Of a DNA stretch of 64,000 nt, positions 1-64,000 are shown piece after piece. The stretch is from Micromonospora sicca. Lineage in GTDB: Bacteria > Actinomycetota > Actinomycetes > Mycobacteriales > Micromonosporaceae. The stretch covers positions 1 to 64,000 of the forward strand of contig NZ_QGKS01000346.1 of the NCBI RefSeq assembly GCF_003172935.1, in the 5' to 3' direction. Positions within the stretch are counted from its first letter, which is position 1, and each line of letters starts with the position of its first letter. Both the position numbers and the translations under genes were made by a program. Below the pieces are notes generated by a model that saw nothing but the letters and a program-made list of their open reading frames with translations, was not told where the DNA came from and did not search any database.

Positions 1-15
1 GACCTGGTTCGGGGC

Positions 16-1854
16 ATGGCCGACGAGGTGATCGCTGCGCATTGGTCGGATGGGGACCTTGCGGTTCTTGCGGGTGGGGTGGGCGCTGATGGGAGGCGTC
101 TGCCGGCCAGTGGGTGGATGGCGTTGCGCCGGCTTGGTTGGGGTGCCGTGTCGCCGGCGGGTGTGGTGGTGTCGGACCGGGTTCGCCGCATCGCTGAGGA
201 GGAAGCCGCCCGCGCTCTGCGGTTGGGATGCCACCGTCGTGCGGTTGTTGCCGCACTGCTGGCCACGTGGCCCGCTGATCCGTTCGCCCGTACCGAGGGC
301 GAATGGTCGGCGTTGCGGGCGGTGCTGCCCGAAGGATGCGATAACGCGACGATCCGCAACCGCACCCGGCAGATCGCTGGTTACATCGGCAGGCATGCGC
401 GGCTGCCGGCGGGGCTGTGTGAGTTGGAGGGTCCGCCGGCCGTGGCGCGGCAGGTGAGCCTGGCCGCGGCCGATCGGCAACAGGTTGTCGTGGACCGGGT
501 CGACGGCCGCATGGTGCGGGTGTGGTCGCAGCTTCCCGTGTGTGCGGCGCCGGCCTCGTACCGCGACTGGGTGTGGCATGCCTTCGACGTGGTGTTGCCG
601 GCAATCGTGCCCGCCTGGGTGAAGGTGTGCACGCCGACGCTGCGGCCCGGCGATGGCAAGGTTCGCGTTGACCTGCCCTGGCAGACCCCGCACACCCCGC
701 CGCCGTTGGACGGGCACACTCGCGCGCTGGGTGTCGACTGGGGTGTGAACACCCTGCTGACCGCGACCGTGGCCGACCTCGACCGGGACGGCTGCGTGGT
801 GGTGCGGGGGCGTCCGTTACGGTTCGACGCGACCGGTGTGTCGGCGAAACTGGTGCGGCTACGCCGCCACCGCGAACACCTGAAAACCAAAGCCGACCAT
901 GTGACCTGGCTGCGGGACGGCCGCCCCGCCGACGTCCCCGCCGACCCGGCCCTGACGGGAAAGCTTGTCCGCCTCGAGGCCGAGCACACGGCGGTGTGCG
1001 CCCGGATCCGGCATCTCAACAAGGCTCTTGCCTGGTCGGCGGCGCGGTGGCTGGTCGACCACGCGACCGCGGTCGGCGCCACCGTCATCTACGTCGAGAA
1101 CCTCGCCACCCTCGAGGCCGGTGGCCGGTCACGCAGCCTCAACCGGCGACTCTCCGGTGCGGTACGCGGCGCCGTGTTCACCGCCATCGCCCACCTCGCC
1201 GCGAAAGCCGGTATCGCCGTCGTCACTGTTCCCGCCCGTGGCACCTCGTCCGGCTGTCCCCGCTGCGGCCGCGCGGTCAAGCACGTCAAAACACCGGAGC
1301 GCAGCGCCGCCGGGTACCGGTGGGCCACCTGCTCGTGTGGCCTGTCGATGGACCGTGACCACGCCGCGTCGCAACGGATCGCCGCCCGGGGCCTGGCCAA
1401 CCAGACCAAAACCCTCCGCGACCGTAACGGCAACGCCGCGATCCGGACCGCCACCGACACACCCGTCCGTCACCGGGCCCGTCGACCAACCCGAGCCGCC
1501 ACTGTCGGACCGCAGCGGGATCGACGTAAAACCCTACCCACCCCGAAGCAGACCCGACCTGCAACGGTCAAGGCTTCACGCCTGCTGCCCTTGCGACGGC
1601 AGGTTCCCGCCCCGGCAGGCTCCCCACCGGGATCTGCCGGCAAGCGTCCGGCGGGACGGACACCCCAGGAAACCAACCCGCCAGGGCCGGTACGCCAGGT
1701 GCCGCACACGATTTCCACCACTACCCAGCGACACCCACACCGGGTTCGCGGGGCAGTCCTCGGCCGCGGCTTCCACCGCCACGTGCACGCCACCCCGATC
1801 ACCGACCGGGACGCTCGCACCGGCGAAACATCCGCCTCGCTGAGGATCACATAG
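16..1854 (+). CDS. TnpB-type RNA-guided nuclease (IS200/IS605 accessory protein) with long C-terminal extension
   Basis: TnpB-family RuvC nuclease. The catalytic acids are visible as D241 in GVDWGV, E361 in YVENLA and D446/D448 in MDRDHAAS. A zinc ribbon (CPRCGR, then CSC) lies between the last two. Such proteins use an RNA transcribed from the 3' end of their own element to cut DNA. No TnpA transposase is visible beside it. The nuclease core ends near residue 460. About 150 further residues rich in Arg, Pro and Thr follow, where related elements encode the guide RNA, so this stretch may serve as RNA as well as protein. The frame is open to the window edge, so the true start could lie upstream of the ATG used here. 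Confidence 0.8.
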   Translation: MADEVIAAHWSDGDLAVLAGGVGADGRRLPASGWMALRRLGWGAVSPAGVVVSDRVRRIAEEEAARALRLGCHRRAVVAALLATWPADPFARTEGEWSALRAVLPEGCDNATIRNRTRQIAGYIGRHARLPAGLCELEGPPAVARQVSLAAADRQQVVVDRVDGRMVRVWSQLPVCAAPASYRDWVWHAFDVVLPAIVPAWVKVCTPTLRPGDGKVRVDLPWQTPHTPPPLDGHTRALGVDWGVNTLLTATVADLDRDGCVVVRGRPLRFDATGVSAKLVRLRRHREHLKTKADHVTWLRDGRPADVPADPALTGKLVRLEAEHTAVCARIRHLNKALAWSAARWLVDHATAVGATVIYVENLATLEAGGRSRSLNRRLSGAVRGAVFTAIAHLAAKAGIAVVTVPARGTSSGCPRCGRAVKHVKTPERSAAGYRWATCSCGLSMDRDHAASQRIAARGLANQTKTLRDRNGNAAIRTATDTPVRHRARRPTRAATVGPQRDRRKTLPTPKQTRPATVKASRLLPLRRQVPAPAGSPPGSAGKRPAGRTPQETNPPGPVRQVPHTISTTTQRHPHRVRGAVLGRGFHRHVHATPITDRDARTGETSASLRIT

Positions 1855-1926
1855 GAAACCAGAGACGCTCCACAATGGGCAGCCGCCGGGCCTACGGTGC
1901 GAGCCCTCGCCGTACGGCGCGGCGGG

Positions 1927-4900
1927 TCAGTGCCCGACGGCGAAGCGGCCGTCGGCGGCGCGGCGGATCCTGCCGCTGGTGACGGCGATGTGCAGCCCGT
2001 AGCGCAGCAGCTTCTCGGCGGCCTCGGTGCGACGACGGTGACCGAGCAGTTCGAGCGCGGCGCGCAGCAGCTGCTCCTCCCCCAGGTGCGGTGTCTGCTC
2101 CAACGCGTGCGTCAGGGCGTTGGCCACCTCCTCCGGCGGCACCTCCTCGAACCGGCGATCGGAGCTGACCTGGGTGGTGCGGTAGCTGCGCGACGTGTGC
2201 GGGTCCAGGCCGGCGGGCCAGGCGAAGACACCGATGTGGGGATGGCGGTGCAGGGTCTCGCGGTCCACCAGCTTCAGCACCTCCGCGCGCCGGTCCTCCC
2301 GGGTGCGGGCGAAGCCGAACCGGGCGAGCGTGAGCCGCGCCAGGCGGTGCTGCTCGATCGGCCCTTCGGCGGCGATGATCTCGCGCAGGCTCTCCCGGAC
2401 CAGCGATCTGATCCGGCGGTCGCTGCCGATCAGGTCGATGTCCGCCTGCTCCCCGATCACCGTCGGCACGTACGGCACGAACCGGCTGGCCGTCGGGCTG
2501 CCCGCCGGCTCGGCGACGGCACTCACCGCCGGCTGCCCGAGCAGGACGGCCGGGGCCACGGGCGCGGCAGGGGCCAGCGAGGCGATCGGGGCGGCCGGCT
2601 CCTCGGCGTCGGCCGGTGGCCCGTCGTGTCGATCCTCGCCGTTGGCCGTCGGCCCCGGCACCCGCGCGTCGGGTGACGCATCCACCCGCTGCGCCGGAAC
2701 CTGCGCGACGGGCGAGACGCCGGTCGCCTCCGGCACCTGCCGTAGCGCCTCGGAGGCCACCGGCACCTGGTCCGGCGCCGGCAGCTCGGCGTCCTCCCGC
2801 TCCTCCTCGGGCGTGTTGGCGGCGGTCACCGCGGCGTCGATCTGGTCGAGGATCGCGGCGCGGTCGTGGATCCACGACGGCAGCCAGAAACGGACCATCG
2901 CCGGCCAGCCCATGATCGAGCGCAGCAGGCTGGGCGCCGAGTCCCGGTCCGCCACGGTCGGCCGGCTGCTCCACTCGGGACCGTCCAGCATGACGGCGAC
3001 CTGCCAGCGCGGCGTGCCGGGCGCCCGTACGGCGATGTCGACGGTGAAGTCGGAGAGCCCGTGCGAGGTGCGGACCTCGTGGCCGCGGGCACGGATGGCG
3101 GCGGCGACCTCGTCGCGGACGCGGCTGCGCCGTTCCGCGCGGTCGGTGACCAGGTCGCCGAGCCGGTCGGCGCCGGCGGCGGCCATTTCGCAGTACGCGC
3201 GCAGGTGCTGGGTCCCCACCGCCGAGGTCCGGGACAGGTCGATGTCGGACGGGTCGAACGAGGAGTAGAGCACCACCTGGCGGCGGGCCCGGGTGATCGC
3301 CACGTTCAGCCGCCGCTCGCCGCCGGCCTGGCTGAGCGGTCCGAAGTTCAGCGGCAACTGGCCGGTCTCCGGGTTGGTGGAGAAGGCCAGGGAGAAGAGC
3401 ACGACGTCGCGCTCGTCGCCCTGCACGTTCTCCAGGTTCTTGACGAAGACCGGTTCCGCGACGCCGCCCGACAACTGCTCGCGTACCAGGGGGTCGGGGC
3501 TCTCCTCGAGCAGGTTGAGGATGAGGTCACGCTGCTGGATGTTGAAGGTGACCACGCCGATGGACTGGGCCGCGGTGGCCGGGTCGTGCAGCCGTCGGGT
3601 GATCTCGTCGAGGATGGCGCGGGCCTCGACCTCGTTGGTCCGCGAGGCGCCCCGGTCGTACTGCCCGTGGACCCGTCGCCAGGTGATGCCCGCGGAATCG
3701 CCGGCCCCCGGCGACGGCAGGCTGGAGAGCTTGCTGTCGTAGTAGTACCGGTTGGAGAAGGCGATCAGCGACTCGTCGTGGCTGCGGTAGTGCCAGGAGA
3801 GCCACCGCTGCGGGAGACCGGATTCGACCGCCTCGCTGAGGATGCTCTCCAGGTCCTCGGGCACGGGCCCGTCGCCCTCGTCCGGCTCGTCCGGGGTGTG
3901 GGCGGCCTGCATGATGCTGGTCGGCGGCATCTGTCGGGAGTCCCCGACCACCACCACCGCACGTCCCCGGCCCATCGCGCCGACCGCCTCGGCGACCCGG
4001 ATCTGGGAGGCCTCGTCGAAGATGACCAGGTCGAAGCGCCGGCTTCCGGGGGCGAGGAAGTTCGCGGCGGAGGCCGGGCTGACCAGCACGCACGGGGTCA
4101 ACGCGAGCACCACGTCCGGGTACTGCTCGAACAGCTCCCGGAACGACTTCCCGCCGCGCTTGCGGCGAAGTTCCGCGGCGAAGTCGGCGAAGCGGCCGCG
4201 GCGGTCCGTCGGGCTGAACGGTCGACGGCGGACCAGCACCGACGGCAGGTGCTCGGGCAGCGCCGCGCGCAACTGGGCGGCCGCCGACTCGAACTGGGCG
4301 ATCTCGTCGTCGTGCAGCTCCGGGTCGAAGTACTGCAGACCGCCGGCGCGCAGCCGCTCCGCGAGCGAGGCCGCGGCGACGCCCCGCCGGTACGCCTCCT
4401 CGGCGAGCTGCGGGTTGACCTCGCCCCGCAGCAGCTTTTCGCGGTAGTCGACGAGTCCGGCCGCGCCGAGCACGTCGGCGTGGGTGAGCACGGTCGCCCA
4501 CCGGCGCAGCGGGAACAGCTCGTCGGCCCGCAGCTCGTTCAGCCAGGTCGCGCCGTCGCGCTGCCAGGCGTCGAGCCAGTGCGACCCGCCCGCCCAGCGG
4601 CTCAGCTCCGGGGCGCCGCAGCGCAGCACTCCCTGCCAGGCCCGCCACCGGGCGGCCGCGCGGTCGAGCAGGACGGCGTCCCCCTCGCCGATCCCCCGGT
4701 GGAACAGCGCCCAGGCGGCGGGGTGCGCCGCCAGGAGTACGCGACCGGCCCGGGTCGCGGTGACGGCCTCGCGCAGCCGCTGCTCGGCGTGCGGGTCGGT
4801 GGGCCGCCAGCCGCCGGGCAGGTGGAGACCACCGAGCGTGCCGCACTGCTGGGACAGGGCGGCGGCGTGCGCCTGCGCGGCCACCAGCCGACCGGTGACC

Positions 4901-7900
4901 AGTTCGACCTGCTCGGGGTCGACGGTGGCGCCGGACTGGAGGTGGACGGCGAGCCGGTCGGCGATGCCCTGCCGGCGCTTGCGCTTGCCGAACAGCTTCC
5001 GGCCCGCCTCCTGGGCCTCGGCATGCCAGGCGGCCAGCTCGGCGAGCGCGAAGACGTCTGGGCGGAAGGTGGTCAGCTCGCCGGCGAACCCCTGCCGGAA
5101 CGCGGCCAGCTCCGCCAGGAGCCGGTCGGCCGCCTCGTCCCAGCGGCGGTCGGACGCGCGCAGGGTGGTGTCCCGGTCCGGCAGCGTTCCCCGTACGGCG
5201 AGCCAGGCGCCGGCCTGCAGCTCGCGGATCGCGTCCGGGGCGGTCAGCGTACGCAGCAGGTCGGTCAGCTCCGGGCGGGCCGCGAGGTCGGCGCGGACCT
5301 GTTCTAGCTCGGCGGCGATCTCGGTGACCGCGTCGGCGTGCAGCCCGTCCAGGGTGCGGCAGCCACTGATGGCCCAGGGGTGCGCTGGCCGGAGCCGGGC
5401 CGAGCGGGCGGCGGCGGGGAACTCCCGCAGCGTCGTCTCCACCCGGGCCCGCTGCTCGCCGGTCGCGCCGAGATACCCGACCGGCACGGGCGCGACCGGC
5501 CCGTCGCCGTACGCCAGGGTCTGCTCGTAGGCCGACCAGAGCGACATGCCGGCGGCGTTGTCGGTGTGGACCTGGGCGGGATAGTCCGCCAGCGGCGCCA
5601 GCCGGGTGCGGTACGCCGTCTCGACGGCCGTCCAGGTCGCGTCGCCGCCGTGGTCGTACTGGTCGAGGGCGTCGCGGAGCTGCTGGCGGATCGCGTTGAT
5701 GGACTGCTTGCGGCCGTGCAGGTCGAGGGCGAACGGTCCCAGGCCGATCTGCTTGAGACGGCGCTTGACCACGTCGAGGGCGGCCTGCTTCTCGGCGACG
5801 AAGAGCACCGACCGGCCGGCGGTGACCGCCCGGGCGATCATGTTGGTGATGGTCTGCGACTTGCCGGTGCCGGGCGGGCCCTCCAGGACGAACGACTGGC
5901 CGCGCTCGGCCAGCACGATGGCCTGCATCTGCGAGCCGTCGGCGGGGATGGGCAGGTGCAGCTGCGCCTCGTCGACGTGGACGTCCTGCTCGGTGCCGGC
6001 CGGGTCGTCGAAGGACGCGCCGGACGACTCCACGAGGTGCCGCACCACCGGGTTCTCCATGAACCGGGGCCAGTGGTCGGTGAGGTCGCGCCACATCTGG
6101 AAGGTGGAGAACTGCAGCAGCCGCAGGCTGGCGGTCTCGTCGATGCGGTAGTTGAGTCGGTTGTCGACCAGCCCGGCGTTGATCGCGGCGAGCGTCTTGC
6201 CGATGTCGATGCCGTGCTCGTCGAGGACCGGCTGCTCCAGCTCCGGGATCCGGACGCCGTGCTTGACCCGCAGCCACTCGATCAGGCAGTAGTTGGGGGT
6301 GGCGACCTCGGCGCCGTCGATGACGATGGCGTACGGGCGCCGCCCGGCGCCGCCCTCGATCCGCACCGGCAGCAGGAACAGCGGCGCGTACGCCTCTCCC
6401 CCGGTGGTCTTGGCGTGCACCAGCGTGCCGATGGTCAGGTAGAGGTAGTTGCTGCCGGTCTCCTGTTCCATCGTGCGCGCCTCGCGTTGCAGCGAACGCA
6501 TCGCGGTCTTGTAGCGGGCCTCGGTGACCGCGCCGTAGACCCGGCGGTCGGTGCGCAGCTCCCGGGTGAGCATCTCGGCGTCGAGATCCTGCGCCCGCCG
6601 GGTGCCGGCGAGCTCGTGGACGTGGCTGATGTCGTCCTGCGGGATGATCTGCACCTGGCGGCCGTCGTGGATCAGGTCGTCGAGCAGGGCGAGCGCGCCG
6701 GCCGGGACGTGCAGCTCCAGGCCGCGGCCGCGCTTGGGCAGGTTGAGCAGCGGGTTGCGCAGGCTCAGGTCGAGCAGGGACTTCTTCCACTGCTGGATGC
6801 GCGCCGGGGAGCCGTCGGACTGCTGCGGCGCCTCGTCGCCCTCGTCGGCGAGCTGCCGCAGCTTCGCCAGCGCCACCCCGGTTGGCAGCTCGATGGAGCC
6901 GACCGTTCCGGTGGGCACCTCGGCGTCGACCGCCGGCGGGGCGACCAGTTCGTCGGGCGAGGGCAGCGGCCGGATGCCGGAGCGGTGGGCGAGGTGCACG
7001 TCGACCACACCCTGGAGCCGCTGGCCCTGGCCGCGGAAGTGGGCGAGGCCGACCTGCACCGCCTCGGTGAACCCGGCGGTCTGCGCGCCCGGCCCGATCC
7101 GGGTCAGCTCGACCGGCACCGCCCGCCCCGAGTCGACCATGGAGATGAGCAGGTTGGTCTCGGTCACCGCGGCGGAGCCGAGGCGTTCCTCCTCGAGCAG
7201 GAAGCCGCCGAACGCGTGCCCCTCGGTGATGAAGATCAGCGGGTGCAGCCCGGCCGCCTCCAGGCAGGCGGCGTAGGTGACGGCGAGGTCGAGGCAGTTG
7301 CCGAGCCGCCCGTCGAGGACGGCGGCGGTGGTGCTGACCTTCTGGCCGGTGTTCTCGAACGACGCCGGCAGGGCCTGGTAGGTGATGCCGAGCTGGCGCA
7401 GCGCCTCGTAGACGGCGCCGGCGATGAGCGCGGCCCGCTCGGAGCCGTCCTGGTAGCCCTGCAGGGAGCCCGAGCCGGTGCGGGCCAGCAGGATCTGCGC
7501 CGCGGCGCGCAGGACCGCGTTCACCGCCCGGGTGTTGGGTTGCACGAAGGCGGCGAGGGAGTCGTACAGGGCCGGGCTGTTGAACCACTCGTTGTGGGCC
7601 AGCACCGCCGACGGGGCGACCAGCCGGAGGTCGGGACGGTCGTCGGCGCGGGCGGTGAGCCGGTAGTCGACCGGGAACGCCTCGTCGGTGCGGCCGAGCA
7701 GCCCCCGGTCCGGGGTGAACTCGCGGAAGTCGTCCCAGCCGGTGGTCGCGCCGGGGCGCAGCGGCGTGGTGAGGGTACGCGTCCACGGCTCGGTCAGGGG
7801 GCCGTCCGGGCCGAGCAGTTCGAGGGTCAGCGACACCTGCGACAGCGGCGCGTCGCCCAGGTTCGTCAGCGTGAGGTGCCGGACCAGCGGCACCCGGTTG

Positions 7901-7995
7901 TGCACCAGGGCGGCGTTGATGGCCGGCTGCACGAGCAGCCCGAGCGCGAGCTGGCCGTCGTCGGTGGCGAACTGCGCGAAGACGCTGTCGGGCAT
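1927..7995 (-). CDS. Hhe-like defence protein: transglutaminase-like, DUF4011, SF1 helicase, Vsr-like nuclease, DUF3320
   Basis: A 2022-residue multidomain protein. From the N-terminus it has a beta-rich segment, then a transglutaminase-like part (Cys near 233 in GNCLDLA, His near 260 in EGHAFGGF). DUF4011 begins near 400 (SLLDLSLRNPLLNL). An SF1 helicase follows, with Walker A GPPGTGKSQT near 710, DEASQI near 1325 and late motifs NVQGDERDV and NVAITRARRQ near 1525-1570. A Vsr/MTES_1575-like nuclease fold lies around 1625-1710 (VDIAV, then LDGPEW) and DUF3320 covers the last 150 residues. The DUF4011-helicase-Vsr order matches the single-gene Hhe antiphage system. The ATG at 7995 is chosen over a longer frame because GGAG sits 9 nt upstream. 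The antiphage role is inferred from the family; the gene stands alone. Confidence 0.85.
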   Translation of the reverse strand: MPDSVFAQFATDDGQLALGLLVQPAINAALVHNRVPLVRHLTLTNLGDAPLSQVSLTLELLGPDGPLTEPWTRTLTTPLRPGATTGWDDFREFTPDRGLLGRTDEAFPVDYRLTARADDRPDLRLVAPSAVLAHNEWFNSPALYDSLAAFVQPNTRAVNAVLRAAAQILLARTGSGSLQGYQDGSERAALIAGAVYEALRQLGITYQALPASFENTGQKVSTTAAVLDGRLGNCLDLAVTYAACLEAAGLHPLIFITEGHAFGGFLLEEERLGSAAVTETNLLISMVDSGRAVPVELTRIGPGAQTAGFTEAVQVGLAHFRGQGQRLQGVVDVHLAHRSGIRPLPSPDELVAPPAVDAEVPTGTVGSIELPTGVALAKLRQLADEGDEAPQQSDGSPARIQQWKKSLLDLSLRNPLLNLPKRGRGLELHVPAGALALLDDLIHDGRQVQIIPQDDISHVHELAGTRRAQDLDAEMLTRELRTDRRVYGAVTEARYKTAMRSLQREARTMEQETGSNYLYLTIGTLVHAKTTGGEAYAPLFLLPVRIEGGAGRRPYAIVIDGAEVATPNYCLIEWLRVKHGVRIPELEQPVLDEHGIDIGKTLAAINAGLVDNRLNYRIDETASLRLLQFSTFQMWRDLTDHWPRFMENPVVRHLVESSGASFDDPAGTEQDVHVDEAQLHLPIPADGSQMQAIVLAERGQSFVLEGPPGTGKSQTITNMIARAVTAGRSVLFVAEKQAALDVVKRRLKQIGLGPFALDLHGRKQSINAIRQQLRDALDQYDHGGDATWTAVETAYRTRLAPLADYPAQVHTDNAAGMSLWSAYEQTLAYGDGPVAPVPVGYLGATGEQRARVETTLREFPAAARSARLRPAHPWAISGCRTLDGLHADAVTEIAAELEQVRADLAARPELTDLLRTLTAPDAIRELQAGAWLAVRGTLPDRDTTLRASDRRWDEAADRLLAELAAFRQGFAGELTTFRPDVFALAELAAWHAEAQEAGRKLFGKRKRRQGIADRLAVHLQSGATVDPEQVELVTGRLVAAQAHAAALSQQCGTLGGLHLPGGWRPTDPHAEQRLREAVTATRAGRVLLAAHPAAWALFHRGIGEGDAVLLDRAAARWRAWQGVLRCGAPELSRWAGGSHWLDAWQRDGATWLNELRADELFPLRRWATVLTHADVLGAAGLVDYREKLLRGEVNPQLAEEAYRRGVAAASLAERLRAGGLQYFDPELHDDEIAQFESAAAQLRAALPEHLPSVLVRRRPFSPTDRRGRFADFAAELRRKRGGKSFRELFEQYPDVVLALTPCVLVSPASAANFLAPGSRRFDLVIFDEASQIRVAEAVGAMGRGRAVVVVGDSRQMPPTSIMQAAHTPDEPDEGDGPVPEDLESILSEAVESGLPQRWLSWHYRSHDESLIAFSNRYYYDSKLSSLPSPGAGDSAGITWRRVHGQYDRGASRTNEVEARAILDEITRRLHDPATAAQSIGVVTFNIQQRDLILNLLEESPDPLVREQLSGGVAEPVFVKNLENVQGDERDVVLFSLAFSTNPETGQLPLNFGPLSQAGGERRLNVAITRARRQVVLYSSFDPSDIDLSRTSAVGTQHLRAYCEMAAAGADRLGDLVTDRAERRSRVRDEVAAAIRARGHEVRTSHGLSDFTVDIAVRAPGTPRWQVAVMLDGPEWSSRPTVADRDSAPSLLRSIMGWPAMVRFWLPSWIHDRAAILDQIDAAVTAANTPEEEREDAELPAPDQVPVASEALRQVPEATGVSPVAQVPAQRVDASPDARVPGPTANGEDRHDGPPADAEEPAAPIASLAPAAPVAPAVLLGQPAVSAVAEPAGSPTASRFVPYVPTVIGEQADIDLIGSDRRIRSLVRESLREIIAAEGPIEQHRLARLTLARFGFARTREDRRAEVLKLVDRETLHRHPHIGVFAWPAGLDPHTSRSYRTTQVSSDRRFEEVPPEEVANALTHALEQTPHLGEEQLLRAALELLGHRRRTEAAEKLLRYGLHIAVTSGRIRRAADGRFAVGH

Positions 7996-8139
7996 GGCGC
8001 GCTTCTCCAGGTAACGAGAGGGAGGAGAGCAGCCTAGCGGTCCCTCCTGACTCCGGGCCCTCAGCCGGACCGGCCCCGTTTGCTCGCGCTCTCCTCGGGC
8101 AATCGCGCGACGCAGCATCCGCACGGAAAGGAGCAGGTG

Positions 8140-8400
8140 ATGAAGATCCACGACCCGTCCAGCCAGGCGATGCAGAAAGACTACGACGTTACGGACATCG
8201 AGCGCCTGATGGCCAAGCGGCAGTGGAAGAACTACGACGACGTGATCAACTGGCTGAAGAAGGAGGGTGACGAGGACCGGCGCTTCACCCCCGGCGAGGT
8301 GCAGCACATGATCGACGACTTCAGCCGGGTGCGGGACAAGGGGATGGACTTCGTCCGCGATCCCGAGCGGCTCTGCCGGAATCTCAAGGGCAGCCGGTAG
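8140..8400 (+). CDS. Conserved-looking small hypothetical protein (86 aa)
   Basis: I do not recognise this protein. It is small, soluble, charged and predicted mostly helical, with clusters such as YDVTDIERLMAKRQWKNYDDV and no signal peptide or membrane segment. The ATG at 8140 is chosen because AAAGGAG lies 6 nt upstream; a start 20 codons earlier has no ribosome binding site. It is divergent from the large Hhe-like gene, with 144 nt between them, and lies just ahead of a PPOX-family gene on the same strand (21 nt gap), so the two may be co-transcribed. No function is assigned. Confidence 0.65.
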   Translation: MKIHDPSSQAMQKDYDVTDIERLMAKRQWKNYDDVINWLKKEGDEDRRFTPGEVQHMIDDFSRVRDKGMDFVRDPERLCRNLKGSR

Positions 8401-8421
8401 CGCGTCGGTCCGGCCCCGCCG

Positions 8422-8844
8422 GTGCCCGCCGACGAACTCCGACATCGGGTCGGATCGGCCCGGGTGGCCCGGCTGGCCACCGTCGGGGACGACGGCCGTC
8501 CGCACCTGGTGCCGGTGTGTTTCGTCCTGCTGGGCGACGTCGTCTACCACGCGGTCGACGAGAAGCCCAAGCGCCACCGGCGGCTACGCCGGCTGGAGAA
8601 CATCCAGGCGACCGGGTACGTCTGCCTGCTGATCGACGCGTACGACGAGGACTGGTCACGGCTGTGGTGGGTCCGGCTGGACGGGCAGGGCCGGCTGGTG
8701 GCGGACCGCGCGGAGGAGGCCGCGGCGCGCGCGGCGCTGGCCGACAAATATCCGCAGTACGTGCGACAGCCACCGGCCGGGCCGGTGGTGGCGATGCGGG
8801 TGACCGGCTGGTCGGCGTGGTCGGCGGCGGAGGCGGCCGGGTGA
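8422..8844 (+). CDS. PPOX-class F420-dependent oxidoreductase, TIGR03668-like
   Basis: A 140-residue split-barrel flavin/F420-binding protein. The N-terminal stretch (VARLATVGDDGRPHLVPVCF), the central HAVDEKPKRHRRLRRLENI and the DEDWSRLWWVRLDG segment are typical of the actinobacterial TIGR03668 subfamily. Such proteins use reduced F420 to reduce small substrates, but the substrate here is unknown. Length is normal for the family. A GTG start at 8422 is used; no ATG gives a complete barrel. The neighbouring convergent gene is also an F420-type enzyme. Family placement is firm, the reaction is not. Confidence 0.8.
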   Translation: MPADELRHRVGSARVARLATVGDDGRPHLVPVCFVLLGDVVYHAVDEKPKRHRRLRRLENIQATGYVCLLIDAYDEDWSRLWWVRLDGQGRLVADRAEEAAARAALADKYPQYVRQPPAGPVVAMRVTGWSAWSAAEAAG

Positions 8845-8861
8845 GCGTCGGCCGGAGCGGA

Positions 8862-9773
8862 TCAGCGGGCCGGGGCGAGGGCGTCGAGCACCTCGTCGGC
8901 CCGCCGCAGCGACGCCCGCGCGTCGGCGCGGGGTGAGCCGATCTCCGGGTCGAAGTTGAGGTCGACGAACAGTTCGGTGATGCCTGCCGCGGCGAGCCGG
9001 CCGAGATCCGACCGGATCTGCTCCAGCGTTCCGGTTAGCGGCTCGCGCTCGGCGGGGCCCGTCGGGCGTACCCGGACGACGCCTCGGCAGACGAACCGCA
9101 ACGAGCGGGGATCGCGCCCGGCGTCCGCCGCGGCAGCCCTGACCGCCGCGACCGACTCGCCGATGTCCGTCAGGTCCGCCTGGCTGCCACTGACCCACCC
9201 GTCGGCGAGCCGGCCGGCCCGGCGCAGCGCCGCGGGCGCGTGCCCGCCCAGCAGGATCGGGGGATGCGGCCGCTGCACGGGCTTCGGCTCCAGACGTGTC
9301 GGCGGGACCTGGTAGAACTCGCCGCGATGCTCGGCGACGTCGTCCTGCCAGAGGGTGCGGAGCACGGCGAGGAACTCCTCGGCCCGGTGCCCCCGCCGAT
9401 GCTTGCTCACACCGGTCGCCTGATACTCCTCGTCCGCCCAACCGAGGCCGAGCCCGACGTCGAGCCGCCCGCCGGCGAGGATGTCGAGGGTCGCGGTCTG
9501 CTTGGCCAGCACCACCGGCGAGATGAACGGCATGTCGAGCACCGCGACGCCGAGCCGGATCCGCGTGGTGTGGGCGGCCAGGAACGCCAGCGTGGTCAGC
9601 GGGTCCTGGACGCTGTGGTACGTCTCGCTCCAGCCGAGGTCGGCGGGGACGAGCAGGCGCTGGAACGCCCACAGCGAGTGGTAGCCGAACTGCTCGGCCC
9701 GGCGGGCGACGTGGATCATGTTCTCCGGGGTGGCCCACGAGCCGGAGACCGGCGGGGCGAATCCAACCTCCAC
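8862..9773 (-). CDS. LLM-class F420-dependent oxidoreductase
   Basis: Luciferase-like monooxygenase fold of 303 residues. Visible motifs are the N-terminal strand VEVGFAPPVSGSWATPENM, RIRLGVAVLDMPF, the conserved GGRLDVGLGLGWADEEY and PPILLGGHAPAALRRAGRLADGW. Proteins of this subgroup normally use coenzyme F420; the substrate cannot be read from the sequence. The GTG at 9773 is preferred because homologues begin at this strand and the 71 residues encoded upstream (to 9986) look non-coding. It converges on the PPOX gene, with 17 nt between the stops. The start region carries one copy of a 28-nt near-repeat found again at 13612. Confidence 0.82.
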   Translation of the reverse strand: MEVGFAPPVSGSWATPENMIHVARRAEQFGYHSLWAFQRLLVPADLGWSETYHSVQDPLTTLAFLAAHTTRIRLGVAVLDMPFISPVVLAKQTATLDILAGGRLDVGLGLGWADEEYQATGVSKHRRGHRAEEFLAVLRTLWQDDVAEHRGEFYQVPPTRLEPKPVQRPHPPILLGGHAPAALRRAGRLADGWVSGSQADLTDIGESVAAVRAAAADAGRDPRSLRFVCRGVVRVRPTGPAEREPLTGTLEQIRSDLGRLAAAGITELFVDLNFDPEIGSPRADARASLRRADEVLDALAPAR

Positions 9774-9778
9774 CCCGG
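9751..9778. repeat. 28-nt near-identical repeat, copy 1
   Basis: This sequence matches 13612-13639 at 26 of 28 positions, with the shared core CGAATCCAACCTCCAC. Copy 1 covers the start codon and first residues of the LLM gene, read on the minus strand as VEVGF. Confidence 0.6.
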
Positions 9779-10000
9779 AACGGTACCCAGCGCCATCCCC
9801 GTCGGGCGCGGGAACGGCCAGCACGGCGGGCGTGGTTGCCGCATCGGCCACCCCGCGTACGGCGTACCGCGACGCGGCGGCGTTCTGCTGGGCGAGCCTC
9901 TGACCGAGGGCCACGCCCTCCCGAAAACCCCGATCTCCCTTCACACCTCGCCCTGTCACGGGCGCGACATCCGGTATCCACGGCATGTGCGGGGGCGCAG

Positions 10001-11422
10001 ATGACAGCTCGACCTCAGGGTGCGCCGTGGCGGTCCGCGGACTTCCGGCTCGTGGTCGCCGGTCAGACCGTCACCCAACTCGGTACCGACGTCACCACGA
10101 TCGCCTTTCCACTGATCGCCGTGCTGCTCCTGGACGCCACCCCGTGGCAGTTGGGCGCTCTGGTGGCCGTGCAGAACGGCGCGTTCCTCCTGCTCGGCGT
10201 GCCCGCCGGCGTCTGGCTGGACCGGCGCCGGCTACGACCGGTGCTGATCGCCACCGACCTCGTGCGGTGCGCCGCGCTGGTCACGGTGACCGTGGCGGCC
10301 GCGCTGTCCCGGCTGACCCTGCCGCTGCTCATGACGATGGCCGCGGTGATGGCCGTGATGCGGGTCGTCTTCGACATCGGTCATCAGTCCTACCTGCCGA
10401 GATTGCTGGACCGGAAGGATCTGCTGCGGGGCAACTGCACCGTGGAGGTCGTCCGGTCCTCCGGGCAGGTCGCCGGCCCCAGCCTCGGCGGCTGGCTCAC
10501 CCAACTGGTGGGCGCGACGAACACGCTGCTGGTCGACGCGGTGAGCTTCCTGGTCAGCGCGGCCTGCCTGGCCCGGATCAGGGTGCGCGAGCCCACGCCC
10601 GCACCGACCGGGCGAGCCGACACGGTGCACCAGGCTCGGGAGGGGTTGAGCTTCGTCCTGGCGAATCCGGTCCTGCGCGCGATCGCCGCCACCGGTGCCC
10701 TGTCCAACCTGCTGTTCACCGCCGCCACCGCGCTGATCATCCTGTTCCTGGTCGACACCGTCGGGTTCTCTCCCGGTACGGCCGGCATGCTGATGTCCGC
10801 CGCCCCGGCCGCGGCCCTGCTCGGCGCCGCCACGGCCGCCCGGCTCGCCCGCCGCGTCGGCTCCGCCCGCATCATCTGGCTGTCCCTCGCAGTGACCAGC
10901 CCGTGCAACCTGCTGGTCCCACTGACCGGCCGGGGCTGGGCCGCCACCCTCTTCGTCGCGGGTTTCCTCGGGAGCGGGATGGGCCAGGTCATCTACGGCA
11001 TCACCCAGATCACCTACCGGCAGTCCACCGTTCCCGCCCGGCTCCAGTGCCGGGTCAACGCCAGCATGCGGTTCCTGGTCATGGGTGCGCTTCCGCTCGG
11101 CGGGCTGCTCGGCGGCGCGCTCGGGGGCCTGCTCGGCGTCCGCCCCACCCTGTTCCTCATCGGGGTCGGGCTCACGCTGACGCCCATCCCGCTGTTGCTG
11201 TCCCCGCTGCGTCACGCCCGAGACGTGGACGACCTGCCCCCGCAGCCGAAAGCTCTCCTTGCGGCAGCCTCGACGAGCCCGGCGGCGACCACCGCTCCGG
11301 CGCGTCGCCGCGCCGGTGCCGCCGGTCGCGGCAGTGGCACCACCTGTCGTCCGCGCTACCCGGTTCGGGTCGGTCCGCGTAGAGCGGATCGGGGGCGGCC
11401 TCCGCGACGACGCCGCCCATGA
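10001..11422 (+). CDS. MFS transporter (MFS_3/EntS-like)
   Basis: Inner-membrane major facilitator, 473 residues, with about 12 hydrophobic helices and the family loop motif GVWLDRRRLRPVL after helix 2. It probably exports a small hydrophobic compound or siderophore-like molecule; the substrate is not deducible. The ATG at 10001 follows GGGGGCGCAG and begins ADFRLVVAGQTVTQLG, the usual family start. The last helix ends near residue 405. About 65 residues rich in Arg, Ala and Pro follow, longer and less ordered than usual, so the 3' end may have lost its original stop. It is divergent from the LLM gene. Confidence 0.82.
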   Translation: MTARPQGAPWRSADFRLVVAGQTVTQLGTDVTTIAFPLIAVLLLDATPWQLGALVAVQNGAFLLLGVPAGVWLDRRRLRPVLIATDLVRCAALVTVTVAAALSRLTLPLLMTMAAVMAVMRVVFDIGHQSYLPRLLDRKDLLRGNCTVEVVRSSGQVAGPSLGGWLTQLVGATNTLLVDAVSFLVSAACLARIRVREPTPAPTGRADTVHQAREGLSFVLANPVLRAIAATGALSNLLFTAATALIILFLVDTVGFSPGTAGMLMSAAPAAALLGAATAARLARRVGSARIIWLSLAVTSPCNLLVPLTGRGWAATLFVAGFLGSGMGQVIYGITQITYRQSTVPARLQCRVNASMRFLVMGALPLGGLLGGALGGLLGVRPTLFLIGVGLTLTPIPLLLSPLRHARDVDDLPPQPKALLAAASTSPAATTAPARRRAGAAGRGSGTTCRPRYPVRVGPRRADRGRPPRRRRP

Positions 11423-11521
11423 CATCGCCCGGTCGACGTAGGCGGGAAGCGGCGACGGGGTATCGACGCGCTCGTCCGCCGGCAAGCCGCCGGCGACGGC
11501 GCGGCGGTGACCCCGCGGCCG

Positions 11522-11911
11522 TCAGCCGGCGCGGTTCAAAGCACGCCTGTTGTTGCGCGCGCTCCCGTACTCGGGGACGCGGTCGCCGAGCATCCGGCGC
11601 ACGGCGTCGAGTCCGGTCAGCGCCGCCCCGTAAGCGGTCACCTCCCGCTGGAAGTGCTCGACCTTGGCGTACCAGAACTTCAGCTCCGGGTTCATCCCCT
11701 TCGCGTTGATGTAGTTGACGATGTCGGCCTCGGGGGTGATGCCGTGGCGGGCGTAGCAGCGATCGAAGCGGGCCTTCGTCCGCTCGTACCTCTCGGTCAT
11801 CGCGGTCAGGCTGGCTTCGGCCTCCAGCAGCCTGGCCTGCAGGTACTCCACGTAACCGCGAGGTACCGACGGGGCGGTGCGCGCCGACCGGGGCGCCGAC
11901 ACAGCGGCCAT
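11522..11911 (-). CDS. Hypothetical protein with coiled-coil centre (129 aa)
   Basis: Not recognised. After about 20 low-complexity residues (AVSAPRSARTAPS) comes a helical heptad-rich segment (YVEYLQARLLEAEASLTAM). A compact region with CYARHGITPEADIVNYINAKG and an Arg-rich C-terminus follow. It has no signal peptide or membrane span. The ATG at 11911 is 5 nt after the stop of a possible small upstream frame (11917-12213), which would suit an operon, but no strong ribosome binding site is present. It converges with the MFS gene ending at 11422. Confidence 0.5.
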   Translation of the reverse strand: MAAVSAPRSARTAPSVPRGYVEYLQARLLEAEASLTAMTERYERTKARFDRCYARHGITPEADIVNYINAKGMNPELKFWYAKVEHFQREVTAYGAALTGLDAVRRMLGDRVPEYGSARNNRRALNRAG

Positions 11912-12310
11912 GGCGATCACCCGACCCGGCGGACGAGGCGTCCGTGCCACGTGCGGGAACCGGCGAACGCGAACGCCCGCCAGCTCCGGGCGCCGGGGCT
12001 GCGCAGCCCCCCGGCCAGCGCCTGCCATCGACGAACGGATCCATTCTGGAACACCATGACCGGCCGCCCTCCCTGGAACGCGATGATGGGGTCATCTCGC
12101 ACCGCCGACGGGTCAGGCGGCACGTCAGCGGCGTCCGCCGAGGGCCGGGGTACCAGCCGGCGCGGATCGACGCGTGAGGCCGCTCGGGGCAGCACCGCCC
12201 TGACCCGCTGCAATGCAGTGACGTCCTTCTACCCCCGCCGGCGGCTGACTATGCATCTCCGTCACTGGGAGTCGACGGCAATGCGGCGTGCGACGGTTTC
12301 CGCCGCCGGC
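11912..12310 (-). other. Intergenic stretch with a possible small ORF (11917-12213)
   Basis: About 400 nt with no recognised gene. A minus-strand frame of 98 codons (TTG start at 12213, stop at 11917) encodes segments such as PIIAFQGGRPVMVFQNGS that look protein-like, and its stop lies 5 nt before the next gene's ATG. No ribosome binding site or known domain is visible, so it is not called as a gene. The rest shows no clear structure. Confidence 0.3.
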
Positions 12311-13513
12311 TCAGGCAGCCCGGGCAGGGGTAGCCGGTCGAACGATGGCGAGGAACAGGATCAGGGCACCGGCCTGGATGCCCGCCACCGTGATGATCAC
12401 GGCGGTGATCGAGTAGTCGTAGATGGCGCCGGTGAGCAGCCCGCCGACCAGGGTCGCCGCACCCAGCCCGGCGGCGAAGATGCCGTAGGCGGTGCCCCGC
12501 CGCGCGGCGGGGACGATGTCGGCGATGGTCGCCCGCATGGTGGATTCCTGGATGCCGAGCACCGCGCCCCAGGCCAGGGCCCCGGCGACCGCGGTGACCG
12601 GGGTGGTGGTGAAGGCGGCCAGCGGGATCAGGGCGGCCAGGACGGGTACGGCGGCCAGTACCCGGACGCCGGCCCGGTCGTACAGCCACCCGGAGGCCAG
12701 CGCGGCGACCGCGTCGACGCCCATCGCGGCGGCGTACACGACCGGGACCACCGCCACCGGTACGACGTGGCGGGTGGCGAGGTGGAAGCTGAGCACCCCG
12801 AAGGTGGCGTAGCCGGCCGTGGTCAGCACCGTGAACGCCAGATAGGTCCAGAACACTCGGGGCAGCCGGGCGCCCGGCGGGGCCGGCGCTGCGCCGGGTC
12901 GAGGGCCCGGCTCGAAGCGACCCGGGTCGGGCACGCCGGCGCGTAGCCACAGCAGCAGGAGCATCCCGGCCACGCCGGGCACGGCCAAGGTGAGGAACGC
13001 GGGCCGGTAGTCGTAAGCGGTGGCGGCCAGTACGGCGGCGACCAGCAACGGCCCGGCGACGCCGCCGGCCTGGTCGAGCGCCTCATGGACGGCGAAGCCC
13101 TTGCCGCGGCCCGTGGCCGCAGCGGCGTGGGAGAGCATGACATCCCTGGCCGGGCCGCGGATCGCCTTGCCGGCACGCTCCGCGATGAACAGCGCGGCAG
13201 CCAGCCACAACGCGGTGGTCAGCCCGAGGGCGGGCACGGCGACCATGGTCACGGCGTAGCCGACCAGGACGAGCGGCCAGTAGGCCCGGGTACGGTCCGC
13301 GAGGGGTCCGGTGCCCAGCCGTCCCGCCAGGGCGAACGCCTCCCCCACGCCGGTGACCAGCCCGACGAGGGTCGCGGACGCGCCGAAGGTGGCCAGGTAG
13401 GGGCCGATGACCGACCGGGCGCCCTCGTACACCACGTCCGACAGCAGGCTGACCACACCGAACGCGGTCACGAACCGCCACGGCGTCCACCTGATCGTGG
13501 GCGGGGCCTTCAC
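12311..13513 (-). CDS. MFS transporter
   Basis: A 400-residue integral membrane carrier with about 12 helices. The first is FVTAFGVVSLLSDVVYEGARSV, followed by GRLGTGPLADRTRAYWPLV, the MFS loop between helices 2 and 3. ERAGKAIRGPARDVMLSHA after helix 4 is typical of a sugar/drug-exporter-like actinobacterial subgroup. The GTG at 13513 is preferred; upstream codons back to 13627 look non-coding. It is isolated from both neighbours by about 400 nt of debris. A 54-nt piece of this gene recurs, 89% identical, at 32730. Substrate unknown. Confidence 0.78.
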   Translation of the reverse strand: MKAPPTIRWTPWRFVTAFGVVSLLSDVVYEGARSVIGPYLATFGASATLVGLVTGVGEAFALAGRLGTGPLADRTRAYWPLVLVGYAVTMVAVPALGLTTALWLAAALFIAERAGKAIRGPARDVMLSHAAAATGRGKGFAVHEALDQAGGVAGPLLVAAVLAATAYDYRPAFLTLAVPGVAGMLLLLWLRAGVPDPGRFEPGPRPGAAPAPPGARLPRVFWTYLAFTVLTTAGYATFGVLSFHLATRHVVPVAVVPVVYAAAMGVDAVAALASGWLYDRAGVRVLAAVPVLAALIPLAAFTTTPVTAVAGALAWGAVLGIQESTMRATIADIVPAARRGTAYGIFAAGLGAATLVGGLLTGAIYDYSITAVIITVAGIQAGALILFLAIVRPATPARAA

Positions 13514-13611
13514 CCTTGCAGTCTGGCCGACCGGCAGGCTGATCGGGCCTGGATCAGCCCAGCGGCCCCAGATCCTCGTCGTCGATCTGCGGTTCCGGAC
13601 GCTCATCCGCC

Positions 13612-13639
13612 GGCGGGACGAATCCAACCTCCACGCCGG
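13612..13639. repeat. 28-nt near-identical repeat, copy 2
   Basis: Second copy of the sequence at 9751-9778, with two mismatches. It lies in the gene-free stretch 13514-13935 beside the ABC-transporter remnant. On the minus strand it again reads VEVGF but leads into no recognisable protein. Confidence 0.6.
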
Positions 13640-13757
13640 GGACCGGCTGTTGCTCTGGATGGAGCAGGCGCAGCGAGGCTTCGCCTCGTTCGCCCGCGAG
13701 CTGGGCGTCGGTCAGGTGCCGCCGGAACCGCGGGGCAGGGCGTCCGCGCCCCCGGGG

Positions 13758-13912
13758 CAGCGGCTCGTGGTCCGCCCACCGGCTCAACACCGCGCACGAG
13801 CGGACCGGGTCGCGGTCCGGGAGGACGGCCGCATCATCGAACTCGGCAGCCACGACGAGCTGGTCCCTGCCGGCGGCACTACGCCGCCCTCTGGCGCTCC
13901 TGGCCCGGCTGA
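13758..13912 (+). pseudogene. Remnant of an ABC-exporter ATPase C-terminus
   Basis: Three overlapping frames together spell the end of an ABC exporter. AHRLNTAHE (the H-loop) is in one frame near 13770-13796. ADRVAVREDGRIIELGSHDELV follows in another at about 13797-13868. YAALWRSWPG then a TGA at 13910 lies in a third. At least two single-base shifts separate the pieces, and no Walker A, signature or membrane domain is found upstream. It is therefore a decayed 3' fragment, not a gene. The rest of 13514-13935 shows nothing else except the short repeat. Confidence 0.75.
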
Positions 13913-13935
13913 CCGCCCGACGCCGGGTCCGGTGC

Positions 13936-15426
13936 TCAACTGTTCTGTGGGAAGCCGAGGTTCACCCCACCGTGGGACGGGTCGAGCCACCGGCTGGTGA
14001 CCACCTTGGACCTGACAAAAAAGTTCACCCCTTCCGGCCCGTACGCGTGTGCGTCACCGAACAGTGAGTCCTTCCAGCCACCGAAGGAGTAGTACGACAC
14101 CGGAACCGGAATGGGGACGTTCACCCCGACCATGCCTACTTCGACCTGGTTCTGATAGCGGCGCGCCGCGCCGCCATCGTTGGTGAAGATTGCCGTGCCG
14201 TTGCCGTACGGGTTGGCGTTGACCAGCTCGACGGCGGCGTCGTAGCTGGGCACCCGCACCACCGAGAGCACCGGTCCGAAGATCTCGTCGGTGTAGATGG
14301 ACATGTCGGTGTCGACGTGGTCGAAGAGGGTCGGCCCGAGCCAGAATCCGGCTTGCTCACCGTCGATCGGGTGGCCCCGCCCGTCGACCACCAGCTGCGC
14401 CCCCGCCGACCGGCCCGCGTCCAGGTAGGACAGCACCCGGTCGCGGTGGGCACCGGTGACCAGCGGTCCCATCTCGCAGCCCGGGCGACGGCCGTCGCCG
14501 ACACGCAGCGCGGCCATCCGCTCGCCGATCTTGGCGACCAGCTCGTCACCGACGGGGTCGACGGCCACGACGGCGGAGACAGCCATGCACCGTTCACCGG
14601 CCGAGCCGAAGCCGGCCGAGACGGCGGCGTCCGCGGCGAGGTCGAGGTCGGCGTCGGGCAGTACGACCATGTGGTTCTTCGCCCCACCGAGCGCCTGCAC
14701 CCGCTTCCCGTGGTGGGTGCCCGTCCGGTAGACGTGGCGGGCGATCGGGGTGGAGCCGACGAACGAGATGGCCTTCACGCTGGGGTGCTCGAGAATCCGA
14801 TCGACCGCTTCCTTGTCGCCGTGCACGACATTGAGGACACCGTCCGGTAGCCCGGCCTCCGCGAAGAGCTCCGCCAGGAAGTTCGCCGACGACGGGTCCT
14901 TCTCGCTCGGTTTGAGCACCACGGTGTTGCCGCACGCGATCGCGTTGGGCACGAACCAGAGCGGCACCATCGCCGGGAAGTTGAACGGGGTGATCACGCC
15001 GACCACGCCGAGCGGCTGGCGGATGGAGTACACGTCCACCTGGGTCGAGGCGTTCTCGCTGAACCCGCCCTTCAGCGTCTGCGGGATCCCGCAGGCGAAC
15101 TCGACGTTCTCCAGCCCGCGTTGGATCTCCCCCGCCGCGTCGGACAGCACCTTGCCGTGCTCGGCGGTGATGATCTGCGCGAGGTCGGACCGGCGGGCAT
15201 GGAGGCGTTCCCGGAAGGAGAACATCACGTTCGTCCGGTGGGCGAGGGACGCGGTACGCCATCGGGAGAACGCCTCGCCGGCGGCGGCGACCGCTTCGTC
15301 GACGACCTCGGCGGTCGCGAAGTCGACCTGTCCGGCGACCTGGCCGGTGGCGGGGTCGTAGATGTCACCGGTGCGTTCGGCGACACCGTTCCACGGCTTG
15401 CCGCCGATCCAGTGCGTGGTCCTCAT
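13936..15426 (-). CDS. mmsA: Methylmalonate/malonate-semialdehyde dehydrogenase (CoA-acylating)
   Basis: A 496-residue aldehyde dehydrogenase of the MmsA type. It oxidises malonate (or methylmalonate) semialdehyde with NAD+ and CoA to acetyl- (or propionyl-) CoA. The catalytic Cys is about residue 280 in GSAGERCMAVS, and the family signatures TPFNFPAMVPLWFVPNAI and LGGAKNHMVVLPDAD are present. Beside dihydropyrimidinase and beta-ureidopropionase its likely job is disposal of malonate semialdehyde from beta-alanine. The ATG at 15426 has no Shine-Dalgarno-like sequence within 20 nt. The TnpB element begins there, so the original leader appears to have been displaced. Confidence 0.9.
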   Translation of the reverse strand: MRTTHWIGGKPWNGVAERTGDIYDPATGQVAGQVDFATAEVVDEAVAAAGEAFSRWRTASLAHRTNVMFSFRERLHARRSDLAQIITAEHGKVLSDAAGEIQRGLENVEFACGIPQTLKGGFSENASTQVDVYSIRQPLGVVGVITPFNFPAMVPLWFVPNAIACGNTVVLKPSEKDPSSANFLAELFAEAGLPDGVLNVVHGDKEAVDRILEHPSVKAISFVGSTPIARHVYRTGTHHGKRVQALGGAKNHMVVLPDADLDLAADAAVSAGFGSAGERCMAVSAVVAVDPVGDELVAKIGERMAALRVGDGRRPGCEMGPLVTGAHRDRVLSYLDAGRSAGAQLVVDGRGHPIDGEQAGFWLGPTLFDHVDTDMSIYTDEIFGPVLSVVRVPSYDAAVELVNANPYGNGTAIFTNDGGAARRYQNQVEVGMVGVNVPIPVPVSYYSFGGWKDSLFGDAHAYGPEGVNFFVRSKVVTSRWLDPSHGGVNLGFPQNS

Positions 15427-15525
15427 CTGAGTTGCGGCGTGAAACCCGGCCGTTCAGCGCCGGGGGCAACGCCGCTCCCCCCTCTCAATGCTCGGCTTAC
15501 ACAATGGACTGGCATGATGTGAGAT

Positions 15526-16635
15526 ATGGGTGAGGTGGTGAAGCGGGCGTACAAGTACCGCTTCTACCCAACCTTCGAGCAGGCCGACGTGCTCAACCGC
15601 ACCTTCGGCTGCGTGCGCCTGGTCTACAACCGCGCCCTCGTCGAACGCACCCGCGTGTACGCCAACGAGCGCCGGTCGATGGCCTACGTCCAGTCGTCGG
15701 CGGCGCTCACCGAATGGAAGAAGTCCGAGGAGCTGGCGTTCCTCAACGAGGTGTCCAGCGTCCCGTTGCAGCAGGCGCTGCGGCATCTGCAAGCCGCGTT
15801 CGGGGCGTTTTTCGCCAAACGCGCCCGCTACCCCCGGTTCAAGTCGAAACGTAAGTCTCGGCCGTCGGCGGAGTACACCCGCTCGGCGTTTAGGTGGCGT
15901 GACGGGCGGCTCACCCTGGCGAAGATGACCCAACCGTTGAACATCGTGTGGTCCCGGCCCCTGCCCGACGGTGCGCAGCCGTCCACCGTCACAGTGTCCC
16001 GCGATGGGGTTGGGCGTTGGTTCATCTCCCTCCTGGTCGAGGACCCCACCGTCCAGTCTCTGCCGCCATCGGATCAGGCGGTCGGGATCGACGCCGGGAT
16101 CACGTCGCTGGTGACGCTCTCCACCGGAAAAAAGATCACCAACCCACGCCATGAACGCGCCGACCGGCGCAGGCTTGCTAAGGCGCAGCGGGACCTCTGC
16201 CGCAAGGAGAAGGGCTCCAACAACCGGGCCAAGGCCCGGCTGAGGGTCGCTCGTGTCCACGCCCGCATCGCCGACCGCCGCCGCGACCACCTGCACAAGC
16301 TGACCACTCGACTCGTCCGCGAAAACCAAACGGTCGTGATCGAAGACCTCAACGTGCGCACCATGCTTCAAAACCACTCGCTGGCCCGCGCCATCTCCGA
16401 CGCTGCATGGTCTGAGCTGCGGGGCATGCTGGAGTACAAGGCGCAGTGGTACGGCCGAACGGTGATCACCGTGGACCGCTGGTTTCCGTCGTCCAAGCTG
16501 TGCTCCGCGTGCGGGGCGCTGCAGCAATCGCTGCCGCTGTCCGTCCGGCAGTGGACCTGCCCCTGCGGCGCAGTCCACGACCGGGACATCAACGCGGCCC
16601 GCAACATCCTCGCCGCCGGGCTGGCGGAGAGGTAA
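15526..16635 (+). CDS. tnpB: TnpB RNA-guided nuclease
   Basis: A 369-residue TnpB of normal length and apparently intact. It has an N-terminal helical domain (YKYRFYPTFEQADVLNRTFGCVRLVYNRAL). RuvC residues are D189 in VGIDAG, E273 in VIEDLN and D352/D354 in HDRDINAARN. A four-Cys zinc ribbon (CSACG, CPCG) is present. TnpB promotes retention of its element by cutting empty donor sites, guided by an RNA from the right end. It is transcribed opposite to the pyrimidine genes on both sides. This protein is much shorter than the TnpB-like protein at the window start and not a close relative of it. Confidence 0.9.
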   Translation: MGEVVKRAYKYRFYPTFEQADVLNRTFGCVRLVYNRALVERTRVYANERRSMAYVQSSAALTEWKKSEELAFLNEVSSVPLQQALRHLQAAFGAFFAKRARYPRFKSKRKSRPSAEYTRSAFRWRDGRLTLAKMTQPLNIVWSRPLPDGAQPSTVTVSRDGVGRWFISLLVEDPTVQSLPPSDQAVGIDAGITSLVTLSTGKKITNPRHERADRRRLAKAQRDLCRKEKGSNNRAKARLRVARVHARIADRRRDHLHKLTTRLVRENQTVVIEDLNVRTMLQNHSLARAISDAAWSELRGMLEYKAQWYGRTVITVDRWFPSSKLCSACGALQQSLPLSVRQWTCPCGAVHDRDINAARNILAAGLAER

Positions 16636-16753
16636 AACGCCTGTGGAGCTGGTGTAAGACCTCAACGGAGACCTCCGGGCAGGCAATCGGCAGCGAAGCA
16701 GGAAACCACGCGGGCGACCGTGGGAATCCCCTCCCCTAAGGGAGGGGAGGAAG
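16636..16753 (+). ncRNA. Putative omega (guide) RNA region of the tnpB element
   Basis: In tnpB elements the guide RNA covers the 3' end of tnpB plus the right end and stops at the element border, where the guide begins. Here 118 nt lie between the tnpB stop and the border, with the terminal hairpin at 16728-16747. The guide would then be copied from the 3' end of the aminotransferase gene. The exact 5' end is unknown. Confidence 0.4.
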
Positions 16754-18058
16754 TCAACGCTGCTGCACCTCCTTGGCCACGGCCTCGATCGACTGGGTGA
16801 GGATCTCGAGTGCCTCCTCCGCCTCGGCCTGGGTCAGCGTCATCGGCGGCGCCAGGCGGATGACGTTGCCGTACAGGCCGCCCTTGCCGACGAGCAACCC
16901 CCGGTCCCGGGTTTCCTCCAGCAGCGCCACGGCGGCCGCCGGGTTGGGCTCGCCGTCGGGTCCGACGAGCTCCAGCGCGATCATCAGGCCCTTGCCGCGG
17001 ACGTCACCGACCACGGGTTGCGCCGCGGCGACCGCGCGCAGGCCGTCGAGCACACGGCTGCCCAGCCTTTCGGCGTTGGCCTGGAGGTCGTGCTCCAGCA
17101 GGTAGTTCAGCGAGGCCAGAGCGCCGGTGGTGGCGAGCGGGTTGCCACCGAAGGTGGAGATGGAGTTGGCCCGCAGGCAGTCCGTGAGGTTGGCACGGGC
17201 GACGACGCCCCCGATGGCGAGGCCGTTGCCCAGGCCCTTGGCGAAGGTGATCGCGTCGGGCACGACGTCGTGCGCCTGGATGCCCCAGAAGTGCTCGCCG
17301 GTGCGGCCCCAGCCGGTCTGCACCTCGTCGGAGACGAGGAGGATGCCGTACTCGTCGAGCACCTTCTTGAACTCGCGGAACAACCCGTCGGGCGGGGTGG
17401 TGAAGCCACCGACCCCCTGGATCGGCTCGACGATCATGCAGGCGACGTCCCCCGCCGTGGTCGTTTCGATGACCTCGCGCAGGTCCGCCACGCAGGCCTT
17501 GATGTAGTCCGCGTCGGACAGTTCGCGGAAGGGGCTGCGGTAGCGGTAGCCGCCGTGCACCCAGCTCACCTTGATCGGGCTGAGGGCGCTGGCCGACCAG
17601 CCGCGGATGCCGGTGATCGCGACGGTGGCGAATGCGCGGCCGTGGTAGGAGTTGCGCAGGGCGAGCACCTGCTCGCTGCGGCGGTACTGGGTGGCGAGCA
17701 TCAGCGCGGTCTCGTTCGCCTCGGTGCCCGAGTTGGTGAAGAACACCTTGGCGTCCGGGATGCCGGACAGCTCTGCGATCTTCTCCGCGAGTTCGACCTG
17801 CGACTTGATCAGATAGAGCGTGGACGAGTGCAGCACGCCGGTGTCGAGCTGCGAGCGAATCGCGTCGCTGATCTCGGCCACGTCGTAGCCGATGGCGTTG
17901 GTGAGAATGCCGGCGAAGAAGTCGAGGTAGGTTCGTCCCTCGCGATCGGTCACCCGGCGACCGTGCGCGCTGGCGATCTCGATCGGCTGCTCGTAGTACA
18001 GCGCCAGCCAGTTCGGCATCACGGACCGGTGTCTGGCCAGCAGCTCGCGGTGCGCCAT
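16754..18058 (-). CDS. Class III omega-amino acid aminotransferase (beta-alanine:pyruvate type)
   Basis: A 434-residue PLP enzyme. It has the substrate/PLP segment FFTNSGTEANETALMLA, the PLP-pyridine Asp in LLVSDEVQTGWGRTG and the Schiff-base Lys in ITFAKGLGNG. In this locus it most likely transaminates beta-alanine (or 3-aminoisobutyrate) to malonate (or methylmalonate) semialdehyde for MmsA. The ATG at 18058 follows GGGAGGACGCG; codons upstream to 18112 have no such signal. It is divergent from the PucR gene (129 nt between). Its stop codon lies in the end of the tnpB element, so the last residues may have been altered by the insertion. Confidence 0.88.
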   Translation of the reverse strand: MAHRELLARHRSVMPNWLALYYEQPIEIASAHGRRVTDREGRTYLDFFAGILTNAIGYDVAEISDAIRSQLDTGVLHSSTLYLIKSQVELAEKIAELSGIPDAKVFFTNSGTEANETALMLATQYRRSEQVLALRNSYHGRAFATVAITGIRGWSASALSPIKVSWVHGGYRYRSPFRELSDADYIKACVADLREVIETTTAGDVACMIVEPIQGVGGFTTPPDGLFREFKKVLDEYGILLVSDEVQTGWGRTGEHFWGIQAHDVVPDAITFAKGLGNGLAIGGVVARANLTDCLRANSISTFGGNPLATTGALASLNYLLEHDLQANAERLGSRVLDGLRAVAAAQPVVGDVRGKGLMIALELVGPDGEPNPAAAVALLEETRDRGLLVGKGGLYGNVIRLAPPMTLTQAEAEEALEILTQSIEAVAKEVQQR

Positions 18059-18187
18059 CGCGTCCTCCCGTATCTCGCCCGTACGGCGAGTGTGGCGGCA
18101 ATCGTTGTCCAACCGCTACGCACAACCTGTGCCGCTTCGGGGGCAACGGCATTACGTTCTGTGCAGTCCCTCCCACAGGAGGCCGCG
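18059..18187. promoter_or_regulatory. Divergent promoter region, aminotransferase/pucR
   Basis: 129 nt separating two divergent starts, with good Shine-Dalgarno sequences on both sides. This is the natural place for PucR-type control of both transcripts. No convincing palindrome was found. Confidence 0.5.
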
Positions 18188-19792
18188 ATGTATCCCTCCG
18201 TCGCAGAAGCCATCGCGCTGCCGGTGATCCGGCGCGCGAAGCCGCAGGTGGTGGCCGGGTCGGCCGGCATGCAGGGCCGGGTCCGCTGGGTCCACGTGGC
18301 GGAGGTCGCCGACATCGCGCACCTGCTGCGCGGCGGAGAACTGGTGCTGACCACCGGAATCGCGCTGCCGGACGAGGCGGCGGCGCTGACGAGGTACGTG
18401 GCCGACCTGGCCGCGGTCCGCGCGGCGGGACTGGTGATCGAGTTGGTCCGGCGGTGGAGTGACGGGATACCGGAGGCGCTCGTGGCAGCGGCCGACCGGC
18501 ACCGACTCCCCCTGATCACGCTCGCCGAGGAGACGAGGTTCGTGTCCGTCACCGAGGCGGTGGTGGCGCTGATCGTCGACGCGCAGCTCGCCGAGCTGCG
18601 GGCTGCCGAGCAGGTGCACGAGACGTTCACGTCGCTCACCGTGGCCGGGGCGGAGCCGGCCGAGGTGCTGCGCGAGGTGGCCAGGATCTCCGGACTGCCG
18701 GTGGTGCTGGAGACGCTGGGGCACGAGGTGCTCGCGTACGACGCGGCCGGGCAGAATCCCACCGAGCTGCTGGCCGACTGGGGTCAGCGGTCCCGGTCGA
18801 TGGCCGCGCCGGAGCGGACCGCCTACGACGAGGAGTCCGGCTGGTTGGTCACGATGGTCGGCGCGCAGGGCGCGGACTGGGGCCGCCTGGTCCTGCTCTC
18901 GCCGGCTCCTCCGCCGCACCGGCACGTGGTGGTCGCCGAGCGGGCCGCGTCGGCGCTGGCGGTACATCGGCTCGTGGCACGCGATCGGGAGAGTCTGGAG
19001 CGGCAGACGCACCGGATGTTGCTCGCGCAACTGCTCGGTCAGGCGGTACCGCCGCCGGATCTGGCCGCCCGGGCGGCCGCGCTGGGCGTTGGCCTCGAGC
19101 GGCGGCAGCTGGTCGGGGTGGCGATCCGGCCCGCGACGGGGACGCCGCGCGCCCCTGCGCTGGCCTGGCAGGAGGTGTTGCGCGACCTGGCGGAGGCGAC
19201 CGCGTTGGCCGCACGGCGGGTGGCCGTGCCCGCCCTGGTGGGGGTCGTGGACGACACGAGCGTTCGGGCGTTGTTGTCGCTGCCCGCGCAGGCCGGGGTC
19301 GACGCGGTACTGCGCCGGTTGGCCAGAGAGGTGCATCGTTCCGCGGCCGGTCCGGTGCTGGTGGCGGTCGGCACCACGGTGTCCCACGTCGCCGAGGTGC
19401 GCCGCAGCCTGGGCGAGGCCGCGCATGTGGCGGGGGCGGCCCTACGCTCCCCCGGCACGCAGCTCTACCACAAGCTGGACAATGTGCGCCTGCGCGGCCT
19501 GCTGCATCTGTTGCGGGAGGACGAGCGGGTCCGGGCATTCGCGGACCGCGAGTTGGGTCCGCTGTTGGCGCGGGACGCCAACCAGCGCACCCGGCTCGTG
19601 GAGCTGTTGCGCTGCTTCTGCGAGCAGGGCGGGAACAAGTCGGCGGCGGCAGCTGCCGCGCACCTGTCCCGGACGGCCTACTACCAGCAGCTGTCGCGGA
19701 TCGCGCAGGTGCTCGGGGTGTCGCTGGAGGACCCGGAGTCGATGCTGTCGCTTTACGTCGCGCTTTTGGTGCACGAACTCGACGAGGCGTGA
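18188..19792 (+). CDS. PucR-family transcriptional regulator of the pyrimidine locus
   Basis: A 534-residue protein with the PucR architecture. The N-terminal PucR domain (MYPSVAEAIALPVIRRAKPQVVAG, WVHVAEVADIAHLLRGGELVLTTG) is about residues 1-125. A GGDEF-like middle follows. The C-terminal PucR helix-turn-helix holds NKSAAAAAAHLSRTAYYQQLSRIAQVLG near 480-510. PucR-type proteins control purine, pyrimidine and amine catabolism, usually as activators. AGGAGG lies 5 nt before the ATG at 18188. It sits between the divergent aminotransferase/mmsA side and the permease-to-LLM operon, so it probably regulates both. The inducer is not known. Confidence 0.88.
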   Translation: MYPSVAEAIALPVIRRAKPQVVAGSAGMQGRVRWVHVAEVADIAHLLRGGELVLTTGIALPDEAAALTRYVADLAAVRAAGLVIELVRRWSDGIPEALVAAADRHRLPLITLAEETRFVSVTEAVVALIVDAQLAELRAAEQVHETFTSLTVAGAEPAEVLREVARISGLPVVLETLGHEVLAYDAAGQNPTELLADWGQRSRSMAAPERTAYDEESGWLVTMVGAQGADWGRLVLLSPAPPPHRHVVVAERAASALAVHRLVARDRESLERQTHRMLLAQLLGQAVPPPDLAARAAALGVGLERRQLVGVAIRPATGTPRAPALAWQEVLRDLAEATALAARRVAVPALVGVVDDTSVRALLSLPAQAGVDAVLRRLAREVHRSAAGPVLVAVGTTVSHVAEVRRSLGEAAHVAGAALRSPGTQLYHKLDNVRLRGLLHLLREDERVRAFADRELGPLLARDANQRTRLVELLRCFCEQGGNKSAAAAAAHLSRTAYYQQLSRIAQVLGVSLEDPESMLSLYVALLVHELDEA

Positions 19793-20033
19793 CGGGTCAA
19801 GGGTCCAGCAGGAGTTGCGAATCGAGCCACCGCGCCGATTGACAGCTCGGTGCGGCCGTGCCGGTGGACACAGTGTGCCCTGATCACGGCAAGCGTGGAC
19901 ACTTTGCCGCTGCCCGTGGCGGGTCCGGGACACCCACCATTCCGAGATAAAGATCGAGCTGATCCGCCCCCACCCGCAGCACCCGCGCCGGTTGGCCGGC
20001 CACTGTTGCGGCAGCGCAACAGCGAGGTGAGCG
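19793..20033. promoter_or_regulatory. Leader of the pyrimidine uptake/degradation operon
   Basis: 241 nt between pucR and the permease. It contains a direct repeat GTGGACAC at 19864-19871 and 19895-19902, 31 bp apart (about three helical turns). Similar bases (TGCC, TTGCC) follow each copy. It is a candidate activator site for PucR, but two copies alone are weak evidence. GAGG lies 7 nt before the permease ATG. Confidence 0.4.
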
Positions 20034-21586
<1,553 letters not shown>

Positions 21587-21590
<4 letters not shown>

Positions 21591-22429
21591 GCAACATCAT
21601 CCGAGCCGGGCTGGTGCAGCAGAAGTGGACCGGCGACAAGGAGTCGATGATCGCCAACGCGGTCGAGGCCATCCGCCGCGCCGCCTCGCAGGGCGCACAG
21701 GTGGTCTGCCTGCAGGAGTTGTTCTACGGCCCGTACTTCTGCCAGGTCCAGGACGCGGACTACTACTCCTACACCGAGGCGATCCCGGACGGGCCGACCA
21801 CCGCGCTGATGCGCGAGGTCGCCGAGCAGCACGGCGTGGTGCTGATCGTGCCGATGTACGAGCAGGAACAGCCGGGCGTCTACTACAACACCGCCGCTGT
21901 GATCGACGCCGACGGCACCTACCTCGGCAAGCACCGCAAGAACCACATTCCGCAGGTGAAGGGGTTCTGGGAGAAGTTCTACTTCAGGCCGGGAAACCTC
22001 GGCTATCCGGTGTTCGACACCGCGGTCGGCCGCATCGGCGTCTACATCTGCTATGAGCGGCACTTCCCGGAGGGCTGGCGGGCTCTGGGCCTGGCCGGCG
22101 CGAAGATCGTCTTCAACCCCTCCGCCACAAGTCGCGGCCTGTCGGAGTATCTGTGGCGGCTGGAGCAGCCCGCGGCCGCGGTCGCCAACGAGTACTACGT
22201 CGGCGCGATCAACCGGGTCGGCGTGGAACCGTTGGGCGACAACGACTTCTACGGCCAGTCGTACTTCGTCGACCCGCGCGGGCAGTTGGTCGGCGACGCG
22301 GCGTCCGACACCGAGGACGAGGTCGTCGTTCGCGACCTGGACATGGACAAGCTGGCCGAGGTCCGTGACCTGTGGGCGTTCTACCGCGACCGGCGGCCCG
22401 ACACGTACGAATCGCTGGTGACGCCATGA
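21587..22429 (+). CDS. Beta-ureidopropionase (N-carbamoyl-beta-alanine amidohydrolase)
   Basis: A 280-residue nitrilase-superfamily hydrolase. The Glu-Lys-Cys triad is visible: E44 in LQELFYGPYF, K118 in KHRKNHIPQV and C155 in YICYERHFPEG. These surrounding sequences are characteristic of beta-ureidopropionase, which splits N-carbamoyl-beta-alanine into beta-alanine, CO2 and ammonia. Translational coupling (ATGA) occurs at both ends, with the permease upstream and dihydropyrimidinase downstream. Its product is the expected substrate of the aminotransferase on the divergent side of pucR. Confidence 0.92.
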
Positions 22430-23829
22430 GCATCGTCATCCGGAACGGAACAGTCGTCAACGCCACCGGGGCGTACCCGGCCGACGTGCTGGTGGAGGGC
22501 GAGCGGATCGCGGCGCTTGCCGCGCCCGACTCAGGTCTGGCGCAGCAGTGGGCGTCCGGCGCCGAGCGCGTGATCGACGCCGCCGGGAAGTACGTGGTGC
22601 CGGGCGGCATCGACGGCCACACCCACATGGAGATGCCGTTCGGCGGGACATTCTCGGCGGACAATTTCGAGACCGGGACGATCGCGGCAGCCTGGGGCGG
22701 CACGACGACCATCGTGGACTTCGCCGTACAGGGCAAGGGAACGTCCCTGCTGTCCGCGCTGGACAAGTGGCACAGCAAGGCCGACGGTAACTGCGCGATC
22801 GACTACGGCTTCCACATGATCATTTCGGACGTCAACGACACGTCTCTCAAGGAGATGGAGGCCTGCATCGACGCGGGCGTCAACACGTTCAAGATGTTCA
22901 TGGCCTATCCGGGTGTCTTCTACGCCACGGATGGGGAGATCCTGCGGGCGATGCAGAAGGCCCGGGACACCGGCTCGATGATCATGATGCACGCGGAGAA
23001 CGGCATCGCCATTGACCAGCTCGTCGCGCAGGCACTCGCGAGCCAGCGCACCGACCCTGTGCAGCACGGGCTGACCCGGCCGCCGGAGCTGGAGGGCGAG
23101 GCCACCAACCGGGCCATCATGCTGGCCAAGGTCACCGGCTCGCCGCTGTACATCGTGCACCTGTCCGCCGCGCACGCCCTGGACGCGGTCACCCAGGCCC
23201 GCGACACCGGGCAGAACGTGTTCGCGGAGACCTGCCCGCAGTACCTGTTCCTGTCCCTGGACGATCTGGCCAAGCCGGACTTCGAGGGCGCGAAGTACGT
23301 CGCCTCTCCCCCGCTACGCCCGAAGGAGCACCAGGCGGAACTGTGGCGGGGCCTGCGCACCAACGACCTGTCGCTGGTGTCGACCGATCACTGCCCCTTC
23401 TGCTTCAAGGACCAGAAGGAGCTGGGCCGGGGCAACTTCTCCAAGATCCCGAACGGGATGCCGGGCGTCGAGCACCGGATGGACCTGCTCTATCAGGGCG
23501 TCGTGAAAGGCGAGATCACCCTGCCGCGCTGGGTGGAGATCAGCTCCACCACGCCCGCCAGGATGTTCGGCCTCTACCCGCGCAAGGGCGTCATCGCGCC
23601 CGGCGCGGACGCGGACCTCACGGTGTACGACCCGACGGCCAGGCAGACCATCTCGGCCAGCACCCACCACATGAACGTGGACTACTCCGCGTACGAGGGC
23701 ATGGAGCTGACCGGGAAGGTCTCCACCGTGCTGTCCCGTGGTCGGGTCGTCGTCGACGACAACGCCTTCCATGGCGCGGCGGGACACGGCACGTTCCTCA
23801 AGCGCGATCTCAGTCAATACCTGGTCTGA
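22426..23829 (+). CDS. hydA: Dihydropyrimidinase (hydantoinase)
   Basis: A 467-residue cyclic amidohydrolase. The metal-binding HxH is H65/H67 in GGIDGHTHMEMPFGG. The carboxylated Lys is K156 in NTFKMFMAYPG, further His ligands lie in MMHAENG and YIVHLSAAHAL, and the catalytic Asp is D321 in STDHCPF. It opens dihydrouracil or dihydrothymine to the N-carbamoyl-beta-amino acid. It overlaps the upstream gene by 4 nt and is followed, after 13 nt, by the LLM oxidoreductase. With the preceding gene it provides the two hydrolytic steps of the reductive pyrimidine pathway. Confidence 0.93.
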   Translation: MSIVIRNGTVVNATGAYPADVLVEGERIAALAAPDSGLAQQWASGAERVIDAAGKYVVPGGIDGHTHMEMPFGGTFSADNFETGTIAAAWGGTTTIVDFAVQGKGTSLLSALDKWHSKADGNCAIDYGFHMIISDVNDTSLKEMEACIDAGVNTFKMFMAYPGVFYATDGEILRAMQKARDTGSMIMMHAENGIAIDQLVAQALASQRTDPVQHGLTRPPELEGEATNRAIMLAKVTGSPLYIVHLSAAHALDAVTQARDTGQNVFAETCPQYLFLSLDDLAKPDFEGAKYVASPPLRPKEHQAELWRGLRTNDLSLVSTDHCPFCFKDQKELGRGNFSKIPNGMPGVEHRMDLLYQGVVKGEITLPRWVEISSTTPARMFGLYPRKGVIAPGADADLTVYDPTARQTISASTHHMNVDYSAYEGMELTGKVSTVLSRGRVVVDDNAFHGAAGHGTFLKRDLSQYLV

Positions 23830-23842
23830 CCAAGGAGGGACC

Positions 23843-24835
23843 GTGGACTTCGGTGTCGTACTCCAGACTGACCCGCCGGCTCGCGACGTCGTGGCGGGTC
23901 TCACCGCCGCCGAGGACAACGGGTTCCGCTACGGGTGGACGTTCGACTCCTGCGTGTTGTGGCAGGAGCCGTTCGTCATCTATTCGCAGGTGCTCGCCGC
24001 GACCAAACACCTGATCGTCGGGCCGATGGTGACCAACCCGAGCACGCGCGACTGGTCGGTCACCGCGTCGCTCTTCGCCACCCTCAACGAGATGTTCGGC
24101 AACCGCACGGTGTGCGGGATCGGCCGCGGCGACTCGGCCCGGCGGGTCATCGGCCAACCGCCGGCGAGCTTGGCCACGCTGAGCGAGGCCATGCACGTGA
24201 TCAAGGAGCTGGCCGAGGGCAACGAGGTCGAGCATCACGGCACGCCGGTGCGCATCCCGTGGGTGCGTGACGGCAGGCTGGAGATCTGGATGGCCGCGTA
24301 CGGCCCGAAAGCGTTGCGGCTGGTAGGCGAGCAGGCCGACGGCTTCATCCTGCAGACGGCCGATCCCGACATCGCCCGGTGGACGATCGGTTCGGTACGC
24401 GACGCGGCCATCACCGCGGGCCGGGACCCCGACTCGATCACCATGTGTGTGGCCGCACCTGCGTACGTGGGCACGAATCTTGCGCACCAACGGGACCAGC
24501 TGCGCTGGTTCGGCGGCATGGTCGGCAACCACGTGGCCGACCTGGTCGCCCGCTACGGCGACTCCGGAGTCGTGCCGAAGGCGCTGACCGACTACATCAA
24601 GGGCCGCGAGGGTTACGACTATTCACACCACGGTCGCGCCGGCAATCCGTCCACCGACTTCGTACCCGACGAGATCGTCGACCGGTTCTGTCTGGTCGGA
24701 CCCGAGTCGGCGCATGTCGATCGACTGCAGGAGCTCAAGGAGATCGGGGTCCACAACTTCGCCCTCTACCTCATGCACGACGACAAGGAGAAGACCCTCA
24801 CCGCGTACGGCAAGGACGTGATCACGCAGGTCTGA
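23843..24835 (+). CDS. LLM-class F420-type oxidoreductase, TIGR03842-like
   Basis: A 330-residue luciferase-like protein resembling the TIGR03842 (CPS_4043) group. It begins with VDFGVVLQTDPPARDVVAGL; LIVGPMVTNPSTRDWSVTASLFATLNEMFGNRTVCGIGRGDSARR and WMAAYGPKALRLVGEQADGFILQ are characteristic. The GTG at 23843 follows AAGGAGG. It is the last gene of the permease/ureidopropionase/dihydropyrimidinase operon. No dihydropyrimidine dehydrogenase (PreT/PreA or PydA type) is visible in the window. The gene is therefore a candidate for the missing redox step, acting on the pyrimidine ring with F420 or FMN. That role is inference; only the family and linkage are seen. Confidence 0.85.
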   Translation: MDFGVVLQTDPPARDVVAGLTAAEDNGFRYGWTFDSCVLWQEPFVIYSQVLAATKHLIVGPMVTNPSTRDWSVTASLFATLNEMFGNRTVCGIGRGDSARRVIGQPPASLATLSEAMHVIKELAEGNEVEHHGTPVRIPWVRDGRLEIWMAAYGPKALRLVGEQADGFILQTADPDIARWTIGSVRDAAITAGRDPDSITMCVAAPAYVGTNLAHQRDQLRWFGGMVGNHVADLVARYGDSGVVPKALTDYIKGREGYDYSHHGRAGNPSTDFVPDEIVDRFCLVGPESAHVDRLQELKEIGVHNFALYLMHDDKEKTLTAYGKDVITQV

Positions 24836-24838
24836 CGC

Positions 24839-24877
24839 GCCGGCTGCGCCGCCGCACAGGTCGGCGGCGCAGCCGGC
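24839..24877. terminator. Bidirectional terminator hairpin
   Basis: A perfect 16-bp stem (GCCGGCTGCGCCGCCG and its complement) with a 7-nt loop lies between the convergent stops at 24835 and 24917. There is no T-run, as is common in actinomycetes. Confidence 0.8.
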
Positions 24878-24916
24878 GGAGCCACTCGCCAGCCGTGGCC
24901 GGCGCGGCCGGGTGGG

Positions 24917-27124
24917 TCAAGCCAGGCGGCGGTAGACCGGAATCTCGTCGATCGGCACCCTCCGGTGAACCTCGACCGGGCCACTGTGCCGCTCGCGGGT
25001 GAAGAAGTCCTCCCACTCCCCCGCCGGCAGCCACACCGGCCACGTCGTGACCCCGGGTTCGGTGACCGGGGCGACGAGCAGGTCGTCGCCGAGCTGCCAC
25101 TGCTGCGGCCAGTCCCAGACCCGCTTGTCGTCGGGGTGGTCGAAGAAGAGCGGTCGCATCAATGGTTTTCCGGTCCGCACCGACCGCTCCGCCTGGTCCA
25201 CGAGGTACGGCACGAGTTCCTCGCGCAGCCGGGCGAAGCGCCGGAAGACCTCCAGCACCCGCTGCTCGCCGGTGCGCTCGGCGATGTTCCACGGCGTACG
25301 GTCCACCGACGGGTCGCGATGGTGGTTGAACTCGGAGTGGTACTGCATGATCGGGGCGAAACAGGCGGCCGCCGCCGAACGCAGGTACAGCTCGGCGTCC
25401 GGGATGTCGCCGGAGAAGCCGGCCAGGTCCCAGCCCCAGAAGAAGATGCCGCCGACACCGGCGGTCAGGCCGGCGGTGATCGACGCCCGGTACGCCTCCC
25501 AGGTGGAGTCCTCGTCGCCGGCCCAGTGCGCGGGGAAGGCGGCGGACCCGGTGAAGCCGGCCCGGCTGAACGTCACGCCGTCGGTCCCCGCTGACCGCAT
25601 CAGTTCGTGGTAGGCGGCCGCGTATCGCACCGGGAAGAGGTTGTTCCCCTCGTCGCCGCGTGATCCGTCGGAGTACCGCAGATCGTGACCCCACGGGTGC
25701 TCGCCACCGTCGGTCTTGAAGCCGTCGACGCCGAGCTCCTCGACCAGGTAGCGGCGCTTGTCCAGCCACCAACGCCGGGCCTCGGGGTTGGTCCAGTCGG
25801 GGAGCAGCGCGCCGGGGAACCACCAGCCGCGGTTGCGGTGCGGTGAGCCGTCGGCCTCCCGGACCGCGTAGCCGCGCGCGGCGAGCGTCGCGAGGTCAGC
25901 GGCGACCTGGCCGTCGTTGCCACGGTCGGTCGGGATCAGTGGGATCTGCCAGAGCAGCACCTTCACCCCGGCCTCGTGCAGCTCGTCGATCATCGCCTTC
26001 GGGTCGGGCCAGGCCCCGTCGGCTGGGAACTCGAAGTCGGCGAGGCGGTGCGGCGCGCCGTCGGGATGCACCTCGTAGCGCGCGTCGCGGAACGCCACGA
26101 AGGTCGCCTCGTCGCTCCAGGCCTCGATGACGACCGCCCCGGCCGGGATGTCCTCGGCGAGGCTGCGGCGCACCTCGGCCAGCACTCGGGCCTGCGTGTT
26201 CCACTCGTTCCCGCTCATCCACGGCCGGAACACCCAGGCCGGTGGCACGCTCGGCTGCCCGGTCTCGGCGAGGAACTCTCGCACGACCGTCGCCGGCTCG
26301 CCGGTGTACAGCCGCAGCGGCAGGACGGGCGTCGCCGGGTCGATCTCGGCCTCGACGAGGATGCGGTCCGGGCGGGAGGCGCCGACGTCGTACCAGGTCC
26401 GCCGGCTGGTCACCACATGGAAGCCCCAGCCGGCCTCCCCGCCGACGACCACCGCGAACGGCATCGGCAGGTAGCTGCGGTGTCCCTGCCGCTTGTACTG
26501 CTCGAACACCGTCGCGTCGAGCACCTGGCCGCGCTGGTCGAGCGCGTGGAACCGCTCACCGAAGCCGACCACGTGTTCACCCTCGGCCAGCCGCAACGCG
26601 AAGCGCACCCGCCGGGGTCCGTCGCTGCCGGTCAGCCACTCGACGCTGTCGGGGTCGAGGACGCCGGCGCCGTCGGGGTCCCGCTCCTCGAGCCGCCCGC
26701 CGTCGGGCTGCCAGGCCAGCGGCCGTACTCCGAAGACGTCCGTGCGGACGTCACCGCCCGCCGCGGTCCGGCCGGCGACGGCGTACGCGTCGTCCCCGCC
26801 CGCCGTGGCCCGGGCGATCCATGCCGTCCGGCCGCCGGTGTCCGGGGCGGCCGAGGCGGCGGAGGCCAGGTGACCCGCCGAGCCGGCCGGCGGGGCGGCG
26901 GGCGCACCGAAGTCGAGGGTCACCGTGGCCGGGTCGACCCGCTCGGCGGGCACCTGCGTGCCGTCGCCGAACTCGACCCGGACCTCGGTCACCTGCGGGT
27001 CGGTGAGCACCCGGATTTCGTACTCCTCGCCGCGCAGCGGATGCACCGGGACGCGCTGGTCCAGGTCGTACCGGTACGGGTGGCCGGTCCCGGCGGGGCG
27101 GTGGCTGATCAGGTGGTCATTCAC
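24917..27124 (-). CDS. GH31 alpha-glucosidase/alpha-xylosidase
   Basis: A 735-residue GH31 glycoside hydrolase with an N-terminal beta-sandwich (residues about 1-240) and a catalytic barrel. The nucleophile Asp is near residue 473 in VDGFKTDGGEHPWG and the acid/base Asp near 533 in HWAGDEDSTWEAY. It has no signal peptide, so it acts in the cytoplasm on imported alpha-glucosides. The GTG start at 27124 overlaps the GH15 stop as GTGA, showing translational coupling. It is the last gene of the ROK-ABC-GH15-GH31 operon. The precise linkage (alpha-1,6, alpha-1,2 or xylosidic) is not determinable here. Confidence 0.88.
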   Translation of the reverse strand: MNDHLISHRPAGTGHPYRYDLDQRVPVHPLRGEEYEIRVLTDPQVTEVRVEFGDGTQVPAERVDPATVTLDFGAPAAPPAGSAGHLASAASAAPDTGGRTAWIARATAGGDDAYAVAGRTAAGGDVRTDVFGVRPLAWQPDGGRLEERDPDGAGVLDPDSVEWLTGSDGPRRVRFALRLAEGEHVVGFGERFHALDQRGQVLDATVFEQYKRQGHRSYLPMPFAVVVGGEAGWGFHVVTSRRTWYDVGASRPDRILVEAEIDPATPVLPLRLYTGEPATVVREFLAETGQPSVPPAWVFRPWMSGNEWNTQARVLAEVRRSLAEDIPAGAVVIEAWSDEATFVAFRDARYEVHPDGAPHRLADFEFPADGAWPDPKAMIDELHEAGVKVLLWQIPLIPTDRGNDGQVAADLATLAARGYAVREADGSPHRNRGWWFPGALLPDWTNPEARRWWLDKRRYLVEELGVDGFKTDGGEHPWGHDLRYSDGSRGDEGNNLFPVRYAAAYHELMRSAGTDGVTFSRAGFTGSAAFPAHWAGDEDSTWEAYRASITAGLTAGVGGIFFWGWDLAGFSGDIPDAELYLRSAAAACFAPIMQYHSEFNHHRDPSVDRTPWNIAERTGEQRVLEVFRRFARLREELVPYLVDQAERSVRTGKPLMRPLFFDHPDDKRVWDWPQQWQLGDDLLVAPVTEPGVTTWPVWLPAGEWEDFFTRERHSGPVEVHRRVPIDEIPVYRRLA

Positions 27125-28233
27125 AGTCCGACCTCCAGGGCGAGCGTGACGAACATGGCGTGCGACCACAGCAGGGGGGTGGCGACGGGCCCCCACCGCT
27201 CGGTCCACTCGGTGATGTGTCCGGGGCGCTGGGTGTTGCCGCTGACCTGCTCGGGCAGGTGGCCCTCGGGGGTGGCCTGGGCGGCGATCCAGTCCAGGCG
27301 GCCCAGCGCCGCCTCGGTCCGGCCGGTACGCGCCTCGTGCCAGCCCAGCCAGGCGGTGAGGATCAGCCACTCCCCGCCGCCGTAGAAGGTATCGCCGAGG
27401 TAGCGGTAGACGCCGCCGCGCAGCAGCTGGTCGCGTACCTGGTGGTAGGTGCGTTCGGCGACCGGGCCGCGCGGGTCGACCACCTCGAAGGGGGTGAGGC
27501 AGGCCAGCAGGCTGCCGTCGACGGCCGTGCCGCCCAGCCACTTGGTGAGGTGCCCGTCCGCGATGCCGTCGGTGGCGACGAGCGCCGCGAGCTTGTCGAC
27601 CGTCGCAGCGGCGGCGGCACGGGCGGGGCCGAGCAGCGGCTCGCCGTGCGCGTCGCGGGCGTGGACGACGGCGCGCAGCCCGGCCAGCACCGCACCGAGC
27701 GTGGCGACGTGCCGGTGCTCGGCGTGCTCCTCCCACCAGTCGTAACAGGGCCGGTCGCCGAACGCGACCAGGTAGTCCACCGTGGACCCGATCGCGGGCC
27801 GGTACGCGTCGATCGGCCGCCCGTGCCGCGCCGTGTGCGTCACGAGTACCCACAGCCAGGTGCCGTACCCGTCGAGCTGAAAGTTCCACCAGGGCTCGTC
27901 ACCGTCGCCGCCGTCGAGGGTGTACCGGGTCGGCAGCATCTCGTCGGCGCCGATCTCCTCGCCCCGGTCGGCCCGCGCGACAAGGTCGGCGATCCGGTCG
28001 GCGCGGGAGTCGATCACCGTGGCGCACCACCGGAGGAACCGGTCGGCGCTGTCCACCCGACCGGCCCGGCTCATGGCGTCGGCGATGAAGGCCCCGTCGC
28101 GCAGCCAGCTGTACCGGTAGACGGGGTAGTCGGGGCTGGCCGGGTAGGCGCCGGACGGATGCTGGTGGGCCTCGATGAGGGTGAGGCTGGACTCGACCAG
28201 CGTGCGCAGGTCGGACCGTGCGGCGGTCGGCAC
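27121..28233 (-). CDS. GH15-like glucohydrolase (glucoamylase / isomaltose glucohydrolase type)
   Basis: A 370-residue (alpha/alpha)6-barrel enzyme. Seen motifs are YRYSWLRDGAF (substrate-binding WxRD), WWNFQLDGYGTWLWVL and the probable acid region DWWEEHAEHRHVATLGAVLAG. The probable base region is GHLPEQVSG, near PLLWSHAMFV at the C-terminus. It releases glucose from the non-reducing end of alpha-glucosides. It lacks the N-terminal beta-sandwich of classical bacterial glucoamylases and has no signal peptide, like small intracellular isomaltose-acting members. The GTG start at 28233 is preceded by GGAGGAG. It is coupled to the GH31 gene. Confidence 0.82.
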   Translation of the reverse strand: MPTAARSDLRTLVESSLTLIEAHQHPSGAYPASPDYPVYRYSWLRDGAFIADAMSRAGRVDSADRFLRWCATVIDSRADRIADLVARADRGEEIGADEMLPTRYTLDGGDGDEPWWNFQLDGYGTWLWVLVTHTARHGRPIDAYRPAIGSTVDYLVAFGDRPCYDWWEEHAEHRHVATLGAVLAGLRAVVHARDAHGEPLLGPARAAAAATVDKLAALVATDGIADGHLTKWLGGTAVDGSLLACLTPFEVVDPRGPVAERTYHQVRDQLLRGGVYRYLGDTFYGGGEWLILTAWLGWHEARTGRTEAALGRLDWIAAQATPEGHLPEQVSGNTQRPGHITEWTERWGPVATPLLWSHAMFVTLALEVGL

Positions 28234-28265
28234 GGGGCTCCTCCAGGAGGTGTCGGTGTGGTCGC

Positions 28266-28302
28266 GCGGGGCGCGGCCGAGTGCGAAACGGCCGCGCCCC
28301 GC
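28266..28302 (-). other. Intercistronic hairpin after the binding-protein gene
   Basis: A perfect 14-bp stem (GCGGGGCGCGGCCG and its complement) with a 9-nt loop lies between the binding-protein stop (28312) and the GH15 start (28233) inside an operon. Such structures often stabilise the upstream mRNA or partly terminate it, raising binding protein over downstream enzymes. Confidence 0.7.
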
Positions 28303-28311
28303 TCGGGTCGG

Positions 28312-29592
28312 TTACTTGATGAGGGCGGTGACCGCGGCCGCCGCGTCGTCGAGCGCCTGCTGCGGGGTGGCCTGGCCGGAGGCGGCCTTCTCCAGCGCCT
28401 GGGTGACGATGTCCTGCATCTTCGACTGCTGCGCGTCGAGCACCGGCGGGAGCGCGATGTCCGCCAGCGCGTCGAAGACGGCCTTGCGGTTGGCCGGCGG
28501 CGTCTTCTTCAGATAGCTGTCGAACGCGGCCTGGTCGCTGACCGCCGGCAGCTCCCAGTTGGAGCCGAGCCGGGTCTCCACGGCCTTCTGCGAGCTGCCG
28601 AGGAACCGGGCCCACTTCCAGGCCGCGGTGGCCTTCTTGGTCTTCGCGGACACCGCCGTGGCGTTCATGAACACCGCGTTGGCCTTCCGGGTGTTGCCGG
28701 GCTCGGTGACGATGTCGAAGTCCAGCCCGGCGGTGCCCGCGAGCTTGGAGATCTGCCAGATCCCGTTGTGCCACATGGCGAGCTTGCCGGACGTGAACAG
28801 GGCGGTGTCGTAGTCGGCCTTGCCGCCGATCTCGGCGACGGTGGGCTGCACCGTGCCCGGCTTGCTGAGCAGCCACTGCGCCGCCTCGAGGCCCTTGGCG
28901 TCGTTGAACGTCGCCTTCTTGCCGTCCTCGGAGAGGAACGAGCCGCCGTTCTGAGCGAGGGCCTTGTAGAACTCGTGGAAGGTGACCGGCTGGTAGTCGC
29001 CGTAGACGCCCTTGGCCTTGTTGGTCAGCTTCTCCGCCGCCGCCCGCTCGTCGGCCCAGGTCCAGTCCGCCGTGGGGTGGGCGACACCGGCCGCGTCGAA
29101 GAGCTTCTTGTTGTAGAAGAGCACCACGTCGGAGAACGTCGACGGCACCGCGTACAGCTTGCCCTTGAACTGGAAGGCTTCCCGCGCCTTCGGGTACAGC
29201 CGGTTCGCGTCGTAGTCCTGGTCGGCCTTGGCCCGCTCGTCGAGCGGCAGCAGGGCGCCGGCTCGGGCGTACGTCACGAAGTTCTCGTAGTTGAGCTCGA
29301 ACGTGTCCGGCGCCGTGCCGCCGGCGATCGCCGTCTGCAGCTTCGTGAAGTAGTCGTCGTACGCGGCCGTCTGCACCTGCACGGTGATGCCCGGGTTCTG
29401 CTTCTCGAACTCGGCCTTGATCGCGTCGAGGTCCTTCAGGTGGTCCGGCGCGGCGGAGAAGGTGAAGTAGGTGACGGTGCCGGTGGCGCCGTCGTCCGCG
29501 CCGCCGGACGCGTCCTGCCCGCACGCGGCGAGCAGGCTCACCGCGGCGAGCGCTCCGGCGGCAGCTGCCAGGACTCGTCTTCTTGTGGTCAT
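28312..29592 (-). CDS. Sugar ABC transporter substrate-binding lipoprotein
   Basis: A 426-residue family 1 extracellular solute-binding protein. It starts with a twin-Arg-containing signal peptide (MTTRRRVLAAAAGALAAVSLLAAC) ending in a lipobox, with Cys24 as the lipid anchor. The mature part has the usual periplasmic-binding fold segments (VTYFTFSAAPDHLKDLDAIKAEFEKQ, KLYAVPSTFSDVVLFYNKKLFD). It captures an alpha-glucoside, judging from the GH15 and GH31 genes next to it. The gene is 32 nt after the second permease and is followed by a strong hairpin. No ATPase gene is in the operon, so a shared MsiK-like ATPase elsewhere is expected. Confidence 0.9.
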   Translation of the reverse strand: MTTRRRVLAAAAGALAAVSLLAACGQDASGGADDGATGTVTYFTFSAAPDHLKDLDAIKAEFEKQNPGITVQVQTAAYDDYFTKLQTAIAGGTAPDTFELNYENFVTYARAGALLPLDERAKADQDYDANRLYPKAREAFQFKGKLYAVPSTFSDVVLFYNKKLFDAAGVAHPTADWTWADERAAAEKLTNKAKGVYGDYQPVTFHEFYKALAQNGGSFLSEDGKKATFNDAKGLEAAQWLLSKPGTVQPTVAEIGGKADYDTALFTSGKLAMWHNGIWQISKLAGTAGLDFDIVTEPGNTRKANAVFMNATAVSAKTKKATAAWKWARFLGSSQKAVETRLGSNWELPAVSDQAAFDSYLKKTPPANRKAVFDALADIALPPVLDAQQSKMQDIVTQALEKAASGQATPQQALDDAAAAVTALIK

Positions 29593-29624
29593 CGGATCTC
29601 TCCTCGGGGGGGTGCGGTGGGGGG

Positions 29625-30437
29625 CTAGGACTTGATTCCGGTGAAGGTGATGCCGCGCACGACGTAGCGCTGGGCGAAGACGTAGAGCGCGAGGATCGGC
29701 AGGACGGACATGGTGGAGCCGGCCATGACCACGTTCCAGGCGGTGCTGTACCGCCCCTGGAGCAGCGACAGGCCGACCGGCAGGGTCATGTGCGCCTCGG
29801 TCTGCGCGATGACCAGCGGCCAGAGGAACGCGTTCCAGCTGGACATGAAGGCGAAGACGGCGAAGGTGGCCAGCGCCGGGGCGACCAGCGGCAGCAGCAC
29901 CTGGGCGAAGACCCGCAGGTGTCCGGCCCCGTCGACGTAGGCCGCCTCGTCCAACTCCATCGGCAGCGCCAGGAAGGCCTGCCGGAGCATGAACACGCCG
30001 AAGCTGGAGACGATCGTGGGCAGCAGCAGCCCGGCGTAGCTGTCGACCAGCCCGAGGTGGCGCATCTCGATGAACAGCGGGACGATGATCACCTGCATCG
30101 GGATCATCATCGTGGCGAGGTAGAGCACGAACACCGCGCCGCTGCCCCGGAACCGCAGCCGGCTGAACGCGTACGCGGCGGTGGCGCTGGTGAAGAGCTG
30201 AAGCAGGGTGGACACGACGGCGACGCCCACGCTGTTGGCGGCGAAGCGCCAGAACGGGAAGGCCTCGCCCAGCCGGCCGTAGGGCTCGATGGTGGGCGGA
30301 TCGGGTAGCAGGGGCGCGTCCACCCGGGCGAGCTGCGGGTCGCCGGTGAGCGAGGTGATCAGCATCCACGCGAACGGCCCGAGCATCGCCACGGCGCCGA
30401 GCGTGAGCGCGAGATACCGCAGGATCTTCCTACTCAT
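29625..30437 (-). CDS. Sugar ABC transporter permease (MalG type)
   Basis: A 270-residue inner-membrane permease with six predicted helices. The EAA loop reads ELDEAAYVDGAGHLRVFAQVLLPLVAPAL, the site that contacts the ATPase. The ATG at 30437 overlaps the upstream permease stop by 8 nt. It forms the translocation pore together with the MalF-type partner. The cargo is inferred from the downstream glucosidases. Confidence 0.9.
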   Translation of the reverse strand: MSRKILRYLALTLGAVAMLGPFAWMLITSLTGDPQLARVDAPLLPDPPTIEPYGRLGEAFPFWRFAANSVGVAVVSTLLQLFTSATAAYAFSRLRFRGSGAVFVLYLATMMIPMQVIIVPLFIEMRHLGLVDSYAGLLLPTIVSSFGVFMLRQAFLALPMELDEAAYVDGAGHLRVFAQVLLPLVAPALATFAVFAFMSSWNAFLWPLVIAQTEAHMTLPVGLSLLQGRYSTAWNVVMAGSTMSVLPILALYVFAQRYVVRGITFTGIKS

Positions 30438-31389
30438 AGTGCACCCACCTGCGCTGAAGTCGGAGCTGGGCCAGGGTGACCAGGAGGATCACCGCGAAGA
30501 GCACGATGCTCATCGCCGAGGCGTAGCCGACCCGGCCGTACGAGAAGGCGTTGTTGACGATCTGCTCGACCACGACGCTGGACGCGCCACCCGGACCGCC
30601 CTCGGTCATCACCCACACCTGGTCGAAGACCTGGAAGCCGTTGATCAGGCTGATCACGGTGACGAAGAACAGCGACGGGGAGATCATCGGCAGGGTTATG
30701 CTGCGCAGCTTGCGCCACCAGCCGGCCCCGTCGAGGGCGGCGGCCTCCAGCAGGTCGCGCGGGATGGCCTGCAGGCCCGCGAGCAGGATCACCGCGACGA
30801 ACCCGACGTCCTTCCAGACGGAGGCGAGCACCACCGAGGGCATCGCCCAGTCCGGGTCGGTCCACCACCCGGGTCCCGGCACGCCGAGCGCGCCGAGGAT
30901 GCGGTTGACCAGCCCGTCGGCCGGATTGAGCAGCCACTTCCACAGCAGTGACACGGCGACCCAGCTGCTGATCACCGGCAGGAAGAAGGTGGCCCGGTAG
31001 AGGGTCATCGCGGGGAGCTTGGCGTCCAGCAGCAGTGCCACGGCGAGCCCGCAGACCAGCACCAGCGGCAGATAGCCGGCCAGATAGGCCAGGGTGTGGC
31101 CGAGCGCGGCATGGAACTCGGCGTCACCCAGCAGTTCGGTGTAGTTGTCCAACCCGACGAAGGTCGGCACGCCGATCAGGTTCCAGTCCTGCAGGCTCAC
31201 CCAGGCCGTGCCGAGCATCGGGCCGATCCAGAAGCCCAGCAGCAGGAGCAGGCTGGGGGCGAGGAAACCGGCCGCCGCGACGGCCGTGCGCAACCGGCGG
31301 CGGGCGGCACCGGATCGGCGGACGCGCGGCGTCGGAGCGTTCGCCCGTGCCGTGGGGGCTGCGGTGGTGGCGGTACGTGGCTCGGTCAC
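30430..31389 (-). CDS. Sugar ABC transporter permease (MalF type)
   Basis: A 319-residue permease. A basic, Ala/Thr-rich cytoplasmic N-terminus of about 40 residues precedes the first helix (GFLAPSLLLLLGFWIGPMLGTAW). The EAA loop is DLLEAAALDGAGWWRKLRSITLPMISPSL. The GTG at 31389 overlaps the ROK regulator stop as GTGA, so regulator and transporter are translationally coupled; the longer frame upstream lies inside the ROK gene and is rejected. It is the partner of the MalG-type permease downstream. Confidence 0.9.
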   Translation of the reverse strand: MTEPRTATTAAPTARANAPTPRVRRSGAARRRLRTAVAAAGFLAPSLLLLLGFWIGPMLGTAWVSLQDWNLIGVPTFVGLDNYTELLGDAEFHAALGHTLAYLAGYLPLVLVCGLAVALLLDAKLPAMTLYRATFFLPVISSWVAVSLLWKWLLNPADGLVNRILGALGVPGPGWWTDPDWAMPSVVLASVWKDVGFVAVILLAGLQAIPRDLLEAAALDGAGWWRKLRSITLPMISPSLFFVTVISLINGFQVFDQVWVMTEGGPGGASSVVVEQIVNNAFSYGRVGYASAMSIVLFAVILLVTLAQLRLQRRWVHYE

Positions 31390-32603
31390 TGGGCCACCTC
31401 GGCACCGGGAAAGGCGGCCAGCCGCGCCCGGATGGCGTCGGCGTGCGGCTCGGCGTTCATCGTGAACGGCGCCCGGAGCACCAGGGCGGCCGCACCCAGC
31501 GCCCACTTCGTGTCGTCCCACGGGTCGACGTGCACGCTGACCCCGTCGGCCAGCGGCGGGAACATGCCGGCGCGCAGGGCGGTGAGGAATCCTTCGGCCA
31601 GGTGGGTCCAGGCCAGGGTCCCTTCGCCGCTGACCAGCACCGCCTGCGGGTCGAGCACGGTGGCCAGCCCGGCCGCGACGGTGCCGAGCCGGGCTCCGGC
31701 GGCACGGTAGACGGCCCGCGCCCCGGCGTGCCCGTTGTCGGCCGCCGCGCGCAGGTCGGCCGGACCGGCGTCCGGACCGACGGCACCCACCTCGCGCGCC
31801 TGTTCGACGAGCGCGCCGTCGCAGACGTACGTCTCGAGGCAGCCGCGCTTGCCGCAGTGGCAGGGCGGCCCGGCGGGATCGATCGGCAGGTGCCCGAGTT
31901 CACCGGCCGCGCCGTGCCCGCCGCGGCGCAGGTCACCACCGGAGACGACGGCCGCGCCGACACCCTGCCCGAGGGTGATGGTCAGAAAGTCGTCGTACGG
32001 CCGGCCCAGCCCGTACAGGTGCTCGTACGCCGCCAGGGTGTTGACGTCGTTGTCCACGAGCACCGGCACGTCGAGCAGCTGGCTCAGGTAGTCCCGCAGT
32101 GGCATGTGCCGCCAGCCCAGCAGCGGCGCCTCCACCAGTCCGGTACGGCTGTCGACGAAGCCGGGGACACCGAGCCCGATCCCGAGCAGTGGCGCGTCGT
32201 CGACGGCGGCCAGGTGCGGCGCGAGCAGCGCGGACAACGCTTCGAACGGGTTGACGGCGGCCTCGTCGAACGGTGCGGAGAACGTGTCGAGCAGGGTCCC
32301 GTCGAGGTCGGCGCGCACGCCGGTCAGCCGCCCGGCGGCGACCTTGACCCCGACCGCGTGCCCGGCCGGACCCACCACCGCGAGCAGCTCGCTCGGTCGG
32401 CCGCCCCGCGGGACGCCGTCGTCGACCTTGCGGATGACGCCGGCCTCGATCAGCGAGCGGGTGACCGCGGTGACGGTCGGCGGGCTCAGGCCCAGCCGGC
32501 GGGCGACGTCGGCGCGCGAGATCGGTCCGTGTCGGCCGATCAGGGCGAGCACGGCGACCCGGTTGACGTCCCGCAGGCGTGGACCCGAGGTCGCAGCCGT
32601 CAT
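31386..32603 (-). CDS. ROK-family transcriptional repressor of the alpha-glucoside operon
   Basis: A 405-residue ROK regulator. An N-terminal MarR-like winged helix (residues about 12-70, ISRADVARRLGLSPPTVTAVTRSLIEAG) is followed by a sugar-kinase-like domain. That domain holds VDNDVNTLAAYEHLYG, LGQGVGAAVVSGG and the zinc motif CHCGKRGCLETYV. It should sense a sugar or sugar phosphate and control the operon it heads. The ATG at 32603 follows GGAAGGAAG. The leader has an imperfect inverted repeat, CCAGTTAAT (32621-32629) and ATTACTGG (32656-32663), a weak operator candidate. Confidence 0.87.
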   Translation of the reverse strand: MTAATSGPRLRDVNRVAVLALIGRHGPISRADVARRLGLSPPTVTAVTRSLIEAGVIRKVDDGVPRGGRPSELLAVVGPAGHAVGVKVAAGRLTGVRADLDGTLLDTFSAPFDEAAVNPFEALSALLAPHLAAVDDAPLLGIGLGVPGFVDSRTGLVEAPLLGWRHMPLRDYLSQLLDVPVLVDNDVNTLAAYEHLYGLGRPYDDFLTITLGQGVGAAVVSGGDLRRGGHGAAGELGHLPIDPAGPPCHCGKRGCLETYVCDGALVEQAREVGAVGPDAGPADLRAAADNGHAGARAVYRAAGARLGTVAAGLATVLDPQAVLVSGEGTLAWTHLAEGFLTALRAGMFPPLADGVSVHVDPWDDTKWALGAAALVLRAPFTMNAEPHADAIRARLAAFPGAEVAQ

Positions 32604-32729
32604 CGGAGCACTTCCTTCCACCAGTTAATTCGGCGTCCAAACAAAGAGTCTGAAGATTACTGGCGGATGTCAAGACCCGTGATCAGACCGGGATCGTTTC
32701 GCGATCGCAGCGGCCCCGGCGACAGATGG

Positions 32730-32806
32730 GGGTACGGTCGGCGCGGGGGCCGGTGGCCAGCCGCCCGGCCAGGGCGAACGCCTGGATCAGGGCGAGGGTT
32801 GAGCAT
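32730..32806 (-). pseudogene. Short remnant of an MFS transporter gene
   Basis: The DNA at 32730-32783 matches 48 of 54 bases of the MFS gene at 13288-13341. On the minus strand it reads QAFALAGRLATGPRADRTP, against EAFALAGRLGTGPLADRTR in the intact gene. There is no start and no flanking homology that I can recognise. It lies in the 218-nt gap between the ROK gene and the hydratase, which holds nothing else clear. Confidence 0.65.
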
Positions 32807-32821
32807 CGCATGATCGACGGG

Positions 32822-33577
32822 TCACGCGAACCGCACTGTCACCTCTCCGATGCCCGGAAAGACGGCCCGCCAGGTGCCCGGACCCTGCACGCTCTGGTTG
32901 CAGAACGATCCCGTGATCACCCGTTGGCCGGCTTCGAGTCCGCGGCCGTACCGGTGCAGCAGCGCGCAGAGGCGCGACAGCGACAGGAACGGGTCGTCCA
33001 TGGCATCGCCGGGGGTCCGGGTGGCGACCAGGGTGTCGTCGTGCCACAGTTCGGCCGTGGTCCCCGTGAGGGCGGACCGCACGGGCACCTCCGGGCCGAC
33101 CACGATGCCCCAGTTGCCCAGGCCGTCGGCGATGGTGGTGGCGTCGTCCGCCTGCGCACTCAGCCGGCGTTCGTTCAGTTCGAACGCCGGCGCGACCGCC
33201 CGCACGGCGGACCTCGCGGCTGCCGGATCGATGTGGTCGCCGCGCAACGGCGCGCCGAGCACGAGGCACAGCTCCGGCTCCAGGTAGCACGACCTGATCC
33301 GGTCATGGCCGAGCACGTCCCCCGAGCCGAGCGTACGGCTCTCCAGGAGATATCCGAACGGCCGGAAGCCCTTCCCCATCACGTCTCGACGCGGGCCGGA
33401 GGTGAGTCCCACCTTCCAGCCGGCCAGTCGCTCGCCTGCGGCCACCAGCCGGTCGAGGACGGCCAACTGCAGGCCCAGTGCCTCGTGGACGTCGTGAGTG
33501 GCGGCGGTCGCGCCGGGGCCGGCGACGCCGTTCAGTCTCGCCTCGGCGAAGGCCCTCACCAGTTGCTCGTCGTACAC
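32822..33577 (-). CDS. 2-keto-4-pentenoate hydratase/MhpD-like (FAH superfamily) protein
   Basis: A 251-residue MhpD-type enzyme. Typical segments are GLQLAVLDRLVAAGERLAGWKVGLTSG, GYLLESRTLGSGDVL, LEPELCLVLGAPL (metal-binding ExE region) and APAFELNERRL. Relatives hydrate 2-oxopent-4-enoates or decarboxylate 4-oxalocrotonate in aromatic ring catabolism. The GTG at 33577 follows AGAGGA and is preferred over codons back to 33616. No ring-cleavage genes accompany it. It lies downstream of the MatC-like carrier but is separated from it by a 15-bp hairpin. Substrate unknown. Confidence 0.75.
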   Translation of the reverse strand: MYDEQLVRAFAEARLNGVAGPGATAATHDVHEALGLQLAVLDRLVAAGERLAGWKVGLTSGPRRDVMGKGFRPFGYLLESRTLGSGDVLGHDRIRSCYLEPELCLVLGAPLRGDHIDPAAARSAVRAVAPAFELNERRLSAQADDATTIADGLGNWGIVVGPEVPVRSALTGTTAELWHDDTLVATRTPGDAMDDPFLSLSRLCALLHRYGRGLEAGQRVITGSFCNQSVQGPGTWRAVFPGIGEVTVRFA

Positions 33578-33636
33578 GTCGTGTCCTCTGTCGGGTCTGC
33601 GGCGACCGGCTTTCACCGCCTTCGGCCGGCAACGGG

Positions 33637-33671
33637 AGCGGGGAGGGACGGACCGCCCGTCCCTCCCCGCT
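33637..33671 (-). terminator. Terminator hairpin after the MatC-like gene
   Basis: A perfect 15-bp stem (AGCGGGGAGGGACGG and its complement) with a 5-nt loop, located 52 nt downstream of the MatC-like stop codon and upstream of the hydratase start on the same strand. Confidence 0.8.
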
Positions 33672-33722
33672 GCCGACGTCAGGCCGGCCGTCGGCAGATC
33701 GCCGAGTTGCGCCGGGCGCGGA

Positions 33723-35246
33723 TCAGAGCCAGCCGGGCACGACGAAGATGAGCCACGTGACGATGGGGATGATCACCACCATGCTGAAGCCCCAGCGCAT
33801 GAGGCCCTTGTAGACGTACTCCCGCTGTTCGTCGGTCGCGTTGGCGACGGTGAGCGCACCGCTCGTCGAGTACGGGCTCGAGTCGACGATGGACGACGAG
33901 AGCGCCAGAGCGGTGATCAGTCCGACCGCCCCGACGGCGTTGCTGCCGGTCAGGAACGGTACGGCGAGCGGAATCAGGGCGCCGAGGATGCCGGTCGTCG
34001 AGGCGAACGCGGACACCGCACCGCCGATGAAGCAGATGACGAGTGCGGCCATCAACGGGGCACCGATGGTGGCGACCTCCTGACCGAGCCAGTCGATCGT
34101 GCCGATGCTCTGCATGACGCCGACGTACATGACGATGCCGCAGACGAGCAGCACGGTGGGCCAGGCGACGTGGTTGACGGCGTTCTTGGCCGACTCCGGT
34201 GAGAGCAGGGTGAGGATCGCGGCCACGGTGACGGCGACCATGCCGACGTTGAGGTCGAAGAAGAGCGCGGCGACGGCGAGGCCCAGCAGCCCGATCACCG
34301 TCATCATCCGGTCCCGGTCCAGCCTGAGCGGCGCCTCCGCCTCGGCCGGCACGGTCGTGGTGGTGGTGGCGGCTCCCCCCGACGACCTGGTCGCCTGGGC
34401 GGGCACGGGCGAAGGGGCCGACCCCGCGGCGACCGCGACGGCGCCGCCGGCCGGACGGGCGCTGGCAGCGTCTTCGTCGGCGAGGCTGACGCCGGAGTCC
34501 GAGGCTCCCTCCGTGGCGGGGTCGGCGGCCGGCTCCGCGCGCCGGTCCCTCGTCGTACCGGTGCGGGTGGCGCTGACCAGGTCCGCTTCGTCGATTGTGC
34601 CGGTGCCGGTGTCGAGGGCCCGGCGGGTGAGCAGTTCGCGGCCGCCCCACATGAAGTACGCGACGAGGCTGATGGCGAGGTTGACGAGGAACGAGGCCAG
34701 GAAGAGCAGGGTCGGGTTGCCCGGCAGCCCCGCCTTCTCGACCACACCGTTGGTGATGCTGCCGAAGATGCTGATCGGCGAGAAGCCGCCGGCACTGGCC
34801 CCGTTGATGATCAGCAGGCCCATCATGAGCGGGTTGATCTTGTACCGCCTCGCGAAGCCCAAGCCGATCGGGGCGATGATCGCCACCGCCGCCGGGACCA
34901 CGGCCCCGATCGCGGTGAGGCAGGCGGTCACCAGGAACATGATCCACGGGATCAGGCCGACCCGGCCGCCGACCAGTCGGACCGCGGTCTGGATGAGCCA
35001 GTCGACCGTGCCGTTGGCCTTCGCGATGGCGAACAGGTACGTGACGCCGACGAGGATGACGAACAGATCGCCAGGGAAACCGGCGAAGACGGCATCGGTC
35101 TTCTCGCCAAGGTCCTCCCCGTCGAGGACAGAGATGCCGACGATGAAGGCGGCGACGATCGCGAGCGCGCCGAGGTTCACCGGTCGGATCGTGGCTATCA
35201 CGAAGATGAGGGCTAGGACGAGGATCGAGACGAGCTCTACCGACAT
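33723..35246 (-). CDS. MatC-like dicarboxylate (malonate) carrier, SLC13-type permease
   Basis: A 507-residue membrane transporter. The N-terminus resembles the MatC dicarboxylate-carrier N-terminal family (NLGALAIVAAFIVGISV, GFPGDLFVILVGVTYLFAIAKANGTVDWLI). GAVVPAAVAIIAPIGLGFA and the late GALIPLAVPFLTG and SSIVDSSPYSTSGALTVA are helix-loop motifs of this superfamily. A hydrophilic, low-complexity loop of about 100 residues (about 205-310, ending in TTTTTVPAEAEAP) splits it into two halves. It likely imports malonate or a related dicarboxylate, which would suit the MatB-like synthetase at 46 kb. The IclR-type box 230 bp upstream suggests shared control with glyoxylate genes. Confidence 0.82.
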   Translation of the reverse strand: MSVELVSILVLALIFVIATIRPVNLGALAIVAAFIVGISVLDGEDLGEKTDAVFAGFPGDLFVILVGVTYLFAIAKANGTVDWLIQTAVRLVGGRVGLIPWIMFLVTACLTAIGAVVPAAVAIIAPIGLGFARRYKINPLMMGLLIINGASAGGFSPISIFGSITNGVVEKAGLPGNPTLLFLASFLVNLAISLVAYFMWGGRELLTRRALDTGTGTIDEADLVSATRTGTTRDRRAEPAADPATEGASDSGVSLADEDAASARPAGGAVAVAAGSAPSPVPAQATRSSGGAATTTTTVPAEAEAPLRLDRDRMMTVIGLLGLAVAALFFDLNVGMVAVTVAAILTLLSPESAKNAVNHVAWPTVLLVCGIVMYVGVMQSIGTIDWLGQEVATIGAPLMAALVICFIGGAVSAFASTTGILGALIPLAVPFLTGSNAVGAVGLITALALSSSIVDSSPYSTSGALTVANATDEQREYVYKGLMRWGFSMVVIIPIVTWLIFVVPGWL

Positions 35247-35476
35247 GGGAGCCTCCCGGGTGAGGGGTCGGAGGTCAGCGGGATGGTGGGGCAGGAGCCG
35301 TGCCAGCCGGCAACTCGGTCTACTTCGGGCGGTGCGCCGTCTGCCTCCCTCGGACTCGAGCAGGCAGATGTCCGTCCCGCTTGGACGGGCGGAGAAGACA
35401 TCTGGACGGACGCGTCCCAGTGGCGGGAACCGGGGGCTGCACCCGCCGCGGCACGGACCGCATAACACGGACCTGT
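35247..35476. promoter_or_regulatory. Leader of the MatC-like gene with nested inverted repeat
   Basis: About 230 nt with no gene. It holds a nested structure: outer arms CAGATGTC (35365-35372) and GACATCTG (35397-35404) enclose a hairpin CGTCC-CGCTT-GGACG (35373-35387). It could fold in the matC leader RNA or form a cruciform. Function unknown. Confidence 0.45.
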
Positions 35477-35491
35477 TTCCGCAATGCGAAA
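35477..35491. promoter_or_regulatory. IclR-type box 1 (matC/aminotransferase intergenic)
   Basis: TTCCGCAATGCGAAA matches the local palindrome TTCCGC-N3-GCGGAA with one mismatch. It lies about 230 bp upstream of both the MatC-like gene and the class V aminotransferase, so it could serve either. A poorer match is 21 bp downstream (35498-35512). Confidence 0.6.
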
Positions 35492-35643
35492 ATCAAATTT
35501 CGTTCTCGGGAGTATGTGCTATGTCACATCGACCGTCAAGACCACCGACCGGTCGGCCCGTGAACCCGTCCAGCCGGGACAGACCGCGGCGGCCCGCCGG
35601 ACGGTCGGATGCTTGCGCTCTCCCGGCCGTTCGTTGATACGGT

Positions 35644-35679
35644 CTCCGTTATGCGGTAGACAACTTCCGCATGGCGGAC
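35644..35679. promoter_or_regulatory. Tandem IclR-type boxes before the class V aminotransferase
   Basis: Two sites, CTCCGTTATGCGGTA (35644-35658) and TTCCGCATGGCGGAC (35665-35679), have centres exactly 21 bp apart, which is two helical turns. They end 26 bp before the aminotransferase ATG, where a repressor would block transcription. Confidence 0.65.
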
Positions 35680-35705
35680 TTTGTTACCTGAGAGGCAGCC
35701 TCGGT

Positions 35706-36869
35706 ATGACCCCCACCGGCCGTCACTTCCTCCAGATCCCGGGCCCCACCAACACGCCGGACCGGGTGCTACGCGCCATGGCCGCGCCCACCATCGACCA
35801 CCGCGGCCCCCAGTTCGCCGAGCTCGCACTGGAGGTGCTCGAGGCCGTCAAGCCGGTCTTCGGCACCACGCAGCCCGTCGTCATCTATCCGGCGTCGGGC
35901 ACCGGCGCCTGGGAGGCTGCCCTGGCCAACACCCTCAGTCCCGGGGACCGCGTGGTGTGCTTCGAGACGGGCCACTTCGCGACGTTGTGGCGGGAGATGG
36001 CGCGCAGACTCGACCTCGAGGTCGACCTCGTGCCCGGCGACTGGCGGCACGGCGTCGACCCGCAGACGGTCGCCGACAAGCTGCGCGACGACACCGGCCA
36101 CCGCATCAGGGCCGTCCTGGTCGTACACAACGAGACCTCGACCGGCGTGACTAGCCGGGTCGCCGAGGTGCGGAAGGCGATCGACTCGACCGGCCACCCG
36201 GCACTGCTGCTCGTCGACACCATCTCGTCGCTGGGATCCATCGAGTACCAGCACGACGCGTGGGGCGTCGACGTCACGGTGGCCGGCTCCCAGAAGGGGC
36301 TGATGCTGCCGCCCGGGCTCAGCTTCAACGCGGTCAGCCAGAAGGCACTGGACGCGTCGAAGAGCGCGCGGCTGCACCGGTCGTTCTGGGACTGGCAGCC
36401 GATCATCGAGGCCAACAAGCGCGGCTTCTTCCCCTACACGCCGGCCACCAACCTGCTCTATGGGCTGCGGGAGGCGCTGCGCATGCTCGACGAGGAAGGC
36501 CTGGCCAACGTGTACGCCCGCCACCAGCGGCACGCCGAGGCGACCCGACTGGCGGTCCGCGGCTGGGGCCTCGAGGTGCTCTGCGCGGACGAGCGCGAGC
36601 ATTCGGGATCGCTGACCGGCGTCATCGTCCCCGACGGGTACGACGCCGACAAGATCCGTGCCGTCATCCTGGACCGGTACAACATGTCGCTGGGCGCCGG
36701 TCTCGGCAAGCTCGCCGGACGGATCTTCCGGATCGGCCATCTGGGTGACTTCAACGACCTGATGCTCGCGGGCACCCTCGCCGGCGTTCAGCTGGGCCTC
36801 GTCGCGGCCGGGGTTCCGATCGACACCACCGGGATCAACGCGGCCCTCGACCGCCTGCAACGCCCCTGA
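35706..36869 (+). CDS. Class V aminotransferase (serine/alanine-glyoxylate type)
   Basis: A 387-residue PLP enzyme. It starts with the typical HFLQIPGPTNTPDRVLRAM, has the ASGTGAWEAALANTLSPGDRVV loop, and carries the Schiff-base Lys in TVAGSQKGLMLPPGLSF. FFPYTPATNLLYGLREAL and YNMSLGAGLGKLAGRIFRIGHLGDFN are characteristic of serine-glyoxylate aminotransferases, which convert glyoxylate plus serine (or alanine) to glycine plus hydroxypyruvate (or pyruvate). The ATG at 35706 is served by GAGAGG about 10 nt upstream. It leads a two-gene unit with the FAD/Fe-S oxidase (49 nt gap). Confidence 0.88.
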   Translation: MTPTGRHFLQIPGPTNTPDRVLRAMAAPTIDHRGPQFAELALEVLEAVKPVFGTTQPVVIYPASGTGAWEAALANTLSPGDRVVCFETGHFATLWREMARRLDLEVDLVPGDWRHGVDPQTVADKLRDDTGHRIRAVLVVHNETSTGVTSRVAEVRKAIDSTGHPALLLVDTISSLGSIEYQHDAWGVDVTVAGSQKGLMLPPGLSFNAVSQKALDASKSARLHRSFWDWQPIIEANKRGFFPYTPATNLLYGLREALRMLDEEGLANVYARHQRHAEATRLAVRGWGLEVLCADEREHSGSLTGVIVPDGYDADKIRAVILDRYNMSLGAGLGKLAGRIFRIGHLGDFNDLMLAGTLAGVQLGLVAAGVPIDTTGINAALDRLQRP

Positions 36870-36918
36870 GCCGCCCCGGATCTCGCCCTCGCCCGGTCCA
36901 CAGAGGAGGCCAGTAACC

Positions 36919-39849
36919 GTGACCATCAGTGACGATCGCGTCGACCGGGACGTCGAGGAGCTCGGCCGGGACCTTGCCCGGGACCTCGAGCGCGCCCTCG
37001 ACGGCGAGACCGGCTTCGACGCGTACACCCGCCATCTGTTCTCCCGGGACGCGAGCATGTACGCCATCCAACCGATCGGCGTGGTGTTCCCGCGGCACGC
37101 GGACGACGTCGCGGCGGCCGTCTCACTGGCCGGGAGGTACGGCGTACCGGTGGTCCCACGCGGCGGTGGCACGAGCCTCGCCGGGCAGACGATCGGCCCC
37201 GGCCTGGTGCTCGACCTGTCCCGGCACATGCACCGCATCCTGGACATCGACGCGGCCGCCCGGGTGGCGCGGGTGCAACCCGGAGTCGTGCAGGACCAGC
37301 TCAACCGTGCGGCCGCCGCGCACGGCCTGATGTTCGGGCCGGACACGTCCACCAGCAACCGCGCCACCATCGGTGGGATGCTCGGCAACAACTCCGCCGG
37401 CAGCGGGTCCGTCCGCTACGGGATGACGATCGATCACATCCGCGAACTCGACGTCGTGCTCGCCGACGCCTCCCGGGCCCGCTTCGCCCCGCTGGATCCG
37501 GCGGAGCGGACCCGTCGCGCCGCCCTGCGGACGCTGGAGGGGAGCCTCTACCGGCAGTTGCCGCACCTGCTGGAGACGTATGCGGGCGCCATCTCGAAGG
37601 ACTTCCCGGCGTACTGGCGACGGGCCTGCGGCTACCGCCTGGACCGGCTCGCCGGCGACCCGTCGTTCAACCTCGCCCCGTTCGTCGTCGGGTCGGAGGG
37701 AACCCTCGTGATCGCGACCGAGGCCCTCGTGGACCTCGTGCCCAAGCCACGCCGGACGGTGATCGCGGTCGGCCACTTCACGTCGGTCCTCGGCGCCATC
37801 GAGGCGACCGAGGACGCCCTGGCCTGCGACCCGGCGGCGGTCGAGATGATGGACCGCACCATCCTCGACCTGTCCCGACAGAAGATCGAGTACGCCGACC
37901 TCGGGCGGACCCTCGAAGGCGACCCCGAGGCGCTGCTCTTCGTCTCCTTCAGCGGGGACGACGAGCGCCAACTCGTCGGTCAGCTCGATCGCCTGGCCGC
38001 GCTGTGGAGCAGGCACGGCCACGGGTATCACACGCTGCGCGCCGAGACGGCCCAGCAGCAGGCCCCGTTGCTCAAGGTGCGCAAGTCCAGCCTCGGCCTG
38101 CTGATGGCCGCCGGCAGCGGGACCCGGCGTCCGCTCGCGTTCGTCGAGGACACCGCGGTCGACCCGAAGCACCTCGCCGACTACACCAGACGCTTCCGGG
38201 AGGTGCTCGACCGACACGGCCTCCAGGCCGGCTTCTACGGGCACTGCTCGGTCGGTTGCCTGCACATCCGGCCGTTCGTGGACGTCAGCAGACCCGAGCA
38301 GGTCCGCGCGATGCGCGCGGTCGCGGAAGAGATCAAGGATCTTGTCCGGGAGTACGGCGGGGTCAACTCCAGCGAGCACGGCGACGGCCTGGCCCGCAGC
38401 GAGTTCAACCGGGAGATCTTCGGCGAAGAGCTGTACGAGGCGATGCGCACCGTCAAGGGCATCTTCGACCCGGAGAATCTCATGAACCCGGGCAAGATCG
38501 TCGACGCCCCGTCGATGACCGAGAACCTGCGTGACGCCGCGCTCCCCCCGGCGCCGCCGATCAGGACGCGGTTGACCTTCGACGTTGTCGGGGGCATGCG
38601 GGGGGCCGCGGACCGGTGCATGAACATCGGGCTGTGCCGCAAGAGCGAGACCGGTGCCATGTGTCCGTCGTACATGGCGACCCGGCAGGAGGAGCATGCC
38701 ACCCGGGGACGGGCGAACGCACTGGTCAAGGCGCTCTCCGAGCCGGACCCCGCGGCGGCGCTCGGTGACGAGCGGCTGCACGAGATCCTCGACCTGTGTC
38801 TGATGTGCAAGGCGTGCAAGAGCGAGTGTCCGCTCGGGGTGGACATGGCGTCGCTCAAGGCCGAGGCCCTCGCACAGCACCACGACGTCCACGGCGTACC
38901 GCTGCGCTCGCGGCTCTTCGGCGCCATCCGGCTGCTCAACCGCCTTGGCTCGGCCGTGGCGCCGCTGTCCAACCTGCCCGGCCGTGTCCGGCCGCTGCGC
39001 GGGCTGATGGACCGAGCCGCCGGCATCACGCCGAACCGTCCGCTGCCCGCCTTCCAACGGCGCAACCTCGTCCGCTGGTTCCGCCGCCACGCCCGCTCGG
39101 TGGACGGGACGCCACCGCTGGGCGAGGTGACCCTGCTCGCCGACTCCTTCACCACCTTCACGGAGCCGGGAATCGGTCGGGCAGCGGTGGAGCTGCTGGA
39201 AGCCGCCGGCTGGACGGTCCGGCTGGAGAGCGGGGGATGTTGCGGTCGCGCCAGCTTCTCCAAGGGCCTGCTCGACGACGCCAGAAGGAAGGCAGGGTCG
39301 CTGGCCAGAAGGTTGGTCCGCTCGTCGACGCCCGGATCTCCGATCGTCGGGTGCGAGCCCTCGTGCATCCTGACCCTGCGCGACGAACACCGGCAACTGC
39401 TTCCCGACGACCCTGACGTGCGGGATGTCTCCGGCCGGGTGCGTCAGGTCGAGGAACTGCTGGTCGAGGCCATCGACTCCGGCCGGCTGCGGCTCGCCGA
39501 GTCGGAGCTGTCCGGCCGACGCATCCTCTACCACGGGCACTGCCATCAGAAGGCCGAGGTCGGTACGGCCGCCACCGTGGCGTTGCTGCGCCGCATCCCC
39601 GGCGTCGAGGTGGTCGAGCTGGACGCCGGATGCTGCGGGATGGCGGGTTCGTTCGGGTTCGAGTCCGAGCACTACGAGCTGTCGATGGCGGTGGGCAACG
39701 ACCGGCTCTTTCCGGCCGTCCGGGCGGAGCCGGCCGACACCGTGGTGGCTGCCACCGGCGTGTCCTGCCGTCAGCAGATCCGGCACGGCACGCAGCGGGT
39801 CGCCCGGCATCCACTCGAGCTGGTCCGCCAGTCGTTGGCCGCGAGCTGA
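36919..39849 (+). CDS. FAD-linked oxidase fused to Fe-S subunit (glycolate/D-lactate dehydrogenase type)
   Basis: A 976-residue fusion. The N-terminal FAD_binding_4 domain (VVPRGGGTSLAGQTIGPGLVLDLSRHM) and FAD-oxidase C domain (HCSVGCLHIRPFVD, SSEHGDGLARSEF, FDPENLMNPGKIV) fill about residues 1-540. A ferredoxin-like part follows with clusters CMNIGLCRKSETGAMCPSY and CLMCKACKSECPLG. Two CCG domains (GCCGRASFSKG with CEPSC; HGHCHQKAEVG with AGCCGMAGSFG) end it. This joins what GlcD and GlcF do as separate subunits, passing electrons from a 2-hydroxy acid to the quinone pool. Next to glyoxylate-using genes, glycolate is the likely substrate. The GTG start at 36919 is preceded by AGAGGAGG. Confidence 0.87.
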   Translation: MTISDDRVDRDVEELGRDLARDLERALDGETGFDAYTRHLFSRDASMYAIQPIGVVFPRHADDVAAAVSLAGRYGVPVVPRGGGTSLAGQTIGPGLVLDLSRHMHRILDIDAAARVARVQPGVVQDQLNRAAAAHGLMFGPDTSTSNRATIGGMLGNNSAGSGSVRYGMTIDHIRELDVVLADASRARFAPLDPAERTRRAALRTLEGSLYRQLPHLLETYAGAISKDFPAYWRRACGYRLDRLAGDPSFNLAPFVVGSEGTLVIATEALVDLVPKPRRTVIAVGHFTSVLGAIEATEDALACDPAAVEMMDRTILDLSRQKIEYADLGRTLEGDPEALLFVSFSGDDERQLVGQLDRLAALWSRHGHGYHTLRAETAQQQAPLLKVRKSSLGLLMAAGSGTRRPLAFVEDTAVDPKHLADYTRRFREVLDRHGLQAGFYGHCSVGCLHIRPFVDVSRPEQVRAMRAVAEEIKDLVREYGGVNSSEHGDGLARSEFNREIFGEELYEAMRTVKGIFDPENLMNPGKIVDAPSMTENLRDAALPPAPPIRTRLTFDVVGGMRGAADRCMNIGLCRKSETGAMCPSYMATRQEEHATRGRANALVKALSEPDPAAALGDERLHEILDLCLMCKACKSECPLGVDMASLKAEALAQHHDVHGVPLRSRLFGAIRLLNRLGSAVAPLSNLPGRVRPLRGLMDRAAGITPNRPLPAFQRRNLVRWFRRHARSVDGTPPLGEVTLLADSFTTFTEPGIGRAAVELLEAAGWTVRLESGGCCGRASFSKGLLDDARRKAGSLARRLVRSSTPGSPIVGCEPSCILTLRDEHRQLLPDDPDVRDVSGRVRQVEELLVEAIDSGRLRLAESELSGRRILYHGHCHQKAEVGTAATVALLRRIPGVEVVELDAGCCGMAGSFGFESEHYELSMAVGNDRLFPAVRAEPADTVVAATGVSCRQQIRHGTQRVARHPLELVRQSLAAS

Positions 39850-39921
39850 CCATCGGCAGCCGCTGACCCAGGTGCCGGCCGATGACCGGAGGGTGGGCGC
39901 AACGGCGCGTTCCCGGTGCGG

Positions 39922-39955
39922 CCCCGGCGGCGCTGCTGTCGCAGCCCCGCCGGGG
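39922..39955. terminator. Convergent terminator hairpin
   Basis: Arms CCCCGGCGG (39922-39930) and CCGCCGGGG (39947-39955) pair around a 16-nt loop that itself contains GCTG/CAGC. It lies between the converging oxidase gene and the malate synthase gene. Confidence 0.6.
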
Positions 39956-39973
39956 TTCAGCTGCTGCTCATGC

Positions 39974-41575
39974 TTACTTCTCGGAGGAAACCTGGTACGC
40001 GGGAAGGGTGAGGAAGTCGGCATAGTCGTCGGCCAGAGCGACCTCGAGGACCAGCTTCCGGGCCTGGGCGAACCGCTCCTCGTCGAACTGCTCCTTCCCC
40101 AGGGCGTCGCAGATCTTGGCCAGCTCCTTGTCGAGAATGCGCTCGACCAGCTCGCCCGTGACGGTCGTACCGGTGTCGAGCTCGACGTCGTTGTGCACCC
40201 ACTGCCAGATCTGCGACCGGGCGATCTCGGCGGTCGCCGCGTCCTCCATCAAATTGTTGATGGCCACCGCGCCGTTGCCGGCCAACCACGAGGCGAGGTA
40301 CTGCACCGCGACGCTGATGTTGTTGCGCAGCCCGGCCTCGGTGACGGCGCCGGGGGTGCTTCGCACGTCGAGCAACTGGTCCGCGGTGACCGAGACCTCC
40401 TCGCGCAGCCGGTCGAGCTGGTTCGGCCGGCCGCCGAGCACCCGGTCGAAGACCTCCTGGCAGATGGGCACCAGGTCGGGGTGCGCGACCCACGAACCGT
40501 CGAAGCCGTCGCCGGCCTCCCGCTCCTTGTCCTCGCGGACCTTCGCCAGCGCCAGCTGGTTGACCTGCGGATCACGTCGGCTGGGGATGAAGGCCGCCAT
40601 CCCGCCGATCGCGAACGCCCCGCGCTTGTGGCAGGTGCGCACCAGCAGTTCGGTGTAGGCGCGCATGAAGGGGGCCGTCATCGTCACCGAGTTCCGGTCC
40701 GGCAGCACGAAGTCGGCGCCGGAGTCGCGGAAGTACTTGATGATGCTGAACAGGTAGTCCCACCGGCCGGCGTTGAGGCCCGACGCGTGCTCCCGCAGCT
40801 CGTAGAGGATCTCCTCCATCTCGAACGCCGCCGGCATCGTCTCGATCAGCACGGTCGCGCGGATCGTGCCGTGGGCGATGCCGAGCCGCTGCTGCGCGAA
40901 GGTGAACACCTCGTTCCACAGCCGCGCCTCGAGGTGGCTCTCCATCTTCGGCAGGTAGAAGTACGGGCCACTGCCCCGGCGCAGGAGTTCCTCGGCGTTG
41001 TGGAAGAAGTACAGGCCGAAGTCGACCAGGGCGCCCACGACCGGCCTGCCGTCGACGAGCAGATGGCTCTCGTCGAAGTGCCAGCCGCGCGGTCGCACCA
41101 CGATCGTCGCGAGTCGCCCGTCCTCGCGCAGCGCGTACTCCCGGCCGTCCGGGGAGGCGAAGGAGATCGCCCGGCGCACCGCGTCGTACAGGTTGATCTG
41201 CCCGCCCACGACGTTGCCCCAGTGGGGCGTGTTCGCGTCCTCGAGATCGGCGAGCCAGACCCGGGCGCCGGAGTTGAGAGCGTTGATCGTCATCTTGCGC
41301 TCGGTCGGTCCGGTGATCTCCACCCGGCGGTCCCGCAGGTCGCCAGGGGCTGGAGCGACGGTCCACGCGGTCTCCCGCACCTCCCGCGTCTCGGGCAGGA
41401 AGTCGAACCGGTGGCTGCGGGCGACGGCGTCCCGGCGCTGGCGGCGCAGGTCGAGCAACTCGTCGCGGCGGACGCCGAACAGCTCCTGCAGCTCTGCGAC
41501 GAAGGCCAGCGCCTCGGGGGTGAGAATCTCGTCGCCGCGCGCCACCGGGCCGCCGGTCACGTCGATCTCGGGCAT
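39974..41575 (-). CDS. aceB: Malate synthase A
   Basis: A 533-residue malate synthase, condensing glyoxylate with acetyl-CoA to malate. The family signature [15 protein letters not shown] is present. [41 protein letters not shown] and [17 protein letters not shown] are also characteristic. Length is normal for the A type. The ATG at 41575 (MPEIDVTGG) has AGGTGATCC upstream; the frame extends to 41995 but those codons cover the promoter. It is divergent from the IclR gene, and both have IclR-type boxes in between. It supplies the route for glyoxylate made by the oxidase. Confidence 0.93.
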
Positions 41576-41665
41576 CCGGATCACCTTCTCCTGTCTCCCG
41601 CGGCCGATCTGGCCGAAGTCTTCGGCGCGGCACGAGCCGACCCCGCCGGGCGCCGATCCGCGCCC

Positions 41666-41701
41666 TTCATCATTGTGGATAATAATTTCCGCTTTACGGA
41701 A
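41666..41701. promoter_or_regulatory. Tandem IclR-type boxes at the malate synthase promoter
   Basis: TTCCGCTTTACGGAA (41687-41701) is a near-perfect copy. A weaker site TTCATCATTGTGGAT (41666-41680) has its centre 21 bp away, the same spacing as at the aminotransferase promoter. The sites are 91-126 bp upstream of the malate synthase start. Confidence 0.65.
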
Positions 41702-41748
41702 GTCAAGGGGAAGGTCGCGCGGAGGAGCCCCGGTCACGCCGGATAGAC

Positions 41749-41763
41749 TTCTGCGATGCGGAA
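41749..41763. promoter_or_regulatory. IclR-type box before the iclR gene
   Basis: TTCTGCGATGCGGAA has one mismatch to the TTCCGC-N3-GCGGAA consensus and lies 57 bp before the GTG of the IclR gene, fitting autoregulation. No second site 21 bp away was found. Confidence 0.6.
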
Positions 41764-41819
41764 ACAGCGCCGCGTGGCCGGTGACCCTCCCAGGCGCATC
41801 CGGGCGAAGGAGGATCTGA

Positions 41820-42647
41820 GTGACCGAGTCGAACCTGGACCTGGCTGGCGACGGCCCGCAGCCGAAAGGTCGGGTGCCCGGTGGCGTCCAGTCGCTGGAA
41901 AGAGCCTTCGAGCTGCTCGAAATCATGGCGGACGCCGGAGGCGTGATCGGACTGTCCCGGCTCGCCCAGGAGTCCGGGCTTGCGCTGCCCACCATCCACC
42001 GGCTGATCCGTACCCTGGTCGACCTCGGCTACGTCCGCCAGGAGCCGTCCCGGCAGTACTCCCTGGGCCCCCGCCTGATCCGGCTCGGCGACAGCGCGAG
42101 CCACCTGCTGGGCACCTGGTCCCGGCCGTACCTGTCCCGACTCGTCGACGCCCTCGGCGAGAGCGCGAACCTCGCGATGCTGGACGGTGATCGCGTCGTG
42201 TACGTGGCGCAGGTCCAGTCCAGGCAGTCGATGCGGATGTTCACCGAGGTCGGACGGCGCGTCTACCCGCACTGCACAGCCGTGGGCAAGGCCCTGCTCG
42301 CCCACCTGTCGCCGAGCGACGTGCATACGCTCCTCGAGCGCACCGGCATGCCGGCCCAGACCGAGCACACCATCACCGAACCACGCCGGTTCGCCGAGGA
42401 GATCGACCGGGTACGGGCCCAGGGCTACGCCATGGACGACGGCGAGCAGGAGATCGGCGTGCGCTGTGTCGCCGTACCGGTGCTCGGTATCGCGAACCGG
42501 CTGGCCGTCTCGGTCTCCGGGCCGGCGCCACGCATGACGCCCGACGTGGTCGAGCGGGCCGTACCGCTGCTGCGTCAGGCCGCCGAGGACCTGGCCGACG
42601 AACTCAGCGTTCCCCGTTCCGCGGGACCGGATCGCATCGCCGGCTGA
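41820..42647 (+). CDS. IclR-family regulator of glyoxylate metabolism (AllR-like)
   Basis: A 275-residue IclR protein. The winged helix-turn-helix spans about residues 22-80 ([41 protein letters not shown]). The effector domain has [36 protein letters not shown] and [18 protein letters not shown]. These resemble the AllR/IclR group that binds glyoxylate or related acids. AAGGAGG precedes the GTG start. It is divergent from malate synthase. A shared palindrome at its own promoter, malate synthase and the aminotransferase/MatC region makes it the probable local repressor; effector and direct binding are inferred. Confidence 0.88.
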
Positions 42648-42662
42648 CGCCCGGCCCGGTTG

Positions 42663-43196
42663 TCAGAGCAGGGCTGTCGCCGCGGCGTGCGCGCGGGCCC
42701 GCTCGAGGTACCCCGCGGCGTCGCGCACGATGCCCACGCGTTCCGCCTCGGAAAGGTGACGCCGCACCCGCGCGGGCAGACCCGCGACCAGCGAGCCGGG
42801 CGGGACCACCGCCCCCTCCAGCACGACCGCGCCGGCGGCGACCAGTGAGCCGGAGCCGATCCGGGCGCCGTTGAGGACGACGGCTCCCATGCCGATCAGG
42901 ACGTCGTCCTCGATGGTGCAGCCGTGCAGCACGGCGCGGTGCCCGACGGAGACCCCCGAACCCACCACTGTCGGAAAGTCCGGGTCGGCGTGCACGACGC
43001 AACCGTCCTGGATGTTGCTGCCGGCGCCGATGCTGATGTCCTCGGTGTCGGCGCGCAGCACGCAGCCGTACCAGACGCTGGCACCGGCCGCCAGCCGGAC
43101 GGAGCCGACGATGGTGCAGCCCGGCGCCGCCCAGGCCTCGGGATGGATGTTCGGCGTGCGGTCACCGAAGTGGACGACCAGCGCTTGAGTGCTCAC
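42663..43196 (-). CDS. Gamma-carbonic anhydrase family protein
   Basis: A 177-residue left-handed beta-helix protein made of hexapeptide repeats. The three zinc-ligand His positions are visible in GCVVHADPDF and GHRAVLHGCTIEDD. IGMGAVVLNGARIGSGSLVAAGAVV follows, with a C-terminal helix. Relatives are gamma-class carbonic anhydrases, although many are inactive or bind other acyl substrates. The GTG start overlaps the GntR stop as GTGA, so it is co-expressed with that regulator. CO2/bicarbonate handling would suit a malonyl-CoA pathway, but this is inference. Confidence 0.85.
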   Translation of the reverse strand: MSTQALVVHFGDRTPNIHPEAWAAPGCTIVGSVRLAAGASVWYGCVLRADTEDISIGAGSNIQDGCVVHADPDFPTVVGSGVSVGHRAVLHGCTIEDDVLIGMGAVVLNGARIGSGSLVAAGAVVLEGAVVPPGSLVAGLPARVRRHLSEAERVGIVRDAAGYLERARAHAAATALL

Positions 43197-43981
43197 GATC
43201 GGGGCGCCTCCAGTCCAAGGGCAGTGTCGGAGCGGGACCGGCCGAGCCGTTCCAGCCAGGCCTCCGCCTCGGCCGAGCGGCCGCTGAGCGAGTGGCCGAG
43301 TTCGAGGACGAAGGTGTGCTGCCCATGGTCGGTGAGCATCTCGAGGACCTCCTGCGGATTCCCGCGCTCCAGGGTCGCCAGGATCGCGCGGTGCCGTTCG
43401 ACGATTCCCCACAGCCCCTCGCCGGCCACCCTGGCCCGCTGGTTCATGCCCATGCAGAGCCGCATCTGCAGAGACAGGGAGCGGTAGGACTCCTCGAGCC
43501 GGCGGTGGCCGGCCAACCCCACCACGGCCAGATGGAAGTCGAACGCGCGATCCGTGACCGTCGCGGCGTCGCCGGCCCGGGCGGCGTCCTCCAGGTCACG
43601 TAGCGCCGCCCGGCAGCGCTCGAGACGATCCGGCGATCGCACGGGTACGCCGAGCTCGACCGCCATCCGCTCAAGCTGATCGCGGAGCGTGAAGATCTCG
43701 TACACGTCGTGCAGGTTGATCGGGACGACGATCACCCCGCGCCGGGGCTGCTGGACGAGCAGGCCCTCCTGCTCCAGCACGCGCAACGCCTCGCGCAACG
43801 GCGGCCGGGACACACCGAGCTGGTGGGTGAGCTGGTTCTCCACCACGCGGTCACCCGGCTGCAACTCGCCGGTGAGGATCATCTTCCGCACGGCGTCCGC
43901 GGCGAGCCGCGCCATGCTCGGCGGAGGCGCGATCCGGCGGGCCGCCTCGTCCGGCATCGTCACCGTCGTCCTCTCCGCCAT
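43193..43981 (-). CDS. GntR-family regulator (FCD/FadR subfamily)
   Basis: A 262-residue regulator. The N-terminal winged helix holds DAVRKMILTGELQPGDRVVENQLTHQLGVSRPPLREALRVLEQEG, followed by an all-helical FCD ligand domain (IFTLRDQLERMAVELG, AFDFHLAVVGLAGHRRL, MGMNQRARVAGEGLWGIVERHRAIL) with metal-ligand-type Asp and His. FCD regulators respond to organic acids. The ATG at 43981 follows GAGGAG. It is divergent from the CoA-transferase operon, with a near-perfect palindrome in the 145-nt gap, so it likely controls that operon and itself. Confidence 0.88.
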   Translation of the reverse strand: MAERTTVTMPDEAARRIAPPPSMARLAADAVRKMILTGELQPGDRVVENQLTHQLGVSRPPLREALRVLEQEGLLVQQPRRGVIVVPINLHDVYEIFTLRDQLERMAVELGVPVRSPDRLERCRAALRDLEDAARAGDAATVTDRAFDFHLAVVGLAGHRRLEESYRSLSLQMRLCMGMNQRARVAGEGLWGIVERHRAILATLERGNPQEVLEMLTDHGQHTFVLELGHSLSGRSAEAEAWLERLGRSRSDTALGLEAPRS

Positions 43982-44002
43982 CGGAACTCCTCGCCACGGG
44001 CC

Positions 44003-44019
44003 TTGTCTTCTGTAGACAA
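44003..44019. promoter_or_regulatory. GntR (FadR-type) operator
   Basis: TTGTCTTCTGTAGACAA is a 17-bp palindrome with 7 of 8 pairs matching. It lies between divergent gntR (start 43981) and the CoA-transferase gene (start 44127) and resembles the TTGTnnnACAA sites of FCD-type GntR proteins. Confidence 0.65.
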
Positions 44020-44126
44020 CGGTGAACTCTACCGGTAGCTTTCCCATCCGAACACCCTGTGCTCTCCCGTGCGGCACGGGTTGTCCCGCGATCACGTACC
44101 GGCGCCGATCACCCGGAGGCAGGTCG

Positions 44127-45386
44127 ATGACCAACGAACGCACGCCGCCCCTGACCGGAGTGACCGTGTTGGAGATCGGGGCGTTCATGGCGGCGCCGTT
44201 CGCCGCCCTGCAACTCGCCGACCTCGGGGCGAAGGTCATCAAGGTCGAGCACTCGACCGGCGGTGACCCCGTACGCCAGACCGGTCCGTTCCTCGGGACG
44301 GAGAGCTCGCCGTTCGTGCGCATCAACCGCAACAAGCGCTCGGTCGCCCTGGACCTCAAGTCGCCGGACGCGCGGTCGGCGTTCCTCCGACTGGTCGAGC
44401 GGGCCGACGTCCTCGTCGAGAACCTCCGCCCCGGCGCCATGCGCCGTCTCGGTCTCGGTTACCAGGACCTGCGGGAGATCAACCCCCGCCTGGTGTACGC
44501 CTCCGGCTCCGGCTGGGGGCAGGACGGGCCGCTCGCGAATCTGCCGGGGTTGGACATCATGGCGCAGGCGCGTAGCGGGCTGATGAGCATCACCGGCCAC
44601 CCCGGCGGTCCACCGGCGAAGGTGGGCGTGCCGATCTGCGACCTGGTCTGCGGCCTCTACCTGGCGCTCGCGGTCACCGCCGCGCTCAGGGAACGGGACC
44701 GCTCCGGAACGGGGCAGCACATCGACGTTTCGCTGTTCGAGGCCGGGGTGTCCTTCGCCGTCTGGGAGGCGGGAAAGTACTTCGCAACCGGCGAGGTGGG
44801 TGGCCCGATGGGCTCGGCGCACCAGAGCAACGCTCCGTACCAGGCGGTGCACAGCAGCGACGGCTACGTGACGATCGGCGCCACCACCCCCCGCAACTGG
44901 CAGGCGTTCTGTGACGCCCTCGGGCTGACCCGGCTGCTCGCGGACCCGCGCTACGCGGACGCGTTCTCCCGGCTGGAGAACCGCGCGGAGCTGATCAAGA
45001 GCATCGAAACCGTGACGAGCACGATGAGCACGGCGGAGATCATCGAGCGGCTCAACAAGGCCGGCGTGCCGTGCGCCCCGATCGCCGACTACGGCGAGGT
45101 CTTCACCGACGAGCACCTCGCGGCCCGCGGCTTCTTCTGGGACGCCCCGCACCCGACCCTGGGGTCGGTGCGCCAACTCGGCTCGCCGATGCGCATGTCC
45201 GAGACCCCGGTTCAGCGCGCGGGCGCGGGTCCCGTCCTCGGCGCCGACACCCGGGAGGTGCTGCTCGCCGCCGGTTGCAGCGCGGCGGAGATCGATCACC
45301 TCGTCGCCTCCGGCGCCGCCCTGGCCGACGACGTCGGCGGCGCCACGACCACGAGCTCCGCCACGACAACGACGACCAGGAGGTAG
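44127..45386 (+). CDS. Class III (CaiB/BaiF) CoA-transferase
   Basis: A 419-residue family III CoA-transferase. Features are LEIGAFMAAPFAALQLADLGAKVIKVEHSTGGDPVR, RNKRSVALDLKSPDAR, the catalytic Asp in LPGLDIMAQARSG, and SGTGQHIDVSLFEAGVSF. It moves CoA between carboxylic acids, but the acid pair is not readable. GGAGG lies 8 nt before the ATG. It starts an operon with a crotonase (3 nt gap) and a MatB-like synthetase. The C-terminus ends in a Thr-rich tail (TTTSSATTTTTRR) not usual for the family. Confidence 0.87.
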   Translation: MTNERTPPLTGVTVLEIGAFMAAPFAALQLADLGAKVIKVEHSTGGDPVRQTGPFLGTESSPFVRINRNKRSVALDLKSPDARSAFLRLVERADVLVENLRPGAMRRLGLGYQDLREINPRLVYASGSGWGQDGPLANLPGLDIMAQARSGLMSITGHPGGPPAKVGVPICDLVCGLYLALAVTAALRERDRSGTGQHIDVSLFEAGVSFAVWEAGKYFATGEVGGPMGSAHQSNAPYQAVHSSDGYVTIGATTPRNWQAFCDALGLTRLLADPRYADAFSRLENRAELIKSIETVTSTMSTAEIIERLNKAGVPCAPIADYGEVFTDEHLAARGFFWDAPHPTLGSVRQLGSPMRMSETPVQRAGAGPVLGADTREVLLAAGCSAAEIDHLVASGAALADDVGGATTTSSATTTTTRR

Positions 45387-45389
45387 GCA

Positions 45390-46172
45390 ATGCCCTCGTC
45401 GCCCGATTCCCGCTCCGAGGTCCTGGTGGAAAAGCAGGGCCCGGCCCTCGCCGTGACCTTCAACCGACCCCGGCAGCGCAACGCGATGACGTGGGCGATG
45501 TACGACGGCCTGTACCAGGCGTGTGAACGGGCCGACGCGGACGACGATGTGCGGGTGCTCGTGCTGCGCGGGGCGGGCGAGGACGCCTTCGTCGCCGGCA
45601 CCGACATCAGACAGTTCGCGGACTTCACCGGCGGCGCCGACGGGGTCGAATACGAGCGGAAGATCACGCGGGTGCTGGACCGGCTGGAGGACGTCAACGT
45701 GCCGACGGTCGCGGCCATCCGTGGCTACTGCGTCGGCGCGGGCCTGGCGATCGCCGCCGTGTGCGACCTACGACTTGCCACCCCCGACGCGCGGTTCGGG
45801 ATCCCCATCGCCAGGACCCTGGGAAACTGCCTGTCGATGCCCACCTATGCGCTGCTGCTGCACCACCTCGGGCCGGCCCGTACCCTGGATCTGCTGCTCA
45901 ACGCGAAGTTCTACTCCGGTCGGGAGGCGCACGCGGCGGGCTTCGTGGCCGAGTCCACGGAGGATCTCGACAAGGCCGTCCAGCAGACCGTCGACCGCCT
46001 GGCCGGGCATGCCCCGCTGACCATGTGGGCGACGAAGGAGGCGATCCGACGGCTACGCCGGAGCCGCGCCGACGGCGACGACATCGTCTCCCGCGTCTAC
46101 GGCAGCGACGACTTCCGAGCCGCCGTCCGGGCCTTCACGGCCAAGCAGCCGACGACATGGACCGGACGGTGA
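45390..46172 (+). CDS. Crotonase-family protein (enoyl-CoA hydratase/isomerase-like)
   Basis: A 260-residue crotonase. It has the N-terminal FNRPRQRNAMTWAMYDGLYQA, the oxyanion-hole segments AFVAGTDIRQFADF and AIRGYCVGAGLAIAAVCDLRLA, and an all-helical end. At the place where true hydratases carry their first catalytic Glu (FGxPE) it reads FGIPI (about residues 136-140), so it is probably not a normal enoyl-CoA hydratase. A malonyl-CoA or methylmalonyl-CoA decarboxylase-type role would fit the MatB-like gene after it, but is speculative. AGGAGGT precedes the ATG at ideal spacing. Confidence 0.83.
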   Translation: MPSSPDSRSEVLVEKQGPALAVTFNRPRQRNAMTWAMYDGLYQACERADADDDVRVLVLRGAGEDAFVAGTDIRQFADFTGGADGVEYERKITRVLDRLEDVNVPTVAAIRGYCVGAGLAIAAVCDLRLATPDARFGIPIARTLGNCLSMPTYALLLHHLGPARTLDLLLNAKFYSGREAHAAGFVAESTEDLDKAVQQTVDRLAGHAPLTMWATKEAIRRLRRSRADGDDIVSRVYGSDDFRAAVRAFTAKQPTTWTGR

Positions 46173-46177
46173 CCACG

Positions 46178-47611
46178 ATGCGACGAGGGAGCGGAGAAGT
46201 GCTGCTGCCGGCCTTGTCCGGGGCGTTCGGTGACGACGCGGACGCGATCCGGGTCGGGGACCAGCGGGCGTCCCGGGAAGCGGTGCTGTCCGCCGCCACC
46301 GCCCTCGCCGACCGCATCGCCGGCAGCGACGCGGTGGCGATCTGGGCGACCGCCAGCATGGAGACCGTGGTGGCGGTCGTGGCCGGCCTGCTCGCCGGGG
46401 TGCCCGTCGTACCGGTGCCACCGGACTCCGGCCCCACCGAACGGGACTACCTGCTGCGCGACTCGGCCGCCTCGCTGCTGCTCGTCCCCCCGGCCAGCTA
46501 CGGCACCGCGCCGCTGGCAGGTACGCGAGTCCCCGTCGCCGCCGTCGACCTGACCGGACGCTCGGCCACCAGCTATCCCGAACCCGCGCCGGAGAGCACC
46601 GCGCTGATCCTCTACACCTCCGGCACCACGGGAGCGCCGAAGGGAGCCCTCATCCCACGGCAGGCGATCGCCGCCGACCTGGACGCGCTCGCGGACGCAT
46701 GGTCGTGGACCCCCGACGATCTGTTGGTGCACGGCCTCCCCCTGTTCCACGTGCACGGCCTCGTGCTCGGTGTACTGGGAGCACTTCGGGTCGGGTCCCG
46801 GCTGGCCCACACCGCCCGGCCCAGGCCGGACGCCTACGCCGCCGCCGCCGGAACCCTGTACTTCGGCGTGCCGACCGTGTGGTCCAGGGTCTGCGCCGAG
46901 CCGTCCGCCGCCCGAGCCCTGTCGTCGGCCCGGCTGCTGGTCTCCGGCAGCGCACCGCTGCCGCTGCCCGTCTTCGAGCAGCTCGCCGAGCTCACCGGAC
47001 AGCCGCCCGTCGAGCGCTACGGGATGACCGAAACGCTGATCACCGTCAGCAGTCGCGCGGACGGAGAACGCCGGCCCGGGTTCGTCGGCACGCGACTCGC
47101 CGGGGTGGAGAGCAGGCTGGTCGGCGAGGACGGCACCCCGGTCGCGCCCGACGGTGAGACCCCGGGCGAACTCCAGATACGTGGACCGATGATGTTCAGC
47201 GGGTACCTCAACCGGCCGGAGGCCAACCGGGAGTCGTTCACTTCCGACGGCTGGTTCCGTACCGGGGACATCGCCACCATCGACCCCGACGGGTGGCACC
47301 GGATCATCGGCCGCGCCTCCATCGACATGATCAAGAGTGGCGGGTACCGGATCGGCGCCGGCGAGGTGGAGAATGCGCTGCTCGCCCACCCCGCGGTCCG
47401 GGAGGCCGCGGTGATCGGCGCGCCCCACCCCGACCTCGGGCAACAGGTGGTCGCCTACGTGGTCGCCGACGCGGTGACCGAGGCGCAGCTCATCGAGTTC
47501 GTGGCCGGTCGGATCTCCGCGCACAAGCGCCCGCGGCAGGTCCATCTGGTCGAGCAACTACCTCGCAACGCGATGGGCAAGGTGCAGAAGAAGCTGCTCG
47601 CCGGCGGGTGA
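46178..47611 (+). CDS. matB: Malonyl-CoA synthetase-like acyl-CoA ligase (MatB type)
   Basis: A 477-residue adenylate-forming ligase that looks like actinomycete MatB, which makes malonyl-CoA from malonate, ATP and CoA. It shows LLPALSGAFGDD at the N-terminus, the P-loop LYTSGTTGAPKGA, PLFHVHGLVLGVLGALR, ERYGMTETL, RTGDIATIDPDGWHRIIGRASIDMIKSGGYRIGAGEVENALL, and the Lys near the end in NAMGKVQKKLL. The start is uncertain: a GTG at 46169 overlaps the upstream stop, ATG is at 46178, and a GTG at 46199 has the best ribosome binding site. With the MatC-like carrier at 34 kb it suggests malonate or methylmalonate use. Confidence 0.85.
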   Translation: MRRGSGEVLLPALSGAFGDDADAIRVGDQRASREAVLSAATALADRIAGSDAVAIWATASMETVVAVVAGLLAGVPVVPVPPDSGPTERDYLLRDSAASLLLVPPASYGTAPLAGTRVPVAAVDLTGRSATSYPEPAPESTALILYTSGTTGAPKGALIPRQAIAADLDALADAWSWTPDDLLVHGLPLFHVHGLVLGVLGALRVGSRLAHTARPRPDAYAAAAGTLYFGVPTVWSRVCAEPSAARALSSARLLVSGSAPLPLPVFEQLAELTGQPPVERYGMTETLITVSSRADGERRPGFVGTRLAGVESRLVGEDGTPVAPDGETPGELQIRGPMMFSGYLNRPEANRESFTSDGWFRTGDIATIDPDGWHRIIGRASIDMIKSGGYRIGAGEVENALLAHPAVREAAVIGAPHPDLGQQVVAYVVADAVTEAQLIEFVAGRISAHKRPRQVHLVEQLPRNAMGKVQKKLLAGG

Positions 47612-47667
47612 AAGCTCGTCGGCGACGTCCCGGTTCGGGCCGCACTTCACACCCGTCGCGCGGCCGG

Positions 47668-48459
47668 TCATGACGGCACGGTCACGGAGATGTGTGCCCA
47701 CGTCTGGGTGAACCAGAGCTCGTCGTCCACGGTCAGCGGGCGCAGGCCGGTCGGAGCGCGGCCGGAGAGCTCTTCGGACAGCTCCTGCTCGATCTGACGA
47801 GCGACGTCGCCAGCTGTACCCGCCTGCTCGAGCCAGGGACGAAGCGGACGCTCGACGTCGAAGACGTCGGACGTCTCGACCGCCGCCCCGGCCGACGTGA
47901 GCAGCCGGACGATGGCGTCGGCACCGAGCATCGCTCCGTGGGACGGGTCGCGCAGCCGCTCCACCCGGTCGGGGTCGCCAGGCAGCTCCGGCTTGATCAC
48001 CATGTCGGCAACCACCACCCGCCCGCCGGCGCGGCACACCCGTACCATCTCGGCCGCGACCTTGTCCGGCTCGGCCACGTGGTGCAGGGAGAACCTGGAG
48101 ATCACCAGCGAGAACGAACCGTCGAGGAAGGGCAGTCGCGCCGCGTCGCCCCGTTGGAACACCACGTTGGACACGCCTTCGGCGTCGGCCCGCGCCTTGC
48201 CCGTCTCCAGCATTTCGGGAGTGGCGTCAAGCGCGGTCACGTGCCGGGTACGCACGGCGAGCGCGCGGGCGACCAGTCCGGTGCCGCAGGCGACGTCCAG
48301 GCAGACGTCCTCTGGCTCCGGCCTCGCGAAGTCGACGAGGCGCTGAAGATGCCGGGTGAAGGCGCCGTTGAGGCGGGCGTCCTCGAAGCTGCCAGCCTGC
48401 CGGGCGAACTCCCGCAGGATCAGGTCATGGCGTACCACGTCGTTGTCCCTTGACCGCAT
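47668..48459 (-). CDS. SAM-dependent class I methyltransferase
   Basis: A 263-residue methyltransferase with UbiE/Methyltransf_11-like motifs. Motif I is VCLDVACGTGLVARALA (about residues 50-66), then VTALDATPEML, FQRGDAARLPFLDGSFSLVISRFSLHHV (motif II) and VCRAGGRVVVADMV (motif III). The acceptor is unknown. The ATG at 48459 follows AAGGAAG; codons upstream to 48540 are not supported. It converges on matB. Nothing nearby gives a clear role. Confidence 0.83.
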   Translation of the reverse strand: MRSRDNDVVRHDLILREFARQAGSFEDARLNGAFTRHLQRLVDFARPEPEDVCLDVACGTGLVARALAVRTRHVTALDATPEMLETGKARADAEGVSNVVFQRGDAARLPFLDGSFSLVISRFSLHHVAEPDKVAAEMVRVCRAGGRVVVADMVIKPELPGDPDRVERLRDPSHGAMLGADAIVRLLTSAGAAVETSDVFDVERPLRPWLEQAGTAGDVARQIEQELSEELSGRAPTGLRPLTVDDELWFTQTWAHISVTVPS

Positions 48460-48570
48460 CGCAGGCGCTTCCTTACCAGCCGGAACGAGACCGAAGACGT
48501 CAACGGTACCGGGGCTCACCAGTTCCAGCCCCGGCGCCACGGCGTCAACGCGATGGGGCAGAAGGCCGGA

Positions 48571-48771
48571 TCAGCTGGTGACGGCGGTCCGGTCGATGAG
48601 CGGGCCCAGCGTGACGGACTCGTCCACGCCACGGCCGACGACCAAAGCGCGGAAGCGCTCCGCGAGCCGGTCCGCGAAGGACCGCGCCATGGCTTCGTGG
48701 ACGTAGAACCGGTTGGCGGCCGTGCACGCCTCACCGTTGTTGCGCAGCTTAGCCTCCATCGGCTCGTCCAT
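48571..48771 (-). pseudogene. Remnant of a succinate-semialdehyde-type aldehyde dehydrogenase
   Basis: A 66-codon open stretch spells an internal piece of a GabD-like dehydrogenase: AKLRNNGEACTAANRFYVHEAMARSF, including the catalytic Cys, then VGRGVDESVTLGPLIDRTAV before a stop. Full-length family members are about 450-490 residues; neither the NAD-binding half nor the C-terminus is present around it. It is trapped between the methyltransferase and the terminator of the next gene. Confidence 0.75.
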
Positions 48772-48810
48772 CGCGTGGTCGTGGTCCTCGAACGACTGAC
48801 AACGAGCGTG

Positions 48811-48838
48811 GTCGGGCGGCACCCCGGTGCCGCCCGAC
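48811..48838 (-). terminator. Terminator of the secreted propeller gene
   Basis: A perfect 12-bp stem GTCGGGCGGCAC/GTGCCGCCCGAC with a 4-nt loop lies 8 nt downstream of the stop at 48847 on the minus strand. Confidence 0.8.
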
Positions 48839-48846
48839 GGCTTGTT

Positions 48847-50205
48847 CTAGTTGCTGCCCTCGTCGTGCGGGACGGTGACGGTGACCGTGCAGCCGACCGG
48901 TCGGCCGATCTCGTCGTGGCCGGCGTACGTCAGGTTGTACATCCGGTCCCCGCCGTCTCCGGCCCGTTCCGCCCGTAGCCTGCCGCTCGTGTCCGGCGCG
49001 CCGATGGCAAAGCCACTGACGTCCGCGGCGTCACCCCCGGTCACGCCGGTCAGGGTGAACGCCCTCGGGCCGAGCACACCGTCGCGCAGGTCCACCGTCA
49101 CGGTGACGTCGACCAGTTCGTGGTTCGGCGGCCACAGGACCGGTCGGTCCACCGCACAGTCCAGCTGCCGCACCGGCACCGGGTTGGCGAGGGCTGCGGT
49201 AGCGTGCCCGATGGTCGCGGTGAGTCGGCCGCCGGCCTCGTAGTACATGTGCGCGGTATGGCCGTCGAAGTAGAACGTCGGCGCGGCCGATCGGCCGAGG
49301 TCGGGCCCACCGGGCATCGAGTCGTGCACGATGCCGAGGTGGATCTCCTGGTCGAAGTCTGCTCCGACGTCCACCGCGTGCATGTTGCCGTCGGCAGCGT
49401 GGTAGATCACCAGGTTGCGGTCGTTCCAGCGCAGGAAGAACGGCCCTGAGGCGTTCGGGCCTTCGATGCCCTGCGGGGTCACGATCGGTTCGGGTTGGAT
49501 CGTCCAGGTCCGCGCGTCGTTCGAGACCGCCCAGCGGATCCGCCGGGACACCGGCCCGGTCGGTCCGGGCAGCGCCGCGGTGGGATTGTCCATGAAGAGC
49601 ATCAGGTACCGGGTGCCCAGGCGCGGCACGGATTGCTCGAACACCCGGGCGTAGGAGGTTTCCCCGCCGGTCGTGTCGTCCCGGCTGACCGCAGTGCCGC
49701 CGTAGCTGAAGTGAATGCCGTCGTCGGAGGTGGCGTAGCGGGTGATGGAGTTCTCGCCGTGGAAATAGAGGAACAGCTTGCGCTCGCCCTCGATCCACAC
49801 CGCGTGTGGTGAGGAGACGTGGCTGACCGTGGAGTAGTGCGGCAGCCAGGTGTTGCCGATCAGCGGGTTGGCGGCGTACTCGGTCCACGGACCGTCGATC
49901 GAGTCGGAGTACGCGAGGGCGATCCCGCCGGGACGCTCATGGGGGGCGTAGTACAGGTAGTAGGCGCCGAGCGGGTTCGGGAAGTAGTCGGCGGCCCGGA
50001 TGACACTCGGGAAGATGAACTCGTTGGTCGGATTGTAGGCGAGCGTGCTCTTGTCGAACGCGGTACCGGCGTAGGTGAAGTGCGGGAAGTCGAGTGCCGC
50101 GTCGGCGGTGGCGGGTGCGGTGCCGCCGACGGCGGCGGCGAGCAGGCCCACACCGGCCGCGGCCAGGGCGGCCCGTCGGCGCGGTGAACCGGATGCTCTC
50201 GTCAT
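48847..50205 (-). CDS. Secreted beta-propeller glycosidase-like protein (GH43/GH32-like fold)
   Basis: A 452-residue exported protein. A Tat-like signal (SPRRRAALAAAGVGLLAAAVGG, cleavage near ATADA) is followed by a five-bladed-propeller-type region of about 300 residues. Repeated blade motifs include GAYYLYYAPHE with IALAYSDSIDGPWTEY, KLFLYFHGENSITRYATSDDGIHFSY, IRWAVSNDARTWT, and PTFYFDGHTAHMYYEAGGRLTATIG. The last 90 residues form an Ig-like domain (WPPNHELVDVTVTVDLRDG to TVTVPHDEG) common at the ends of secreted proteins. The exact glycosidase family is not certain. It is divergent from the LacI gene, with three LacI-type operators in between, so it is probably induced with the amino-sugar operon. 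Confidence 0.75.
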   Translation of the reverse strand: MTRASGSPRRRAALAAAGVGLLAAAVGGTAPATADAALDFPHFTYAGTAFDKSTLAYNPTNEFIFPSVIRAADYFPNPLGAYYLYYAPHERPGGIALAYSDSIDGPWTEYAANPLIGNTWLPHYSTVSHVSSPHAVWIEGERKLFLYFHGENSITRYATSDDGIHFSYGGTAVSRDDTTGGETSYARVFEQSVPRLGTRYLMLFMDNPTAALPGPTGPVSRRIRWAVSNDARTWTIQPEPIVTPQGIEGPNASGPFFLRWNDRNLVIYHAADGNMHAVDVGADFDQEIHLGIVHDSMPGGPDLGRSAAPTFYFDGHTAHMYYEAGGRLTATIGHATAALANPVPVRQLDCAVDRPVLWPPNHELVDVTVTVDLRDGVLGPRAFTLTGVTGGDAADVSGFAIGAPDTSGRLRAERAGDGGDRMYNLTYAGHDEIGRPVGCTVTVTVPHDEGSN

Positions 50206-50333
50206 GTCAGCCTTCCTGTGCTGTTCGATGGTGGGAGCGTTCCACCGTGGACGGTGCGGGACGGGCAGCCACACAGGGTGACCGTCGGGGGAAGGGTGGC
50301 GCGGCCGTCGTCGATTCGAGACGACCGATCGAC

Positions 50334-50355
50334 GATGCTAATACGTATTAGCATC
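50334..50355. promoter_or_regulatory. LacI-type operator 1
   Basis: A perfect 22-bp palindrome with core GCTAATACGTATTAGC, 129 bp upstream of the secreted propeller gene. It shares the core CTAATnCGnATTAG with two more sites in the same gap. Confidence 0.8.
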
Positions 50356-50461
50356 AATACCTCTCGAATCTAGCCGCCCACCGGGCGGTCCTGTCAAGAG
50401 GCGTGGTGCCGGCGGCCGACCGACCGGCACAACGATGCCGCAGCTCACCGCCCCCGCGCCC

Positions 50462-50475
50462 CTAATGCGCATTAG
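50462..50475. promoter_or_regulatory. LacI-type operator 2
   Basis: CTAATGCGCATTAG is a perfect 14-bp palindrome. Its centre is 124 bp from operator 1 and 100 bp from operator 3, positions that would allow looping between the two divergent promoters. Confidence 0.78.
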
Positions 50476-50559
50476 TTCAGGGAGTTCATCTCGCCGAAAT
50501 CTCGCTGACAGCTCTTGACACCACACCGCCGGGCGGCCAGGCTACCTGCCAACGCCGCT

Positions 50560-50577
50560 GGCTAATACGCATTAGCC
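50560..50577. promoter_or_regulatory. LacI-type operator 3
   Basis: GGCTAATACGCATTAGCC has one mismatched pair in 18 bp. It lies 19 bp before the lacI start codon, the expected place for repression of the operon and autoregulation. Confidence 0.8.
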
Positions 50578-50596
50578 CGACCGGAAGGGCCACGCC

Positions 50597-51643
50597 GTGA
50601 CCTCGACCCCCAGACGTGTGACACAGCGTGACATCGCGCGGTTGGCCGGGGTCAGTCAGGCGACGGTCTCCCTGGTGCTCAACAACCGGGCCGACGCCGA
50701 CGTCCGGATCGCGCTGGAAACCCGCGACCGGGTGCTGCGCGTGATCGCGGAGACCGGCTACGCGGCCGATCCCGTCGCCCGCCGGCTCGCCGCCCGGTTC
50801 AACCGGATCATCGGCGTCTTCACCTACGAACCGGCCTTCCCCAGCGGCACCCGGGACTTCTTCCACCCGTTCCTGGTCGGCATCGAGGAGTACGCCGAGC
50901 GAGCCGGCTGTGACCTCCTGCTGTTCACCAGCGCACCGGTGGTCGACGGTCGGCGGCGGATCTTCCACCAGGACAACCGGCTGCGGCTGGCCGACGGGTG
51001 CATCCTGCTGGGCCGCGAGATCGACGCGGCGGAGCTGCACCGGCTCAACCGCGACGGCTACCCGTACATGGCCGTCGGCCGCCGCGACGACGCAGCCGGA
51101 CCGGTCCCCTACGTCGGCGCCGACTACGCGAGCGCCGTGGGTCAGCTCGTCGAGTCGGCCGTCGCCCGCGGGCACCGCCGGCTGGCCTACCTGGGCATGG
51201 GATCGGCCGCCGAGTCCTCCGAGGACCGCCGGCGTGGCTTCGCCGAGTCGGCGCGGGCCGCGGAAAGCGCCGTCCAGCTCTCCACCGCCGGACGCGACGC
51301 CGACGCGGTCCTCGATGACCTGCTCGCCGACCGGACCACCGCCGCCTTCGTCGAGGACTACGCCACCGCGGTGGCGCTGGAGCTGGCCACCCGGAGGCGC
51401 GGGCTGAGCGTGCCCGGCGACCTGTCCGTGCTGACCCTCGGCGACCCGACCGTGGCGGTCCCCACGGAGATCGCCTTCACCGGCTTCCACATCCCGCGCG
51501 AGGAGATGGGCCGGCAGGCGGTCGAGGTGCTGGCCAGTGTGATCGACGGCAGCTCCAGCGGCCTGCAGCAGCGACTTCTCCCCTGCGAACCCGTCGAGGG
51601 CGAGACCCTCGGCACCCCTGATCGGGCGGTCGAGCGCCGCTGA
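50597..51643 (+). CDS. LacI-family repressor of the amino-sugar operon
   Basis: A 348-residue LacI/GalR protein. The N-terminal helix-turn-helix is VTQRDIARLAGVSQATVSLVLNNRADADVRIALETRDRVLRVI (about residues 8-52), followed by a periplasmic-binding-type sensor domain (IIGVFTYEPAFPSGTRDFFHPFLVGIEEYAERAGCDLLLFT) and the late segment TGFHIPREEMGRQAVEVL. The GTG start at 50597 has GGAAGG upstream. It is the first gene of a packed unit that continues, 29 nt later, with the FAD oxidoreductase. The three palindromes upstream are its probable binding sites. Confidence 0.9.
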   Translation: MTSTPRRVTQRDIARLAGVSQATVSLVLNNRADADVRIALETRDRVLRVIAETGYAADPVARRLAARFNRIIGVFTYEPAFPSGTRDFFHPFLVGIEEYAERAGCDLLLFTSAPVVDGRRRIFHQDNRLRLADGCILLGREIDAAELHRLNRDGYPYMAVGRRDDAAGPVPYVGADYASAVGQLVESAVARGHRRLAYLGMGSAAESSEDRRRGFAESARAAESAVQLSTAGRDADAVLDDLLADRTTAAFVEDYATAVALELATRRRGLSVPGDLSVLTLGDPTVAVPTEIAFTGFHIPREEMGRQAVEVLASVIDGSSSGLQQRLLPCEPVEGETLGTPDRAVERR

Positions 51644-51672
51644 GCGGCGACCGCGCAACTGGAAGGAAGCAA

Positions 51673-53277
51673 GTGGCAGTTATGCGTGCGGACGTCCTCG
51701 TCGTCGGCGGCGGGCTCGGCGGCGTCGCGGCGGCCCTCGCCGTAGCCCGCGCGGGCCGGTCGGTGATCCTGACCGAGGAGTTCGACTGGCTGGGCGGGCA
51801 ACTCACCAGCCAGGCCGTCCCGCCGGACGAGCACTCCTGGATCGAGCAGTTCGGCGCCACCGCCAGCTACCGGGCCCTGCGCGCCGGGATCCGCGACTAC
51901 TACCGCCGGCACTACCCGCTGACCGAGCGCTCCCGCGCCTGGACGGACCTCAACCCGGGCGCCGGCTGGGTGAGCCGGCTGTGCCACGAGCCGCGGGTGG
52001 CGGTGGCGGTGATCGAGGAGATGCTGGCGCCGCACCGGGCCTCCGGCCGGCTGACCGTGCTCCAGCCGTACCGGCCGGTCGCGGTGGCCACCGACGGGGA
52101 CGGGGTGGTCGGGGTCACCGTGGCGCACCGGGACCGGGACGACCGGATCGAGATCACCGCGCCGTACACGCTGGACGCCACCGAGACCGGTGAGCTGCTG
52201 CCGCTGTCCGGCACCGAGTACGTCACCGGCTTCGAGTCGCGCGAGCAGACCGGCGAGCCCAGCGCGCCGGCCGAGGTGCAGCCGATGAACATGCAGGCGG
52301 TCTCCGTCTGCTTCGCCCTGGACCACGTCGCCGGCGACCACACCATCGACCGGCCCGCCGGGTACGACTTCTGGCGCGACTACAAGCCCGACTTCTGGGG
52401 CGACCGGCTGCTGTCCTGGCGGTCGCCGCACCCGCGCACGCTGGAGATCGTCGAGCGCAGCTTCACCCCGAACCCGGACGACGACCCGTTGGCCGTCAAC
52501 GCCGACCAGCGGGTCAACCCCGGTGACGGCAACCTGTGGACGTTCCGGCGGATCGCCGCCCGGCGCAACTTCCTCGACGGCACGTACGCCAGCGACATCA
52601 CCCTGGTCAACTGGCCGATGATCGACTACTTCGAGGCCCCGGTCATCGACGTGCCGAACGCCGCCTGGCACCTGTCCAAGGCCCGCGAACTGTCGTACTC
52701 GGTGCTCTACTGGCTGCAGACCGAGGCCCCCCGGCCGGACGGTGGCACCGGCTTCCCCGGGCTGCGGCTGCGCGGCGACGTGACCGGCAGTGCCGACGGC
52801 CTGGCCCAGGCCCCGTACATCCGCGAGTCGCGGCGGATCCGCGCCGAGTACACCGTGGTCGAGCAGGACCTGTCCCTGGCCGTACGCGGCGAGCACGGCG
52901 CGGTCAGCTACCCGGACTCCATCGGCGTCGGGATGTACCGGATCGACCTGCACCCGTCGACCGGCGGCGACAACTACATCGACGTCGGTTCCTGCCCGTT
53001 CGAGATCCCGCTCGGTGCGCTGATCCCGCAGCGGGTGGAGAACCTGCTTCCGGCCGGCAAGAACATCGGCACCACGCACATCACCAATGGCAGCTACCGG
53101 CTGCACCCGGTCGAGTGGAACGTCGGGGAGGTCGCCGGCCTGCTCGCCGACTTCTGTCTGGCGCGGGGCGAGTCTCCGCGCGCGGTCCGCAACACCCCCC
53201 GTCTGCTGGCCGACTTCTCGGACCGCGTCACCGCGGCCGGCGTGGAACCGCGCTGGCCACGGATCGCGGGCTACTGA
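51673..53277 (+). CDS. FAD-dependent oxidoreductase (PF12831-type)
   Basis: A 534-residue flavoprotein. The N-terminal Rossmann dinucleotide motif is VLVVGGGLGGVAAALAVARAG, followed by EEFDWLGGQLTSQAVPPDEHSWIEQFG, the family's conserved active-site-side stretch. PYTLDATETGELLPLSGTEYVTG follows, and the second FAD contact is NLLPAGKNIGTTHITNGSYRLHPVEWNVGEVAGLLA. PF12831 proteins are common in carbohydrate loci but few have known reactions. Here one is the first enzyme gene after lacI and before the transporter, implying oxidation of the imported sugar. The GTG start follows GGAAGGA. No signal peptide, so cytoplasmic. Confidence 0.83.
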   Translation: MAVMRADVLVVGGGLGGVAAALAVARAGRSVILTEEFDWLGGQLTSQAVPPDEHSWIEQFGATASYRALRAGIRDYYRRHYPLTERSRAWTDLNPGAGWVSRLCHEPRVAVAVIEEMLAPHRASGRLTVLQPYRPVAVATDGDGVVGVTVAHRDRDDRIEITAPYTLDATETGELLPLSGTEYVTGFESREQTGEPSAPAEVQPMNMQAVSVCFALDHVAGDHTIDRPAGYDFWRDYKPDFWGDRLLSWRSPHPRTLEIVERSFTPNPDDDPLAVNADQRVNPGDGNLWTFRRIAARRNFLDGTYASDITLVNWPMIDYFEAPVIDVPNAAWHLSKARELSYSVLYWLQTEAPRPDGGTGFPGLRLRGDVTGSADGLAQAPYIRESRRIRAEYTVVEQDLSLAVRGEHGAVSYPDSIGVGMYRIDLHPSTGGDNYIDVGSCPFEIPLGALIPQRVENLLPAGKNIGTTHITNGSYRLHPVEWNVGEVAGLLADFCLARGESPRAVRNTPRLLADFSDRVTAAGVEPRWPRIAGY

Positions 53278-53302
53278 ACCACCACCCCCGGTAGAGGAGA
53301 AC

Positions 53303-54589
53303 ATGGTGACAAGAGGAAAGGGTCCGCGCGGCGTGGCCGTGGCACTGACCGCGGCGCTGGCGCTGGCCGGCTGCGGTGGCGGCGAGAAGGCCGGCTCGGA
53401 CGGTCCCGCGAACCTGCGGATGACCATCTGGTCGGCCAACGAGGCGCACCTCAAGCTGTTCAACGAGATCGCCGACGAATACAAGAAGAGCCACCCGGAC
53501 GTCGGGACGATCACCTTCGACCCGCTGCCGTTCGACAGCTACACCACCACGCTGACCACCCAGATCGCCGGCGGCAACGCCCCCGACCTGGCCTGGATCT
53601 TCGAGAACTCGGCCCCCGACTTCGTCGCCTCCGGCGCGCTGCGGCCGCTGGACGACACGCTGAAGTCCACCGCGGAGTACGGCTACGACGACCTGTCCCC
53701 GGCCACCCGCAAGCTCTGGCAGAACGACGGCAAGCTGTACGCGTACCCATTCTCGACCTCGCCGTTCGGGATCTTCGTCAACACCGACCTGCTCAAGAAG
53801 GCCGGTCAGAAGACCCCGGCCGAGCTGATCGCCGCGGGTCAGTGGACCTGGGACGCCGCGCTGGCCGCCGCCTCCGCGAGCCAGGCGAAGACCGGCAAGG
53901 CGGGGCTGGTGATCCGCGACTTCGACTACAAGGGCTGGGACAACCTGTCCACCTTCTGGACCGGCTGGGGCGCCCGGGCGTGGAGCGAGGACGGGAAGAC
54001 GTGCGGCTTCAACGCGCCGGAGATGGCCGACGCGATGACCACCCTGCACAAGGCGATCTTCACCGACAAGGCGCTGCCCGGACCCGGCACCACCGCCGAC
54101 TTCTTCGCCGGTGACGCGGCCATGACGGTCACCCAGATCTCCCGCGCCTCGCTGCTGAAGGACGGTGGCTTCGGCTGGGACCTGGTCCCGCTGCCGGCCG
54201 GCCCGAAGGGGAACTACGCGGTGATCGGCCAGGCCGGCATCGGAGTGCTGAAGAAGAGCCCGCACGCCAAGGCCGCCGCGGACTTCCTCGCCTTCCTGAC
54301 CAACCCCACCAACTCGGCGAAGCTGGCCCAGTTCTTCCCGCCGCCCCGGCAGTCGCTGCTGACCGCCGAAACGCTCGCGAAGACCAACCCGAAGCTCAAG
54401 CCGGAGCAGCTCCAGAAGGTCGTCATCGACGGCATCACCAGCGGCGTGGTCAAGCCCAGCCACGCCGGGCAGGCCGAGCTGAGCCAGCAGGTACGCGCCG
54501 GACTGGACCCGCTGTGGCAGCCGAACGCGGACGTCAAGGCGGTGCTGGACGGCGTCTGCGCCAAGATCCAGCCGCTGCTGGCGAAGTAA
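53303..54589 (+). CDS. Sugar ABC transporter substrate-binding lipoprotein
   Basis: A 428-residue family 1 solute-binding protein with a lipoprotein signal: basic start MVTRGKGPRG, hydrophobic core and lipobox LALAGC. The fold segments LRMTIWSANEAHLKLFNEIADEYKKSHP, TQIAGGNAPDLAWIFENSAPDFVASGALRPLDD and KLYAYPFSTSPFGIFVNTDLLKKAG are typical. It captures the substrate of the lacI operon, probably an N-acetylmannosamine-containing or related amino sugar given the kinase and epimerase downstream. GAGGAG lies 5-6 nt before the ATG. Confidence 0.9.
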   Translation: MVTRGKGPRGVAVALTAALALAGCGGGEKAGSDGPANLRMTIWSANEAHLKLFNEIADEYKKSHPDVGTITFDPLPFDSYTTTLTTQIAGGNAPDLAWIFENSAPDFVASGALRPLDDTLKSTAEYGYDDLSPATRKLWQNDGKLYAYPFSTSPFGIFVNTDLLKKAGQKTPAELIAAGQWTWDAALAAASASQAKTGKAGLVIRDFDYKGWDNLSTFWTGWGARAWSEDGKTCGFNAPEMADAMTTLHKAIFTDKALPGPGTTADFFAGDAAMTVTQISRASLLKDGGFGWDLVPLPAGPKGNYAVIGQAGIGVLKKSPHAKAAADFLAFLTNPTNSAKLAQFFPPPRQSLLTAETLAKTNPKLKPEQLQKVVIDGITSGVVKPSHAGQAELSQQVRAGLDPLWQPNADVKAVLDGVCAKIQPLLAK

Positions 54590-54591
54590 CC

Positions 54592-55539
54592 ATGTCCCGG
54601 ACGGACACCAGGGTGGGTCGGGTCGAGGCCCGGCCCACCCCGGCCCGGTCACGGCCGTACTGGACCGCCCGCCGCCGCGACCAGCTCACCGGCTACCTGT
54701 TCATCGCCCCGCAACTGCTCGGCAGCGTCGTCTTCGTGATCCTGCCGCTGCTCCTAGTCGTCTGGTACAGCCTGCACGAGTGGAACGTGCTCGCCGACAC
54801 CTTCGACTTCGTGGGCGCCGACAACTACACCGCCCTCGCCGACGATCCCAACCTCGGCCCGGTGCTGCGGGCCACCGGACTCTTCTCCGTCGGCCTGGTG
54901 GTATTCAACCTCAGCCTGGCGTTGCTGCTCGCCGTCCTGCTCAACCAGAAGCTGCAGGGCACCATCGTCTTCCGCACCCTGTTCTTCTCCCCCGTGGTCG
55001 TCTCCCTGGTCGCCTGGACCATCGTGTGGGGCTTCCTGCTGCAGGACAACGGCGGACTGAACGGCCTGCTCGACACGATCGGCGTGGACGGGCCCAACTG
55101 GCTGCGTGGCGAGGGCACCGCAATGCTGTCGGTCATCGTGGTGCAGGTGTTCAAGAACGTCGGCCTGAACATGGTGCTGTTCCTGGCCGCGCTCCAAGGC
55201 GTACCGGCGGAGCTGTACGAGGCCGCCGAGGTGGACGGGGCGAGCCGGATGCGCCAGTTCTGGCGGATCACCGTGCCGCTGATCAGCCCGACGATCCTGC
55301 TCACCTCGATCATCACTGTGGTCGGCTCGCTGCAGGTCTTCGCGCAGATCGCGGTGCTCACCCAGGGCGGACCCGGCACCTCGACCACGGTGCTCGTCTA
55401 CTACCTCTACCAGCAGGCATTCCAGTTCCACCACTTTGGCTACGGCGCCACGCTGTCGATCGTGCTGTTCGTCATCGTGCTCGCGCTCACCGTGCTGCAG
55501 TGGCAGATGCGCAAGAGATGGGTCTTCCATGAATCGTGA
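54592..55539 (+). CDS. Sugar ABC transporter permease (MalF type)
   Basis: A 315-residue permease with six predicted helices after a basic, Pro-rich N-terminus. The EAA loop is ELYEAAEVDGASRMRQFWRITVPLISPTI. The start is 2 nt after the binding-protein stop. It pairs with the next permease. As in the other sugar operon, no dedicated ATPase is encoded, consistent with use of a shared MsiK-like subunit. Confidence 0.9.
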   Translation: MSRTDTRVGRVEARPTPARSRPYWTARRRDQLTGYLFIAPQLLGSVVFVILPLLLVVWYSLHEWNVLADTFDFVGADNYTALADDPNLGPVLRATGLFSVGLVVFNLSLALLLAVLLNQKLQGTIVFRTLFFSPVVVSLVAWTIVWGFLLQDNGGLNGLLDTIGVDGPNWLRGEGTAMLSVIVVQVFKNVGLNMVLFLAALQGVPAELYEAAEVDGASRMRQFWRITVPLISPTILLTSIITVVGSLQVFAQIAVLTQGGPGTSTTVLVYYLYQQAFQFHHFGYGATLSIVLFVIVLALTVLQWQMRKRWVFHES

Positions 55540-56371
55540 CCTGTCGCCCCGAACCAAGCTGGCGCTCTACGGGGCGCTGCTGATCCTGGCGATCCCGTTC
55601 GTCTTCCCGACCTGGTGGATGGTCACCTCGTCGTTGAAGCCGGTGGCGGACATCTTCGCTTTCCCGCCGCAGCTCCTGCCGGTCAACCCGCGGCTCGATG
55701 CCTACCGGCGGGTGTTCGAGTTGCAGCCGTTCGGCCGGCAGTACCTCAACAGCCTCTACATCGCGCTGGTGGTCACGCTTGGCACCCTGGGCGTGTCGGC
55801 ACTGGCCGGGTACGCCTTCGCGCGCATCCGGTTTCGCGGCCAGAACCTTTTGTTCCTGGTCGTCCTCGCGGGCCTGCTCATCCCCAGCGAGGTGACGATC
55901 GTGCCGCTGTTCCAGATGTTCTTCAAGCTTGGCCTGGTCAACACCCACTGGCCGCTGATCCTGGTACCGATCTTCGGCGCGCCGAGCGTGTTGGCGACGT
56001 TCATCATGCGGCAGTTCTTCATCAGCCTTCCCGGCGAGTTGGAGGAGGCGGCCCGGGTCGACGGGCTTGGCCGCTTTGCCACCTTCTGGAAGATCGCGCT
56101 GCCGCTGTCGCGCCCCGCACTGGGCGCGGTGGCCATCTTCACCTTCCTGCACAGCTGGAATCTCTACCTGGAACCGATCGTGTTCCTCTCCTCCCCGGAG
56201 AAGTTCACCCTGCCTCAGGCGCTCACCCAGTTCGTCGACGCCTACGGCGGTCCGATGTGGGACGTCCAACTCGCTGCGGCGTCGATGACCGCGCTGCCGG
56301 TCCTGGTGGTCTTCGTCATCGCCCAGAAGCAGTTCGTCGAGGGCCTCGCGCACGCCGGTCTCAAAGGATGA
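55529..56371 (+). CDS. Sugar ABC transporter permease (MalG type)
   Basis: A 280-residue permease. The EAA loop reads ELEEAARVDGLGRFATFWKIALPLSRPAL. TWWMVTSSLKPVADIFAFPPQLLP near the N-terminus is the usual MalG-type start. The ATG at 55529 overlaps the upstream gene by 11 nt and its stop overlaps the ROK kinase start by 4 nt (ATGA), showing tight coupling. Confidence 0.9.
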   Translation: MNRDLSPRTKLALYGALLILAIPFVFPTWWMVTSSLKPVADIFAFPPQLLPVNPRLDAYRRVFELQPFGRQYLNSLYIALVVTLGTLGVSALAGYAFARIRFRGQNLLFLVVLAGLLIPSEVTIVPLFQMFFKLGLVNTHWPLILVPIFGAPSVLATFIMRQFFISLPGELEEAARVDGLGRFATFWKIALPLSRPALGAVAIFTFLHSWNLYLEPIVFLSSPEKFTLPQALTQFVDAYGGPMWDVQLAAASMTALPVLVVFVIAQKQFVEGLAHAGLKG

Positions 56372-57279
56372 CGGCATCGGCACCCCTGATCGGCCTCGAC
56401 ATCGGCGGCACCAAGACGGCGGCGGCCCTGATCGGCCCTGACGGGGACGTGCTCGAGCGCCGTCAGGTGCCCACGCCCGCCCGGTCGGGGCCCGAGGCCG
56501 TGCTGGACGCCGCCGCGCTGCTGGCCGCGGACCTGCTCGACGCGGCCGGTAGCGGACCGGTCGGGGTAGGCACCGCCGGCACGGTCGACCCGGCGACCGG
56601 CACCATCCGGTATGCCACCGACAGCCTGCCCGGCTGGACCGGCACTCCTGTCGCCCACGCCCTGGCCGAGCGCCTCGCCCGCCCCGTTCTGGTCACCAAC
56701 GACGTGAACGCCGCCGCGCTGGGCGAATGCTGGTCCGGCGCGGGGCGGGCCAGGACACACCTGCTGCTTGTCTCGATCGGCACCGGCCTGGGCGCGGCAA
56801 TCATCCGTAACGGCCGCATCGAGGCCGGCGCTCGCGGCGGCGCCGGCGAGGTGGGCCACCTGCCGGTCCCGAGTGCCGAACGGTTGCGCTGCGGGTGTGG
56901 CCGGTACGGGCACCTGGAGGCGATCGCCTCAGGCAGGGGGCTGTCCGCCGCGTACGTCGTGGAGACCGGCGCGCGCGTCACCGGACAGGCCGTAGCGCAA
57001 CGCGCGGCGGCGGGGGACGCCGTCGCGCAGCAGGTCCTGGACCGGGCCGGCACTGTCCTCGGCACGGCCCTGGCGGGGTTGGTGGCCCTGCTCGATCCGC
57101 AGGCCGTCCTGGTGGCGGGTGGTGCGGCCGGCGCCCTGCTGCCCGCCGCGTCGGCCGCCTACTCGGCCGAACTGCCGGCCGGATGGGCCGACGTGCCTCT
57201 GCTGCCAGCCGCCCTCGGAGCCGACGCGGTCGTGGTAGGCGCGGTCCGCCTGGCCATGACACACACCGGTGAGCAGTGA
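56368..57279 (+). CDS. ROK-family sugar kinase (probable N-acetylmannosamine kinase)
   Basis: A 303-residue ROK kinase without a DNA-binding domain. It has the ATP motif LIGLDIGGTKTAAALI, the catalytic Asp in VTNDVNAAALGE, SIGTGLGAAIIRNGRI, the EVGHLPV substrate motif and the zinc motif CGCGRYGHLEAIASGRGL. ROK kinases phosphorylate glucose, ManNAc, GlcNAc or allose. The NanE-like gene next to it makes N-acetylmannosamine the best guess, giving ManNAc-6-phosphate. Confidence 0.85.
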   Translation: MTASAPLIGLDIGGTKTAAALIGPDGDVLERRQVPTPARSGPEAVLDAAALLAADLLDAAGSGPVGVGTAGTVDPATGTIRYATDSLPGWTGTPVAHALAERLARPVLVTNDVNAAALGECWSGAGRARTHLLLVSIGTGLGAAIIRNGRIEAGARGGAGEVGHLPVPSAERLRCGCGRYGHLEAIASGRGLSAAYVVETGARVTGQAVAQRAAAGDAVAQQVLDRAGTVLGTALAGLVALLDPQAVLVAGGAAGALLPAASAAYSAELPAGWADVPLLPAALGADAVVVGAVRLAMTHTGEQ

Positions 57280-57319
57280 CGGTGCGAGCCGTCCCGGCAC
57301 CGACGAAGGGACCAGACAG

Positions 57320-58027
57320 GTGAGTGTGCTCGACGACCTGGCCGGCGGGCTGGTGGTGTCCTGCCAGCCGCTGCCCGACGAGCCGGATGACCCGATGCGG
57401 GACCCGTACGTTCAGGGCCGGGTGGCCGCCGCGGTGGTGCGGGGCGGCGCGGTGGCGGTCCGGGCCAACGGACCGGCCGACATCAGGGCTATCCGTGCCG
57501 TGCTCGACGTGCCGGTGATCGGGTTGTATAAGCACGGCACGGATGACATCTTCATCACCCCGACGGCGGCCCACGCGCTCGAGGTGGCCTGGGCCGGGGC
57601 AGACATCATCGCTGTCGACGCCACCGACCGTCCCCGTCCAGACGGGCGAAGCTTCGCCGACACGGTCCGGACGATCCGCGAGCGGACCGACGCACTGGTC
57701 CTGGCCGACGTCTCCACCACGGCAGAGGGCGTCGCCGCCGTCAAGGCAGGTGCAGACGCGGTCGCCACCACGCTGTCCGGCTACACCCTGGCCAGCCCCC
57801 AGACTGACGGGCCCGACCTAGGGCTCGTGGCGCGACTCGTCGCACTGCTACCGGTTCCGGTGATCGCCGAAGGGCGGTACCGCACCAAGGAGCAGATCGG
57901 CCGGGCCTTCGAGGCGGGTGCGCACGCGGTGGTGATGGGCAACGCCGTCACCTCACCGCTGTGGATCACCCGCCGGCTCGTGCCGGCCACCCCCCGCGCG
58001 GCGAGCGCCCCGAAAAAGAGGGAGTGA
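57320..58027 (+). CDS. nanE: N-acetylmannosamine-6-phosphate 2-epimerase
   Basis: A 235-residue TIM-barrel epimerase, converting ManNAc-6-P to GlcNAc-6-P. Family signatures are GLVVSCQPLPDEPDDPMRDP, VIGLYKHGTDDIFITPT (catalytic Lys), ADIIAVDATDRPRPDG, ADVSTTAEGVAAVKAGADAVATTLSGYT and VPVIAEGRYRTKEQ (catalytic Glu). The GTG at 57320 is chosen because AAGGGA lies 8 nt upstream and the length then fits; an alternative GTG at 57269 overlaps the kinase gene. The next gene starts 2 nt after its stop. No NanA lyase is visible, so sialic acid itself need not be the substrate. Confidence 0.9.
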   Translation: MSVLDDLAGGLVVSCQPLPDEPDDPMRDPYVQGRVAAAVVRGGAVAVRANGPADIRAIRAVLDVPVIGLYKHGTDDIFITPTAAHALEVAWAGADIIAVDATDRPRPDGRSFADTVRTIRERTDALVLADVSTTAEGVAAVKAGADAVATTLSGYTLASPQTDGPDLGLVARLVALLPVPVIAEGRYRTKEQIGRAFEAGAHAVVMGNAVTSPLWITRRLVPATPRAASAPKKRE

Positions 58028-58029
58028 GC

Positions 58030-59670
58030 ATGAGAAGACGTACCCTCCTGGCCACCGGCATGGCCGGGCTGACCAGCGTGGCCGTCGGCCGACCCGCATT
58101 CGCCGGGCCCGCCAACCGGCAGCTGACCGTGGCACTGGTCCCGTTGGACGACCGGCCGGTCAACACCTACGCCCCGCAGATGACCGCAGCGAGCGCCGGC
58201 GCCCAGGTGCAGCTGCCGCCGCGGGAACTGCTGGGCCGCTTCTTCACCCCCGGCGACGGCGCGGCCATCGCCCGCTGGCTCGGCGCCACCGACGACGTCG
58301 ACGGGTACGTGATCTCGGTCAGCATGCTCGCCTACGGCGGTTTGATCGCCTCACGCACCGCCGCCCCGACCCTGGCGGCCGCGCTGGAGAATTTGGCCGC
58401 GATCCGACACCTGCGCTCCACCCGGCCGGGGGCGGTGATCGAGGTGCACGACACCATCCAGCGGCTCGCCATCACCAGCACGGGCACCGACCTGGACAAG
58501 TACCGGGCGCTGCTGGTCGAGTGGGCCAAGCTCTACGACCAGGTGGTCAACCTCGGGCAGGAGGAGCTGCGGGCCCGTCTCGACGCCGTCCGGGCGCAGA
58601 TTCCGGACCAGGTGGTCGAGGACTACCTCGCCGCGCGGGCCCGCAACCACCAGGTCAACCGGCTGATGGTCGAGTGGGTCGCCGACGGCACCATCACCCA
58701 CCTCGTGCTCTCCGAAGACGACACCGCGCCGGTCGGCCTGGCCCGGGCGGAGCGGGTCGAGCTGGAGGAGCTGGTGGCCCAGCTCGGCGTCGGCGACCGG
58801 GTGGAGATCTTCCCCGGCGCCGACGAGGTCGACGCGCTGCTGGTCGCGCGGGTGGTCGCCGCGGGCACGGCGCCCAGCTACCGGGTGGAGTACGCCGGTG
58901 TCTCGGGCGAGGACTGGACCGCCCAGCTGGAGGGCATCCCGTTCGCGGAGAACATTCGTCGGCATGTGACCGCCGTGGGTGGACGGGTAGTGGACGGCGA
59001 CGCGGACATCGTGCTCGCCGTGAACACCCCTTCGGCGGCGCCCGCGCAGCGGGCCGCGGACCTGGACGCCTTCGTCGGGCGGATCGGCGGGCTGCTGGCC
59101 GCCGGCACCCCGGTGATCGTGGTGGACCCGCTGATCGTGAACAAGGCGGACCACGAACTGGTCGCTCGGATGGAGGCCCGCCTGGACCTCACGGCGCTGC
59201 TGTCGTATTCGGGATGGAACACCGGGGGCAACGCACTCGGTCTGGCGCTCGGTCACGGCACCGCCCGCTGGGCCCACCTTCGCTCCTCCGGCAACGGGTA
59301 CGGCGTGCCCGATCTGCGCGGGCCTGGCCAGGTGCACGCCGAGTACCTGCTCTACCGGTTCGTCAAGGACGACTCGTGGAAGAACGTGGTGCAGGTCGAG
59401 GCGTACGCGCACGCGCGGGCCCGGGGCTGGGACCCACTCGCGCTGACCCCCGAGCAGAAGAGCTACTTCGACGGCTGGGTACGCGACCGGCTGGTGCCGC
59501 TGACCGAGCGGTACTTCGCCGACCACTTCGCCGGACACCGCGTCGTGCTGGGCCGGCGGGGCGCAAAGACGTTCACCGCGACCCTGGCGCGCTTCGAGTC
59601 GGCCCGGGTCGAGCTGCCGTGGGACCGGCTCTTCGAGGTGATCCTGGAGCCCCGGCTGCAGCTGTCCTGA
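58030..59670 (+). CDS. Exported DUF4127-family protein
   Basis: A 546-residue protein of the DUF4127 family, whose function is unknown. An N-terminal Tat-like signal (MRRRTLLATGMAGLTSVAVG, cleavage near AFA-GP) is followed by the hallmark VALVPLDDRPVNTYAPQMTAASAG. VDGYVISVSMLAYGGLIASR, GTITHLVLSEDDTAPVGLARAER, VIVVDPLIVNKADHELV and LLSYSGWNTGGNALGLALGHGTARW are also characteristic. Conserved Asp, His and Ser in these blocks suggest an enzyme. It is translated immediately after nanE, so it belongs to the amino-sugar pathway, yet the signal peptide places it outside the membrane, where it could process the sugar before uptake. Confidence 0.83.
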   Translation: MRRRTLLATGMAGLTSVAVGRPAFAGPANRQLTVALVPLDDRPVNTYAPQMTAASAGAQVQLPPRELLGRFFTPGDGAAIARWLGATDDVDGYVISVSMLAYGGLIASRTAAPTLAAALENLAAIRHLRSTRPGAVIEVHDTIQRLAITSTGTDLDKYRALLVEWAKLYDQVVNLGQEELRARLDAVRAQIPDQVVEDYLAARARNHQVNRLMVEWVADGTITHLVLSEDDTAPVGLARAERVELEELVAQLGVGDRVEIFPGADEVDALLVARVVAAGTAPSYRVEYAGVSGEDWTAQLEGIPFAENIRRHVTAVGGRVVDGDADIVLAVNTPSAAPAQRAADLDAFVGRIGGLLAAGTPVIVVDPLIVNKADHELVARMEARLDLTALLSYSGWNTGGNALGLALGHGTARWAHLRSSGNGYGVPDLRGPGQVHAEYLLYRFVKDDSWKNVVQVEAYAHARARGWDPLALTPEQKSYFDGWVRDRLVPLTERYFADHFAGHRVVLGRRGAKTFTATLARFESARVELPWDRLFEVILEPRLQLS

Positions 59671-59677
59671 CCGGACA

Positions 59678-59713
59678 CCGGTCGCGCCGGCACGCACCTG
59701 CCTGCGCGACCGG
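59678..59713. terminator. Convergent terminator hairpin
   Basis: Arms CCGGTCGCGC (59678-59687) and GCGCGACCGG (59704-59713) pair perfectly around a 16-nt loop, between the DUF4127 stop and the JetD stop. Confidence 0.7.
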
Positions 59714-59749
59714 CCAGGGTGCAGGCCACCCGGGCCGACGGCGGCAGCT

Positions 59750-61090
59750 TCAGCCCGCGCGGCCGAGGCCGCCACCGCCGGTCGCGCCCTCCTCCCGCGC
59801 CTCGGCGGCGACCGGCCCCCGCCGTCCCGCCTCGCGCAGATCGTCCAGCAGCAGGTCGATCAACCGCTCCTCCATCACCGCGCGCCCGGCACGGCGCATC
59901 ACGTCGGACAACGTGGGGTCCCAGGGCGTCCGGGCGGGGGCGCCGAGCAGGGCCGTACCGGACACCGCCGCGGTCTCGTACTCGGTCGTGGTCATCCGCC
60001 ATGGAACCGCCGTCGGGTAGCGCTCGAGGGCCGCGGCGGTCAGCCGTACGCCCGTCCAGTCGAGGTCGTTGCGCCACCGGATCATTGCGCCGTGCGCTGA
60101 GCGCAGCAGGGCGTGCACCGCCACCGAGGGCGTGCCTTCGGTGCAGAGCAGCGGCGGCGCCTGCGCGCCGAGCGCGGCGGTGGCGGCCCGAAGCACGGCC
60201 GGGTTCTCGCAGACGAAGATCTCGTCGCAGGTCAGCGTGAGCGGGGCGAGGCGGAGCTGGTGCAGGGTGATCCGCATCGGCACGCCCGCGTCCGCGGCCT
60301 CGGTCAGCCACCGTCCCAGCAGGCCGCCGCTGGCGGGCAGGTTGAGTACCAACACCTGGCTGGCGAGGTCGTCGGGGACCAGCCCCACGGATTCCCACAG
60401 AGCCCGTTCGGGCTCCCCGCCGGTGGGCACGGGCACCTGCTGCCAGGCGGCGAGGGCCCGCAGCACGAGCCCGCGCAGCGGACCCTCGGCAAGGGCCTTC
60501 GTGTCGTCGAGCACCCGGTCGGCAAAGACCGGGATCGGCTCGTCCGGCGCAGGCAGTGCGTCGAGCACTCGCAGTACGTCGCGGAACGGCAGCCCGGCCC
60601 GGATGGCGCGGGTGAGGGTGCCGTCGCGGCGTAGGCCGTCGAGCCAGTCGGCGTACCAGACGGCGGCGGCGTGCCGGCTCTCCCGGGCGAGGGTGAGCAG
60701 GCCGTCCCGAGCCCTTGCCTCGCGCTCCGCCTCGGCGGGCCGGTTGCGCAGCGGGACCGTCGCGGAGAGCAGGTCGAGCAGGCCCACCCCGTGGACCGCT
60801 CGAAGCTGGTCGTCCACGTCGGCGAGTCGCACGCTGAGCCGCGCCGACCCGGCGGACCGGTGGGCACCGGTGATCCCGATGATCACCACCCGTTCTTCGT
60901 CGTTGGGGGCGGTCAGGGTTACGGCGACGTCGAGTCGTCCACCGGTGCGCTCGAGGCTGCGCCGGGCGGCCGTCAGCAGCCGCCGCCAGCCCGGGTCGTC
61001 GGGCAGCCGCCGCCAGCCTGGGTCGGACTGGGCCGCCGGCCGGCTGGCGGGGTCGGCCTGGTCGGTTGGCGGCTGCGGGCGCACGCTCAT
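59750..61090 (-). CDS. jetD: Wadjet type II nuclease subunit JetD (TIGR02679/DUF2399)
   Basis: A 446-residue TIGR02679-type protein. The C-terminal DUF2399 (Toprim-like) half has the acidic residues expected of the nuclease: Glu near 292 in FVCENPAVLRAA and the DxD near 341 in RNDLDWTGVRLTAAAL. In Wadjet systems the JetABC condensin complex extrudes DNA loops and JetD cuts closed circular plasmids. The ATG at 61090 overlaps the JetC stop (ATGA). The disordered, Arg/Gly-rich end after residue 420 is not conserved-looking. jetA and jetB should lie beyond the window edge. Confidence 0.87.
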   Translation of the reverse strand: MSVRPQPPTDQADPASRPAAQSDPGWRRLPDDPGWRRLLTAARRSLERTGGRLDVAVTLTAPNDEERVVIIGITGAHRSAGSARLSVRLADVDDQLRAVHGVGLLDLLSATVPLRNRPAEAEREARARDGLLTLARESRHAAAVWYADWLDGLRRDGTLTRAIRAGLPFRDVLRVLDALPAPDEPIPVFADRVLDDTKALAEGPLRGLVLRALAAWQQVPVPTGGEPERALWESVGLVPDDLASQVLVLNLPASGGLLGRWLTEAADAGVPMRITLHQLRLAPLTLTCDEIFVCENPAVLRAATAALGAQAPPLLCTEGTPSVAVHALLRSAHGAMIRWRNDLDWTGVRLTAAALERYPTAVPWRMTTTEYETAAVSGTALLGAPARTPWDPTLSDVMRRAGRAVMEERLIDLLLDDLREAGRRGPVAAEAREEGATGGGGLGRAG

Positions 61091-64000
61091 TCGTCGGCAA
61101 GGTCGAGGACGAGCTCGGACAGGTCAACGGGGTCGGTGGTGCCCGGCGTGCGGCGGGTCTCCGGCGAGCCGAGCGCGCGGGCCAGCGTCCCGTCGAAGTC
61201 GGCGACGTTGACCGAGCCGTCCCACACGAGCAGCAGGGTGGAGACCGTGTGCTCGACTGTGGAGTGGGACAGGTCGTAGTGCGCCGCGCCGCTGACCGCC
61301 GGATGGGTGGCCCACAGGTCGTACCCGGTCATGAACAGGTCCAGGTCGAACTGCTTCGCCAGCGCCATCAGCTCGCCGCGGCCGGTGTCGTCCACCCCGG
61401 CGAACGCCTCGTCCAGGCCGAGCAGGCGGGGCGCGTTCGGCCGGGCCGAGCCGAACAGGGCGTTGGCGGCGGCGAACAGCGGCAGGTGCAGCGACACCGA
61501 CTGTTCGCCACCGGAGAGCTGGCTGTGCCGGGCCCGGGTCAGGGCCTCGGTGCCGCCGCCGGGCCGGTGCAGGGTGAAGGCGAAGGTGCGCCACTGCCGG
61601 TAGTCGAGCACCTCACCCAGCAGTTCCCGGTACGGCCGCTCGGGGTGCATCGCCCGGGCCGCCTTGATCCGGGCGGCGAAGTGCCGGCGCATGGTGGTGA
61701 GCTGCGCCGGCCCCAGCCGGGCCGGATCCCGTTCCAGCAGCTTGCAGACCTCCCGCTGCTCAGCGTCGAGGTCGTCGGCGAGCCGCCAGCCGACGCCGAC
61801 GGTGAGCCCGGAGGACATCCGGCGGGCCCGCATCTGGGTGTCCATCGCCCCCACCAGGTCACGGGCCTCGATGGTGCGGTGGTGGATCTGCCGGGCGAGC
61901 TGGCCGAGCAGCGCGTCCTCCAGCACCCGCTGCTCGGCATCGGTGAGCAGCTGTTCCTGGTCGCGTCGCTCGCGGGCGATCCGGTCGGCGAAGTGCGCCA
62001 CCGGGGTGAGCCCCTGCTCGTCGACGACACGGACGACGATGACCCCGTCGTCGGTGTCCCACTCGGGCCGCTGGTCGAGCCCGGCCGCCGGCAGCTGCGC
62101 CTGCAGCTCGGTCAGCGCGGTGGTGAGGCGGGTGGCGCTCTGCTTGAGGGAGGTCTCGGTCGGACTGAGCTCCCGGGTGGCGGCGAGGATCGCCTCGTGC
62201 AGAGCGGTCACCTGCGGGTCCAGGTCCGAGCCGGGTCCGTCGTCGGTCGTCCGGGCCGGCCACCGCAGCTCCGTCGCGCAGCGCAGCAGCCCCAGCAGGT
62301 CCGGTCGGGCGTACGGGCGCAGCCGCAACGCGTCGTGGTGCGCCTCGGCCACCGCCGCGGCGACGGCCTGCTCGCTCAGCTCCACCCGGGTCACCGCGGC
62401 GGCCCGCCGCTGCTGGGCGGCACCCAGTTCGGTCCGGGCCCGCTCGACAGCGGCCTCCGCGTCGATGATCTCGTCGGCGGTACGCGCCACGTCGGCCAGC
62501 ACCCGTTCCGCCTCGGCACCGACGCTGGCCCGCAGCGTCCGGTACGCCTCGGCCTTCTCCCGGTGCCGGTCGGTCGCGGTGTGCTCGGCATCCTCGGCGG
62601 CGGCGAGCCGCTCGACCGCCTCGTCGTGGCGCTGCTGCGCCTGCGCCTCCTGTTCGGCGGCGCGGGCGGCGGCTGGGCGGGCGCTCTCCAGCCGTACCCC
62701 CCGCTTCTCGAATCGGTCCACGGCGTCGGCGGTGGCGTCCAGGCGGTCCAGCGGGAGGGACCGCTCCGCGGTGACCCGGCGCAGCGCGGCGGCGGCCGCG
62801 GCCCGCTCGGCCAGCGCCTGGTCCAGGCGCACGTTCGCCGCGGCCCCGGACTCCTGCCGGGCCCGCAGCGTGACCGCCGCCCGGTCCAGTTCGCGCAGCG
62901 CGGTGTGGATCGGGGTGAGAGGCGGCAGCTGCCCGGCGGCGGCCGCCACGGCGGCCAGCAGCCGCTCGATCGCGGACCGCTCCTCGTCGAGGGTGCGCAG
63001 CTCGGCGTCCAGCGCGGCGCGCTGCCGGTCGCACTCGGCGATCCGGGCGGCGCGCCGGGCCGCCCGGGCGGTCGCGCCGATGTACTCGCAGCGGTCCTTG
63101 GCGAACCGGCCGACGCCGACGCCCTGGGCGTAACGACCGTCGACACCGACCGTCACCGCCGCGGTGGACTGTGCGTCGACCACGTCGGCCAACGCCACCG
63201 AGGCGAGGACGTCGCGGATCCGTTCGGCGGGCACCTCGTCCTGGTCTTCGCAGACCAGCACGTCGGCGAGGGTGGCGCCGGCCGGACGCCGGTCCGGTGG
63301 GAGGGGCAGCAGGTAGCCGTCCAGGTCGTCGCCGGCCAGCGCGTCCGCGGCGGCGTCCGGGTCCGGGTGCAGCCAGGCGTCCAGCAGGCCGGCGGCGTGC
63401 AGGGCCGCCTCGACGGCCGCGGCGTCGGCGCCGGGCACCGCCTCGGCGAAGCGGACCAGCCGCCACAGGGGTGCGCCGGGCCGGCCGGCGCGCGGGGCGG
63501 GACGGGTCACCGGGGTCGGCGGCGCGTCGTCCTGTTCGGCGGCGATCCGGTCCCGTTCCGCCGCGAGTTCGGCCCGGCGGTCGGCCAACGCCGTGCGGCC
63601 GGCGGTCAGCTCTGCGAGCCGGTCGCGATGCCGGGCGACGGCGGAAGCGGTGGCTTCGGCGTACACCTCCCGCAGGGTCGGGGCGCCGGGCTCGCCGGCG
63701 GCGTCGACGGCGGCGGCCAGCACGGCCGGCAGGTCCGGCCGGTCGAGGTGGGGCAGCAGTGCGTCGTTGTCCTGCGCCCACCGGCTGACGCTGGCGCGCA
63801 CCCGCGTGCGGGCTTCCGCGAGGACGCTTTCGGCGCGCTGCTCAGCCTGCTCGGCCTCGGTGAGCGCGTCGGCGGCGCCGGCCGCGTCGGCGGCCGCCCG
63901 GGTGTGGTCACGTTCGGCCTGGGCGTGCCGGGCCGCCTGCTCGCGCACGGCGCGCACGTCGTCGCGGCGGGCGCCGGAGCGGGCGGCGAGCCGCGCGGGA
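61087..64000 (-). CDS. jetC: Wadjet type II SMC-like ATPase JetC (TIGR02680), partial at window edge
   Basis: The C-terminal 970 or so residues of an SMC/MukB-like ATPase; the N-terminus with Walker A lies beyond position 64000. Long Ala/Arg/Glu-rich coiled coils fill most of the visible part, with a hinge-like segment around PLWRLVRFAEAVPGADAAAVEAALHAAGLLDAWL. Near the end are the ABC signature QLSGGEQSVSLHLPLFAAANALF and Walker B PRLLGLDEAFAGVDD. It forms the loop-extruding motor with JetA and JetB. Overlap with jetD shows an operon. Type II is assigned from the TIGR02679 partner and the sequence character. Confidence 0.87.
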   Translation of the reverse strand, partial: PARLAARSGARRDDVRAVREQAARHAQAERDHTRAAADAAGAADALTEAEQAEQRAESVLAEARTRVRASVSRWAQDNDALLPHLDRPDLPAVLAAAVDAAGEPGAPTLREVYAEATASAVARHRDRLAELTAGRTALADRRAELAAERDRIAAEQDDAPPTPVTRPAPRAGRPGAPLWRLVRFAEAVPGADAAAVEAALHAAGLLDAWLHPDPDAAADALAGDDLDGYLLPLPPDRRPAGATLADVLVCEDQDEVPAERIRDVLASVALADVVDAQSTAAVTVGVDGRYAQGVGVGRFAKDRCEYIGATARAARRAARIAECDRQRAALDAELRTLDEERSAIERLLAAVAAAAGQLPPLTPIHTALRELDRAAVTLRARQESGAAANVRLDQALAERAAAAAALRRVTAERSLPLDRLDATADAVDRFEKRGVRLESARPAAARAAEQEAQAQQRHDEAVERLAAAEDAEHTATDRHREKAEAYRTLRASVGAEAERVLADVARTADEIIDAEAAVERARTELGAAQQRRAAAVTRVELSEQAVAAAVAEAHHDALRLRPYARPDLLGLLRCATELRWPARTTDDGPGSDLDPQVTALHEAILAATRELSPTETSLKQSATRLTTALTELQAQLPAAGLDQRPEWDTDDGVIVVRVVDEQGLTPVAHFADRIARERRDQEQLLTDAEQRVLEDALLGQLARQIHHRTIEARDLVGAMDTQMRARRMSSGLTVGVGWRLADDLDAEQREVCKLLERDPARLGPAQLTTMRRHFAARIKAARAMHPERPYRELLGEVLDYRQWRTFAFTLHRPGGGTEALTRARHSQLSGGEQSVSLHLPLFAAANALFGSARPNAPRLLGLDEAFAGVDDTGRGELMALAKQFDLDLFMTGYDLWATHPAVSGAAHYDLSHSTVEHTVSTLLLVWDGSVNVADFDGTLARALGSPETRRTPGTTDPVDLSELVLDLADE

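What the first reader, a model, noticed from the sequence alone, without database searches (positions are those of the whole stretch)
50597..59670. Amino-sugar operon pairing a FAD oxidoreductase and an exported DUF4127 protein with NanE and a ROK kinase
Eight genes are packed with gaps of at most 40 nt or overlaps: LacI, PF12831 oxidoreductase, three ABC subunits, ROK kinase, NanE, DUF4127. NanE and the kinase define a ManNAc-to-GlcNAc-6-P route, but there is no sialate lyase and no obvious glycosidase in the operon. Instead there are a flavoprotein of unknown reaction and a Tat-exported protein of unknown function. This suggests an undescribed way of releasing ManNAc (or an oxidised amino sugar) from a glycoconjugate, with extracellular DUF4127 and intracellular oxidation.
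Basis: partly seen in the sequence, partly recalled or inferred. Interest (0 to 1): 0.72.

Follow-up and report, generated by a model that had tools for sequence, protein, structure and literature searches.

The report
Amino-sugar regulon with unknown DUF4127 enzyme
A soil actinomycete carries one tightly regulated gene set that probably cuts an N-acetylmannosamine-containing sugar polymer outside the cell, imports the piece and burns it, using a widespread protein family (DUF4127) whose job is not known and which looks like an unrecognised sugar-cutting enzyme.

Summary
The eight genes are there as described. In this 7.9-Mb genome, NanE, full-length PF12831 and DUF4127 each occur once, all here. 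The pairing recurs: of 95 distinct DUF4127 loci, 34 have both a PF12831 protein and NanE (or an unnamed TIM-barrel-like protein, TIM6) within 9 kb, 12 only the latter, 5 only PF12831, 44 neither (Fisher 1e-10, but a tree-aware test was not significant). It shares the intergenic region that holds the genome's only three copies of the operator CTAATRCGYATTAG. DUF4127 relatives are exported, some with F5/8C domains, or cytosolic. Three PTS-type loci have DUF4127 and NanE but no flavoprotein, where a phospho-glycosidase would be expected. Best reading: DUF4127 cleaves a ManNAc/HexNAc glycan; kinase and NanE finish the job; the flavoprotein is auxiliary. Reaction and substrate are unproven. The library searched holds no paper that mentions DUF4127 or PF13552.

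The parts
48847..50274 (-). Secreted protein with a predicted beta-propeller of glycoside-hydrolase type (GH130/GH43/GH117-like fold), divergent partner of the operon
   Evidence: No Pfam family over cut-off (best PF04616 15.3 bits, cut-off 32.2); AF2 pLDDT 72.7; Foldseek 72 PDB matches at E<=0.001; VIA Z 27.6 to 5mt2, 27.4 to mannobiose phosphorylase 5b0p; homologues in DUF4127 loci of Haloactinopolyspora, Oceanitalea and three Bacillus-type loci
50337..50352 (.). Operator O1 GCTAATACGTATTAGC, on the propeller-gene side
   Evidence: Perfect palindrome; core found only 3 times in the 7.88-Mb genome; relaxed core 3 times in the window, shuffles mean 0.13
50461..50476 (.). Operator O2 CCTAATGCGCATTAGT
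50561..50576 (.). Operator O3 GCTAATACGCATTAGC, 20 nt before lacI, downstream of a TTGACA box at 50515-50520
   Evidence: TTGACA read by eye; the consensus scan reported no promoter
50597..51643 (+). LacI-family regulator
   Evidence: PF00356 and PF13377 over cut-off
51673..53277 (+). PF12831 FAD-dependent oxidoreductase, no signal seen, reaction unknown (ATG at 51682 is an alternative start)
   Evidence: 350.8 bits; only full-length PF12831 in the genome
53303..54589 (+). ABC sugar-binding lipoprotein
   Evidence: PF01547; lipobox-like LALAGC by eye
54592..55539 (+). ABC permease (UgpA/MalF type)
   Evidence: PF00528; best NCBIfam names, below their cut-offs
55529..56371 (+). ABC permease (UgpE/MalG type)
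   Evidence: PF00528; best NCBIfam names, below their cut-offs
56368..57279 (+). ROK-family sugar kinase, probably HexNAc kinase
   Evidence: PF00480 205 bits; below the ManNAc-kinase cut-offs
57269..58027 (+). NanE, ManNAc-6-phosphate 2-epimerase
   Evidence: PF04131, PRK01130 over cut-off; the profile of 11 NanE including this one matches solved NanE 4utt over positions 4-222 of 231, E 1.9e-83
58030..59670 (+). DUF4127 protein with export signal, proposed glycan-cleaving enzyme
   Evidence: PF13552 450 bits; AF2 pLDDT 84.6; 15 polar residues kept in 93% or more of 97 sequences

Best explanation
One LacI-controlled regulon for a ManNAc-containing (or other HexNAc) glycan that is not sialic acid. 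Outside the cell, the propeller protein and DUF4127 cut the glycan; DUF4127 is proposed to be an unrecognised glycoside hydrolase or lyase family. The ABC importer takes up the released sugar or short oligosaccharide. Inside, ROK phosphorylates the amino sugar, NanE turns ManNAc-6-P into GlcNAc-6-P, and NagA, encoded elsewhere, continues. The flavoprotein makes an auxiliary change to the imported sugar; which one is open. Shown here: gene content, single-copy status, shared operators, recurrence, predicted folds and conserved residues. Inferred: LacI binding to the operators, every reaction (the NanE step by family membership), the order of steps, and the substrate.
For: Operators: the core CTAATRCGYATTAG occurs 3 times in the genome, all between the propeller gene and lacI; O1 and O3 are present in 14 of 14 same-genus loci fetched with the propeller gene upstream (at least one strain was fetched twice, L041 = L066). 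In two species whose DUF4127 stands away from the operon (L074, fetched also as L045, and L080) the same core lies about 380 and 50 nt before DUF4127. NanE, full-length PF12831 and DUF4127 are each single in the genome; one NagA over cut-off lies on another contig. Recurrence: 34/5/12/44 table; the NanE label needs at least 10 changes on the DUF4127 tree. Glycosidase-type neighbours: GH20, GH84 and GH3, nagZ, GH38 and GHL10. DUF4127 as a glycan enzyme: fused to F5/8C domains in two relatives checked; exported in some lineages and without signal in others, which fits a cofactor-free cutter; beside NanE in PTS-type loci without flavoprotein; conserved D40, R42, R109, R145, D231, D265, D366, N397, T398, N401, R533, E536.
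Against: No reaction of DUF4127 is known, and its model matches no solved fold convincingly. 44 of 95 distinct loci have neither flavoprotein nor NanE/TIM6 nearby, and 30 of 40 Bacillota loci lack NanE/TIM6. The tree-aware pair test for flavoprotein against NanE/TIM6 was not significant (median p 0.125). In the window the exported DUF4127 and the signal-less flavoprotein cannot meet the same substrate at once. The kinase is below ManNAc-kinase cut-offs. Of 12 NanE stretches taken from Bacillota genomes with a TIM6 operon, 11 have no DUF4127. The Deinococcus locus has no NanE match. No ManNAc polymer was identified.
Confidence: 0.45

Rival explanations
1. Oxidation-dependent cleavage: the flavoprotein oxidises a ring hydroxyl of the imported glycoside and DUF4127 eliminates or hydrolyses the keto-glycoside, like known 3-keto-glycoside systems.
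For: Gene association of DUF4127 with PF12831 proteins, including PF12831 proteins only 21-25% identical to the window's one. Comparable dehydrogenase plus eliminase systems exist (abstract and section list of PMC10628242 seen).
Against: Here DUF4127 has an export signal while the flavoprotein has none; three PTS-type loci have DUF4127 and NanE without a flavoprotein; 12 of 95 loci have NanE/TIM6 but no flavoprotein.
Confidence: 0.2
2. Sialic-acid-like catabolism with a non-homologous lyase: DUF4127 or the flavoprotein frees ManNAc from a nonulosonic acid.
For: NanE and ROK as in nan clusters; no nanA in the operon. Published survey: nanE in 421 of 1,969 actinobacterial species but a clustered pathway in 257 (passages of PMC8754123), so many nanE genes are without a lyase beside them.
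Against: No sialidase among the operon proteins; hexosaminidase-type families, GH38 and GHL10 are the recurrent neighbours; DUF4127 fused to F5/8C domains points to polymer work.
Confidence: 0.12
3. DUF4127 is a cell-envelope remodelling or other non-catabolic enzyme that was recruited to sugar operons; the link to NanE is secondary.
For: A clade of 16 DUF4127 without NanE or TIM6 nearby, 15 from the Bacillota sample and one (L063) from the window's phylum; two of them (L176, L178) have a PF12831-type gene nearby. One of these loci (L176) has a NamZ exo-muramidase.
Against: NanE- or TIM6-linked copies occur in several separate parts of the tree.
Confidence: 0.15

Closest known systems
Canonical sialic acid (nan) catabolic cluster nanA-nanK-nanE
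   Same: ROK kinase, NanE, importer, leading to GlcNAc-6-P and NagA
   Different: No nanA in the operon; PF12831 flavoprotein, DUF4127 and the propeller protein instead
GH130/GH43/GH117 five-bladed propeller glycosidases and phosphorylases
   Same: Predicted fold of 48847-50274: VIA Z 23.5-27.6 over 246-284 residues in the 50 rows shown; some family labels recalled
   Different: 9-18% identity in those rows; no Pfam GH family over cut-off
3-keto-glycoside oxidation/elimination systems (PMC10628242)
   Same: An oxidoreductase gene paired with a gene for a possible glycoside-cleaving enzyme
   Different: No sequence comparison was made; flavoprotein missing in some loci; the pair is predicted to lie in different compartments here
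PTS disaccharide operons with 6-phospho-glycosidase (recalled kind)
   Same: Carnobacterium and Enterococcus DUF4127-NanE loci have PTS and HAD genes
   Different: DUF4127 stands where a known glycosidase would be expected

Membership tests
NanE (PF04131 / PRK01130) | Curated score cut-offs | tested here: met
   157.2 (cut-off 27) and 243.1 (189) bits
NanE (PF04131 / PRK01130) | Catalytic Lys and Glu (identity of these residues recalled) | tested here: met
   K88 and E201 invariant in 11 NanE of DUF4127 loci and aligned with K and E of 4utt
ManNAc kinase NanK (NF003461, NF047821) | Curated score cut-offs | tested here: not met
   141.3 (cut-off 283) and 127 (450) bits; it is a ROK protein (PF00480 205 bits)
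Canonical sialic acid catabolic cluster | nanA, nanK and nanE within 10 ORFs (definition in PMC8754123) | tested here: not met
   No lyase among the eight operon proteins or the divergent gene; the flanking genes further out were not all typed
PF12831 FAD_oxidored | Gathering score | tested here: met
   350.8 bits, cut-off 27
PF13552 DUF4127 | Gathering score | tested here: met
   449.8 bits, cut-off 27
GH43 (PF04616) for 48847-50274 | Gathering score | tested here: not met
   15.3 bits, cut-off 32.2
GH130 for 48847-50274 | Family model score | tested here: inconclusive
   No GH130 family reported at E<=5, where HMMER's filters drop most weak matches, but mannoside phosphorylases of this kind are among the best fold matches
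Five-bladed beta-propeller glycosidase fold | Structural match over the domain | tested here: met
   Predicted model only: Z 27.6, rmsd 3.1, 284 aligned to 5mt2; pLDDT 72.7; blade number taken from the matched families, not counted
Glycoside hydrolase or lyase (for DUF4127) | Glycan-cleaving activity | not testable with these tools
   Indirect genomic evidence only
3-keto-glycoside eliminase systems | Homology to characterised dehydrogenase and eliminase families | not tested
   Sequences of those enzymes were not compared

The most novel reading that the evidence does not exclude
DUF4127 is a new family of carbohydrate-active enzymes, present in about 15% of the Bacillota genomes sampled (53 of 348), that frees ManNAc (or ManNAc-6-P) from a ManNAc-containing cell-envelope polymer; it explains part of the nanE genes that stand without sialate lyase, and TIM6 is a second, unrelated epimerase-like enzyme for the same kind of step.
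Probability: 0.3. Interest if true: 0.75.

Novelty: new variant of a known kind. Interest (0 to 1): 0.62.

Why it matters
It gives a testable function to a protein family with no described role in the library searched (searches found no paper), offers an explanation for nanE genes that are not part of sialic acid clusters, and points to a bacterial ManNAc polymer as food. The operators make the whole regulon easy to test in a non-pathogenic actinomycete.

Tried and rejected
Sialic acid cluster: rejected as membership, nanA is missing from the operon. TIM6 as a relative of NanE: profile comparison gave probability 7.5% and only partial HisA-like hits at E about 0.1; left unproven. TIM6 as a strict replacement for NanE: 17 of 20 TIM6 genomes searched have a NanE match over cut-off somewhere; in that table 14 have an unbroken match of 200 bits or more and one (G702) a match with a stop inside, so TIM6 is not a genome-wide substitute; a 21st locus (L105) was not held.

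S-layer wall polymer (pyruvylated ManNAc, recalled) as the substrate: tested through CsaB in 348 genomes of the same sample; 251 have it over cut-off, so it does not discriminate; no conclusion, and no count of overlap with DUF4127 was made.

Fold of DUF4127: Foldseek gave no PDB match at E<=0.001; the VIA second look gave best Z 8.7 over 112 residues, close to what unrelated models reach; fold left open. Viral contigs for the propeller gene: no relative. Paper searches: PF12831 gave one paper, a flavoproteome list (listing only); NanE with FAD oxidoreductase and ABC transporter gave one pneumococcal genome paper (listing only); ManNAc with secondary cell wall polymer and catabolism gave none. 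Some gene calls by my own scripts are too short at the N-terminus; signals were judged by eye on extended frames. The operator was not found in Oceanitalea (L082), which has the same divergent arrangement.
Full report
Observation. The eight genes lie at the stated place, on one strand, with gaps of at most 38 nt or overlaps of 4-11 nt, and match the named families over Pfam's cut-offs. The genome has 7,881,248 bases in 541 contigs; it is probably a Micromonospora, because the 12 best loci and one further, 13 in all at 88-92% DUF4127 identity, come from that genus (inference). DUF4127, NanE and a full-length PF12831 protein (its other 22 rows cover at most the first 145 of 416 positions) each occur once in the genome, all in this operon. 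One NagA over its cut-off lies on another contig.

A missed member. The divergent gene 48847-50274(-) encodes a protein with a signal-like start and no Pfam family over cut-off. Its model (pLDDT 72.7) is rich in beta strands and its best solved matches are propeller glycosidases and phosphorylases: Foldseek E down to 1.4e-8, VIA Z 27.6 (5mt2, rmsd 3.1, 284 aligned) and 27.4 (mannobiose phosphorylase 5b0p, rmsd 2.6, 266 aligned), with GH43 and GH117 entries within about 4 Z units, so the family cannot be told. The 322-bp region between it and lacI holds three palindromes, GCTAATACGTATTAGC and variants, at 50337, 50461 and 50561. The core CTAATRCGYATTAG occurs three times in the whole genome, all here; the control pattern has no match. 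Twenty loci were scanned before lacI: the first and third sites are in all 14 same-genus loci that carry the propeller gene there (L041 and L066 are one strain); L040 and L042, same genus without the gene, keep similar sites; L046 and L076 have one related palindrome each; L133 and L058 have none of this type. Oceanitalea (L082) has the divergent arrangement without this motif. In Micromonospora musae (L074; L045 is the same contig) and M. costi (L080) DUF4127 stands away from the operon, and the same core lies about 380 and 50 nt before it: an independent sign that DUF4127 belongs to this regulon. LacI therefore very probably controls both divergent units (inference). Propeller homologues lie inside the operon in Haloactinopolyspora (L133), upstream in Oceanitalea (L082) and downstream of DUF4127 in three Bacillus-type loci (L100, L101, L117).

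Recurrence. Of these 79, a PF12831-type protein lies within 9 kb of DUF4127 in 46, NanE in 21, TIM6 in 35, NanE or TIM6 in 54, ROK in 24 (78 of 79 yielded a DUF4127 long enough to count). In the phylum of a Bacillus genome (Bacillota, Clostridia included) 53 of 348 genomes have DUF4127, 52 over the cut-off; I chose 40 stretches from that list, from 36 genomes: flavoprotein in 13 of 40, NanE in 6, TIM6 in 4, ROK in 10. In the window's phylum 7 of 396 genomes have DUF4127, in its family 41 of 300, the own genome counted both times. After collapsing at 75% identity, keeping the richest member of each cluster, and dropping L143, which was fetched through NanE, 95 remain: 34 with flavoprotein and NanE/TIM6, 5 flavoprotein only, 12 NanE/TIM6 only, 44 neither; Fisher p 1.1e-10. 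That p ignores kinship: on the tree the pair test gave a median p of 0.125 for flavoprotein against NanE/TIM6, and 0.016 for kinase against NanE. NanE-linked copies need at least 10 label changes on the tree, so the link is not one clade (quick tree with some long branches). In the opposite direction, of 12 NanE stretches from genomes reached through TIM6 loci, one (L143) has DUF4127.

Neighbours. A second operon type, in the window's own family (L050-L055) and in another actinomycete (L062), holds SBP, permeases, ROK, DUF4127, flavoprotein, NanE and GH38, with GHL10 in 6 of these 7. GH20 follows DUF4127 in three Streptomyces loci, L076-L078. Bacillota loci add GHL10, GH84, GH3, GH20, RpiR and acetyl esterase. 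A Deinococcus plasmid has nagZ, a GH20-like gene, permeases, flavoprotein and DUF4127 but no NanE match in the stretch. GHL10 is the family that I recall for DigH, a hydrolase of denuded peptidoglycan (abstract of PMC12288456 seen; the Pfam link is recalled). Three PTS-type loci have DUF4127 and NanE, and a profile search finds no flavoprotein in the 14-19 kb held: Priestia (two ROK, manA, esterase, PTS IIC, RpiR, and a GH38 match), Carnobacterium (HAD, PTS IIC, RpiR) and an Enterococcus plasmid (lactose/cellobiose-type IIA, HAD). There DUF4127 stands where a phospho-glycosidase is expected (inference).

DUF4127 itself. Relatives in the window's clade, in Streptomyces and in many Bacillaceae begin with export signals; those of the second type, Evansella and the Bacillota loci L143, L155, L157 and L159 begin at the domain itself, so they should be cytosolic (judged by eye and, by hydrophobicity). 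Two checked relatives carry C-terminal F5/8C domains. Across 97 sequences D40, R42, D231, D265, D366, T398, N401 and R533 are kept at 100% (rounded), and S108, R109, R145, N397 and E536 at 96-99%. An enzyme that works on either side of the membrane with an ABC or a PTS importer is most simply a cofactor-free glycan-cutting enzyme (inference). The model is good (pLDDT 84.6) but has no convincing solved match.

Flavoprotein. Seven Bacillota PF12831 proteins aligned are 21-25% identical to the window's one, while those of L143, L158 and L187 begin like it (GGQLTSQ). A role on the same pathway is likely; the reaction is open.

Literature. Neither DUF4127 nor PF13552 appears in the library searched. 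A survey of actinobacterial sialic acid catabolism counts nanE in 421 of 1,969 species and clustered pathways in 257 (passages seen); the surplus of nanE is what this module could partly explain. That pneumococcal NanR, an RpiR regulator, binds ManNAc-6-P was seen in a search listing (PMC12713135).

Verdict. A real, conserved regulon, probably for a ManNAc/HexNAc glycan other than sialic acid, with an uncharacterised and widespread protein at its centre. Mechanism inferred, substrate unknown.

Noticed in passing
59750-61090 (-) and 61087-63957 (-): Convergent with DUF4127: JetD and JetC of a Wadjet-type anti-plasmid system (PADLOC 363 and 793 bits; TIGR02679 over, TIGR02680 just under its cut-off); the JetC match starts at profile position 455, so the gene probably runs past the window end.
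   Followed up: partly
L089:6114-6815 and 35 further loci of L039-L142: TIM6, a family of about 230 aa without Pfam match over cut-off, probably a TIM barrel, beside DUF4127 and often a flavoprotein in Bacilli and some MAGs of other phyla, usually without NanE in the operon.
   Followed up: partly
L097, L102, L103, L124, L135, L137, L170: DUF4127 loci with a hydantoinase-A-like ATPase and a GntP-like permease and no ABC permease match nearby; reaction unexplained.
   Followed up: no
L160-L169, L171-L173: Bacillota DUF4127, most with signal-like starts, without NanE, TIM6 or ABC sugar genes nearby; function may differ.
   Followed up: partly
L086:12156-19660: Second DUF4127 operon in a Neobacillus with NanE, a xylose-isomerase-like protein and an aminoglycoside-acetyltransferase-family protein.
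   Followed up: no
L056-L058: Paired DUF4127 genes with an unnamed secreted protein of 522-527 aa; the one of L056 has no Pfam match.
   Followed up: no
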